Positions 1 through 64,000 of a stretch of DNA of 64,000 nt are shown one piece after another. The stretch comes from Ashinkailepas kermadecensis. Its lineage: Eukaryota; Arthropoda; Thecostraca; Neolepadidae. The first letter of the stretch is position 1, and every line of letters begins with the position of its first letter. The stretch lies in assembly GCA_034440615.1 (NCBI GenBank), contig JAOTOM010003703.1, positions 61,001 through 125,000 on the forward strand. Direction: 5' to 3'. The notes beneath the pieces were generated by a model that saw only the letters and a list, made by a program, of their open reading frames with translations, had not been told where the DNA came from and did no database searches. A program made the translations under genes and the position numbers.

Positions 1-2154
1 TTGTGGATGAGGAGAGACAATGATGGAGAAATGGCAAGCAAGAGACAAATACGCAGAAAGGGGAGCGAGTAGCTAGTTGACGATAACACTTACTCAACAC
101 TACGAATTGCATCAATTGAGATGTCCGGCTTAGGGCTCCTCGCTGAGGTAACTTGCTGCCAAGCCTTCCTCACCAGGCCATTGAAACCCGGGACTGCCTG
201 CTGAGTATACCCAGCAACGACGAGTCGGAATTCCAGTTATTTGCAATGAAGACTGCATCTTGCAATGCAAAATGCAGGTGCTTTTTACGTCGGCTGCCGT
301 CAACACGCTCTCGATAATGACGACATCTCGCTGGCCGAGAAGGCTTCGAGTTCTACTGCGCAATTGCCATTGGTAGAGGAGCGTCCTCCGCACGGGTTCG
401 TCTCACATTGAGAAAGGGCCGCCTATCAATGCTGATGTGATCTGCCTGCTCGTACAGGACAGCCATTCCTAGCTGCTGACAAGTAAGCTGAAAAACGGAA
501 AAGCGAAGCTTGTTATGAAAGGCTAATGCTGAGAGGGTCGTTATTTCTCAGGTTCATATCATCTCGGGTCCAAATAATGATGTCGGTGTATGGTGTTCGG
601 ACCGGTGCTACAGGAGCTACTGCAACAGTGTTCGGCGAGCTTGGTTCCGTCGCGCTGAAGAGAAAAAAAAATGTTACTTACCACTTACACAGTTACCAGC
701 TACCGCCAGAGAAAAAAAATGCAATGCAAAAGAACAACCGAATCCCAATATATATTACATGGATACAAATCATGTCTATATGAAATAGAGATTAGCGCTA
801 TGTAACTTTGATCATAGCCTGCTATCGGGAATCCCATGCTCAGTCAGTCTTGAATACACGACAGTTGTGTGCGAGCGAATATCCTGCCGCTCTGACATAC
901 TCCTGCTTTGTGCGCTCACCAATTGGGTGAGAATGCTGCATGCTTTGTTGTCAATCGCAGCCGAATTATGTCCGAAATAGGTTGCCAGTTTCCAACACAG
1001 AGCGTTTAACTTCTTCAATTGCATAAATGACCACGGAAGCTTAACCACTTTGGTGTTGGGAGAAAACAAACAGCTACACATTCCTCGAAACGGTGCAACA
1101 TACCGTCTTGTCGTTTGTTTATGTCGGTGCAGCAGTTGCGGATGCGAATGGCTCTGCTTCCTCAGAGAGGGGAGAGTTTTTATCTCGGTCTGCTTGCTCC
1201 AAGCCACGCTCCGAGTTGACTACACGAAGGGACATCTGGTCGTCCGACGTCGGCTGCCATCTTCCACTCTCCTCGACTCTAGTTCTGGAATACCTCCACT
1301 TAATGCAATTCGGCAGTGTCAACTTGGACGGGAGTTATATAAATGGATTATGAAAGTGGGCGTCCCAAGTGACGGCGAGTTCCAACAACATCAACAGCTG
1401 ATGCAACATCTGATTGCAATTGCGTACGACCGGCCGGCACCAAAATAGCTTCCAAGACCAAAACATGTCGCTCTCCCCGACACCGTCTGACAAATTGATG
1501 GGAATGCATCGTGTCTCCGGTGTCTTTACTACGAGATACTAGAAACACACATCAGATGGATGTACCTTCAAAATACCACAATCAGAAATTGAGCTGTGGG
1601 AAACTGGACGAATTACAACTGCAAATACATTCAATCGGCGCCTTATCATAATGGATTCTCTCACACACTATCTGGTACTCTGAATCTTGTTGGTCCCCCC
1701 ACTTGACTTGAAATAAAATAAGACAGCGGATTTAAGTTGGGCTTCTACATTTTCCTTTGCATTTAGTACAGGTATATTCGAAACAATTACTGGTATCTGT
1801 TCTCAAAATATTTGTTTTTTTCAGAGCGATATGGTAACTATCTCTCGGTGACTATTAAGGGCCTTATAATAAAAACATGTTGTGAGGCTTCATAAATAAT
1901 CGATGTGCATTTAGATGTTTGTTGGAACACGGTTTCACCAGTGCACTCGCTACATCAGTAAGATAGGACCACTTGATCACATTAGTGGGACCGTTTGTCA
2001 CATCGCTCATGTCCACGACCGCTTCGGCACCAGTGGATAATGCGGTGGGTGGATGGGTAGTGGGTGGGTAATGCGACCGAGTCATCTGTATTGAGTACTT
2101 ATTTTTGAGAATAATGGCATCGTATAGTATGTTTTTTACCATCGAGAGCACAAC
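1..2154. other. Unassigned sequence
   Basis: I see no recognisable gene here. The short open frames on both strands have no domain, no repeat and no codon pattern that would set them apart from chance. Base composition is mixed and no tandem repeat is present. The right edge is the poly-A-type tail of the retrotransposon fragment that follows. Confidence 0.5.
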
Positions 2155-2608
2155 TTTTTTTCTTCTTCTTCTTTTTTTTTAGGTCCGCCACCCAAGATCA
2201 GGTGACCAGGAGCGCCCCCTCCTCTTACCCAACGACTGCAAGCACCTTACGGTAACACCATAAAATAAAAATTAAAGTCGCGGCACTCCCAGCTAAGAGA
2301 TGGAAAACAAATAAATAAATGCATACAAAGCACCCGGTATTAGAGCAATAAAACTAATAATAACGAATGCTGTAAGTAGTCATACCCAAAGGTGGCATAT
2401 GACTGGCCCTAGATCCATCCCAATAAGAAGTTAAGGTCTAAACTATAATGTTAGTAGCTGGTTTGTGGACAGATAGTGGTGAGCACTCCTGATTTGAAAT
2501 TATTTTTTTACTTTGGCTCCTCCCACAACTCCATCCAGCTAAGCATAGGCTTGTTGCCGGGTGGAGTGTGGGAGGAACTATGGTTGGGTGTTTTCAACTT
2601 TTATATAT

Positions 2609-2800
2609 AGCTAAGCGCACGCACACGCACACGCGCACGCGCACGCGCACACACACACACACACACACACAGACGCACACACGTACACGCACACGCAACA
2701 AGCACACGCACACGCACACGCAACAACCACACGCACACGCAACAACCACACGCACACGCACGCACACCCGCACGCACACGTACACTCTCTCACACACACA
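2609..2800. repeat. Compound CA / CACACG microsatellite
   Basis: Alternating CA, CACGCA and CACGCAACAAC tracts run about 190 bp. Less regular CA-rich sequence continues to about 2875. It lies wholly inside the 3' UTR of the LINE fragment, so it probably grew from a short repeat native to that UTR. Confidence 0.9.
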
Positions 2801-2917
2801 CACATGCCAGCAACCCTGCACATACATACACACAAGGACATGCACTCAAACAAACACACATACATACACATGTGTACTCCTTTGGTATCCAACAGATGTA
2901 GTGAATGCTCAAGTCAG

Positions 2918-3117
2918 TTAATATCTGCTCAAGAAGTATGTCTTAATGTAGTTTTTAAGAACAATCTTAGAATTTGGTATCTCTGTATGCCGAAAATGTT
3001 TTGCTATGATAGTATTCCAAAGTTTGGGTCCAAAACATTCAATGGTGAATAAACGATAATTTTTTTTTGAATAGCTGTGTTGGAAGTGGTTTTGTAATCT
3101 TGTGGAATATGGGGTAT
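2918..3117 (-). pseudogene. Reverse transcriptase C-terminus (LINE remnant)
   Basis: The minus-strand frame ending at TAA (2918-2920) reads YSTR, then KNYRLFTIECFGPKLWN, and finishes with KNYIKTYFLSRY. The YxTR...GPKLWN...FK..(L/I)K.Y(F/L)L..Y pattern is the usual C-terminal signature of non-LTR retrotransposon polyproteins. The catalytic part of the reverse transcriptase is missing. An in-frame stop (TAA in GTTGTAATCG) lies just 5' of the fragment. It is non-functional and flanked by its own 3' UTR. Confidence 0.7.
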
Positions 3118-5449
3118 TAAGCGATTACAACTGTCCGGTTTGTCGCTTTGTGGGTTAGTTTGGATGTAGCTGGCTTAGGTTTCGGTACGTTGGCTAGCAG
3201 AGCCACAGCCAAGGTTTTATTAAGGGGGTCGAACAAAAACGGGATGAAAGAGAAACTTTCGGCGCGCCTGGCGCTGAAAATTTCTGACTTTCAATGTTCA
3301 AAATCACCATGTTTTCATTAATCTAGTGTATTTTTGGTTACTAAGGTCTGGGGTGGGGCCCGCCCCATTATTCAATCTAATTTCAGCTTAGAATGCATAA
3401 ACAACTCAACTTCGCGCTATATATGCACCACGGTCATACAGCATGAGCTTCGCTATTCGTTGCGCAGGGAAAACAATTGTAGAAATCCTTCTTCGATGCA
3501 AAGTCGTGCCCGAATCCAATTTTCAGCTGCAGGATGTGTGGCAGGGCGTACGTCAGTCACGTACCGGACGGCGAAGCTGCCGATCACTTGTGGCATGGGC
3601 GAGATTGCGCGCAATGCGATTGCACCACGCACCATCTGCTTGCCCCGGCGGCGGCGCGTGCTACGGCCACCAATACCTGACGAGGACGTGCCGTGTTGCG
3701 CCGCAGCGCCACGCCGCGGGCGGCCGGTGACGATGACGAGCGCGCCACACATAACGAGCGGTGCTCGGCGCTCGTCCGACGCTATGATCCCTTTAGGTTT
3801 GTTGAATTTATTGAGGTTATGAGCTGTGGAGGTTATGAGCTGTGGGGGTTATGATGCGCTGTCGCCCGAGAGAACCCCGCTGACAACCGACCAACCAGAC
3901 GCTCCCCGCGCTCCCGGCTGCTGTTTTCGCCGGCGGAAGGCGCGCGGGATACTAAACATGCGCACCCGGGATTGAGGTCGGTCGCAAGATTGTCAGCACT
4001 GCAAATGAAGCGGGTGGCCAGGCCGGCTCCGGTCTTGTTAGCCGGCTCATTTCCGCCGCAGCTTAACGGTCCTGTTTACACGGTGGAGAGCCGGGCTGTG
4101 TCTAGCTTCGTGTTAGCAAACTGTTGTGTTGTCTGACACTTGTCGGTGTAAAAGGTCGGATGAATGTGGTCCTGAAGAATTAGCAAAGTTAATTCTTGAA
4201 TGGTAAACACATCTCGACAATTAGAAGATCGATTCGTTACCGGCAGCCATCAAGCAGTGGATTTTCTGTGCGGTGTGTTTCGGTTCTCGCCCGGTTCGTA
4301 TATTAAGATGGCTGCTGGATTGTGCTTCAAGCGGGAATCAGAATTGAAATGATATCGCAACATCGTAGTACGTTGGTGGTGGGCGAGATTAGTGCTGGTT
4401 TTGTCGCAATGCACAGCTCTTCTTTAGCTGCATTGCTACGTCTTGGCATGGTATGGGCGCGTAGGAATTTGTGGGGGGGGGCAGTGCCCGCTCCATTCCT
4501 CCACACTTAGACGAGCTAAGCATTGACCCTATGTGCTTGCATTGAAAGAATCGACTTGAAAATGGCTACTGCTCCCCCTACCCAGCACTGGCACAGTTTC
4601 TGCTCCCTTTTGGCATGGCGATTATTGGCGTGTGGACCATATTGTTGCCAGCATGTGTCTAATCTCACAGGCACATGAAGTCCGAGGCGCAGTCAGGGCT
4701 TTTTCCAGGAGCAAGCAACCTAATGATGAAGTAGGAGGAGGATTTGGTGCGTGGCAAATCTTCCAACGGTAAAGCGAGGAAAACTGAGTCAAAGGGGACA
4801 TTTCTCCATTCCGACAGCTGATGCAGAGAATCCATGCCCAAAAACGTAGCTAGCGGTTGTGCCAGCCGGCAGAGCATTGGACGTAATCAACCCAGGCTGG
4901 GTTCTCAGACTGGACCAGGGACCGGACCGCTCCCACTGCAATAGCCGACGACGCACGATCAGCTGACCGCACGCCGTCAGCTGGCGACATGCGAGCAGAG
5001 TCACGACGGTCACGTGCCACCACCACCACGCGCGTGAGCCGGTGCACCTCCGCGCCGGAGAGTTGGCGTCGGGCGTCCGGCCGTCCCTCCGGGCCAGGCT
5101 CGTCGCCTCCGGCGGATCGGCACGATTGATGGCCGAGAGATGGCGCTGGCAGCTCGGCGGAGTGTCGCCGCCACCGCCGGGTGCCGTCGGCCGTCGTCCG
5201 TCTGCGTTAGAGTCGCCAGTTTTTAGTCCGCCAGTCCGGCACGACAAGCTGCTGAATAAATCGCCTGTTTTGCCGGGCTGCTCCGGAAGATGGCCGGCTT
5301 CGGCTGCCTGGCTGATCGGGGCGAGGGGAGCTCAGTCTCTGCAGGATGTGTTGAATTGCGGCGCAACTCAACATTTAAAGCATTGCAAGTGTGCACCGAA
5401 ATTATCAACTCCTCGGAATGGAACAGGAGTCCAGATTCAGCGTTCATAG
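3118..5449. other. Unassigned, with two CpG-rich islands
   Basis: No gene is recognised. Two GC- and CpG-rich blocks stand out, at about 3590-4120 and 4880-5240, against AT-richer surroundings. Such islands can mark promoters in some animals, but neither is followed by a supported exon. The second island runs up to the 61-bp minisatellite. Confidence 0.45.
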
Positions 5450-6365
5450 GCGGCTGCGATATCCTGGGCGGTACAGATCGTCTGTCTGTCCTGGCCCGGC
5501 TGTAGTAAGGCCGGCTGCGGTGTCCAGGGCGGTACAGGTCGTCTGTCTGTCCTGGTCCGGCTGTAGTAAAGCCGGCTGCGGTGTCCAGGGCGGCTGCGGT
5601 GGCCCGGCTGTAGTAAGGCCGGCTGCGGCGTCCAGGGCGGTACAGATCGTCTGTCTGATCTGGTTCGGCTGCAGTAAGGCCGGCTGCGGTGTCCAGGGCA
5701 TTACAGGTCGTCTGTCTGATCTGGTCCGGCTGCAGTAAGGCCGGCTGCGGTGTCCAGGGCATTACAGGTCGTCTGTCTGATCTGGTCCGGCTGCAGTAAG
5801 GCCGGCTGCGGTGTCCAGGGCGGTACAGGTCGTCTGTCTGTCCTGGCCCGGCTGTAATAAGGCCGGCTGCGGTGTCCAGGGCGGTACAGGTCGTCTGTCT
5901 GTCCTGGCCCGGCTGTAGGAAGGCCGGCTGCGGTGTCCAGGGCGGTACAGGTCGTCTGTCTGATCTGGTCCGGCTGCAGCAAGGTCGGCTGCGGTGTCCA
6001 GGGCGGTACAGGTCGTCTGTCTGATCTGGACCCGACTGTAGTAAGGTCGGCTGCGGTGTCCAGGGCATTATAGGTCGTCTGTCTGATCTGGTCCGGCTGC
6101 AGTAAGGCCGGCTGCGGTGTCCAGGGCAGTACAGGTCGTCTGTCTGATCTGGTCCGGCTGCAGTAAGGCCGGCTGCGGTGTCCAGGGCAGTGCAGGTCGT
6201 CTGTCTGATCTGGTCCGGCTGCAGCAAGGTCGGCTGCGGTGTCCAGGGCGGTACAGGTCGTCTGTCTGATCTGGTCCGGCTGCAGTAAGGCCGGCTGCGG
6301 TGTCCAGGGCAGTACAGGTCGTCTGTCTGATCTGGCCCGGCTGCAGTAAGGTCGGCTGCAGTAGA
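5450..6365. repeat. 61-bp minisatellite, about 15 copies
   Basis: The unit holds GGCCGGCTGCGGTGTCCAGG, then GGTACAGGTCGTCTGTCTG and ATCTGGTCCGGCTGCAGTAA. The copy at about 5582-5640 is shorter. Neighbouring copies differ at a few positions (GGTACAGG/ATTACAGG, CTGTAGTAA/CTGCAGTAA). The variants are interspersed, as expected from repeated unequal exchange. The unit is not a multiple of 3, so its open frames cycle through all three frames and are not evidence of coding. Confidence 0.95.
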
Positions 6366-7519
6366 TTGCGTCCAGCCTGATGCACTCGGTTACCAAATTA
6401 TGCTGCAGTATACCCTTGCAATGGCTGGTCACTGCGAACGTAGGCTGTGCCGCTTCACAGCGATTATTGGCAGAAAATACTGCGCCGCTTCACAGTTAGG
6501 CGCTACGTGACGGTCTACCAGGTTAGCCACGGGTCAGTGTCCATGGACAGGACTTCGCGTTTGCGGTCGTCACGTGACCATTTGCTCTGCAGCCATGAAG
6601 TGAGAGAGACTAATCTATGCTGTTCCTGCCTGGCATGCCCCAGTCGGACAAACGACACTGGCAGTTCAGTGAGCAGACTACCACTAGTCTCCTGTGACAA
6701 GAAGCAATTGATGGCTATGGATTCCGAACTTCAGCAACACAGAATGAGCTGGACAGGCTGGAAGGAGCTCGGTTGCAAAGGGTGTGGCGAAAGGAGAGGA
6801 AATATTTATAAGTGTCATTATATTTGACATATATTATTATTATATATAGTTGACAACATACAGGGCATGACGCATTCTCTGGTCATAAAATATGCATATG
6901 ATTTCCAACTTTTGTACTTGCATTCCAAAGCCAGATTGATTGACAAATCGAGTAATTACGTGATCAACTTGCATCTGTTTCATTGGGGAATCCAAGTCGT
7001 TGGGCGTGCGTCCTATGTTGTATGGTATATATTATTATATGATTGTATATATTGTCACTGTGCGGCAAGCGAGATATTCAGACATCCGTGCAGCTAAATG
7101 TTTTCAAGCGAATGACATCAAACTTAGTTTACAATCGGAGTATTTTAGTTTATATTGCTTCAGCACGAACTGCAACGGACTCAACCGCCATTCTTGATGT
7201 GAAACCACGTTTAATTATTTAGAGATAGAGCGGCATTTAATTTCATATTTTGTATGTTATAATGCAGCAAAGTCAGCATAAATAACGCCCCATGGGGGTC
7301 AATGGGATACACTTTCCAGGACCACGGTCATTCTATAATTGTCTGCCCACACGAAGCCGATCGTGTTACGTTCAGTGCAACCGGCATTCCGGAAATTTAT
7401 ATTGGACCAAAGCTGAACCGACGGCAATGCAGTACTCTTGAAAGCTGTCGGGAACAATGACCAACTAATTTACACGAACCGGGATCGTTTATCAGATCAA
7501 ATGACATGTATATATCAAC

Positions 7520-7576
<57 letters not shown>

Positions 7577-8099
7577 TTGTGTGTAGAACTATTTCCCATC
7601 CATGCTTTTGTATCCTACCCGGTTTCATCTCCTGGTTAAAAGCACACGTTGTCGCCAGTGCACTGCATTACACCACTGCGGTGATGTAATGCTTTTGTCT
7701 CCTGCACCAGCATCAGTTACTAGGAAAAGGTCAATTGCATTACACTTATCAATGTACTGAGTCACGGTCGACACAGAACAGCCAACTGGACGTTGTATGC
7801 AAATTCATGCATCTATGGAGGAGGTATCGACTTAGCTCGTATGTCATACGAGTAAAAGAAAATGAGTTAGTAAAGGAGACAATAACGAATGTTATTTTCT
7901 GCATGTAATAATGTAACAATAAACGTAGGATGGGCAACATATGTGGTATTACAGACGTAATAATCAGAGCGAGCCAGCGAGAGCGGCTAAAGCCTATGAA
8001 GGGATTCTGCTGAAATGTAAGTAGATATACCTTGCGTGTAAAGAAAGCATACGACCTTCAATATACCGGAGGTGCTGAGTTGACATCAAAAGTAACGTT
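6366..8099. other. Unassigned AT-rich sequence
   Basis: No gene or family-level repeat is recognised apart from the GT microsatellite listed separately. Short TA-rich tracts occur at about 6830-6850 and 7020-7055. Confidence 0.45.
7519..7573. repeat. (GT)n microsatellite
   Basis: An almost pure GT run of about 26 units. Confidence 0.95.
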
Positions 8100-8170
8100 A
8101 AGGATTATACTTTATTAGGTACTCAACGTTTCGGCCAGGGCCATCGTCACTCCTGACGATGGCTGTAATT
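8100..8170 (-). mobile_element. Penelope-like element terminal remnant (hammerhead-like)
   Basis: On the minus strand a perfect 10-bp hairpin (GCCATCGTCA / TGACGATGGC, 4-nt loop, 8140-8163) runs into GGCCCTGGCCGAAACGTTGAG. Penelope-like elements carry hammerhead ribozyme motifs in their terminal repeats, with the core CTGANGA, a GC-rich stem II, then CGAAAC. Here GTGACGA, GGCC-CT-GGCC and CGAAACG appear in that order and spacing. The first core base is G instead of C, so the ribozyme core looks inactivated. No reverse transcriptase or GIY-YIG segment is nearby. The call rests on this short motif. Confidence 0.5.
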
Positions 8171-9631
8171 AAAACCAGAGCATCTAGAGCCATTCTTCGT
8201 TGTATTAAAAAAGATATACCGACTAGATAAATGTTATGCTGTTTTATATTGAGGAGTTATCAATCACAAACCATTGACATTCTTCCGAACAATTTGCTTA
8301 ATAATACAGTAGTATCACAGATTGTTTTTTTTTTCATCACGCGGTTATTTCGTTCCGACAGAAACTCAGGCAGTCCATACGAGCTTCATGGTTTACTAAG
8401 TGGTGCTGGGAAAGGAATTTTGATGTGGGGTTATAAAAACACTGCACGAGCCCGAATGTCGAATGGAAAACATTTTTTTACAACGAAACGGCAAAATTCC
8501 GTCTCCAGGATAAGCTTAGTAAGGTATTTATCATGCTGTCGTTTGCTTAGCTTCAATGAATGGCGACTTAACACTGCACTGATCTAGGCTCTGAAGTTAA
8601 AAAGTCAAGAAATATACAAATAGCATGCAGGAATGCATGAAATTTCGCGATATGTACTTAAATGCGTAATATATTTGAAGTTCCTTACTGGAAGATGCCG
8701 AGCGAGAGTGCAAAATAACAGCTCCAGCTCAAGAGTCCGGATTTGGGTCAGAAGTTCAGGCTGGGAGTTCAGGCCGGGGCTTCAGGGCCTGGAGTCCGGG
8801 AGTCCACAGCTATATGGGGTCCGGTCCAATGTGAGAGGCAGTGCCTGGGTAGATGTGGCTCGCTTGCGGGCGTGATTGTGTCCTCCGCCGTGCGATGCCT
8901 GTTTTATGATGATTTGGGCTTTGGGGGTTTCGTCGACATTAAATTATTCTGTTCCCAAGTTTTCCATTCTACTCACTAAAGCTGTTTCCGATTTTCGTCA
9001 CCGTACTGTAACCTACTGTTTGACAACACACTGGTCTTGCAATGGGTCGCTGACCAAGAGCCATTACTGAGCCGACTAGCAGTGCTTTTTTCTAGATACG
9101 TGAAAGTTTGTTGAATTGATGACATACGAAAAATGGTATACAGTTCATTGTATAGATGAGACAGCATGGAAACACAATATGTTTGTGGAAATCTGATATG
9201 CAATTCATTCATGAGTTGTGCTAATCGGCAAAAAAGGCTAGGCTGGTGAACAAAGACAGTGTGCTGAAGAGGCTGACTGGATTAGAAGGACATGAAAGGT
9301 TATATCTCAGCCAGGCATGACAATGCGATTGACTCAAACATCCATTTCCTATTCAGAGGCAAGAATCCACCGGCTGCCCGTCCCGTTTCGAACATGGTAT
9401 TAACGTCCAGGCCCATCAGGATGTGACGGTGGCGCCGCCACATTGTTTCCGTCGGGGCACTGGTACGACCTATTCAGTTGTATGTATATTTCAGTTCTTC
9501 CGACCAGGAGGTGTTATTTCACTTCGTCTGTTCTGGGCTTTATTCGCTATTCAGTAACGGGCGTTTTTTGTTTTGTTTGTTGTTAACATGTATTATGCTT
9601 TACCTTTGTCGATATGTGTTGATTGTTCACG
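8171..9631. other. Unassigned sequence
   Basis: No gene, tandem array or recognisable mobile-element domain is seen. The open frames are short and lack recognisable motifs. Confidence 0.4.
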
Positions 9632-9882
9632 CAGTGGCGGATCCAGAAGGCAAGACAGAAAATTGTTCGGAAGGGGAAAAAGTCTTAGTCCCATGGAGAA
9701 AAATTGTAAAAAATGATGTTATAATTTTCCCAAAGGTTTTTTTTTGTTTTCGATGCGTTAGGCCATCGGGAGTATTTAAGCTTTCCTAGCTCCAAGATCA
9801 ATACAAACTGAGAGAACTGTAAATATGTGTCGCGACAAAAGCTGTCGGATTACTGCTTTAGTCCCGCCTGGATCTGCCAGTG
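9632..9882. mobile_element. Short inverted-repeat (MITE-like) element
   Basis: The left end CAGTGGCGGATCCAG (9632-9646) and right end CTGGATCTGCCAGTG (9868-9882) are inverted repeats matching at 13 of 15 positions. They bound about 250 bp with no coding capacity, the form of a non-autonomous DNA transposon. The same core, in the form GGCGGATxCAGG, recurs many times in the dispersed repeats at 9980-10925 and 14660-15770. I found no clear target-site duplication, so the superfamily is open. Confidence 0.5.
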
Positions 9883-9979
9883 GCCAAGCGAGAAGAAAAG
9901 ACGGTTTTTATCGATTGGAGCGTTGATGAATGTTACGTGAAGCATAGTCTATCCCTATTGCGGGAGAGTGTACACAAAG

Positions 9980-10925
9980 TGTCTCTTATCGGGGGTTGTT
10001 TTGTCTGTAGTTCCCGAACGCTTGGGGCGATCATTCTGAAACTTGGCTATTCTATCTAATTATGTGTTTTACATCTGGTGCCAACTTTTAAAGCTTTTTA
10101 CTTTGCTCAGGGGCGGATTCAGGGGCACATTTTCGGAGGCATGTCTGGAAATTCTCGGTTTTTATCACTCCGTGGCATGCTTGACTTGTACAGTCTAGCT
10201 TCTAGCTTAGTTCTGGGTCTAGCGTCTCGCTTCGCAAATGCTTGGCCGTTCTTCACCAAAAATAGTAAGCAATGTTCAAAGAGCATTGGCTAGATAACTT
10301 GCAGCACTTATTCTTACCAGATAATAGTTGAGGGTAGGCACAGAATAGGATAGGTTTACCGCCGAAGTGCATGCAATCTGTGATGCTGAGAAACCATGGA
10401 GCTGCATGAACGATTATGGGAGATTCGAGAACGTATTCGAGGGTTTCGAAAGAATGCTTTGTTCGAGAGTAGCTCCGGCGATTTTTGATGCAGGATGACG
10501 GAGGGAGGCAATTTACTTCCGCCTGATTTCTTCAATGGGGTTAAAATATTACTGGCAAATGGTGTGGCACCTTTTATAGACATAACGTGTGTGATGTCTG
10601 AAAGCTTACAGCTTACATTCCTACCAGGGGCTGATGCAGAATGGATGAGACGGGTCTGGTTTTGCAGGCGCACGTTGTTATTGCGATTGAGGTTACTTGC
10701 GGTTACATGATCATCCGGAGGATATTCGGTTGATGTTCTAGATCTTGGGAAGTAATGTTTCGGTCAGAGGTGGCTTCAGACGAATTGTTTGGGAGTTACT
10801 CTCACCGAAGTTTGTCCACTCACGCACTTTTCATTAGCTGCATTCATCAACTGTGTTTGCTTTAAGGCGTTTGTGAGTTCTTGTTTGTTGGAAATTAACT
10901 TTCTCGTCAAGAGCTGTTCCAGGTG
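9980..10925 (+). repeat. Dispersed repeat, copy A
   Basis: Copy A aligns along its length with 14660-15770. Matching blocks include CGGAGGCATGTC, TGAGAAAC, GAACGATTRTGGGAGAT, TTTCGAAAG, GGMTGATGCAGA-TGG and TTTCGGTCAGAGGTGG against TTTTGGTCAGAGGCGG. Identity looks like about 65-75% with several indels. The segment contains recurring GGCGGATxCAGG-like cores (10109, 10628, 10769, 10917), so the family may itself be built from repeats of a 150-200 bp unit. No protein domain is seen. Confidence 0.6.
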
Positions 10926-11998
10926 CGGATAAAGCTAGTGAAGCATATTATCCAAGCTTGTGTAAATCCGTGTGCACAAATTGAGATTACGCAGATGCAC
11001 ATGCACGTCCGGGGATACGCCCGGTCGTTTCAGATTAGCGCAGATGCCCATACCTCTAATATGCCGCGTAACTATCGGGAAGTTGTTTATTGCTTGCAAC
11101 AGTGCTTGACGGAATTCCATTGCCGTATGCCGATGTCATCAAAGATTTCCTTAGTTGTCTTTCGAACATAGTAGAACCAGCTTTCAATGAGGATCCTATT
11201 CGTAATTTGGGAGCTTTCCTCGGTTCAGTTGTTTTTGTTACGATTTGATTTTCCAGCAGAAGTTGCTCAACGCGAAACCGAACGCAAGTTTTAAAATACG
11301 AAGAATTCGCACGCGATTGTCTGCTGCACCCGAATGCAATCCCTGGAGCTTCGCAGTAGCGAGTGCATTGAAGCTTGCTAACGAACAAAGAAGTATTTTT
11401 GCTACGTTCCCAATAACTGCCCCAAGTTTTCCAAACTTAACATCCATTACGGGATCAGTATCGCAAAGCTTGCTGGCAGTTGTCGGAGAAAATGTTGCAA
11501 GTCAGCATGTATATTCAGCTTTGCGCCCGGTCGTGTTTCAAAAGAGCAACCTTGCAAATGTGGAGGCACCGGCCAGCCATCGTGACGTCACCGGCATGTC
11601 TTCAGTTGCCGTCCGGTGTCACGGCAAGTTTCAGCCACCGTGGCTGTCAGACGCGCAATTTATGCTCCCGACAGTCTGTCATCGCCTTTGAAAGGAAGGA
11701 AGCTGTCGGCAGCGGCGGCTGCCGCGTAGCTGCGAGGCACCCCTGGCGAGGCGTCGCGCGCCCCGCTCCTCCGCGGGCCCCCGCAGATGACGCCGGGGCC
11801 CCGCTGCCGGCGAAACGACCTCCTAAATCTGCCGAATCGTTATCGCTTGCGGCGAATTCGCCGCCATCGATTCGCCGCTCGTCCGCGTAAACCGTAACAA
11901 GCTCGGCACGGCGGGATCGCGCGCGCTGAATCAGGGAGGGGAGCGGGATCGATCCGGCGCGCACTCCGGTCGTGATGAGAGTGGGGTCGTCGTGGCGA
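10926..11998. other. Unassigned, GC-rich toward the right
   Basis: No gene is supported. The segment becomes CpG-rich from about 11570 to 11900 as it approaches the 20-bp array. Confidence 0.4.
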
Positions 11999-12345
11999 CA
12001 CGGTGCCGTGGCGTCCACCACGGCCCTGCCGCGTCCACCAGGGCCCCGCCGCGTCCACCAGGGCCCGCCGCGTCCACCACGGGCCCCGCCGCGTCCACCA
12101 CGGGCCCCGCCGCGTCCACCACGGGCCCGCCGCGTCCACCACGGCCCCGCCGCGTCCACCACGGCCCCGCCGCGTCCACACGACCCCGCCGCGTCCACCA
12201 CGGCCCCGCCGCGTCCACCACGGGCCCGCCGCGTCCACCACGGCCCCGCCGCGTCCACCACGGCCCCGCCGCGTCCACCACGGCCCCGCCGCGTCCACCA
12301 CGGGCCCGCCGCGTCCACCACGGTCCAGCCGTGTCCACCACGGCG
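11999..12345. repeat. 20-bp GC-rich minisatellite, about 17 copies
   Basis: The unit is CGCCGCGTCCACCACGGCCC, with CGGGCC variants and a few shortened copies. Long open frames exist on both strands (Trp/Arg/Gly-rich on the minus, Pro/Arg-rich on the plus), which is expected of a GC-rich repeat lacking TA and is not evidence of a gene. Confidence 0.95.
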
Positions 12346-14659
<2,314 letters not shown>

Positions 14660-15770
14660 CCCCTCACTGTGGTTTTTGTCTGTCGTTTCTGATTATTTGG
14701 AGCGGTTATCCCAAAAATTTGTGACGTTTTCTGACTGTCATTTCTGCATAGGGTAGCAAACTTCAACTTTCTACTTGGCTGAGGGACGGCTCCAGGAGCA
14801 AGTGCTCGGAGGCATGTCCGAAAAATGTTCTGTGTTTGCTACTTCATGACAGCATGGCTTCTACGGTCTTGGAAAGTATTCAACTGTCCTTCACTAAATT
14901 TAGCAGCCAATGTTACAAGATCATTACCTAGATGAAGTGAGAAGTCGTAGTGATTACGTTTATGAGGGACGCGTCCAGGGCGGGAAGAAAATGGGGTAGA
15001 TATTTACTGTTCAAGTTCATGCGAACCGTGATACTGAGAAACTATATAGCTACACGAACGATTGTGGGAGATTTGAGAAAGACGTAGAGAATTTCGAAAG
15101 CATACTTTGGCCTGGAACGACTCCAGGTGATTACTGAGACAGGAGGACGCAGGAAGGCAAATGTCTTCCTTCTGATTTATTCAATTGGCTTGAGATATTA
15201 CTGGAAAACTCTGTGGAACATGCTATTAAGCCATTGCGTATGGTGTATGAACTATCAAAGCTTAGAACATACATTCTTGGCAGAGGCGGATGCAGAGTGG
15301 GTGAGATACGTGCTGAATCTGGTTTTGCAAGTGCATATGGTTATTTAATTTGAGGTTCTTCATGCTTGCATGATCGTGAGGGAGTACTCGGTAGACGTTC
15401 TGGTAGTTCGGAAGCAATATTTTGGTCAGAGGCGGTCCCAGGCAAGTTATTCTGGGGCATGGCGTTATCGAAGCATGTCCATTCACAAGCCTTTCACACA
15501 GGGGACGAGTGGTCTAGGGGTAAGATGCTCGTCTCACAATCGAAAGGTTGTGGGTTCGAGTCTCACCTGTCGCTACTCTTCGCCCGCGACCAATCGGCGT
15601 GAGGGATTGGCGACGCTACATGACTCAACGGTCGACGTGTCGTAAAACCAATAACCAACCATACGCCTTTCATCGATTACGTCAATAATAATTGTGTGGC
15701 GGTTATGTGACTTCCTGCTTGTTGAAAATAAATTTGCTCATCAAGGACGGTTTCAGATGAGGATACAAGT
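14660..15770 (+). repeat. Dispersed repeat, copy B
   Basis: Copy B is the diverged partner of 9980-10925, in the same orientation. It is interrupted by a SINE at 15497-15664 that copy A lacks, which gives relative timing: the SINE arrived after this copy was in place. Recurring GGCGGATxCAGG-like cores lie at about 14781, 14962, 15283, 15430 and 15747. Several are followed by CTCGGAGGCATGTCCG-like sequence, so the family seems to contain a degenerate 150-180 bp internal repeat. Confidence 0.6.
15497..15664 (+). mobile_element. tRNA-derived SINE
   Basis: A tRNA-like head starts near 15504. It has an A-box-like TGGTCTAGGGG (15510-15520) and a B-box GGTTCGAGTCT (15553-15563), the internal Pol III promoter. 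The anticodon loop position reads CTCACAA (CAC, valine-like), but the anticodon and acceptor stems do not pair well, so this is not a working tRNA gene. A tRNA-unrelated body follows and ends in the A/C-rich AAAACCAATAACCAACC. GCCTTTCA flanks the element on both sides (15489-15496 and 15665-15672), an apparent target-site duplication. The unoccupied site is visible in dispersed repeat copy A. Confidence 0.8.
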
Positions 15771-18700
15771 TGGGAAGTGTATTTTCGGAAATTTGCGTTG
15801 TAGTTTATAAATTCAGGTGCCTGAGGTGTTTGAGCGGAAGCTTTAGCATTATTGAAATGGCTTAGTGTATATCTTGTCAATGGCAGTACCGGAGGAAGGC
15901 TTTTGGGAGGAGCGTTCTGCTTTGATTCTTCATTTTTATAACTTGTCTGGTTTAGTCCACGTTCATATCAAACTTTACGAGTAACCCCAATCTTAGGGGG
16001 TTAGTAGTCCACGGCTCCGCGTATGATGGAATGTTCAGAAGAAAGTGGTTCTGCCGAAAGGTTCCAAATCGGGCATGGAAGTATTCCTAATTTGGCCTGC
16101 AAAAATATGGATACTTGGCACCATTACGTACATCAAATTTCCTCCACTTTCGATGCACTGTTTCCGCCATTGTGGAAGTGCGTTTTTGGCATGTCATGTG
16201 AGATCATTATTTTTGCTCAGGACAATATTAAGTTTAAAATCGAAGTATGACATCATACATAATCTAGTGTCTTATATCACAAAAAAGGAACATGCTAAAA
16301 TATACTCACCAATTGTACACCATCTGGACGTGCCTAATGCTTTTCAACCTCAGTGTATTTTTAGTTCAGCAGAAATACAGTTTCAATGGCTGTCGAATGG
16401 TGTAAAATATGACAAAATCGTACTCAGCTACTTCGTACCTCCGTCCTAACTACTTCTTGGCCCAGCTGAACCCTCGTGTAATGGGAATAACTTGTTCCGA
16501 AGTATCCGTCAACATGCAGTAAGACATGTGAGCACCCCTTACAAAGAATTAATAACACTGCTCTGTGTCACTAGACAACGTCTTCCAGCAAGACCTGTCG
16601 ATGCAGCAGGGCACGTTAACGCAGCACCCACGACAACATTCACACGGCCTGTCAACATTCCTGGCAGCCCCTGACAACCCTCGCGAGACCTGTCCCTGAC
16701 CCCTCAGCAGACCCATGGCGATGTCCGCGGGAGCTGCCAGCGCTCCTCAGCGGCACCGCGGCACTGGCGGCACCTGTCATCAGCGTCGCTCAGCACGGCC
16801 TGTCACCACCTGCCGGCCGCACCCGTCAACCGCCAGCGGGACCTGCCAACCGCCGTGGCGGGACCTGACGGCACTGTGTCGCACCACCCGTCACAGCTCC
16901 GCGACACAGTGCGGCGAGTGCGACGCGCTCCGCGGCGTGCTCGGCGGCGCGCGACGACCGGCCGTGGAAACGTGTCAGAAGCGCGGGTCACGCACGGCCA
17001 GCTCACCGGGGCAAAGTCCGGCGAAGTCGGGGCCGTGCGTGCCCCACTCCCCCACCCATATCGTCCGATCGACGGGCAGAGTCATCGGGACGGTCGGTGA
17101 TTCGAGCGAGTCGCTCCGGAGCGGCGGCGCTGCTCTATTATGGATGACGCCGGGGACGCGCATTGGTGCCGAAGTGCTCTGCCGGGGCAGGAGCACCGGC
17201 CAGTGTCGGACCATGCCGAGGGGCGGGGGGAGGGCACCCTCCGGCCGCCTTCGGGGAGGTGTCGACACCGACACGTCGCGATGATGAACAGCAACTGGAC
17301 GCGACGGCCGACGGAGCGCCGCGGTGGTCGCTGGTGATGCGCTCCATCCGACGACTGAGACGGACCGCGGCCGCGTGCGGAATTCGCCGACGTGAATGGA
17401 GTGCTAAGAGGAGAATTCAGTTACGAAGGGCGAGCGTGGCTTGCGTCTTGCGGGAGCGTTGGCGCACCGGGTAGGGAGGTCATAGCTTTGGCGACATGGT
17501 TTCTGCACAGTGGGCGCCCTTTGAGGTAGAGATAGGCTTCACAGCTCCACACATGATCCCAAATGCTGGTTGTCTTCATCCAAATGTCGGCACAATGAAC
17601 ACGTTCCATGTTTATAAGCAACGTTGTGACAACTTTTACCAGCATGGCTCGCGATAATTTACTTGACTCCCAGGAAGCTTTAATGCGACCAGTGTAATCC
17701 TCCTAAATCTTGTGTGGATTATAAATCAGCCAGTCTGTCTGCAATATAATCTTGATTTCTGTACGATATTTCAACGAGTTCGAAATCGGTACATTCACTA
17801 AGCTGCTGTAATGTCACAATGAAAAGAGGCCCTTCAATAATGTGCATCTCATTGTACAACAAAGGGATTCTGCATCAATCGACTTCGAATACACAGCATA
17901 TGTATATTGTCATGCTTAGGCAGCTGATCCAGTTTTTTGGACGCTCAATGTTCATTTCAATATTATTATAAGCTATTTAATTTGTTCTGCTTTTAAACTT
18001 TAATTTCGTCCCCGACAGACGCAGTAATCAGATCAGTATTATATTGCAATGCCTAATGACACGGAAGAACCTCATCTTCCACAGCAACATCGCAGTTGGT
18101 CTTGACTGGCTTTACCATCGTAACTTCCATCCCGTTAGGGGTTGTAATCGCATCAACGGCTTCCTCTCCATCATCCACATTGACATCCGAGCACCAGTCT
18201 TGTCTCCACATCGGAGAAGCCAGACCAGCTCCTCCAGCTTTCCCAGTTCCATCGACATGAGCCGTGCGAGTCTGGCATCAGTCGGCGACTGTTTCTCCCC
18301 GGGGACCATCCTGACCCCGCTGTCACCCATCGGGGCGAGTCCGCGTCTCGTGGTGGCCCGCGGGCGGCACCAAAAACACATAAATAGAGTCGTCAGCACC
18401 TCAAAGGGCAACGCCGCCCAGTCCTGAAAGAAGCCCGTCTGCCGCTGCGGTGATTACCGCCACGAGTCGTCTTATCTCTCCCCAGAGCCCCCCCCCCCCA
18501 CAAACACACGCTCCCCCTTCCATCTCGCATCATCTGGCCACACATCCTACACTCAGGCCGAAATGCATCCTCACACACGGCAGTGTATGGCGGCAGCCGT
18601 AGATGACGAGTGGAGCGTGAAAGGCAGGGTGGCCGGAAGAGAATTAGACGGGGGAGAGGGAAGTGATGTCCCGGCATCCGTGGTGGCAGGCTGGGCCGCG

Positions 18701-19788
18701 TCTTCCGCGTCGTGTCGGCCGCGTCCAGTCACGTCTTCGACAACTACGTGCTGACGGGGGCTGAGCAGGTCTTCCGTCTCCCAGCCCAAGTGGTGCGAAG
18801 TGGACCAGCCGCCACTTTCACGCCGACGCCCCAATGGTTTGGGGACAGAGCGGTCTCGCCATATTTCCCATATTTCCCATATTTCCCATATTTCTCATAT
18901 CTATCATACATTACAGGCATGAAGAGGGTCAAAGGCGTGCATTTCGGTCGTCGGTCCCAGCTTAACCATGGAAACATCCATAGTTTGCTTGTAAGGAAGA
19001 GGAATGTCAACTGGCGCATCTGACCCCTGGCTTTGCTCCTGTTTCCATGCCTAGGTCTGGGTCAAAGCCTTCCTATCTCTCTTGACGTCGTTGGCCGAGT
19101 TGTGGCAGACTTCAGGCACATCCCTCCCGCTTATAAGGACGGCGGAATTTCGTGTGGCCACGGGGAGTCTAATTTTAGACTCAATTTCTACCATTCAGCG
19201 CCGGTTAATGCTACAATTCACAGATGCGGGGCAGCAAGCGCTCCCCTGACCGAGTCTTCCACCCGGCCGCCGCCGCCTGTCTACGTGTCTGTCACAACGG
19301 ACATCAGCTGCGCCATCAGCTGCGCCCGACGATTGTCCCCGCCGGCGGTGGTGCTAATTACGCTGGGATTAGCTCCCACGCCCCGGTTGGATCGTGGCGG
19401 ACAGTGCCGCAGCTCGGCATTGTCACGTGAACAGTAGCGGTGCACCAGCCTGGCCGGAGAAGGCGCAGCGATGCCGTGGAACCGACGGCAGGCAGGCCGT
19501 GCGGGGAATAGCCGACTCTGCCCGGTAACAGTGCTGTGTTGTCGGACGACGTCGTGGGCAGTGTGGTGATGTGGCATCATCTGATGGTGATAGTGGCATC
19601 ATCCGTGGTGATGTGGCGTCGTCCAACAGCGGCTCAGCACGGTCGGGAGACAGACCTGACGACAAAAGCGTAGGCAGAGCGGCACTGACAGCAAGAGTGT
19701 GGCCAGCACTCCTGAGCCCAAAACGAGATAAGTGGAACGGTGATTAACTGGACTGCCGTGCGATGACGGAAATGTCTCGACGATGCCG
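15771..19788. other. Unassigned, with CpG-rich island
   Basis: About 4 kb without a supported gene. A CpG-rich block lies at about 16690-17480 and contains imperfect CACCTGTCA/CACCTGCC words. A 9-bp tandem repeat (CATATTTCC, about 4 copies) is at 18862-18900. The overlapping open frames at 18.0-18.8 kb and 19.0-19.6 kb do not resemble any family I know. Confidence 0.4.
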
Positions 19789-20028
19789 AGAGCAGCTGGT
19801 CCATGTCGAGAGCAGCTGGTCCATGTCGGGAGCAGCTGGTCCATGTCGAGAGAAGCTGGTCCATGTCGAGAGCAGCTGGTCCATGTCGAGAGCAGCTGGT
19901 CCATGTCGAGAGCAGCTGGTCCATGTCGGGAGCAGCTGGTGCATGTCTGGAGCAGCTGGTCCATGTCGGGAGCAGCTGGTGCATTTCGGGAGCAGCTGGT
20001 CCATGTCGGGAGCAGCTCGACAATGCCG
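19789..20028. repeat. 20-bp minisatellite, about 12 copies
   Basis: The unit is AGCAGCTGGTCCATGTCGAG with GAG/GGG and TCC/TGC variants. Every copy contains the palindrome CAGCTG, an E-box of the type bound by some bHLH dimers. The array is very homogeneous, so it is either recent or kept uniform by exchange. Confidence 0.95.
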
Positions 20029-20326
20029 GATAGCACGGCAGCGATAGCGGGGAGCGCCATGACTGGGAGCGCCAGCCACGGCCAGGATAGCGGGGAGCGC
20101 CCGGTTGGTTGGTTATTTGGGCTTAAGGGAGCATCGACTGCTTCAGTCATACAGCGTCCAGGGGCTCGCCCAATCATGTCAAGGATAGCTGGGAGTGCCC
20201 GGTCACGGCGAGGAGCAGTCCGAGACAATGCTGACCGGAGCCCGCCAGCGGTGGGCAGCCGCACGGCCATCTGGGAACCGCCGACCGGCCGCCGGGGCCA
20301 CTTGCGCCGGCATTGATTCTTCATTA

Positions 20327-20470
20327 GGCGCTGGGCGCTCCCGGTGGCGCGGTGGGTCCTCCACGTGTCGGCGCGGTCCCCCTCGCCCTCCCTAGGCGCT
20401 GGGCGCTCCCGGTGGCGCGGTGGGTCCTCTAATCCTCCACGTGTCGGCGCGGTCCCCCTCGCCCTCCCAG
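20327..20470. repeat. Tandem duplication of about 70 bp
   Basis: Two adjacent copies begin AGGCGCTGGGCGCTCCCGGT and end in CCCCTCGCCCTCCC. The second copy carries a short TAATCC-containing insertion. It is GC-rich with no coding signal. Confidence 0.85.
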
Positions 20471-21111
20471 CTTCCGGCCGGGCTCATTATCCGCCGGTGA
20501 CCCGCGGATATGCCCGGCGGCGACGCCAGGGCGACACGGTCGGTTGAAGGATCTGCTGGAAAGCCCACGGGTGCTGCCGTTGTCCAGAAGCATGAGGTCA
20601 CGGTGGTCACCCGAGTGGGCTGTATGTGCCAGAACGCTCCATTGTCCGTCGCCAACCAGTGCGCGCAGGGGGGGGGGGTGATTGGGAAGCTCAGAATTTC
20701 AACAGTCCGCGGTCATGGTGGGATGGCCTCAGTCACGGAACGCGTACATTATTTAGTCTCGGTCGGCTTGCGGCTGGCGACGGAAATACGTACTGTTCTC
20801 GCGACCATCACTTTGGCGTTAATGGTTTCCGATATTGTAACATCTTCAGTCAGTAAAAATGATAGCCTGGCTTGTTTCAGCAGTGCAGCCTTTGGGAGGC
20901 ATGTCCTGACCTTCAAGATTGATTGTTGTGGTTTATGGTTGTGGTTTATGGTTGTGGTTTATGGTTGCGCCGACGGTCCAGTAATATGAGGAACGCCTTT
21001 CACTTCAAGGAGCCTGCACCAGTCGTACGACAACACCGCCAGAAAACATGCGTTCGACTGTCGCAAGAGCAACATAGTAATAACAAGCCGATGGAGAGAC
21101 CTAGGTTCCTC
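20471..21111. other. Unassigned, with a 14-bp triplicate
   Basis: The segment contains three head-to-tail copies of GTTGTGGTTTATGG-type sequence at about 20925-20966. It otherwise shows no feature. The open frame running into the retrotransposon from 20923 is fortuitous upstream of the reverse-transcriptase similarity. Confidence 0.5.
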
Positions 21112-22523
21112 CATCCTATAGCAGTTCCTCTAGGTATACTTTTCAGGTGGTCTATGGAATACTCTGAAGTGTCTGAAGATTGGAGAAATGCAAATGTAGT
21201 TCCAATTTTCAAAAAGGGAAGTATGAAGTGTGTAGGGAACTACAGGCCAGTCAGTTTGACCTCAATAGTTTGCAAGGTACTAGAAAAACTGGTTAAACAG
21301 AATGTTCAGATTCATCTTGATAGGCACAATCTTTTAAGGGATACTCAACATGGATTTCGATCTCGAAGGTCTTGTTTAACTAACCTTTTGGAGTTCATGG
21401 AGTATGTTACTAAAGAAGTAGACAATCAAAACAGGATGGATGTTGTGTACTTGGACTTTAGCAATGCTTTTGATAAAGTTCCACATAGGAGGCTAATTCA
21501 TCAACTACAGCAACATGGGATTGTTGGAAAAGTTCTAGGTTGGATTGAAGCATGGTTGAGGGGAAGGAAACAAAGGGTAATGTTAAATGGATGTAAATCT
21601 GATTGGAAGGATGTTCTGAGTGGAGTACCACAGGGCTCTGTTCTAGGGCCACTTCTCTTTATCATCTTTGTAAATAACATTGAGGTAGGGCTGAGGAATA
21701 GAGTGTTCAAATTTGCTGATGACATCAAACTGGTAGGAGTGGCAAACAGTTGTGATCAATCTAGTAATATTCAACTAGACTTGGAGGACCTAAAAAGTGG
21801 GCTGATCAATGGCAGATGTCTTTTAACTATGACAAGTGTAAGGTTATGCATCTGGGGTCTGGAGGTGAGACTTTCAGATATACAATGGGAGGGAGGGAAC
21901 TGGATGTTATTGAAGAGGAAAGGGACTTAGGTGTGTTAGTTTCAAATGACCTTAAAGCAGAGAAACAATGTAGCTCAGCTAGGAACAGGGCACTCAGAAT
22001 GCTGGGACTCATTAATAGAAGTGTGATGTATAAGAGCAAGGAAGTCATGAAAAAACTGTACTTAGCATATGTGCGACCCCACTTGGAATATTCTGTGCAA
22101 GCTTGGAGCCCCTACCTAGAAAAAGATATAGACAAGTTAGAAAGAGTGCAACGCAAAGCAACTAAACTCATCAGTGGACTAGGTAGCTTAGAATATGGAG
22201 AAAGGCTTGTGGCATTAGATATGTACTCACTCAAGTATAGGAGATTAAGGGGGGACATGATTGAAATGTACAAAATTGTTAAAGGACTAGATCAGGTCAA
22301 TTTAAATGGTGCTCTTCAGTTTAAAGTATCACACAGGGGTCACCAACTCAGGTTAGACAAGTTGAGGTGTAGGACAGTTAAGCGACAGCAGGTCTTCAGT
22401 CAAAGGGTTGTTGATCAGTGGAATGGGCTGCCTGCTGATGTTGTGGGGAGTTCCTCATTGAATGTATTTAAAAGTAGGGTGGACAAATTTTTTAGGCAGG
22501 AAAATCTTGTTTTTGATTTCTAA
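21112..22523 (+). pseudogene. Reverse transcriptase ORF2 remnant, one frameshift
   Basis: In the first frame the RT palm and fingers motifs are intact: NYRPVSLTS, DTQHGFRSRRSCLTNLLEF, VYLDFSNAFDKVPHRRL, VLSGVPQGSVLGPLLF and the catalytic FADD (about 21712-21723). A single-base frameshift in the run of A at about 21790-21795 moves the continuation to another frame. That frame carries SFNYDKCKVMHLG, ERDLGVLVS, YVRPHLEYSVQAWSP and the C-terminus, ending with a TAA at 22521-22523. Apart from the truncation and this shift the copy is well preserved, so it is fairly young. As it stands it cannot make a full protein. Confidence 0.9.
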
Positions 22524-22821
22524 TTTGGATGGAGGGGATAATATTTATGTTAAATGTGCACGGCACAGACCCCTTTAAGCAGGGGCTATGGTAGCACAAT
22601 GGGTATGATGGGAGGAGCTTGCAATTGTTGAGGGTGTTATGCAATAGCAAGTGGATGATGCTAGATAGGCTGGGATATATAGCTTCCTAGGAACTTGGGA
22701 TTAGGGATTGATTGGGGTGAGAATATGTACATTTCTAGTACCTTTTCTAGATAGGCTTAACCCAGATGGGCCCCTGTGGCTCTTATTAAGCCTTAACACT
22801 TTATGACTTTATGACTTTATG
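21112..22821 (+). mobile_element. CR1-like non-LTR retrotransposon, 5'-truncated
   Basis: The element comprises the reverse-transcriptase region, a C-terminal domain, a ~275-bp 3' UTR and a tail of three ACTTTATG octamers (22798-22821). Tails of 8-bp repeats rather than poly-A are typical of CR1-type LINEs, and the protein agrees (VPIFKKG, LDFSNAFDKVPH, GVPQGSVLGPLLF, FADD). The 5' end is lost near the start of the RT domain, the usual result of incomplete reverse transcription. The UTR segment CCTTTTCTAGATAGGCTTAA and the following words recur in inverted orientation at 31.0 kb, so the two copies belong to one family. Confidence 0.9.
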
Positions 22822-23004
22822 AGACCTGTTGCCAGCTGTGATCCCAAGCCGAAGCCGATCATCCGGCGCACATATTCTCCATGGTTGCCTATTTGAAAAC
22901 AAGATAGACGTACACCGTGCAGGTATTTCGCAGCGTCCGCTAACAATGAACTTGTCTGTTTTCGAATATGGCACCGCTGCATCCAGCCCATGACCAGGTA
23001 CCTA

Positions 23005-23275
23005 GAGACCACGCGACCCTCCCAAGAGACTGTTCTCCCTAGAGATCGCGTGGTCTTCCCTAGAGACCACGTGGTTCTCCCTAGAGACCGCGTGGTCCTC
23101 CCTAGAAACCATGTGGTCCTCCATAGACCACGTGGGTCTCCCTAAAGACCGCGTGGTCCTACCTAGAGACCGCGTGGTCCTCCCTAGAGACCACGTGGTC
23201 CTCCATAGACCACGTGGGTCTCCCTAAAGACCGCGTGGTCCTGCCTAGAGACCACGCGGTTCTCCCTGGAGTTCG
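23005..23275. repeat. 21-22 bp minisatellite with E-box palindrome
   Basis: Degenerate units of the form GACCACGTGGTCCTCCCTAGA, about 12 copies. Some copies read CACGTG and others CGCGTGG or CATGTGG. The unmutated core GACCACGTGGTC is a perfect 12-bp palindrome. Insertions and deletions of a few bases separate the copies. Confidence 0.85.
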
Positions 23276-23322
23276 CGTGTTCCTGTCAGTTGAACAAGTC
23301 CCGCTCATTTCCTGAGTGTTCG

Positions 23323-23343
23323 ACTTTATGACTTTATGACTTT
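23323..23343 (+). mobile_element. Orphan CR1-like octamer tail
   Basis: 2.6 copies of ACTTTATG, identical to the tail of the element ending at 22821, stand alone with no recognisable UTR in front. This may be the extreme 3' end of a very short insertion, or a fragment separated when the neighbouring minisatellite expanded. Confidence 0.55.
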
Positions 23344-23454
23344 CACATTCTGTTGTTGATTTCCATTCCCCGGTCGTGTCGGCCATTTTGTGGTTGTCTG
23401 TATTCACTCTAAAAAAAACACTAATACCGTGGTTCAGTACCGACCTTCAGATAT

Positions 23455-23625
23455 GTGGTTTTGATAACGTTGGTCATGGAAGCGGAATGGGGTCGATAGG
23501 CTCTCTTGAACCCAGAATATGACATTGATTAGCGGTTCGGCCTCCTTTGTTTCTCTTCCTATAGTGCCTACCCTTGATAAGCTTAGCCAAGATGGGCCCC
23601 TGTGACTTTTATGAACCCTTAGCTC
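23455..23625 (+). mobile_element. CR1-like 3' UTR fragment
   Basis: The segment matches the 3' UTR of the element fragment at 41130-41310. Shared words are TCTTTTGAACTTAGGATATA against TCTCTTGAACCCAGAATATG, then ACATTGAT, CTTAGCC-AGRTGGGCC and CTGTG. It ends in a decayed GACTTTTATGA tail. No coding portion remains. Confidence 0.65.
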
Positions 23626-23805
23626 CGCATGCCTTAATGGCTTGTGCCTTGTGTGTTTTATGCCTTAATGTTTGCCATCTGGCGTTGTGCGAGACGCTGA
23701 GTGACTGTGCTCGCAGAGTCAGACCACGTGTCTGCATACATGAGCTATGCACATGCATAGCTGGACATGTGTCTGCACACTCACACCGATGGCGCTGTGC
23801 CGCTG

Positions 23806-24300
23806 TATGTCCCCACACACGGAGCAGTAACTCTGTGCCGCTGTATGTCCCCACCCACGGAGCAGTAACTCTGTGCCGCTGTATGTCCCCACCCACGGAG
23901 CAGTAACTCTGTGCCGCTGTATGTCCCCACCCACGGAGCAGTAACTCTGTGCTGCTGTATGTCCCCACCCACGGAGCAGTAACTCTGTGCTGCTGTATGT
24001 CCCCATCCACGGAGCAGTAACTATGTGCTGCTGTATGTCCCCATACACGGAGCAGTAACTATGTGTTGCTGTATGTCCCCATCCACGGAGCAGTAACTCT
24101 GTGCTGCTGTATGTCCCCACCCACGGAGCAGTAACTCTGTGCTGCTGTATGTCCCCACCCACGGAGCAGTAACTCTGTGCTGCTGTATGTCCCCACCCAC
24201 GGAGCAGTAACTCTGTGCTGCTGTATGTCCCCATACACGGAGCAGTAACTCTGTGCTGCTGTATGTCCCCATACACGGAACAGTAACTCCGTGCTGCTGC
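23806..24300. repeat. 38-bp minisatellite, about 13 copies
   Basis: The unit contains GTAACTCTGTGCTGCTGTAT and GTCCCCACCCACGGAGCA. Copies differ mainly at GCCGC/GCTGC and CACCC/CATCC/CATAC, and similar variants cluster. The last copies on the right are the most diverged. Long minus-strand frames repeat because the 38-bp period rotates through the frames. Confidence 0.95.
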
Positions 24301-25389
24301 ATATTCCCATATATGGAACAGTGACGCCGCACCCGCTGTGACTAGCTAATGATGACCTTTTGCACTTCGTTATTAATCTGGCTAATTTGTATGAGTGCCA
24401 CAATTGCCGTGGATTAGTCCTGATGTGCTTAATTAATTACTACCACTTCGCGGGTGGATGCTGTCATGAAGGTATGTCGGTTTATATTGCTTTCGTCGCA
24501 TCGGCATGACACCGTGCGCAAGCACACGGTGGAGCGACATTGAGTTGAACAATGCTGTGGGGCCCTCCTTCTAGAGCACGCAATTAGCTGATTGCTCATT
24601 CTGTCAGACATTAAATCGGGGTATAATTAACTGTTTGGTCTATCCACCATTAATTAACCCTTAACACAGCCATTATTGCGAGCATTAATCTTCGAGCTTC
24701 TCGAATGTACTACCTGGAGCCTGTCTGGTCTTGGACGACAGTTTACGTGACCTTACTGTACCTTACTCTCCTTCATTTTTGGAACATGTCTTGGTGAAAA
24801 TATGCTGCCGAATGTCGATAAAACCCTGCAGAACAGCAAAGATCCTGCAAGACAAGACACGGAAACCCGCCTAATTTAAGTTCACTGGAGGACACTGTGC
24901 AAGATCGTGCCCGAGAACTCAGGCAAACCAGCATGATTGATGTGTCATTTAGGGCAATGTACAAGATCCTACACCGCAACACAGGAAAAACGGTCTGTTC
25001 GACGCCGTGTAGAGCAAATTACGCAAGGTAAAGGAAGCCGTATTGAGCATTGCCTTGCTTTGTGCTTATTGCAAGGTCCAAGAGTTAAAAAAATAACCAA
25101 AATGTTCTAGAACTTAGGAAGCTCGATTGCTAAAATATCCCAATACAAATTTCCAAGAAAATATTAGAAACCTCCAGAATAATGTAGGCTTGCATGAACT
25201 TCAGGCATTCTGGACATGGGTAGGACTGTGAAGTGCCCACCGACAGTGTGTCACCTGTGTTAGACAATGCTGCGAGGCATAGTTCAGTTTGGCATTGCTC
25301 CTCGAAGTGTTCGAAACGGTTTTGTATTTTCGCCCGAAACCACTTTAAAAGTACGTCCATAAATGTTTTGTTGCACCACGCTTTGACGT

Positions 25390-25424
<35 letters not shown>

Positions 25425-26774
25425 GCATCCATATATGCGTGCGTGTGTGTGCATAGGTATATATGTAGATATGTATGTTTAGTTTGGTACATTCGAGCAG
25501 TGCGCTATGCACGTAGTCTGCAATGAGCAAAACAAAACAACATCTAAGCAATACCTAAACAAAACACGTTCATAGAAGTAGAACACTGTATTCTCTACAT
25601 CATGAAGGGCCCTCTTGAAATACATGATTATTACAAGGTCCACACTTCCAACTATCCATCCACGAATATTCAATTTCCTCCTCCCGAGATGTCAAAACAA
25701 AACGTGCACCCGCATCCCACAAAAAAAAGCATTCGTTTTTTTTGTCGGTACCACTCTCCACGAATAACTGTTGAAGTAATAGAAGATGAAGATGAAGAAG
25801 TACCGACAATTGGGTAGCTACAACTCAGCTGCCTCAGCCCGCGGACAGTGAAAGCTACCTACATGTGATACCCATTGCATGCTGTGCTTGCTCTAGTGGT
25901 TACTTGACTCATGCGCCGATAATAGAAAACATGTATCTATTTATGCTTTGTGTTCTCTTTCATCCGACGAGAAGAGTTACTCACCGTCAATGATTGTGGA
26001 CAAGTAGGCGGCGTGGTCTACCTCTAGCCTCCACAAATATTTGATTCAGCACAACTCAAACGCGCTGGTGTCCATAGTTCGCCATTTAATACCTCTACAG
26101 TGTGGCATTATTGACATGATTGCTGGCATATTCGATCGATTGCTAAAAATGTTCGATGCCTGAAACCAAGAAGTTTACTTATTGTGCACGGCTTATAGGT
26201 GTCGACTGCAATTTTGAAAAAGACTGCGGCACTTCCACCTACTATTGACTTTCTCGCACCATCCTGAAACTTTTTGTTTTACCGAGCTTACCTAGTTTCA
26301 CTCGGGACTTCGCCCGCAACTTTCCCGCATCAAACAACGTGGAACTGCTCGATTGCATGAGGCGTCGCCGGTGTGGCCGACTTCAAAATGGAACTTTCAT
26401 GACGCATTGCAACACGCCACTTCGAATGTGGCCTAATCGTGCGACAAAAAGTTCCGAGCTAATTCGCTTCCTGTACATTGTTCGCTGCGACTTCTGCACC
26501 CCGGCGATGGCAGTGGCGTTGTCACGGACGCCCGCTGCCGTGCTGCGTCCGTGCCACCCGATCCGGTCGCACCGCATTAGTGTTGTGATTTTAGCGAGTT
26601 CGCCCCAGTGCCGACGCGACCCATTGCAAAGCAATTAGCGCGAATGGTCGTGATTCCCGCCGATGGGGAAATTCGGGCGCGAATTCATTCGGGCGCGAGC
26701 TGATGCGCGCGCCGTGGCGACGCGCGTGTTCCAACTGTGCGCACAGCTGGCTGATCCTGAACCGCGCGGAACGC
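24301..26774. other. Unassigned sequence, short AT microsatellite
   Basis: About 2.5 kb with no supported gene. An AT run lies at 25391-25422. The right third (from about 26330) becomes CpG-richer toward the 53-bp array. Confidence 0.45.
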
Positions 26775-27490
26775 ACGGTGGGACAGGCGGCGCCGTCTGT
26801 GTGGCCACCGGCGCACACTTCGGTGGCACGGCGGGACAGGCGGCGCCGTCTGTGTGGCCACCGGCGCACACGTCGGTGGCACGGCGGGACAGGCGGCGCC
26901 GTCTGTGTGGCCACCAGCGCACACGTCGGTGGCACGGCGGGACAGGCGGCGCCGTCTGCGTGTGGCCACCGGCGCACACGTCGGTGGCACGGCGGGACAG
27001 GCGGCGCCGTCTGGCCACCAGCGCACACGTCGTGGACGGCGGAGTGGCCACCAGCGCACACGTCGGTGGCACGGCGGGACAGGCGGCGCCGTCTGTGTGG
27101 CCACCAGCGCACACGTCGATGGCACGGCGGGACAGGCGCGCCGTCTGTGTGGCCACCAGCGCACACGTCGGTGGCACGGCGGGACAGGCGCGCCGTCTGT
27201 GTGGCCACCAGCACCAGCGCAACGTCGGTGGCACGGCGGGACAGGCGGCGCCGTCTGTGTGGCCACCAGCGCACACGTCGGTGGCACGGCGGGACAGGCG
27301 CGCCGTCTGTGTGGCCACCGGCGCACACTTCGGTGGCACGGTGGGACAGGCGGCGCCGTCTGTGTGGCCACCAGCGCACACGTCGGTGGCACGGTGGGAC
27401 AGGCGGCGCCGTCTGTGTGGCCACCAGCGCACACGTCGGTGGCACGGCGGGACAGGCGGCGCCGTCTGTGTGGCCACCGGCGCACACGTC
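26775..27490. repeat. 53-bp GC-rich minisatellite, about 13 copies
   Basis: The unit contains GCACACGTCGGTGGCACGGC, GGGACAGGCGGCGCC and GTCTGTGTGGCCACCAGC. Two copies have lost GGC, one carries an extra GCACCA, and one has a larger internal rearrangement near 27010-27050. Frames of 250-310 residues on both strands are a by-product of the absence of TA in the unit. Confidence 0.95.
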
Positions 27491-28800
27491 GATGCCTGGA
27501 CCAGAGCCGACACAGGCACTGTGCCGGCGGCGCCCGCGACGCCACTGGCCGTCATGCAGGCTGGGAAAAAAGCCGACTCAAGCTGGCTTTTGACATGGCA
27601 GTAGCCAAAGCTGGTTTAGGCATGTGAAAATTGGCTAAAGCTGGCTAAAAAATTAGGATGTTATTTCCCAGTAAAATATGTCCAGGAATTCACCTTTAGC
27701 ATTGTGGGCATAAAAACAATACGGGATCTGAAAAGCCCGGCATAGACAACGTGTGAATGCAAAGCTCTTCTCTTAATTATTATTTATTTAATTGCAAAAA
27801 CAACCACAGTCAACGAGGTAAATTGTGTTGATGTTGATTGCCACTTATACACACAGAGAAACTGATAACTGAAGTTAGTCTGCGAAGTAAATTACATATC
27901 ACGCATGATGCTGCTGCATCTCTCATCACAGCAATGAGCACTCCATGCTCAGTGTTTTTTTTATATTCCAGGCAATGCTTCTGTGGTAAAATGATTTTGG
28001 TGTTTCCTTGGAGTGTTCTAGTGTCCCACACAGATTTCGTTGGTGGCAAGCATTTTAGGATGGCATATCGATCAGTCAAGTGTACTTTGTTGACTGTGTT
28101 GCAATGATTTGCAGACTGGAGCAGATTTTAGTTCGCATATCTGCACGAAATTAGATGGGGTAAGAACAAAACATTCATGGTGGTCTAGCAACCGTGACAT
28201 TCATGTTTTATGCTAATTTGAGACTGCCGTCTTTACTTTTGCCTATATTAGTCATATTGGATGGTTGGTATTGAATTAAAGGTACAAGAAAACATCCAGC
28301 GACATGTCCGACCCAGCCATTAAATATAATCAATTGGAAACGACTACATTGATGGACACTTGTTTTATTTGCTGCATATAGTAGAAAAATACAGATCAGC
28401 GACGTGTGCACCATAATAAATAAGTTTCAGGTGGTGTTTCGAGCACAATCTTTGTCCACAAACCAATCACGGAGACCAACTAATCTTACTATGGTGAATG
28501 AAAAAGTTCAGAATATCCATCATGAATGTGATTTAAATGGCAGATAGTTAATCCTAACTATATGCTATCCTATACCTAACTGTGCCTAACTATGTGCCCG
28601 GGGTAGTGGTGGTCACTATAGTGGTGGTCACTATAGTGGTGTATTTTGTCAGGTACCTTCAGCCCAACGCGGCTAAAACTCGAACGCTGGGTGTGCTCTA
28701 GCCGGCTGAAGTCGCCAGGTTACCACAACTGGCTGTGACCGGCCGGTCTAAGCCACGGCTGAGACCGGCAAAAACTGCCACGAGGGAAAGACTTCTCAAC
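27491..28800. other. Unassigned sequence
   Basis: No gene is recognised. A 17-bp direct repeat (GTGGTGGTCACTATAGT, two copies) sits at about 28605-28640. A minus-strand frame at 27810-28079 has no motif I can name. Confidence 0.4.
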
Positions 28801-29335
28801 TCCGGTGCCATGACAGCCCAGTGTCGTGACGGTCCGGTGCGATGACAGTCCAGTGTCATGACGGTCCGGTGTCATAATAGTCCAGTGTCATGACGGTCTG
28901 GTGTCATGCCAGCCCAGTGTCATGACGGTCGGTGTCATGACAGCCCAGTGTCATGACGGTCGGTGTCATGACAGTCCAGTGTCGTGACGGTCCGGTGCGA
29001 TGACAGTCCAGTGTCATGACGGTCCGGACCATGACAGTTCAGTGTCAAGACGGTCGGTGTCATGACAGTCCAGTGTCATGATGGTCCGGACCATGACAGT
29101 CCAGTGTCAAGACGGTCGGTGTCATGACAGTCCAGTATCATGACAGTCGGTGTCATGACAGTCCAGTGTCAAGACGGTCGGTGTCATGACGGTCCAGTGT
29201 TATGGCGGTCCGGTACCATGACAGTCCAGTGACATGATGGTCAGTGTCATGACAGTCCGGTGTCATGGGGGTCCGGTGTCATGACAGTCCAGTGCCATGA
29301 CAATCCAGTGTCATGACGGTCGGTGTCATGACACT
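28801..29335. repeat. 15-16 bp minisatellite with palindromic core
   Basis: Alternating half-units of the form GTGTCATGACAGTCCA and GTGTCATGACGGTCCG (about 34 in all) form a roughly 31-bp higher-order unit. The core TGTCATGACA is a perfect 10-bp palindrome. Variation is high (ACCATGACA, GCGATGACA, single-base losses), so this array looks older than those at 19.8 or 34.8 kb. Confidence 0.9.
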
Positions 29336-29488
29336 GGCTAGAGATGCCGAGTGTGTCGGGGAGTCTGGACCCCCTGGTTTGATACCCTGCTAATGTTAAT
29401 TTGTCATTTTCCCCATTCAATCTGAAAATATGTCTTGAAAAGAAGGACGTGGGTCCTGGCTTCGTAAGAGATGTACAGCCCTCGTCAT
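29336..29488. mobile_element. Short dispersed element, copy 1
   Basis: About 150 bp aligns with 55549-55708. Shared blocks are CCCTGGTTTGAT, CTAATGTTAA, TGTCATTTTCCC, ATTCAATCTGAAAATATGT and GCTTCGT-AGAGAT. It sits at the right edge of the 28.8-kb minisatellite, and one minisatellite-like unit (CATGACAGTCGG) continues on its far side. It therefore seems to have inserted into the array or to share its end sequence. There is no coding capacity. Confidence 0.65.
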
Positions 29489-30999
29489 GACAGTCGGGTG
29501 TGGGCAGCCAGATCAGTGAGTCGCCGTCGCCGTCGCGCAGCGTCCTGGAAGTCCAAAATTTACTTGGAAGCTAATACCAAATGCAAGTTTGTTTTGGCCA
29601 CCTGGAACAGACTTCCTTCTAGACTTCCGGAATTGGCGAGCGTGAAATATGGCGACATTGAGCTGCATCCGTTCGACCTATTTTGTCACACCCATTTTGA
29701 TATTTGATCATGAAACTGCTTTGTCGACAACTGCTGTTGTCATTTTGCCCCGTCCCGGTGCAATATTGTTGGCGCCTGCTCACGTCATAGCTGGCTGTGA
29801 CATCATGGGCTCACACCCTCCACGCTGCCAGGAAGTAATTCCAGGACAGTGGCCCGGCGCGCCGCCACCTGCCAAACGACGTGCCGACGCGCGGTCGCCA
29901 CACACGCGTCACCAAGCTGTCGATGTACACGCGCCGCGATGGTCCAGTCGTCGCCGACATTAAGCCTCACCGCACGAGCGTTCGTGTCAGACACTGCGTC
30001 CGGTCACAACATGCAGCAGGCGCGCACAACTCCGGAAGTTGTGAGCGCTACCGAACATGAGAACGCTGTCCAGCTGTCTTCTTCACCGTCTTCTTCACCA
30101 TCGTCGGCACGTTATCTAAGCATCGAGGCAGTGTCGGCGCCGCCCTGGCGTTGCGGGACTTCGCATCGTCATTATGGAAAGATGCTGCATTCATTTGAAC
30201 ATAGCAATGAGCAGCATGTTGGAACTGTGTTAATTCGAATCGGCTGAGGTATTTAGTCACACTGAGAAGCTGGGTAGGGGATTGGGACTCCCTGCCAGGA
30301 CAATCTCCGGTGCCAGATGAAGCTCATCTGAAAAAAGAAGATGGAAGCCAATAAGTCAGGTTTATGCGGCGTTCAAATGTACATGCTGTAAAATTGAAAG
30401 CCACTATGTTTTTTATATTTTAATTTATATATGATTCATGGGCTTATTGTGCATTGCAATACGTCGGCATATTTTATACGTTCTTGCATTATTAGGCAGT
30501 ATTATATTACGTAAGCTAGTCAAGATGACAGGTCCGGAAAGAATCAATTGGACATACTACATGCACAAGTTGTCTGTTGTACTATCAAGCGCGATGCAAG
30601 TTTTCAGAATTTTCCAAGCATAACAAATAGCGGGTAAATTTATTCAGGCCAGATAAGCATCTCATGTTATATACCGTGCTAATCAGGTCATGGTCAATTA
30701 AGATCTATCTACCTGTTAACTTCTGTTCGTGTTGAAGGTGAAGTTGACAGTCAAATGTATATGCATTGTTCGAATAGGTGGTCCGAAAATGCTTCACTTA
30801 GGTGAGTATAATGCTGCATAAGTTGCAGCATGCAACAGAACCATCAAATCAACTTTGCCAACTATAGCTGCTCTTAGATTTAAAAATAGTGAAGCGTGAC
30901 TTAAACCTAAGACGTCTTTGGATGAGGTCATCTTGTAGGCATCCCACGCATGGAAAAAACAAGGGCGGGACCATATTTACCTAACGAGCTGTTATGTAA
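29489..30999. other. Unassigned sequence
   Basis: No gene is supported. A modestly CpG-rich patch lies at about 29820-30030, followed by AT-rich DNA up to the CR1-like tail at 31000. Confidence 0.4.
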
Positions 31000-33800
31000 C
31001 ATAAAGTCATAAAGTCATAAAGTATTAAGGCTTAATAAGAGCCACAGGGGCCCATCTGGGTTAAGCCTATCTAGAAAAGGTACTATAAATGTACATACTC
31101 CCACCCCCATCAATCCCTTATCCCAAGTTCCTAGGAAGCTATATATCCCAGCCTATCTAGCACCACTCACTTGCTACCGCATAACACCCTCAACAATCAC
31201 AAGCTCCTCCCATCATACCCATCGTGCCACCATAGACAATCTCATCAGCATCACATCCCGAAGGAAGGTGCCGAATCCACTGCTAGGCACATCCCACACA
31301 AATTCATAAAGCGTTCAGACTTAATAAGAGACTCACTTGCTATTGCATAATACACTCAACAATTACAAACTCCTCCCAACTCTCAACTCCTCCCTGTCGA
31401 TCAACCCTCCCTGGAATACAGAAAAACAAGCCCCCTATTCTTATAATGATTGTCTATGCCGTTTTTAAAGATGTTCAGTGTGTTGCTACTGACAATGGTT
31501 CCTGGCAGCTAGTTCCAGTGTTCTATTACCCTGTTGGTGAAGAAGGACTGTCTTAACCTTGTCCTGCTGTGATTAACTTTAATTTTGAATTGATGACCTC
31601 TAATTGCATCATTTCTGTTAAATTCAAACATTTCCCTGAGGTATCCCTGTTCCTGACCATGAACAAATTTAAAAACCTCGATGAGATCTCCTCTGAGCCT
31701 TCTATATCTAAGTGAAAACATATTCGATTTCTTCCATCTTTCCTCATATGCCAGGTTGCCTATACCATTAACCATTTTTGTTGCCCTCTTTTTTACTCTC
31801 TCTAAAAGCCAACAATCTTTCTCATAACTAGGGGACCAAGCTTGGACACAGTATTCCAAATGTGGCCTGACATATGCACAGTACAGCTTCCTGATGACCT
31901 CCTCACTTTTGTATGACACATTCCTCTGTATTGCCCCAAGCATTCTTAGTGCCTTCTTCCTGGCTTCTTTGGTCTGTTCTGATGCCCCCAATTTTGTGTT
32001 CAAAATGACACCTAAGTCCTTCTCCTGCTGAGTCCCAGATAGTACTTGGCCACCCATCAAGTATGGAGCCTTCATATGCTGCCTACCTACATGCATAACT
32101 TTGCACTTATCAAAATTAAACTTCATTTGCCATTTTTTCGGACCACTTCACTAGCTCGTCTAAGTCTTTCTGCAGCAAAACCTGCTCAGTGTGCCCTGTT
32201 ATTGCCCTAAAGATCTTCAAATAATCCGCAAATTTCAAAACCTTACTGCTTAGGCCACATTCAATGCTATTCACATATATAATGAACAATAGTGGCCCCA
32301 GTACCGACCCCTGGGGGACTCCACTAAGAACATTTTGCCATGATGACTTTGTACCATTTAGCATCACTCTCTGCTGTCTATCTGAAAGCCACAACTCTAT
32401 CCATTTTAGGATGCTACCTGCAATACCATGGATCTGAAGCTGCATCATTAACCGTTTATGGGGTACCTTGTCGAAGGCCTTACGAAAGTCAAGATATGCT
32501 ACATCAACCTGATTTCCCTGATCAAATTGTTCTGTAGCAAAATTAAAAAAGTCCAAGAGATTTGTGAGACACGATCACCCTTTTCTAAACCCATGTTGAG
32601 TATCTTGAATCAATCTGTTTCCCTCCAGAAAACTAACTATTCTATCCTTGATAATTGATTCGAGTACCTTGCAGACTAGGGATGTGAGGCTTACTGGCCT
32701 ATAGTTTTCAACTTTCCCTCTTTTTCCTTTCTTGAAAATAGGAACTACATTTGCCCTTTTCCAATCTGTTGGAATTTCATTTTGCGAAACTGATCTACAA
32801 AATATTATACTAAGTGGAATTGCCACTTCCTTTTCACCTTCCCGCAATACCCTAGCATAAATTCCATCGGGTCCTGCTGCCTTGTTTGGCTTTATTTTTC
32901 TGATATAAATGAAAACAATATCACTATCAATGAAATCAACATCGTATATCTGATTACCTGTCACTGAACTGTGGTTCACGGTTGGCAGATTAGTCACATC
33001 CTCCACTGTAAACACTGATTTAAACTGCTTGCTCAGTTCCTCAACCATCTCACCATCCTCACTCAATATAGTCCCATTTACTTCCAGTGGACCAATTGTG
33101 CTTGAAACTTTACTTAGCTTGTAGAAACTAAAGAACTTTTTACTGTCCCCATTACAGTTCCTAGCCAAATCCAATTCTTTGGCTCGCTTTGCTGCTCTGA
33201 TTTTCTGCTTCACAACATCCCTAGATTTTTTATACGACCTTAGATTTACGATATTTGAAGCTTCCTTAAATACTCTAAATGCACCTTTCTTAGCCTTAAT
33301 TGGTTTCATCACATCTGGTGTAAGCCATGCTGGCTTTCTTACCCTTCTTTTGCTCCTTTGCTTTTGGGGGACATGTCTAATCTGAATTTCCCTCAAATAG
33401 GATTTCAACTCTTCCCACGTTTCACAGGCATTTAAATCAAAAAATTCTTCTTCCCATTTTATGGCACTTAAAGCCTCTCTCATGCAGTCAAAGTCTGCCC
33501 TGTTAAAATTTGGAATCTTTGCCAAATTATCCTTGATTGTTCCTGATACCTGTGCCTTGAATCTCACTATGTTATGGTCACTTTTTCCCAGAGTTTCTCC
33601 TACAGTCAAGTCTTGAACTAAATCACTTAAATCTGAGAAGACAAGGTCCAAGAATGAGCCCTGCCTGGTTGGTTCCGTTACAAACTGGTGTAAGAACAAG
33701 TCCTCTTCAAGGCATTTCCTAAACAGTTTACATGATGGGGAGCCAACACCAACATTTTCATATCCTTTTAGATTAAAGTCACCAAGAATAAGGCATTTCC
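31000..33800 (-). mobile_element. CR1-like non-LTR retrotransposon, long copy
   Basis: Read on the minus strand, the element begins inside the endonuclease domain (GDFN) near 33796. It continues through the linker, RT and C-terminal domains and ends in a UTR and three copies of the octamer ACTTTATG (CATAAAGT on the plus strand, 31000-31023). Its last ~80 bp match the element ending at 22821. The UTR looks partly duplicated: blocks with CTTGCTA..GCATAA.ACACTCAACAAT and AACTCCTCCCA occur at about 31155-31230 and again at 31325-31395. The 5' end abuts a different RT remnant. Confidence 0.9.
31509..33796 (-). pseudogene. ORF2 remnant: partial endonuclease, RT, C-terminal domain
   Basis: The reading path uses three frames: 33796-32575, then to 32116, then 32126-31509. 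It holds the endonuclease C-terminal half (LILGDFN, LVFSDL, GKSDHNIVRF), a basic linker, then RT motifs (NKAAGPDGI, VVPIFKKG, NYRPVSLTS, DTQHGFR, YLDFRKAFDKVPH, GVPQGSVLGPLLF). The catalytic FADD reads FADY (about 32224-32235), so the second metal-binding aspartate is lost. Frameshifts lie near 32560-32575 and 32116-32130. A stop at 31509-31511 truncates the C-terminus just after EHWN. The copy is inactive and more decayed than the one at 21.1 kb. Confidence 0.9.
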
Positions 33801-33802
33801 TC

Positions 33803-34330
33803 TGAAAGCGTGATTTAGCGACGTAATTGGAAAACCATAAAATGTCAATGCCGGATAAAGCAAGCTTTTCTGGAAGCTTTTTGTGGGTCACCACATCGAA
33901 GTACTTGGACTGGTTTAGCGACACCAAACTTGAAATTTTGTCTGAATCAATTGCGCATGGGATTTCGTCTGTCATATTATGGAAGTGCTATTTTAGTTTA
34001 ACGTTCTTTCCCGTGGCCATGCTGGGTGTCCGAAAGTGAATGCAAAGTATCGAGATATGCACCGAGTCAACTTGGAGCGAAATTCCGACCAGTTCATGAT
34101 TGCCAGAGGAATTGAGATGGGTCGCGTATCGACTGGACTGGTGGTAACTTTGCCCTTTGGTATCGAAACGACAGGCGTATGCTTCCACGAAGCTGGGACA
34201 TAGCCAGTGAGGACATAGCCAGTGATGAGGCTGGCGTTCACAATGTCAAGTAATGTACAGCGAATCCTCCAGAGAAAACCCCCGCATATGAACACTGGTG
34301 CCGTCAGCATGCCACCATGCCACATCAATA
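33803..34330 (-). pseudogene. Second, unrelated reverse transcriptase remnant
   Basis: Minus-strand frames carry LLDIVNASLITGYVPASWK-like and VSIPKGK...DTRPISI sequence (34330-34100). After a damaged stretch come TDEIPCAIDSDKISSLV, QSKYFDVVTHKKL and LALSGI..WFSNYV (33975-33810). These follow the RT order: fingers motif with PISI, then the first catalytic motif (usually FDxVxH, here intact as FDVVTH). The wording differs from the CR1-like copies, so this is another non-LTR family. At about 33800 it stops and the CR1-like endonuclease begins in the same frame. The later RT motifs are missing. Confidence 0.65.
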
Positions 34331-34389
34331 GGCACTGGCCTATTGATGTGGATAGCTTCATCGTGAGAAGTATCGCATGTAAGTGTGTC

Positions 34390-34660
34390 CACACGGCTGC
34401 TGCTGGCTCACAAGCACCAGTGTGGGCCCGGGGGCGGCTGCTGCTGACTCACAGGCAACAGTGTGAGTCCGGGGGCGGCTGCTGCTGCCACGCTGGCAGC
34501 AGTGTGAGTCCGGGGGCGGCTGCTGCTGGCACGCTGGCAGCAGTGTAGGCCCGGCGGCGGCTGCTGCTGGCTCACAGGCAGCAGTGTGGGCCCGGCGGCG
34601 GCTGCTGCTGGCTCACAGGCAACAGTGTAGGCCCGAGGGCGGCTGCTGCGGGCATGCTAG
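34390..34660. repeat. 41-bp GC-rich minisatellite, about 6 copies
   Basis: The unit contains GTGTGGGCCCGGCGGCGGCT and GCTGCTGGCTCACAGGCAGCA, with CACGCTGGCAGCA and GGGGGCGG variants. The last unit is diverged (GCGGGCATGCTAGCAAC). Confidence 0.9.
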
Positions 34661-34792
34661 CAACAGTGATTCAGCCTACTTAGACACAGCAATTATTGCG
34701 AGCATCTGGTGTAGCTGGTGGCGTTTCAAACTGGCCCTGAGTACGTCCTATCACCGGCCGCAGTGCTCGCCAGGGCAGCTTCGGTCACTCCA

Positions 34793-35003
34793 GGTCAGCA
34801 ATGGGAGCCACACGGCGCGACAGGTCAGCAATGGAAAGCACACGGCGCAACAGGTCAGCAATGGGAGCCACACGGCGCGACAGGTCAGCGGTGAGAACCA
34901 CACGGCGCGACAGGTCAGCAATGGGAACCAGACGGCGCGACAGGTCAGCAATGGGAACCAGACGGCGCGACAGGTCAGCAATGGGAACCAGACGGCGCGA
35001 CAG
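34793..35003. repeat. 30-bp minisatellite, 7 copies
   Basis: The unit contains CAGGTCAGCAATGGGAACCA followed by GACGGCGCGA. It is a multiple of 3, so it is open in frame on both strands. No start context, flanking coding sequence or domain supports translation. The three rightmost units are identical. Confidence 0.95.
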
Positions 35004-35127
35004 GCGGCTGTTTCAGAGGCACGGCTCGTCTCCCAGCTGTGCGTCGTCAGTCGCATTCTCGACTGTCTGCCGAACCGAGCAGTCCTCTTTTACGGTTGCA
35101 AACAAATTGGAAATGAAATTGAAATTC
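35004..35127. other. Unassigned spacer
   Basis: Short sequence between the 30-bp array and the palindromic Penelope-like remnant, with no feature of its own. Confidence 0.4.
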
Positions 35128-35301
35128 ACTGTCCAGGAAAGACTGGGACAAATTGTGAAGCTGTATCCCGACATTTCGACCTTAGGTTATTGTCAGGGGC
35201 ACACAATCTGCAATGAGCGTGTGCCCCTGACAATGATCGAATGTCGAAACTTCGGAACACAGCTCCACAACATTTCTGACTTGAAGTTTTTCCTGGACAG
35301 T
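35128..35301. mobile_element. Head-to-head Penelope-like ends in a palindrome
   Basis: An imperfect palindrome of about 174 bp has outer arms ACTGTCCAGGAAA and TTCCTGGACAGT. Its perfect 16-bp inner arms are ATTGTCAGGGGCACAC (35189-35204) and the complement (35219-35234). Each arm contains the Penelope-type hammerhead order: a CTGACAA box, a short stem, then GTCGAAA. On the minus-strand arm the stem is ACCTAAGGT, as in many Penelope-like ends. Both boxes have A where the ribozyme core needs G (CTGANGA), so activity is doubtful. No protein-coding part of the element is seen nearby. Confidence 0.5.
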
Positions 35302-35525
35302 ACAGGTCAATTACATGTTTTATCTGCGTACAATCATTAATTCCAATCAGGAAATATGGGTCGCTTTAACTATGTGCGAAAGTCCGCTTTTACTTTGTTT
35401 ACGGTGCCTAGCCAAAGTCCACACCAAAATCGTGCCAACCGTCGCACGACCTGCACCAAATTAATACCAGCATTGAGGAATTGTATCACCGGCTGAGCGT
35501 TTTAGCTGGCCAGTTCCGGCACACG

Positions 35526-35568
35526 AATGAACTCGTCTTGGCTAAATTTTAGCCAAGACGAGTTCATT
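35526..35568. repeat. Perfect 21-bp palindrome with 1-nt spacer
   Basis: The arms AATGAACTCGTCTTGGCTAAA (35526-35546) and its exact complement (35548-35568) are separated by one T. Such tight palindromes are normally unstable, so this one is recent, or an assembly or cloning artefact, or part of a fold-back element. GGCTAAATT is repeated just after it. Confidence 0.9.
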
Positions 35569-36712
35569 GGCTAAATTCAGTCGTTTTCGTGGTGGCTACA
35601 GCCGACCAATGGCAGAACCAGTTGCTCCGGTTGTCTCAATGACGAATGGTAGCTGACGTTTTCCTCGTAAGCGCTGCAACCTCCATGACACGTTTTGTTC
35701 AGCAGCAAGCATTGTAGCATGGTAGCTTTGGAAAAAAATTGATGTATAAGTTCATGTGGGATACGTAGTGACAAAAGATACCATCACTGCATGGGTTCCT
35801 GTAAATGTCCAATACTGTGTGTTCACTCATTCCACAAATAACCACTGCAGTAAATGGAGCTTCACTCGCTAGACAGACATGGTAGCGGCCGTGACAAGAG
35901 TAACAACTGGCACCGTTCTCCCCATGTCTTGTAAATAGCACAGGTGCCGTCGACAAAAAAAGGCAGCTGTCATTGATATCATCTGGCATGACACAAAGGC
36001 TGATGCCGGCACTTGATCCAGCCGACACCAATACACGAATTAGTACATATTATGCGTGTGATGATTCACGTAGTTGTCAACGTGGGGTCCTGCACTGTCA
36101 GACACACATGTTGCCAGACCGAACTTTCACGGTGACGGGGCATAGACTGGAGTTGGCATTACCAGACCGAACTGTCACAGTGACGGGGCATAGACTGGAG
36201 TTGGCATTAGCAGACCGAACTGTCAGTGACAGTAACCGGGAATTATAAAAGAAACATTACATGAAGGGATATCGCTGGAGACATTTTGACAACCAGAATT
36301 TCTCAGGGGTCTCCAGAATCCAAGCGTTGTACATACTAAAGCGTGCATTGGCCGATGCTTGTAGATGACTATGGACGTTTAAAACACAGTACACTTGTTG
36401 TAGTTGAATAACATTTTTTATGCTGAATTCATGGAGATGGAGAGCTGAATTATAATCAATGTCCGGCGATATCACTCCCCCCCCCCAAATACCATTCGCC
36501 TCCTCCTCTTTTGAGCATCGCAGTTAACTAAAACAGGAAACAATAATTCCCCTGTATTAAAATCGAGCGTCAGCCTCGTGGGCATCACACCACTCCCACA
36601 CACATCGCCGATACTCTAGCACGGCCGGCTGGCCCGCCATTGATGGTATGGCGCGGCCACAAGCGACTATTGATGGTATGGCGCGGCCCAGTGCAGCGGG
36701 CCCGACACTGGC
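35569..36712. other. Unassigned, with a 48-bp tandem repeat
   Basis: About 2.3 copies of a 48-bp unit (CAGACCGAACTGTCACAGTG, then ACGGGGCATAGACTGGAG) occur at 36115-36230. The duplicate GCGACTATTGATGGTATGGC-type words at 36630-36690 lead into the next array. No gene is recognised. Confidence 0.5.
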
Positions 36713-36876
36713 CACGAGCGACTATCCCAACACAAGCGACTATCCCAACACAAGCGACTATCCCAACACAAGCGACTATCCCAACACAAGCGACTATCCC
36801 AACACAAGCGACTATCCCAACACAAGCGACTATCCCAACACAAGCGACTATCCCAACACAAGCGACTATCCCAACA
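36713..36876. repeat. 18-bp minisatellite, 9 identical copies
   Basis: The unit CGACTATCCCAACACAAG is repeated almost without error. Its length is a multiple of 3, so several frames stay open. It is nearly homogeneous, implying recent expansion. Confidence 0.97.
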
Positions 36877-36928
36877 CTGTTCCGTCTGAATAGCAGAGCT
36901 AGTGGCCATTGTAAATTGTCTCAAGCGT

Positions 36929-37388
36929 ATCATTCAACACCACATCGTAACACGCCCGTTGTGGTGTGACGTCCGCCATTCAACACAACATCGTAACGAG
37001 CTTGTTGTGGTGTGACGTCCCCCATTCAACACCACATCGTAACACGCCCGTTGTGTTGTGACGTCCGCCATTCAACACAACATCGTAACGAGCTTGTTGT
37101 GGTGTGACGTCCCCCATTCAACACCACATCGTAACGAGCTTGTTGTGGTGTGACGTCCCCCATTCAACACCACATCGTAACGAGCTTGTTGTGGTGTGAC
37201 GTTCCCCATTCAACACCACATCGTAACACGCCATTTGTGGTGTGACGTCCGGCATTCAACACAACATCGTAACGGGCTTGTTGTGGTGTGACGTCCCCCA
37301 TTCAACACCACATCGTAACACGCCCGTTGTGGTGTGACGTCCCCCATTCAACACCACATCGTAACGAGCTTGTTGTGGTGTGACGTCC
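36929..37388. repeat. 46-bp minisatellite, 10 copies
   Basis: The unit contains CATTCAACACCACATCGTAA, CGAGCTTGTTGTGGTGTG and ACGTCCCC. Within each unit ACACCACA and TTGTGGTGT form an inverted repeat, so each unit can fold. Each also carries TGACGTC. CACGCCCGTTG replaces CGAGCTTGTTG in about four copies, interspersed with the others. Confidence 0.95.
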
Positions 37389-37404
37389 TCGCAGTCATGT
37401 CGAA

Positions 37405-37555
37405 CACCACCCACCGCACCCTCACGCAATACCACCGCACCAACCCCACCCACCGCACCCTAATGCAAAACCACCGCACCCTCACGTAATACCACTGCAC
37501 CCACCGCACCCTCACGTAATACCACTGCACCCACCGCACCCTCACGTAATACCAC
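37405..37555. repeat. 30-bp minisatellite, about 5 copies
   Basis: The unit is CCTCACGTAATACCACTGCA followed by CCCACCGCAC. The leftmost copies are diverged. It directly follows the 46-bp array and shares the CACC-rich composition but not its sequence. Confidence 0.85.
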
Positions 37556-40500
37556 ACCTTTGCAACACCCGGTCCACGCACCTCCAATGCAGACTGTTTT
37601 GGGCCGCTGGGCACATGGCACTCAGAGCGGACCGCCAGTCCGACTAGACAGATACACAGATAATGGCACTCCGACCCCAGTTGAATTATACACTTCAAAA
37701 CGTTTTAGATCAAGGTCACACAATGGTGACAAAGAATTGCCCGAAGTCAAGACCGAGTAATTCTCACCAGAAGTTGGAAGGTGGTCGCAATGCTGCTTTG
37801 CGGAAAGGCGGCGTCACGCGTGCGCGACCGTTCTAAACTTCGGCATAACCTGTCCCAGTTCGGAGATTGGATGCGGCTTCAAGAATAGAGCACTCACGTC
37901 TGCAGTCGATGTGCCGATGCTGCTGAGCACAACTTTGTCACCGGCAGTCACGCTTATTTTCCCAACATGGCAAACTGTTGGCGGCCCCGTTTCCAGAACA
38001 AACAGTTCCAGCTATCTGGCGGGCATCGGCGTCAAACGGCGCGAGCGGATCACGCGCCGCGAGCCGGTCTGATCCAGCCATCCAGATGAGGCCCGCTTTA
38101 CGACAGGCGCATGGCCATTCGGATCCGCACTGGGAGCGTGTCCGACGAACGGCACACCGTGGCGGGAAGCAGAGCGCAGGCGCGCCAGCCGACCCGTCCG
38201 CTCGCCCGCCGCTGCCCTTCCGCAGGTGTCCGCCGAGCCGGCGGTTCGCCGAGTGCTCCTCTGATGGCTGCGTGCAAACATGGCGGCGCCGCGCCGGGCC
38301 GGGGTCGCCGCAGTGTTGTCTCTGTAACAGAAGCCCCCCCCCCCACTCCCCCGGCGCAGGTGCCACGCGTGTCGGCGCGGCGGAGGAGCGCGGAGGCCCG
38401 GCCGCCGACGCGGCCATTAACCACAGTCTAAACAGCTGGCCGGCGAGACAGAAGCGCAGCCGCCGCCGCGCGTAGCCTGCGCCGCAGCGCATGCTGGCGG
38501 CGAGAACCGCCCGGGGGAGAACCGAGCGCGGCGCGATGATTTACAGCACTGGCGCGCCACTTCACGGCCGGCGACGTCCAAAACTGGCGCACGTTTGCGT
38601 TCCGCGATGCTGCGACGCTTTCGTCAACACATCCATCGCATTGCTCTCGAGGCTGCAGAGTTTGTGTTCGCGCGGTGCTCAGCGGCCGCCGGGGCCGCGT
38701 CGAGCCGCGCACCGCACCACTCGCGGCCAGCGGCGAGCGCGTCGGTGGCGTGGTGCTGGCGCCGGCCGCACCGTCCGACGAGCACGTCCACCGCAAGTCC
38801 GCCTGGATTGCGCCGGTTCCCGAGGACGGCCGCGGCACAAAGGTGGCGCGGTAGTGACGTTTGTTTGTTTGTTTATTTAGCACGTCATAGCACACATATA
38901 GCATGGGCAATGTTGCGGTTAGGTCAGGTTGGTCTTGAGTCGAGGTGCCTCTCGCGACAACTTCTTCAACCAATAAAGCTCTTGACCACCGACACGGTGC
39001 GACAATCGCTACCCGCCTCCGCCAGCCGCCCCATCGCCACACAAAACATACACTCATATACACAGTACCCAACACTATGCCTTCATCCGCTGGCACCAGG
39101 TTAGTTCCCAAGGTTATTTTGTCGTGTAAAACGTTTTGTGTTTACGAGAAACGTCTGGAATGCGAATGCAACACATTGCTCAAGGTTCTTTCTTCGACCA
39201 GTTCCAAAAATAAGAGGCTGTGAGATCTCCTTTTCCGTTAAATTAGTGAGCATGTCTGTTGTGTTGCGCAGTTTGGTGAATAGGATATTTCTACGGCACG
39301 CATAATGAGGACAGTGAGATACGGAGTGGATTGTATCTTGTTTCACATCTTGGAAGTGTGGAATCTTGTGATTGTATCTTGTTTCACATCTGATTTCACA
39401 TCTTGTCTCACATGGACACATCACCACATCTTGTTTCGCATTTGTTTCACATCTTGGCCACACGGGCACGCCGGTCGTCACGCGCCCGCCGCCGCCGCGG
39501 AGGGCCCTCGTCAGCGCGCACAAAGCCGGGCGGCGTCACGACGCGCGGCCCGCGACAAATGCCCGCCATCAGCGGCGGCCGCCGTCGCCGCCGGTGGCGC
39601 CATTGTGCTCTCGCGCCACTTGAGTGGCGCGCCGAGCCGGGGCGGCCGCCGGCGGCGGCGGCGTCGATCGGCCGGCCAACCGGTGCCAACCGGTGCCAAG
39701 TGCCGGCGGCCGGCTGAGCGATGCTGTCGCGCGCTGTCCGCGGCGGTCCGGAGACCTGTCGCCGCCACGCGCTGTCCACGGCGGGCGGGGTGCCGGCGTC
39801 ACGTGCAGCCGCTGACGTGCTGTTATTCCGCTGGGTCCAGTCAGTCAGCGGTGGCGTGTGGATTTTAACAGCCGACGTGTTGGCAAATGGGACGATGGTG
39901 GGGACGATCGGTTCGCCTTCGCGCAGCAGCATTGGTGGTGTTTTGGTGTTAAGAGGTTTTAGTGTTAGCTGAAGAGGTTTTGGTGTTAGCAGAAGAGGTT
40001 TTAGTGTTAGCTGAAGAGGTTTTAGTGTTAGCTGGAGCACCGCACAAGTGGCCGAGCACCACCTAGCTTTGACGCACTTAACATTAGTACCTAATTAGTT
40101 ACATTCATCGGGACGCATGGAAAAGCACCATCTGGAAACCACAAGACCTTCTGAAGTGCCTAACTCAACAAAGCAAAACAACAAAACGACAAGGCCATGC
40201 AAAAGCACCACATGAAATGTTCGGAAGGTTTCGGAAAACTTCACCAGTGGCAGCACGAGCCGCTAAGTTAACTGCGGGAACTGCGGGATTTACCAAAATC
40301 AACTTCGAGCCGGAGTGTTCAGAGGAAAGTCATTGCTGAAGATGCAGTGCAGGGTTGAAAAAGATCAGCTAAACCGGAGACAAGTGACGCATTCTTGATA
40401 TTTAAACCGCGTAACTGAATGCTGAGTCATATCTTAACGCTGGGCTCAGTGCAACATTCTATATTTGTTGTCTCTTGAAGTGCTCAGTTTTGTATACCTG

Positions 40501-40662
40501 CAATTTTGAGCATCTTAACACGCAATAGTTGGATTTCAAAATTGTATACATAGGGTGGTATCTGAGTGGAAAATTATTATCAGCTAGATGTCAGTTCCAT
40601 CCAAATGTGGCAACTTTGGAGCAATGTTCACTGCTCCTGCCCCAATCCTTGAATTTTGTTTG
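37556..40662. other. Unassigned, with two large CpG islands
   Basis: CpG-dense blocks lie at about 37960-38870 and 39460-39900. Overlapping open frames of 100-230 codons exist on both strands, as expected at this GC content. None shows a domain. A 21-bp repeat (GAGGTTTTAGTGTTAGCTGAA, about 4 copies) lies at 39953-40035. These islands could be promoters, but I cannot link a transcript to them. Confidence 0.4.
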
Positions 40663-41345
40663 CAGCGCATAACTACTAGGCTTATCGGTGGAAAAGGCAA
40701 TTTAGAATATGGAGGCTTGATATTCTAAGGCGTGATATATAGGGGGTGATATAATTGAGATGCTGAAGATATCAAGAGGATTAGATATAATGTCCATCTG
40801 AGTGGTACTCTTTTATTTCGGTAATCGCACGGGTCATGAATTCAGGTTAGACAAGTCAAGATGTAGAAAAGCTACATGCCAACAAGTCTTCAGTCAAAGG
40901 GTAGTTGATCAATGGAAAGGTTACCTGGTGTCAGCGGAGAATTCATCATTGGATATATTTCGATATAAGATGTGTAAATTATTCCGGACGAATGTTTTAT
41001 TTTTCATTTTGAATTGTGCAGTGCGGGGAGAGAAATAGGGGGTAAATTGGGTGGGATTGATGCTAGTAGGTATCTTTTGTTATGCTTGTAAGTTGGGGAT
41101 TATGCTAGTAACAGGTGCACCTGGCGGTTGATTCAGAACCGGTCTTCGAGCATGTCATGCGTAATATTTTGGTCGTGGTAACACAACTAGGTAGATAGTT
41201 TCTTTTGAACTTAGGATATAACATTGATCGGGGGGGGGCTTCGGGCTCTTTTTCACTTCTTATATACTCTCTTTATAGACTTAGCCCAGGTGGGCCTCTG
41301 TGGATCTTATGACGCCATGTAGTTTCATGATTTGATGACTTTAAT
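40663..41345 (+). mobile_element. CR1-like 3' fragment
   Basis: The remnant encodes pieces matching the C-terminus of the element at 21-22.8 kb: LIGGKGNLEYG against LISGLGSLEYG, then GHEFRLDKSRCRKAT and QQVFSQRVVDQW. It is followed by a diverged 3' UTR containing TAGCCCAGGTGGGCC and a decayed octamer tail (GATTTGATGACTTTAAT). Internal deletions and stops are present. Its UTR is closer to the 23.46-kb fragment than to the 21-kb element, pointing to a second subfamily. Confidence 0.8.
40802..41038 (+). pseudogene. RT C-terminal fragment within the CR1-like remnant
   Basis: An open stretch whose core (FRLDKSRCRKATCQQVFSQR, then VVDQWKG and SSLDIF) corresponds to the last ~75 codons of the CR1-like protein. 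The upstream part is in another frame and broken. It has no start codon of its own. Confidence 0.75.
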
Positions 41346-43889
41346 ACACTAGTCGTCAGTTTGCTTTCCAAGTGGTCAAAATCCAGTGCGAACTCGACAT
41401 CTTTAGCTGTTTTGACCCTCCCCACTACAAATCAAAAGTCATTTGGGAAGTCCTGAGAGACAGCAAGTGTTACGTTAATTCACGACATGTGCATCGAACT
41501 CAGCATCCATTCCGAAACGAAAAGCATCAAGGAAGAGTATGGGGGACATCGGAATACTGCACCGACCTTCTGCGCACTAGCATACGCATTCACGCCACAA
41601 ACGACATCGATAAATAAAGCATGTATTATATATTACAACATATACCGAGAGCTGGGCGTCACGATTCACCCCAGCCCACGCAGGTTGTGTGACGATATAC
41701 ACACGGACATGCTTCCATTCCTGCACAACCTCGCGCGGGGATTGGCCAGACGAGACGAGCCGGCGGCGAGTGCGGTGGCGCGCGCGCCCGCGCCCGCGCA
41801 CGGTCCTGACATCGCGGCCGCGTGACAGCTGCACGTGCACACGGCGCGCACACGTGGGCGGCAGTCGCCCCGACCGGACCTTGGCGGCGGCGGCGGCGGC
41901 GGCCGAATAATGCCGACTATATGAAATGAGAGAGTGCACTTTGGCGAACGAGTCCGAGTGAAGTATGGTTGGTTTTAGCGCGGCGGTGTCGATCGCGGCG
42001 AACGCTGCTGCTGGTCGTGATGGATGCGGCCGCCGTCTGAAGACGTTCAGCGGCGGCGCAGCCGACAGCCGGGACGACCGCCTCGTGAGCTATCCGCCTG
42101 TTGCGGCGCGCCGGGCGGTCCATAGCCGCACCGCGCGCCCCGTCCGCCCGGCACTCTCCCGGCCATGGAGCGCGGTGTTGACACTGGTGTCTCGTTTGGG
42201 TAATTGCGGCCGTGTTTTTTCTGTAAGCGGTGGTTTGATATTGCGCCGAGAACGGCGCTTGGTCGGCCACGTCGGCCGTCGGAGGGAATGCGAATTGGCG
42301 CGGGAATGGGGTGGCAGGGGGGGGGTGCTCGGCTCGTTAGCGGGTGAGAAGCACTGGTGCGGTGCGACCGCTGCAAGGGTCGCTTACATCCGTGACACAG
42401 GGACAGCCATCGAGACATTCATTTGCTCCTTACTAGGACATGCAGTGATAATGAACAAATGAAGACGCCAGGCCAATCACGGCGCGAACTCACTCTTCTG
42501 GTGGACTATTACAAAAACGCATCTCCGATAAACGATTACAAACGCCTACTGCCACAGATACAACGGGAAGAAAATAATTAGCTTCCTGCGATTGAAACGC
42601 ACAGTACGAATTTGTGGAAAAAAACAAACATAAAGCACGCTAGCTCATCCGTGGAACACAAATCGCTTCTGAAAAGGTAAACCAATCATATCAAATCGAT
42701 GCTGCGGCATCACCAAAACTCCATAGCCTCCGCATCCGGGCCGGTGGCCGGCGCTCCTCGGCCAGAGACTAGTCTTATCACATTGACGGCGGCGGCCGGG
42801 CGAGCCCACACGGCGCCGAGATAAACATCCGGCCGACCACGACGTTGACGACGCACGCGACCCTGTCGGTACCGACGGGCCGACCCGAGCCGGCCACCCA
42901 CGCTGGGGTCAACACGCGCCGACACTCAGTGTCACGGCGGCCGCTCCGACGGCGGAATTGCGGCGGCCCCGCCCACACAGACGCGGTCGGCGCCTGCGGT
43001 CGCGCCGCGCGCGCGCACACCAACAGACAAGCAGTGACAACAAAGCCGGCAGCGTTCTGGCGTCGGGTCCCGAGTCGGCTTCTCAGCCGGTGCGGCCGAA
43101 CCCAGCGCTGGTGGGCCTCCGCGACCCGCAGCAGGCGGTGCCGGATATTGGCCCACTGTGTCGAGGCCCACCTTTGGCCACGCAGCCGGCGTTCAGGCCC
43201 TGTGTGGCCGCTCACCGTGCCAAGATAATGCTCACTACCAGTATCACCCAGTTGGCAATCTCGTGGCACAGTGCACAGCTGGCACCTGGAAGAAGAAAGG
43301 GAAAACGTTAGGTATAATGTCGGGATGTGAATATGATCAGCGTTAAGTAACATTCAGTTTTACCTACCGAACACTGGCGGTGGAAGTCGGGGTCACAAGT
43401 CCATTATATTCATACCATTCCATTCTAAGTCAATCAGATTCGAGACAGAAACAACATGCTCCGAGATCTTGCTTTAGCACTTTTATTATGTGCGCATGCC
43501 GCCTTCAACGGATGTTGATCCGTTCATCGGATGTTGTTGCACGGATGTTGAACCATACACTTCCCAAGTTGCTCGCCAGGAGGCTGTTCATTAGTTGCAG
43601 CGACCAATTTCTAACGATTCGGGTACTTCCGGCGACACAAACGAGAGCATAGAGACACAAGCGAACGACAGGTAATATGTGCGAACGATGCGCACTTAGC
43701 ACAAATATCTTCATTTTCTGTAAAATATCGCCGGCCCAGCAACCGAAAAGACTGTGGCATGGCTGATGAATTTAAATAAATTCACGGAACGGCAGCCACT
43801 AAACTGAAAACGGATTATAGGATTTCGCTCGAATTTTGAAGCCGACCGTGGAAGTGGTTTCGTATGCTGGAAACTGAGTACACATAGTC
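41346..43889. other. Unassigned, with two CpG islands
   Basis: CpG-rich blocks lie at about 41720-42380 and 42720-43210, separated by AT-rich DNA at 42440-42720. A GGC triplet run (GGCGGCGGCGGCGGCGGCGG) is at about 41881-41902. No exon is recognised, despite long frames on both strands. Confidence 0.4.
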
Positions 43890-44325
43890 CCCTGGTCCGG
43901 AACCAAAATACGGCGCGGTTCCCTAGTCCTGGAGCGTGGTCTTTCGGTCTGATAATTAGCTATCGCGCGGTCCCATGGTTCAGGAGCGAGCTACCGCGCG
44001 GTGCCCTGGTACGGTAGCGAGTTACCGCGTGGTGCACTGGTCCGAGAACGAGTTATCGCGCGGTCTCATGGTCCGGTAGCGAGTTATCGCTTGGTACCGT
44101 GGTCCGGGAGCGAGTTGCCGCGCGGTGCCTTGGTCTGGGAGCGAGTTACCGTGCGGCCCCATGGTCCGGTAGCGAGTTACCGCGCGGTTCTCTGATCTGG
44201 GAGTGAGTTACCGCGCAGTCCCAGGGTCCGGTAGCGAGTTACCGCGCGGTGCCCTGGTCCGGTAGCGAGTTACCGCGCGGTGCCCTGGTCCGGGAACAAG
44301 TTACCGCGCGGTCCCCTGGTCCGGG
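43890..44325. repeat. 31-bp minisatellite, about 14 copies
   Basis: The unit contains GTAGCGAGTTACCGCGCGGT and GCCCTGGTCCG. Copies alternate between GGTAGCGAG and GGGAGCGAG and between GTGCCCTGG and GTCCCATGG. The leftmost copies are diverged and the rightmost nearly identical. Confidence 0.92.
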
Positions 44326-46351
44326 GCTTTTTGTCTTTAGCAGTGGCAGAGTGCCATCCGCTAGATATTTGCAACGTTAAGGAAAGGGTTACGTTAATCC
44401 GGCTTGTGTGGCATCCGGTTATATCAAATAAGCAAGAGAGGAAAGAGAGTCGCCGAGGTGGTAGACGCGCCATCGTGCCGCTCGCGTCACCACACGCCGC
44501 GCCGCCGGTCACGAGGAGACGCACATCGGACACTGCGGCGCGTCGCCTGACCGGGCTGAACGGGGCAGACATATCGAGCGGCCGACACAAACGACGCCAC
44601 TGGACGTCCGCGCTGCCGACAAACGATGATTATCGAGGATTAATCTTGTCGTACACGAGCCGACTCGCACGTCACGCCCCGCCTCGATGTTCCAACACCG
44701 ACGACGGCGGATGGTGACAAATTGGTGCCGATTATCACGCCGGCGACGGCTCTGGACCACACCAATGCGTCACCACTAGCACGGATGGTGGCCGGCCGAC
44801 CATACCACTGGTGCTTAGACAGACAGTTGGATAGCATTTTGTACTTGGTGGTGTGGTTTTCCAGAAATTCCGGTAGGCTTCGAAGTGTCAGGAGCGCCAG
44901 TTTATGAAACCGGGTGGGGCAAGCAACGACGTTGAATTTATTATTATTATTATTATATAATGAATTATTAATTATTTGCAACAGTTCGTGCACTTTGAAA
45001 GTTTCGGGAGGCCACGCGGGATCCTACTTTTGTGTATCTGGGAGCAGACTCAGAGTGATCCTAAGTTTAAAAGAATACGGAACGCTGGAGAAAGTACGGA
45101 ACATACCAAGTAGTTGAAGAAAAACCTCAACGAAGCGAGAAGTGTCCCGAGGTAGAATGAACAGTGCATTTCGGAGTAGCGCGAGCAAACCTCATTTCGG
45201 AGAGTCAATGTATGGTGTTAGACCTCTCTAATTGGTCGCATTGGCGCCAAATAAACCGTCATGGTGCCTGGACACACATACGGACATATCCAACCACACA
45301 GCTAGTCTGACCGTGCATCCGATGGCACACGATGGCAGCCATGTTTTGGTGACGATGGGTTTGGGCGTGCAATGTCTACGTGGTGTGCCTGTCTCAACGT
45401 GCAATGTAACACGGTGTGCACGTGCATAAACGGCACTGAATTGGTAAATGGCCGGAGAAGTCGTGGCAACAGAGCTTGACCTACATACCACCACATCCAG
45501 CCTACGGCAGAAGACAAAGGACGGGACGAGATTGTGTAAAGTGATCACAAACCACCAAGGGATAAAGGTACGCTTGTAATGGGCACAAATGGGGAGGGGT
45601 ACCGGTGGGTTCATGTCCATTTATTCATCCTGTGTTAAAGGCTGAAACTTTAATTTCGATTTTAAGGGGGACACGTACCTGCCTTCCCCATAATCATCAC
45701 GTAAATACGCCAAGATAATTTACATTCCAGCGCGACACGAGATGACCGATAGATAGCCTAGGTCAGCTGGGATCTCCTTGAGGGCCGCACGGGAGGCAGC
45801 GCCCCACCCGCTCCGTCACCTCACCCCATACAGTGAACATGGGTCATTCGGGAAGTTGGAATACGGACAGTCGGTGACATTTTTGAATAGACACGAGATC
45901 AAATGAGATCAAATGAGATCACACACAGGAGCACATCTGCCAGCTGGGCCGGGTAGGAAGCGGGTACCTTGACCACTGGTCTACACCAGTGGTATCCGAG
46001 GCGCATCGTGCCAGGGAGCTGGAAGATCCCAGAGTGTACACCGCGATCACTTCTGACGGTTACTTCCGTGTTCTAACACTATCGCTTCATTTATGAAGTG
46101 ATGATGCGTACGAGTCGCAATATGAAGGAGCAGCGAAATAAGTTGGGGGGGCTGTGGAGCATGCATTAAGAGCACTGAGCTATTTTAAGAATCGTTCAGC
46201 CGCTTCGTGTGATGCGTCACCCATCTCGCGCTGCGCGGCCGTTGGAACCGAAATTTCACGCATGAAATTTCAGATGTTCACGTTTAAAATTTTGCAAATA
46301 AAAAAAAATCCGATTGCAGCTGGCAGCGTGACGCCCTTGAACTCTGTGCCA
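44326..46351. other. Unassigned sequence
   Basis: No gene is recognised. Small items: a CpG-rich patch at 44450-44720, a TTA run at about 44938-44956, and 2.6 copies of GATCAAATGA near 45897-45923. An inverted repeat ACCACTGG...CCAGTGGT lies at about 45971-45993. Confidence 0.45.
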
Positions 46352-46465
46352 CCAGCCGACCAGTTCCCGACCAGACCCGATCGCCCGTCACCAGCCGACC
46401 AGTTCCCGACCAGACCCGATCGCCCGTCACCAGCCGACCAGTTCCCGACCAGACCCGATAGGACA
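46352..46465. repeat. 39-bp minisatellite, about 3 copies
   Basis: Three near-identical copies of a unit containing CCAGCCGACCAGTTCCCGAC and CAGACCCGATCGCCCGTCA. About 200 bp of unique GC-rich sequence separates it from the next array. Confidence 0.9.
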
Positions 46466-46667
46466 GAGCACCCCGCCGGCGGCGCACGAGGTGCCCGCTG
46501 GGAGGCGCTCCGCCGACCGCAGCCGGTGCAGCACGACCAGCAGCGGACAGTCTCGTCCCACCAGCGACACGAAGGGAGCAACAGGCGGCCCGGCCCGCCG
46601 CTGGCGAGAGGTGGCAGCCACGCGCCGCCCGGCCGCCGACGTGGCGCCAAAACGCCGCGCGCCACGC

Positions 46668-46985
46668 GACGACCGGAGGGTCACGTGACGACCGGAGGGG
46701 ATCACGTGACGACCGGAGATGGTCACGTGACGACCGGAGGGGATCACGTGACGACCGGAGAGGGTCACGTGACGACCGGAGGGGATCACGTGACGACCGG
46801 AGATGGTCACGTGACGACCGGAGGGGATCACGTGACGACCGGAGGGGATCACGTGACGACCGGAGGGGATCACGTGACGACCGGAGGATTACGTGACTGA
46901 CCGGACTGGTCGTGACGTCCGGAGCGGCCTGACGACCAGGACCGACGGCTCACGTGACGACCGGAGGGGTCACGTGACGAGTCGG
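46668..46985. repeat. 21-bp minisatellite carrying GTCACGTGAC
   Basis: About 10 regular 21-bp units (GTCACGTGACGACCGGAGGG and ATCACGTGAC variants) to about 46890, then looser copies to 46985. GTCACGTGAC is a 10-bp palindrome identical to the CLEAR box recognised by MiT/TFE-type bHLH proteins in animals. The 21-bp spacing is two helical turns. Whether it is bound is unknown. Confidence 0.93.
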
Positions 46986-46999
46986 CATCTCCGTCACGG

Positions 47000-47815
47000 T
47001 CCGTAACACCACGGGTGGTCAGCATTTCCATTGGATCAGCATCTTCGTCACGGTCAGCAGTTCCCGTTGTGTTCAGCATCTCCCATGAGTCAGCCGCTTC
47101 TGCACGGTAGGCGGTTCTCGTGATGATCAGCATCTCCCATAAGTCAGCATCTTTGTGATGTTGAGCAGTTCCCGTTGTGGTCAGCATCCCCCATGAATCA
47201 GCACCTTAGTAACGGTCAGCAGTTTCCGTTGTGGTCAGCATCCCCCATGAATCAGCACCTTAGTCACGGTCAGCAGTTTCCGTTGTGGTCAGCATCCCCC
47301 ATGAATCAGCACCTTAGTCACGGTCAGCAGTTTCCGTTGTGGTCAGCATCCCCCATGAATCAGCACCTTAGTCACGGTCAGCAGTTTCCGTTGTGGTCAG
47401 CATCCCCCATGAATCAGCACCTTAGTCACGGTCAGCAGTTTCCGTTGTGGTCAGCATCCCCATGAATCAGCACCTTAGTCACGGTCAGCAGTTTCCGTCA
47501 CGGTCACCTCCCCCGTAAATCAGCACCTTGGTCAGGTCAGCAGTTTCCGTTGTGGTCAGCATCCCATGAATCAGCACCTTAGTCACGGTCAGCAGTTTCC
47601 GTTGTGTTCAGCATCCCCCATGAATCAGCACCTTCTGTCACGGTCAGGCGGTTCTCCGTTGATGGTCAGCATCCCCCGTCATAAGTCAGCAGTTTCCTTT
47701 GTGGTAACATGTTCAGGACCTTAGTCACGGTCAGCAGTTCCCGTTGTGGTCAGCATCCCCCATGAATCAGCACCTTAGTCACGGTCAGCAGTTTCCGTTG
47801 TGGTCAGCAACTCCG
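47000..47815. repeat. 54-bp minisatellite, about 15 copies
   Basis: The unit contains GTCAGCATCCCCCATGAATC, AGCACCTTAGTCACGG and TCAGCAGTTTCCGTTGTG. The central copies (about 47175-47460) are almost identical, and both flanks are diverged, with indels at 47500-47730. This gradient is usual for arrays expanding from the middle. The unit is a multiple of 3 and so stays open in one frame. Confidence 0.93.
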
Positions 47816-48479
47816 CGATGGCAAACGGTTTTCACAATAGCCAGCAGGTTTGAAGTTCGCCAGCGAGAAAATCCGCAGAGGTGCCACACGGCCAAACCTG
47901 TCTGGACCCCATCCGGAGCTGGCCCCGGATGTGACGGGTCATGACCCGACACGGTTGCTGGATGTCAGACAGGTCAGCTGTGGCAACACCACGAGCCCCC
48001 AACCACCACCACCAAAGAAGAAGAAGAAGAAGAAGAAGAGATCCGTACCATAGATAAAATACAGTGAAATTACACATCAGGTTACATTCTACATCGGGCT
48101 ATATTCTTGGTTTGTTGGTATCACTCCTGTGCTACATGATTGTAGTTTCATCAATAGATATAATATAATCGAGTTATTAATCAACACCCAAATTATATAT
48201 TTCGCAACGCAAAATAATCGTAATGTAGATAATATGGGTTGAAGTAAGAGCCAAACATGCCATGATTGCCAAGGAATGGACTTGTCAGCCTCTTGCCACC
48301 TACTCAATCATTGATATGTTTCGAACTTGCTTAATATGTCACCCCGACAACATTCCAGCTAAGAAGCCATCAACAAGGCACAGATCCCTACGGCTAGGTA
48401 CTACATTATTATTGCAGGAGATGCAGAACTCCGATATCATGAATAAATCAACTAAATGTGACCAGTGATAATCAGCGGT
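47816..48479. other. Unassigned, with an AAG run
   Basis: An AAG repeat (eight units) lies at about 48018-48041. The rest is AT-rich and featureless. Confidence 0.5.
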
Positions 48480-48905
48480 TCTTGCAATAGTCGCAGGTCC
48501 TGCGAGTGACAGCTGGCAGTTCGCTTGTGACGGCCAGCAGTGCCCCTGTGATGGCCAGTAGGTCTACTGTGACGGTCAGCAGCTCCTGTGACGGCCAGCA
48601 GCTCCTGTGATGGCCAGCAGTTCCTGTGATGACCAGTAGCTCTACTGTGACAACCAGTAGCTTCTGTGACGGCCAGCAGCTCCTGTGACGGCCAGTAGTT
48701 CTACTGTGACGGCCAGCAGCTCCTGTGACGGCCAGCAGCTCCTGTGATGGCCAGCAGTTCCTGTGACGGCCAGTAGTTCTACTGTGACAACCAGTAGCTT
48801 CTGTGACGGCCAGCAGTTCCTGTGATGGCCAACAGTTCTGTGACAACCAGTAGCCTCTGTCAGGGCCAGCAGCTCCTGTGACGGCCAGCAGCTCCTGTGT
48901 CGACG
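48480..48905. repeat. 19-bp minisatellite, about 22 copies
   Basis: The unit is GTGACGGCCAGCAGCTCCT, with variants CAGTAGTTCTACT, AACCAGTAGCTTCT and ATGGCCAGCAGTTCCT. A higher-order pattern of several units is visible, and the blocks 48600-48700 and 48725-48830 resemble each other. Confidence 0.9.
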
Positions 48906-50284
48906 GCCGACCACGTCGGCAGCCCATCAATTTCTCGGCGCCTCGGCCATCGCTGAGCCGACGATTACGCGGGCGTCTGCGGCGCCGATGAAGACAGATT
49001 CCGCGGCTGTTCAGTGTTAACCGCGCCATCGAAACCTGACGCCGCGTCGAGCCGCTGTCTGGCTGCAGCCCGCCGATCGAGAGGGCCGGTGTAGCCGCGC
49101 CTCCACGCCCGGCACGCACGCCGCACGCCTGTTGACGGGAATTTCTCATCGTCGTCGTCGACGAGCCTTCAATATCTCGGCGGCGTAATGCCGACAGAGT
49201 CGGAAGGCATGAATACAAAGCGCGTACGCCCCCTCCGACGGATTGAAATATACGACAGATATTAAAGGTCGACATCTGCCGCCTGCGGACGTCGCCGCGG
49301 CGCACTGTTTTTGTCGTTGTTTTGACGCGGATAAAAACGGAGCGCCGCCGACCGACGGGTGGCCGGCCAGCTGTTGCCGGCCGACGCTCCGACTTCTGTC
49401 GGCAGTCGAACGCGACGCTCACTCCGGCGCGCGCCATCCTTTATTGCCAATAGCTCGCTGTGTCGTGAGAATAACGACCTCCTTTGAGAAGCCATTAAAG
49501 CCGGCTCGTGCAGATGACTCATAATTCACGGCCGGCGTCACAGCGCTCGTTCTGTGGCAGTGTGGGTCGGTGCGGCGGCGCCGGTTCACAAGGTGGGCGC
49601 GCCGAGAGGGGGCGGACAGGTGACGGCGGAGGGCCGCAAATGGAGCGGTCCCGGCGCGTGTGGGCCGGCCGTTCCATTCGAGACGGACGCCGTGCGATCG
49701 GCGAGGCGGCGCCCCGCTGCAGGCCGGGCGGTGCGCGCCGTTTTTGCCGGCCGCGCTGTTTGACCGCGATGATGAGAGCGACCACCACCCGCGGCGGAAC
49801 CGGTGGCGCGAGCACAACACGAGGTCGGACGCCTGACGCAGAAACGAGGCCGGCAGGCGCCGACGCCGACCGCAGTGACCGGCCGAGTTGTAGCGAAAAG
49901 ATGTGCCGCGTCCACCACCTAGTACTTGTCGGCACCGTGACACTGCGTGCCCCCGGCACTGACAGTGGCACGCAAGCGTGCGCTCACTGCCCTGAATAGC
50001 ACGTTTGAGCAGTGAGACTGACATGATGTGCTCGACGTTTGTGTAGCCTTCTGACATAGTCGTAAGCTTTTACTGCTGGCCATAGTGTATAGTGTTATTG
50101 TTTTACGACATCCAGGACGGATTGCGTCATGCCCGGCTACGGACTCACCGGGGGGGCTAATAACCGAGTTGGCACAAGCCGTGCAGTCGCGGCGTCCTAA
50201 AGCCGTAACAACCACCTCCGAATAGCCATATCGTGGCGGGTCAGTTCCGATCCCACGACCCCGCCATGTGGCACGATCCCCCGG
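48906..50284. other. CpG-rich island downstream of the Beat exon
   Basis: A CpG-dense block lies at about 48900-49960, with overlapping frames on both strands and no recognisable domain. It lies 3' of the Beat exon on the gene's strand. It could therefore hold later exons, but I cannot identify any. Confidence 0.4.
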
Positions 50285-51678
50285 CGGCCGGCGTGGCCTT
50301 ACTCCGAGTGTTGGTCGCCGTCCTGTCCAGCACGTGCGACACCTCCGACAGCCGAGCCTTACTCTGAGTGTTGGTCGCCGTGTTGTCCAGCACGTGCGTC
50401 ACCTCCGACAGCCGAGCCTTACTCTGAGTGTTGGTCGCCGTCCTGTCCAGCACGTGCGTCACCTCCGACAGCCGAGCCTTACTCCGAGTGGTCCCGTTTC
50501 CAGCGGCGTCACCTCCGACAGCCGAGCCTTACTCTGAGTGTTGGTCGCCGTGTTGTCCAGCACGTGCGACACCTCCGACAGCAGCCCTTACTGAGTGTTG
50601 GTCGCCGTCCTGTCCAGCACGTGCGACACTCGACAGCGAGCCTTACTCTGAGTGTTGGTCGCCGTTGTCCAGCACGTGCGACACCTCCGACAGCCGAGCC
50701 TTACCTCCGAGTGTTGGTCGCCGTGTTGTCCAGCACGTGCGACACCTCGAAGCCTTTTTGTTGGCCCCCTTCACGCGCGTCACCTCCCGACAGCCGAGCC
50801 TTACTCTGAGTGTTGGTCGCCGTGTTGTCCAGCACGTGCGACACCTCCGACAGCCGAGCCTTACTCCGAGTGTTGGTCGCCGTGTTGTCCAGCACGTGCG
50901 TCACCTCCCGACAGCCGAGCCTTACTCTGAGTGTTGGTCGCCGTGTTGTCCAGCACGCGCGACACCTCCGACAGCCGAGCCTTACTCCGAGTGTTGGTCG
51001 CCTGAGTGTTGGTCGCCGTGTTGTCCAGCACGTGCGTCACCTCCGACAGCCGAGCCTTTGAGTGTTGGTCGCCGTGTCCAGCACGTGCGACACCTCCGAC
51101 AGCCCTTTGGGGGCCGTGTCCAGCACGTGCGACACCTCCGACAGCCGAGCCTTACTTTGAGTGTTGGTCGCCGTGTTGTCCAGCACGTGCGTCACCTCCG
51201 ACAGCCGAGCCTTACTCTGAGTGTTGGTCGCCGTGTTGTCCAGCACGTGCGTCACCTCCGACAGCCGAGCCTTACTCCGAGTGTTGGTCGCCGTGTTGTC
51301 CAGCACGTGCGACACCTCCGACAGCCGAGCCTTACTCCGAGTGTTGGTCGCCGTGTTGTCCAGCACGTGCGACACCTCCGACAGCCGAGCCTTACTCTGA
51401 GTGTTGGTCGCCGTGCTGTCCAGCACGTGCGACACCTCCCGACAGCCGAGCCTTACTCTGAGTGTTGGTCGCCGTGCTGTCCAGCACGTGCGACACCTCC
51501 CGACAGCCGAGCCTTACTCTGAGTGTTGGTCGCCGTGCTGTCCAGCACGTGCGACACCTCCGACAGCCGAGCCTTACTCTGAGTGTTGGTCGCCGTCCTG
51601 TCCAGCACGTGCGACACCTCCGACAGCCGAGCCTTACTCTGAGTGTTGGTCGCCGTGCTGTCCAGCACGTGCGACACC
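50285..51678 (-). repeat. 60-bp minisatellite derived from the Beat exon end, about 23 copies
   Basis: The minus-strand unit starts GTGTCGCACGTGCTGGACAG and continues with CACGGCGACC, AACACTCAGAGTAAGG and CTCGGCTGTCGGAG. It is exactly 20 codons (VSHVLDSTATNTQSKARLSE), and the first unit continues the Beat exon in frame. About 21 copies keep the donor-like sequence GTAAGG, and about 20 keep CACGTG. Copies vary between Asp-Ser, Asp-Arg and Asp-Asn and between NTQ and NTR. Some carry a 1-base insertion (CTCCCGAC on the plus strand) or larger deletions (50581-50760, 51000-51120). Copies next to the exon are the most regular, suggesting growth away from it. Confidence 0.9.
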
Positions 51679-51887
51679 TCGGGCGGCCGGTCGCCGACGG
51701 CGCTCTCCTCCTGGCTCTGCCAGTAGCGGTCGCGCGCCAGCTCGGTGATCTGCGACACGCACTTGAGCTTGATGTTGCCGCGCCGGAAGTGGCGCGGCCG
51801 CACACGGAAGTGCAGGCCGACCGTGACCGACTCCAGGCCGTCGTCGTGGATTGTGGGCGGCCAGAGGCGCAGGTGCTCGAGCGCTGC
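51638..51887 (-). CDS. beat: Beaten path-like exon, second half of Ig domain 2
   Basis: Beat proteins are two-Ig cell-surface or secreted proteins of arthropod neurons that act in axon guidance and bind Side-type receptors. This minus-strand exon follows an AG acceptor (51888-51889, CGCCAG) in phase 0, matching the phase-0 donor of the exon at 57147. It reads DDGLESVTVGLHFRVRPRHF, a GNIKLKCVSQI strand with the second Ig cysteine, then YWQSQEESAVGDRPPE. The GLE...L.F.V...HF..G..KLKC...I and EES..GDRP patterns are characteristic of the family. ELARDRYW appears a few residues longer than usual. The 3' end is uncertain: I place it at the first GTAAGG (donor at 51636-51637), but the frame stays open through more 60-bp repeats. 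Third codon positions are almost all G or C. Confidence 0.85.
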
Positions 51888-51891
51888 CTGG

Positions 51892-52412
51892 CGGACACGA
51901 GGACAGTACAGGTGGGCGCGCTGTGACGGACACGAGGACAGTACAGGTGGGCGCGCTGTGACGGACACGAGGACAGTACAGGTGGGCGCGCTGTGACGGA
52001 CACGTGGACAGTGCAGGTGGGCGCGCTGTGACGGGCACGAGGACAGTACAGGTGGGCGCGCTGTGACGGACACGAGGGCAGTACAGGTTGGCGCGCTGTG
52101 ACAGACATGAGGACAGTACAGGTGGGCGCGCTGTGGCGGACAAGAGGACAGTACAAGTGGGCACGCTGTGACGGGCACGAAGACAGTACAGGTGGGCGCG
52201 CTGTGACGGACACGAGGACAGTACAGGTGGGCGCGCTGTGACGGGCACGAGGACAGTACAGGTGGGCGCGCTGTGACGGGCACGAGGACAGTACAGGTGG
52301 GCGCGCTGTGACGGACACGAGGACAGTACAGGTGGGCGCGCTGTGACGGACACGAGGACAGTACAGGTGGGCGCGCCGTGACGGACACGAGGACAGTACA
52401 GGTGGGCGCGCG
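51892..52412 (-). repeat. 35-bp minisatellite of 3' splice-site-like sequence, about 15 copies
   Basis: On the minus strand each unit runs CGCGCCCACCTGTACTGTC, then CTCGTGTCCGTCACAG. That is a pyrimidine-leaning tract ending in CAG. The last unit merges into the Beat acceptor (CTCGTGTCCGCCAG|GCAGCGCTC), only a few bases different. The array therefore looks like tandem copies of the exon's own intron end. Copies are 90% or more alike, with GACGGACAC/GACGGGCAC changes on the plus strand. Confidence 0.93.
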
Positions 52413-52929
52413 CTGGGTGGCGGCAGGCCACACATTCGGCACACAGCGCGCCACGATCTCCGCAGGCGAATGCACTCGGCTTCTGTTCCTCGTCTCCGCC
52501 TCCGCCCCACACATTATCACGAATTAGTGTTTACATTGCACGCCCACATTCGCATGAGACTGACAGACATAACCATGCAATTGGAGATAATATATAGGGT
52601 AGAGTGAGAAGAAAAAAGTTTAGAAGAGACCAAGGGGAGACAAAGAACAGAAAGGAGCACCTGGAAACAAACACCATTTTAACTTCATTTTGTGCCGAAC
52701 TTCACGTGTAATTATTGTGTATTCCATCGACATGTCGCGATTGGTCTTCTGGTTTTTCTTCGACTTTCCACTCGTACACTACATTCTGAGAAATATATCG
52801 CGACTTTCGCCTGCCTGCTTAAAACTGACTTTGGCACCCTGCACGGGGAGCGCTCAGACCACAAGTGACAACACTTAACGGAAACGGGCACCGGGGTCCC
52901 GTCTGACGCACTCAGCTCCTCCTAACCAC

Positions 52930-53060
52930 AACGTCAACCGGCAATCACGCGACATCAGAACGGGGGGCGAAACACCCGGCTGCATTCCAGTTTCGAACCA
53001 GCGACCACGCAGTCCGGTGGTGAGAACGATGCCACCGGACCAATGCGCCTCCTAAGGAGC
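52930..53060 (-). mobile_element. tRNA-like SINE remnant in the Beat intron
   Basis: The minus strand carries an A-box-like TGGTCCGGTGG (53032-53042 complement) and a B-box GGTTCGAAACT (52989-52999 complement) at tRNA spacing. The anticodon position reads CTCACCA, again CAC. The valine-like heads here and at 15.5 kb suggest related SINE families, although the bodies differ. The 3' limit is unclear and I see no target-site duplication. Confidence 0.5.
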
Positions 53061-54879
53061 ACCAGCACCAGCACCATAAACCAGCAGCCAGAGCACCAGC
53101 ACCATAAACGGCGATCGGTGCATTTGCAAGTCTTCACTGGAGAACCCCAACGCACTCAAGATACGAAAACAAACACAATTGACGCCGTCTCGTCGTTTTT
53201 TAACATTTGATTTATTTGTGGTTTCAGATTTAATCACGGCTCTTACAGATACAGCTGGGCAACTGCAAATTGCGACCTCACACAGCGTTTCGACGCCAAT
53301 GCTCCATAGATTGTAGTGTGAAGGGCTGTGTTTAATTGAGTATTTAGGCAAGAAAGAACATATGTTGAAATAAAGGAAATATACTATTCAAGTAGGAAAT
53401 TGTACGCATGTTCCGGATAGGTTGAAATATTTCACATATACGCGGCTGGTCTCGATAATTCAGACGAATAAGATGGTGAAGATCGATTTAAAACTTAATT
53501 TGCGTCCGATGTAAATCCTGCGTACAAAATACACAACTAGATGGATCGACATCCTGTATTTGAGAAAGTGTATCGTTATGATATATTATATTATTCCATT
53601 CTACATGAGCATATTGTGCATTGTAATATATTTCATCCGAAGGAAAAGTGTCATACTTGTATTAGTAATTGCAGAAGTTGTAGTTGGCTGGCAAGCTTTG
53701 CATCATTACAACTAAATTCGAATCATACCTTCACAATTTTATTCTAAGTGCTCATAACTAAAAAAAAATTGTTGTGTGAAATAGTTTCACATGTCCTGAC
53801 ACTAGGTTCAATTTTCTAGCTGATTGACATATTTTTTTCCCACAATGTTTTTTTTCATGCCCAGACACCTTGAAAACAGCCATGCATACATTACATTACA
53901 TTACATGCATACATTACAGTCTTTGGAGTTCTTGTGTCGCAACGCGCCGAGCGGCCGCCACTTACTGTTGTCCCCCCCCCCCTCGGATCTAATATACATT
54001 TTACTATGCACGCCGCACTCCCCGATATTTCAACACGATGCAGAACTCTAAATGTTTGTGGATGCGCCATAATGCATCAAACTGACGGTGATGCGTCAGG
54101 AAGCGTGTGTGCCGTAAACAAGGGTGACGAGAGACGAAACTCAAGGCCAGGCCGCGCCTCCAGAAGTGCTCTAAGCTGACATTAACTCTCCTGGAAATAG
54201 ATAAGCTCGCATTTTGTGAAAGTGATTTAGTTATCGTTTTATAGCACTTCACAGTTTGAGAAACGCGCGCATTAAACAGAGAGCGGTGGCATCTGTCGCG
54301 ATATTTCAGCCGACGGTTGGCCCAGAATTTCAGCGACTTTAAACTCCAAATCAGCGGCACTCCCGTGGGGGCAGACGAGATGACGCGTCAGAGTCGGTGA
54401 GCGGCGCAGATGTCGCGTCCGCGCAACAGCTGGTTGGAGCGATTCCGCTTCAGGCGGCGTCTTCCGTTTCTGCCGGGAGGAGCGACGCGTCGTGGAATTC
54501 CGGCCGCTTTTTGCGAGCAGCTACGAAAAACGGCACGTGATCTGGATGTATTTCGCGCCGCTAATTGAAGAGAATGCGAGCGAGGCGGCGGTGAGCGGAA
54601 TCTCGAGACAGCCGGCGACGGAAAGTTCAATATTTGCCCCGGTCGGCGCGCTGAAGTTTCAGCTGTCTTTTCAGCGCGATGCGTGTTTTCGGGCCGTTAC
54701 ATGAGGATCAATGTCCGATGACCGGGTAATTTGGGACACATTGACACCCCACACCCATCAGCGAGGCGCAGGGGGCGCCGCGACTGGCGAAGGCGAGGCG
54801 ACTGGCGAATTCGTGTCAGCACTCCCCGCTGCCACGCCAGCCGGACCCAACTGTCCAAACACACGGCGCGTGGCCGCTG

Positions 54880-55035
54880 ACACGCACACACGTACACCCG
54901 CGCACACACACAGACACACACAGACGAACACGCACACAGGCGCACAGACACACACACAGGCACACATATAGGCGGACATGCATGCGTACGTGCACGCGCC
55001 GACACAAGCACACACACATATACACACACATGCAC
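54880..55035. repeat. Degenerate CA microsatellite
   Basis: CACACA and CAGACACACA tracts with ACGT interruptions over about 155 bp inside the Beat intron. Confidence 0.9.
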
Positions 55036-55548
55036 ACCAGTGTTAAACGAATGGTTTTTCGTTAGGTGTGAGATGTCGATACGACTGCAGTAGGATGTCG
55101 GAATTTGCAATGGAATTTATTTCGCTTCAAATATCGCCTAAGTCCTTCAAGCTAAATTTTGAACTAATACGCGCACTCACAATGAACGTTTCTGTTTTGT
55201 TTTACACCTAACATATGAATACCTACATTAATGACAATGAAAAAATAGCATGCTATGAAAAAATAGTACGGTATAACAGATCACGTCATAGGTAATTCCT
55301 GCACACATAATTGTGCTACCAAATGCTTGTGTATCACTATCCACAATGGTGAACATAAGCAAGATATTTATACAAGCGATGCTGTTCAAAATGAGCCATA
55401 GAGTCTTCATACCACACATTAAGAAGCACCATGTTGATACTTATTTGGGAAGGATGTCCATTCATTGTGAATAGACAATGTCGAAAGTGGTATATTACAC
55501 CCTTATTTCACGAATAATTTATCACTGATGCACACACATACACACAGA

Positions 55549-55708
55549 TCATGGCTGGAGAACCCGGGTGGGTCGGAGAAGTTTTGCACCCAGCCCCTGG
55601 TTTGATGACCTACTAATGTTAAACTGTCATTTTCCCTATTCAATCTGAAAATATGTGTTGAAAATAAGAGCTTGGACCCCCGGCTTCGTGAGAGATCTCC
55701 AACCATGA
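55549..55708. mobile_element. Short inverted-repeat element, copy 2
   Basis: The ends TCATGGCTGGAGA (55549-55561) and TCTCCAACCATGA (55696-55708) are inverted repeats matching at 12 of 13 positions around about 130 bp with no coding capacity. The interior matches 29336-29488. It lies between two CA-type repeats, just as the other copy lies at a minisatellite edge. A non-autonomous DNA transposon is the best guess. Confidence 0.6.
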
Positions 55709-55719
55709 CACGGATACAC

Positions 55720-56250
55720 ATGGCGCCACGCCCTGACACGAATACACCCACGCAAACAGACATGAAAGCATGGATACAGACACGCACACCTAGAGACACA
55801 CAGACGCACAGAGGCATAGAACACACAGACGCACATAGGCATAGAGACGCACAGACACACAGAGACACAGACGCGCACACATAGAGGCACACATACACAC
55901 AGAGGCATTGAGACACATACACACCGACACACAGAGACACAGAGAGGAACGCATAGAGACACATAGACACACAGAGGAATAGAGACACACACAGATACAC
56001 AGAGAGGCACACATAGAGACACGGAGACACACAGACACACAGAGGAATAGAGTCACGCGGACACACAGAGGCACAGAGAAACACAGACACATCAAAACAC
56101 AGCGACGCACACAGAGGCACAGAGATGCATACATAGAGACGTACCACACACGGAGGCATAGAGGCACATACAGACACCGACACACAGAGGCACAGAGACG
56201 CAAGCATAGACACACAGAGACGCACAAACATTAAGACACACATGACTCCT
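55720..56250. repeat. Degenerate CACAGA microsatellite, about 530 bp
   Basis: Loose repeats of CACACAGA, GGCACAGAGA and CATAGAGACA form a 6-12 bp quasi-period. It is Cys/Val/Leu-rich when translated on the minus strand, which gives long spurious frames. Confidence 0.9.
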
Positions 56251-56572
56251 TGAGCATTTATACAGGCGCTCAGACTGTAGCAGTTGAACACAGGAGTCGC
56301 ACCACACTGTCGCAAGGCCCACATCTACACCTACACTACATCTATACCTACATCTACACCTACACTGACACTCACAAAGGTGTACCTACATAATTTCGTT
56401 CACATCCTGACGCATTGACACAAGCTGCAAACATAGCGTAGCAACGGTTAAGAAGGGGAATCGGTACCTTTTCTACACATTTCATCACAATGTTATGCAA
56501 GGCTACGCCGACTGGCCGCGAGTGTACGTGAAAATCGAGCGGTTGGTGAGATTCAAACCACAAGCTGCATGA

Positions 56573-56660
56573 TTCCAGGTCGAAGGCTCCAGTCGCCAGA
56601 TTTCCTCCCCACGCGTTCCAGGTCGAAGGCTCTAGTCGTCAGATTTCCTCCCCGCGCATT
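56573..56660. repeat. 44-bp tandem duplication
   Basis: Two copies begin TTCCAGGTCGAAGGCTC and end AGATTTCCTCCCC-CGCG. The first reads CCAGTCGCC and the second TAGTCGTC. Confidence 0.85.
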
Positions 56661-57146
56661 CCATGTGAGCAGTGTACGCGTAACGATATGTCTCCATCAG
56701 CATGTCCAAATTCAGTTTCAATTGAGAGTCGGATGTAAATAAACATCGTCGAATTTTGTTTTTAAATATGTACGTAAAATGTCGGATGGTACATAGTACA
56801 TCTTGCATCCAGCTATATAATATGATTCTTCGTCTGCGTACAGCTCATCACCACCTTAAAATCCATAAACGGCAATTGAAGGTCATTTATGCCAGCTGAG
56901 TTTCATCGGGTTCCTATTTGTTTGGGGGTGCACTGATATAGACATACGGGAGATGTCAGCACGAAGCTAAATGGTTTACTTCAGATGAAAATAATTATCC
57001 TGTTATGTGTCGTTTTCCACCCCATTTGTCGACTTTGGAGACAACAGTGTATGCACACCACTCGCAATTGCATGCCACCTGTTCGCATTAACGCGCGCAG
57101 AGGTAGATTCAGGATCACGCATGAGAGCGCAGTTCGATCTGCCTAC

Positions 57147-57280
57147 CTCCTCGCTGTTGATGTACCACGTGAGCTGGGCAGCAGGCTTGCTCCTGTGCGA
57201 GCTGCAGTTGACCTTGACATGGTCGTTGACCTCGTACCGGGACTTTCCCCCTGTGATGACCGGACCGTCCTCCGGGAGCA
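57147..57280 (-). CDS. beat: Beaten path-like exon, first half of Ig domain 2
   Basis: This 134-bp minus-strand exon is bounded by an AG acceptor (57281-57282, CCGGCAG) and a GT donor (57145-57146, GAG|GTAGGC). It starts in phase 1 and ends in phase 0. Its 44 complete codons read LPEDGPVITGGKSRY, VKVNCSSHRSKPAAQL and TWYINSEE. P.DGP.I.G...RY...D.V.VNC(T/S)S..SKPAA.LTWYIN is the hallmark opening of the second Ig domain in Beat proteins, with the first Ig cysteine (VNC) and core tryptophan (TWY) present. One difference is N where GD is more usual (EVNDH). Exons for the signal peptide and first Ig domain are not found up to 64 kb, consistent with long introns. I cannot assign the paralogue. Confidence 0.88.
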
Positions 57281-57282
57281 CT

Positions 57283-58800
57283 GCCGGAGATGGTCTTGTT
57301 AGTTGCGCGGCTTCCGACTATGACTCACTCCGCTTCAGAGTGAGCGGGAATGCTGCGGGATCTAAGACAAACCGATGTGGGCATGAGGGTTCAATCACGC
57401 ACCACGAATGGGAAGCACCCTGCTCTCTTACAGCGGTAGAAATTCACGTTTCGTTTTTGTTGCTTGGCTGAGTAATTGTCTGGCTTCCTCGTGAAATGTT
57501 CAGGCACGCCAGTTTACCTCGCTGCCCACAAGCATTACTCATTCACTGCGAACCTACCGCAAGCATTATCGACTGGATCCGTCGCCCGGAGGCATCCCGC
57601 ACAATAGACAAAACATACATTTAGGAGTGAATGATGCATATGCTGAATTGAGGCAGCCTCCGGTGGTAGATTAATACGGTTCAAACAGGCGGTTATTTCC
57701 CATAGCTCATCAGAATTCTGCATAACAGTCCAATAAATCAGGAACAGGCACAAACACAGCGCGGCAAACCGCAATACCGCGGCACAAGGGAGCGCGACAG
57801 GGCGCTTATTTGGCGATAACTTACCCCCGAGCAACAACAACATATATCCAGCCCCGGGGACCAACAAATGGAAAACACAGCGTGTCTCGAGTGAGAACAA
57901 ACTTTTCTGTTGTCAGCACAGTTCGTGTAGTCAATTTTGCGCTAAGCGCGCTCATCCGCTGGTGCGAATATCGCATTTCAAATGCACAATTTTATATTGA
58001 GTTCCCTTTCTCTTGAGGCGCTGCTTTCATCCTGAACTTCTGTCGCCATTGCATTATGGGCTCGCCATTACCAACAATTCCGCAAGATGCTACAGTGCTT
58101 TTATCATCACGGTCTGAAAGGAAGATTCGATGGAAGCAAGATTCGCATTTTTATATCGCCAGGGATAGCATTATTTGGTTTCAACGTATCGGTACCCAAC
58201 CATTTGCTGTTTAGAAAGCTGTATGTTGGTAACGTCCCATGGTCGCTTCGGTCGCCCATATCGCCCTTTCACGTCTGCTTTTCATTTGGCAACACCGAGT
58301 TTGGCATTTCAGACAGGATAAGTCGATCACGACGTCACGCTGAATGACCCTATCACTCACCCTTCGAAAACCCACAGCTGAAAATGGACAGGATTGCGAC
58401 AAAGTTGCTCCTTGCAGCCACCGAACGCATACGTCAAGGTTGCGGTCGATCATAAGTAAAAACTCAACCCTATTAAAACACTATAGGACAGCATAAGAAC
58501 ATCTCGTGCACGTCACGTGCATACCGTGACAGACTCGTGGCGTATTTTCATGTCCAGAACTGTCTGCACCGGCATGGATTGGGAAAGAAAACGGAACTTC
58601 AGCTTCTTTTTTTCACGCTAGACCCGCAAGCATAACGCTTGTGCTTCAATTTTAGAGGCGTTCTCCCGTCCTTTTCCCCAGTTCCGCCACCCGGCCTCGA
58701 GTAACGGGATGGTGGTAACAACGGGATGGTAGCAAGAAGAACGATTATGAAGATTGCTTAGCTGTTTTTCTTTCACTAGGAAACGTACCTCAATCCCACT

Positions 58801-58805
<5 letters not shown>
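57283..58805. other. Upstream Beat intron, nothing recognised
   Basis: By position this should be intron of the Beat gene. I looked on the minus strand for the conserved first Ig domain (WYR, SGxYxCEVS) and found none. The minus-strand frame at 57535-57900 includes a hydrophobic stretch (LRFAALCLCLFLIYW) but lacks any Beat feature. Confidence 0.45.
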
Positions 58806-59270
<465 letters not shown>

Positions 59271-62200
59271 GCATGCAGTACACATTACTCCATCCTCATT
59301 TGTGAACCTCATTTGCCCCTCATTCTTCTCTTCAGTTTCAAATTTCGCCGAATGGTGATACGATCTGGTGGTTGAGACGATTCGGCTTTAATCTGCATGC
59401 ACATTAATTCCCTTAATAGTATTTATGCTTTGTAGTGGATAACCAATCCATTCTAAAAACGTGAACACAACCGGCCATGGCGAGATACGGGACACCCCAC
59501 GCCTTGACCTGCTTCGCACAACTGCTGGCAGTTGGGGCAGCAGGTCAGCAAGCGGCCAGGTGGGGCAGCAGGCGGCCAGGTGTGCAAGGCGGCGGGAACA
59601 GCAGCCGAAAAAGGGCGCCGCTCAGGGCAGCCCCAAGACACAGTGCCACATCGCTTCATGGCGGCCTGAAGACACACAGCGCCATATCGCTTCATCAGGC
59701 ACTTCTCGGCCGCGTGCTGTCGTTCTCCCCTTCGTTCTACCTTCTACCGCTCGTTCTACCGTTCGTTCTACCGTTCGTTCTACCGTTCGTTCTACCGCTC
59801 GTTCTACCGCCGGCTAAACACATCGGCAGCGTAATGGTACGGACCTTGACGCTCATTCAAGGCTCGGCCCTGGCGGACCAGCGCAGGAGCGGCGCGGAGG
59901 GTGCCAGCTTAGGTTCCACTAGAGGTGAAAAATGCCAAAATGTTGGAGCCGAAGCCCGGGCCCGGCCAGTCTGGTACGGCCAAGACCGGTTTGGGATCGG
60001 TCAAAATGCATTGAAGTTCAGGCCTTGACCGGTTTTGCAATACATGCTTTTTGCACATAAAGTAGTACCATTATCACTGTTGTCTGTTGCACTAAGACCA
60101 AATAGGCAACTTATTTATCTTATCTTATCTCTGAAGACCTTGCAAACTCTCGAAACACGAATTGAAGGTACACCTCTGATCAAGACTTTCTTTTTTAAAA
60201 TGCATAGGTTACCCCTTACCTGCTTTGTGAATACAAGGAAAGAGAAAATTGAAGCTATCATGCTTTCATTAATTGCAATACTAATTGCAACAATCATTGT
60301 CCAACAATCTGTAAAATATTGCATCATGCATTTTATCATCATATCACACGACTACCCGAATCACAAACATAAACGAATATTCTTCAGTCTTCAAATATCA
60401 CAATAATCCGCCACAATAGCAACATGCGTGGTCCACTTTACTATCGCTTTCTGCGTCGCTTTCGTCTTCAGCCGGCACTCTGATTCCAAAGCTTATTTGG
60501 TCATGTCTGAGCTATGGTTTAAATAGGCATAAGTCACGTAACCATCAATGATCACAATGTACATCAATGACCTTGAAAACAAACACCAGATATTGAAATT
60601 ACTGCCGCCTGACATTGCACGCACGCACCACAAGAGTTGCATGGCAGCATTAACCTAGGATGGCTAAAAAGAGAGCAGCATAGCAACAGCTACCGAAATA
60701 CGATAGTTAGCTGGCAAAGGCCTACAATCTGAGATGGCGAATCCATAGTCTATGTCGCTAAATGATATGGTTTCTGTACGTATGAATTTAAATCATATAG
60801 ATATGCTTTTGGTTCATTTATATTTTATATCAGCATAATCCTTGCAGCTACATTCAACGTTGTGGAATTACCCTTCCTGTCCCTTCATCGCATTACGTTA
60901 CATACCGATTGGCATTGCATACAAAGCTGAAGGCAAAGATGACACAAACTTTGAACTCGGCCACAATTAGCTTGGCCATTCGTGGCGCACTAATGACAAA
61001 CCGTGGGGGAATTTGCAGTTGCGCTATGAACGGTGGTGAGCCTCGATGTAAATTGTCTCGAATAATTCAGCTTGATATTCATGACCCATTTATAGAGTAG
61101 TCTGTATTCAATACAATGTATTACCTACAATTTCGCGTGCTGTGGCTACAGCCAGCATGATTAAATTGTCCACGGCTTCAAAACATTGTCAATGACGTCA
61201 TTCACAAATATTTACACCGCAGCGAAAATCATGGCAAGTGCACGACGAACTTCAGGGTCTTCGGCTGTTTGTGAATAAAATCACGATGCCGAAACGTGTG
61301 AGGTTCTCGCATTATTTACCAAATATCGTCAACGTATGACATAATTCCAGAGCTGTTTGGTTCTGATGATTGATTGATTATTAATTATTTTTATTTGTGT
61401 GCCAGGTAGCTTACAGCCAACACCAAATCATCTGAAAATCAGTGAGTCTAGTTTGAAGACCGTTGGAGGTGCAACGCACCACCAACGATTATATGACAAT
61501 TTGACAATACACAATATGGGTTTGCTAGGACCTAATATGAAGTTTCAAAATTAACGAATATTGTAGTTTTCATTTGTCAATATAATAATGGTATGATTCA
61601 GGTGTTCGATGCGGTGTGGAACGTGATACAGATCATTCAAAGATGGATGAATGAAACCATTCTCATAGTCACAATTTCACTTTTTTGGATGAGGAAAGTA
61701 CGTTTTGAATCCAGTGTTTTAAGAGAGTTTATGTTTCATAATTTTGCTGTTAACTATTGAAAAGTACCAATGTAAAATAATTACTTTCCAAGTTAAGGCT
61801 TGTTTTTACTTGCATTGTGAGTGAACACATTTTGAAGAAGATTAGGTTGTAGATTGTTTAACTGCCATAAATTGATTTTTTTTAAAACTTGACACACCGC
61901 TACATCATCTTAAGCCACGTGGCACAATACTAGGCTTTTGAGTTCTTGCCGGGAATTTGACTGGCTCCAGCCAAGTATATTGTTCGATACGTGGTGAAAT
62001 CAAATGAAACATTTTTTGTATATATTGTAATTGTTAGTCGTGCTTTTAGTGGAAAATTTATTTGTATCTTCTGCGCCCCAATAGCCAAATCCGAAAGACT
62101 GGTCAAAAAGCCCGCCGGTCCTGACCGAACTTCCTGGCCGGGATTGGGTTCATTGCATTCGTCACCTCTAGTACTCGCCTCTCCGGGCTTCACAAACGTG

Positions 62201-62384
62201 TAGAACCAACGATCGGGCACCGTGACGAGAAAAAAATCGAAGCAATATCGGGATCTATGTCCACTCGCTCGCTGCATCGCCAATAAGCGTAATACTTACT
62301 TAACGCTGGAGACATTTATCTGCGGAGCTCCACTGCGTACTCGACGCGGCGCTGCAGGACTCTGCTGGAGCTGGTGTAACGTTC
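59271..62384. other. Unassigned, with a 12-bp repeat
   Basis: A run of GTTCTACCGTTC-type units (about 6) lies at 59738-59812. The rest is AT-rich and holds no recognisable gene. The plus-strand frame at 60035-60406 is rich in I/L but has no domain. Elements could be hidden here, since decayed copies are hard to see by eye. Confidence 0.4.
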
Positions 62385-62590
62385 TCGCGCCTACCTGCAG
62401 TGATCGCTCCTCCTGCAGTGTTCACGCCTACCTGCAGTAATCACGCCTACTTCAGTGCTCGCGCGTGCCTGCAATGCTCGCGCCTACCTGCAGTTATCGC
62501 GCCTACCTGCGGTGCTCACGCCTACCTGCAGTGCTCGCGCCTACCTGCAGTGCTCGCGTCTGCCTGCGGTGCTCGCGCCTACCTGGAGCT
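62385..62590. repeat. 19-bp minisatellite, about 10 copies
   Basis: The unit is CCTACCTGCAGTGCTCGCG, with TAATCACG, TTATCGCG and GTCTGCCTGCGG variants. Confidence 0.9.
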
Positions 62591-62779
62591 CAACAAACGT
62601 TTTGATCGGATTCGAAACCAACAGGAGCGTCAGCTGATGTACCAGTGCACTGACAATAGACCAGCCAGTGGTGGCTCGTCATCCACCGGTCCTTCCCGCG
62701 CTTCTTCGCTACTTCGCGCCAATATCATTCATTCCCTCCGTGGGACGTTATCAGACCGGGCCGATTCTCACAGCCGGAG

Positions 62780-62885
62780 GCTGAACGTGAACGCGCAACG
62801 CGACTCGAACCACGTCTTGTCCTGGCAGGCGGGGCCAACGTTGAGCGACACTCTTCCAACTGAGCTATCAAGGCACGGGATACGC
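62780..62885 (-). mobile_element. tRNA-like SINE remnant
   Basis: The minus strand reads CCTTGATAGCTCAGTTGGAA, with an A-box at 62856-62867 complement. A B-box, GGTTCGAGTCG, lies at 62801-62811 complement. The anticodon loop position reads CTCAACG (CAA). About 15 extra bases lie between anticodon arm and B-box, so it is not a functional tRNA. It is either an old SINE head or a tRNA pseudogene. The translated match ALIAQLEECRS is just the tRNA sequence read as protein. Confidence 0.55.
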
Positions 62886-64000
62886 GAAAATGCGTCATTC
62901 GCGGCATGCACAGGAAGATCCGAGCTTGTGGAGGCCCTGGAGATCTCAAAACACTACAGCTCGAGTGAGAACACCAAATGTCTGCCGGAAATGCGTGGAT
63001 TGTGCCACTGGCCCTCCCGTGCTCAGCCAAATCGATCGGTTGAAGCCGCCAGCGGCAGCATGCATGCTCATTTGCTGACGTGAACTGAACGTGAACTGCT
63101 GTCCATTATTCCGCTCCGATGGCTCACAATTATGTTTGCAGAACTCATTTGCTGTTGATGGCTGATGCAGCAAACGGATTGTGTGTTTATCGGCTTCAGT
63201 TCACTCATGGCTGGTCAGAGTAAATGGTGTGTGGTGTTCACACATCACATTCACCAATGGTATTTGGTGATTCACCCGACTGGTTGGTATGCGTGCTGTT
63301 TTCTTTACGGTAATCACTTGATAGATACCACGCACGGCATGTGTAAGTGGCGGAGTAGTCGAGGGCTTCGGGACGGCCTTCGAGTTTTCGCATCTTCTAA
63401 CACCTTCCAAATGCAGAGCATATTTACGAGGGCGCATCCTAAGCGAGGCCGCAACATAACATTCAAAACATCGCTCTGTACGAACTTCTGAAATGAATGA
63501 CCGGATTTAACTGAGCACATCCTATGCTATTATAAATTAAAACGCGCATACAAAATCCTCATTGAAATCGTTCCAAGTCCGGACAATGCAAATCTGCACT
63601 TCGCCGGCGGTGGGCGTCCGGTAGAATAATCCCACCATTAGCGCGAGTGCCACGCAGACAACACGCCGTTCCGACCATCCCAACAAGAACGACTGACTGC
63701 CGCGCTGGCGGCGGACAAGAACGACTGGCTTTCCCGCAGCTGAGCCATATTACCCCCGGGCGGCACGTCAGCGGCGCGAAAAGCGACGGTCTGTGCGGGG
63801 CGGGGCGGGGCGGGGCGGGGGGGGGGGGGGGGGGGCGCACGGCCAGACAGCGTCACGGCCGTGCAAGCCCCCAGAGACAGACAGGATCCGCCCAAGACGA
63901 ACGGCGCCCCCAATTAGTCTGATTGCGATAAATGCGAAACAAATCTGCGCCCGCTGGTGTTGGCATGTCGCCAGTGAACTCCAATCGGAGGCGCCGGCGT
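62886..64000. other. Unassigned, with a G-rich run
   Basis: No gene is recognised. At 63796-63836 a (GGGGC)n run leads into about 19 consecutive G. This sequence can form G-quadruplexes and is prone to sequencing error. Confidence 0.5.

Follow-up and report, generated by a model that had tools for sequence, protein, structure and literature searches.

Minisatellite-like duplications of intron-exon boundaries, called mirages, have been described in lancelets, where either the 5' or the 3' boundary is repeated (PMC3087553, PMC3902484). In the excerpted text of these papers, the examples comprise Adh3, troponin C, the globins BflGb6 and BflGb9, and PGBD5, and the AG or GT signals are present in many, but not all, of the copies. 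The repeats of PGBD5, of 60 bp and 108 bp, overlap exons 3 and 4 together with their splice sites (excerpts of PMC3902484), and the excerpted RT-PCR results suggested that regular splicing was unaffected by mirages (PMC3087553). In human IFI6, two downstream repeat units serve as donors, according to the excerpts of PMC4526556, and intron gain via the tandem duplication of proto-splice sites is treated in the excerpted text of Lehmann et al. 2010 (PMC2891723).

The locus compared with these systems is an exon with a minisatellite at each edge, located in a window of 64 kb, i.e., the whole stretch of DNA that was analysed. Its features are collected in Table 1.

Table 1. Features of the Beat exon and its two flanking arrays, in positions of the window
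Feature	Position	Strand	Basis
Beat exon of 250 bp, entered in phase 0 and left in phase 1	51638-51887	minus	Translation; paralog exon likewise 250 bp
Preceding Beat exon, VLPEDGPVITGG...YINSEE, open	57147-57280	minus	Translation
Array of about 60 bp, 24 units including the exon's own tail	50296-51680	minus	TRF and unit listings
First donor GTAAGG, putative functional 5' splice site	51632-51637	minus	Position and phase as in the paralog donor GTGAGT
Last GTAAGG of the array; the intron past this point departs from the unit	50297-50302	minus	Unit listings
AG of the putative functional acceptor (CCAG/GCAGCG)	51888-51889	minus	Position and phase as in the paralog acceptor CTGCAG/GCGGCT
35-bp array, 15 units at a spacing of 35 bp, all containing a pyrimidine-rich stretch	51892-52411	minus	TRF and unit listing

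The assignment of this exon to a Beat gene, proposed by the first-pass annotation, was borne out by its translation (AALEHLRLWPP...EVSHVLDSTATNTQ) and by the matches of the two joined exons. The joined query of 129 aa matched Beaten path Vc in PDB (9nsf_A, E 1.8e-9, query residues 1-98), followed by Beaten path Vb (9np7_A, E 2.8e-8), and Pfam C2-set_2 was above the cut-off. The 85-aa fragment encoded by the 250-bp exon alone gave no match in the Pfam or PDB scans, and no match was obtained in a phage search. As predicted from these matches, the gene is a Beat-type Ig protein gene, and the exon encodes the later portion of the second Ig domain plus the stretch that follows. Beat-type genes are nerve-wiring genes. 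Beat proteins are usually those of arthropods, and the source organism is presumably an arthropod as well.

The genome (907.7 Mb in 4689 contigs) contains a paralogous exon, L002 on contig C4255, which is also 250 bp long and has the same phases and junction positions as the Beat exon. TRF found no array at either edge of this paralog. The intron between the two Beat exons (51888-57146) is about 5.3 kb long, compared with about 0.6 kb in the paralog, as judged by eye. An interspersed origin of the units was considered and rejected: with the Beat exon as query, 43 nt of which belong to the 60-bp unit, 2 candidate places were scored, and the only matches were its own locus and the paralog. A genome search with the 35-bp array recovered the array itself and, at 66%, one distant stretch (C4449:188181-188691).

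The unit of the donor-side array consists of the last 43 nt of the Beat exon followed by GTAAGGCTCGGCTGTCG, the 43 nt of the first unit (51638-51680) being the exon's own tail. It is a perfect copy of the junction, as all of the 24 nt around the donor are repeated 60 nt downstream. The motif GTAAG or GTAAGG was present in 21 of the 24 units and was absent only from three units with large deletions. This survival could be read as selection, but the units vary at few positions anyway. Relative to the exon copy, units 2-5 had 0-1 substitutions and no more than one gap, and the later units had 0-6 substitutions and as many as 22 gap positions. The correlation between divergence and distance from the exon was weak and suggestive only (Spearman 0.42, p 0.05). 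The 9-mer CCGGCCGCC occurs in the exon just before the unit (51682-51690, minus) and recurs in the intron past the last unit (50283-50291), as would be the case had the first duplication arisen by slippage between short repeats. A 9-bp match bracketing the array was reached by 47 of 2000 shuffle pairs and by 3 of 1280 25-mers of the window, which is of modest significance.

Extension of the exon to donor 2 or donor 3 adds 60 or 120 nt in frame (20 or 40 residues), and the reading remains open. Two 61-bp units follow donor 3; extension to donor 4 leaves the exon open with a frame shift of one base, and extensions to any of donors 5-21 contain a stop. Judged from the sequence, the Beat exon most likely ends at the first donor. 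The earlier count of about 23 downstream copies agrees with the 24 units found when the exon's own tail is included, and the donor-like GTAAGG attributed to the unit was also found; the claim that the unit continues the exon in frame holds for donors 1-3 and fails from donor 4 on.

The array on the acceptor side has a different relation to the exon. A 24-nt window centred on the acceptor matched the 35-bp array at only 15/24 positions, whereas a window centred 14 nt inside the intron matched at 23/24. The array repeats the end of the intron and halts 4 nt short of the junction, and its CACAG differs from the real CCAG. CACAG was present in 13 of the 15 units, with CACGG in one and ACCCAG in the outermost. 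A 6-nt CAGCGC is common to the exon head and the 35-bp unit in near register, and 1307 of 20,000 shuffles and 171 of 9140 16-mers of the window did equally well; this match would be weak evidence for a first duplication that reached the exon. A 6-bp slippage repeat at the acceptor side was not significant, being equalled by 440 of 2000 shuffles. The exon frame can be read through without a stop from all 15 upstream array sites, one of which has no AG. Six of the 15 add a multiple of three, and the nearest adds 33 nt in frame, with the reading open. The preceding Beat exon showed no tandem copy at either junction, the best windows reaching 13/24 and 12/24 (150 nt flanks).

With respect to the first-pass annotation, the figure of about 15 upstream units was confirmed. 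Its description of the unit as a near match of the intron end that finishes in CAG was correct for the intron end and overstated for the junction itself. The independent amplification of both junctions is supported at the donor, whereas the array at the acceptor abuts the junction and does not span it.

The first-pass annotation proposed that the arrays could change the length of the exon, make splicing slower, or give rise to isoforms of variable length. The open extensions at donors 2 and 3 also fit a reading in which these donors are sometimes used and would insert 20 or 40 residues behind the second Ig domain. Any such insert would lie outside the matched domain, as the match to Beaten path Vc stops at residue 98 of 129, before the tail; the nearest acceptor decoy likewise adds its 33 nt in an open frame, and IFI6 provides a precedent in the excerpted text of PMC4526556. 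However, the exons ending at donors 5-21 run into a stop and the paralog has no array. A search for a two-unit protein reading found only P0002 among 3 candidates, and P0002 lacks a second unit. We therefore regard the production of isoforms by the array as unlikely, with a small chance of being correct.

The last 43 nt of the Beat exon are identical to the paralog at 27/43 positions (best of 10,000 shuffles, 23), and the exon search aligned the paralog to bases 1-221 of 250 only, the tail being less similar than the body. The relative protein P0002 reads EVSQVLDSTADSRKSKT, with S-K directly past the tail, which, as deduced from the protein, would fit an A/GTAAG donor at this position; two further relatives, P0001 and P0004, differ inside the tail and lack S-K. 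Because the paralog has equal length, junctions, and phases and no array, one copy of the donor unit is most likely the ancestral state. The intron end differs between the paralog and the Beat exon, and thus the single-copy origin of the 35-bp unit has no support from the paralog. The proposal that one copy of each unit is ancestral consequently survives for the donor unit, with the paralog tail and P0002 in its favour and P0001 and P0004 against it, and finds no backing for the 35-bp unit.

The lower similarity of the tail could also indicate that the Beat copy is a decaying gene, in which damage at an exon edge would be harmless. This is very improbable, since the exon is open and shares its 250-bp length, phases, and junctions with the paralog, and the preceding exon is open as well.

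The frequency of such copies was estimated in a survey of Ig-domain exons. From a genome search for I-set (150 matches listed from 864 first-look candidates), 28 exons were hand-picked from the upper part of the list, mostly as open frames of up to about 200 aa and not strictly by rank. The picks were made in two sets, 18 and then 10 after the first 18 had been read, and each exon was chosen before its own sequence was viewed. L045 and L058 were left out owing to unclear junctions. A copy was scored when a 24-nt window centred on the junction was matched at 19/24 or more positions. As a result, a tandem copy was found at 8 of 52 junctions (95% interval 7-28%) in the remaining 26 exons, which represent one domain family and whose junctions were assigned by eye. 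These were the donors of L044, L057, and L059, the acceptors of L046, L049, and L051, and both junctions of L052. At least one duplicated junction was thus present in 7 of the 26 exons, and L052 alone was duplicated on both sides.

The best-matching copy was on the intron side at all 8 duplicated junctions, and the splice dinucleotide GT or AG was kept in 16 of 18 copies. L052 (C4134:215077-215634), and not the Beat exon, is the double-sided exon by the strict measure; its donor unit of 30 bp occurs about five times, and its acceptor copy is diverged. In L049 (C3460:51600-52148), the intron end and exon head occur twice, 75 nt apart, which looks like the first step of a boundary array. Copies below the threshold, which were apparent by eye and not counted, were seen in L041 (17/24), L056, L060, and L062 and at the acceptor of L059, some of them apparently cut at the sequence edge. 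In L037 and L039, arrays stop short of the acceptor, by 6 and 11 nt respectively, as on the acceptor side of the Beat exon. The uniqueness of the locus is ruled out by the survey, with copies at 8/52 junctions and one double-sided exon. The Beat-type arrangement looks common rather than unique in this repeat-rich genome.

Copies were also found in 434 of 2080 random genome windows of equal extents (20.9%) and in 273 of 1020 intron windows at the same loci, at least 36 nt from the edge (26.8%). Junctions were lower than the random windows at every threshold from 15 to 24, and the two rates did not differ significantly (two-sided binomial p 0.40). Exon-interior windows gave 8/1337 (0.6%), and exon midpoints 0/26. 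At the junction, the duplicated fraction was 13%; within the exon, it decreased to about 4% at a depth of 40 nt and was 0-1% past 55 nt. In this sample, therefore, junction duplication is about as frequent as duplication of anonymous DNA or somewhat rarer, and exon interiors are protected. We lean towards the view that natural tandem splice-site copies are present at roughly one in seven splice junctions of the genome.

Two arrays at one exon, together with the 7 affected exons among 26, might suggest that splice junctions are preferred sites of amplification, e.g., via transcription-linked or structure-linked instability. Such a preference is highly doubtful, as it is unsupported by rates at or under the background. 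Equally hard to credit is an assembly artefact in which the arrays arose from collapsed or stuttered reads: array lengths are hard to assemble, but the units differ by substitutions and indels and comparable structures are found at exons of seven further contigs.

The window contains 23 arrays, which occupy 13.7% of its DNA. On other contigs, 45 minisatellites were counted in 200 kb (225 per Mb, 15.4% of DNA), although the random controls, the first 10 kb of 20 contigs, may be enriched in repeats, at which contigs tend to break. The array repetition at the Beat exon exceeds chance; arrays are, however, very dense across the genome. Strict donor-like words were present in the unit of only 3 of the 68 arrays examined, two of the three being halves of the Beat array, and most arrays thus show no obvious splice-site origin. 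The third is a 61-bp array in the window (5600-6359, plus) whose unit contains CTGCAGTAAGG, and it may be another splice-junction array. The window also has a long TCTCCG/TCTCTC hexamer tract at 58872-59268 and long open frames at 20923-22523 (plus) and 31509-33987 (minus), which presumably resemble non-LTR retrotransposon reverse transcriptases.

Taken together, it is probable that splice-junction minisatellites arise as a by-product in a genome that generates minisatellites nearly everywhere, that they are tolerated, and that the exon-proximal sites are mostly used. The observations behind this reading are the arrays themselves, a donor unit identical to the exon tail, the single-copy paralog, and comparable copies at other exons. 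Slippage between short direct repeats would duplicate a stretch that crosses the exon edge, as at the donor, or abuts it, as at the acceptor, and the array would then expand by ordinary tandem turnover. Duplication across the exon edge would be tolerated, and close to neutral, because the exon retains one intact junction, with the additional copies lying in the intron. The spliceosome would take the exon-proximal donor and acceptor in most transcripts. With about 15% of junctions affected per side, about 2% of exons are expected to be double-sided if the sides are independent, i.e., 0.6 among 26, and 1 was found; the double arrangement at the Beat exon accordingly needs no special mechanism.

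At this locus, identical donors recur every 60 nt and acceptor-like modules every 35 nt, and the single-copy paralog provides a natural control, which bears on splice-site choice among equals. The survey suggests that junction duplication is close to neutral and exon-interior duplication is not, which bears on intron lengthening and on new intron positions. If the rate of one in seven holds across genes, thousands of exons, by extrapolation, would be flanked by near-identical competing donors or acceptors. This would provide a ready-made natural experiment on the choice of the spliceosome among identical sites at fixed spacing, and it would bear on the route by which boundary arrays have been proposed to give rise to new introns and longer exons. 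Should the frequency extend beyond this sample, the mirage observation made for a few lancelet genes would become countable genome-wide in another animal.

The first-pass annotation had known of no described locus with this double arrangement. As a class, the arrangement is not new: in the excerpted mirage papers, both 5' and 3' boundaries are duplicated, and L052 shows double-sided copies more strictly than the Beat exon. No case affecting both edges of one exon is described in the excerpts of PMC3087553 and PMC3902484, and a literature search, barnacles included, noted boundary minisatellites only for lancelets and IFI6 among the matches listed, as far as their excerpts go.

Judged by its units, the Beat donor array is similar to the mirages in being a tandem array (24 units), in having a unit that spans the boundary (24/24), and in carrying splice signals in 21/24 units. 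The acceptor array abuts the intron-exon boundary, whereas the unit of a mirage spans it, and would not be classed as a mirage. The Beat locus further differs in the type of gene and in having arrays at both edges of one exon. Variation of the copy number among haplotypes or tissues counts as a further feature of mirages. The minisatellite of IFI6 / G1P3, which was reportedly found by Turri et al. in 1995 to supply several donor sites, resembles the Beat array in offering several donors at one exon end. According to the IFI6 excerpts, its downstream donors are used, whereas those of the Beat exon are known from sequence and frame. The 24 units at the Beat donor compare with 3 or 6 in the BflGb6 haplotypes and 2-7 in PGBD5, as given in the excerpted mirage papers; the share of affected junctions was estimated here, and those excerpts hold no such estimate. 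In the excerpted model of Lehmann et al. 2010, as at the Beat locus, the tandem duplication of splice signals alters gene structure; there, a duplicated exonic stretch becomes an intron, whereas at the Beat locus an existing intron grows and the exon is kept.
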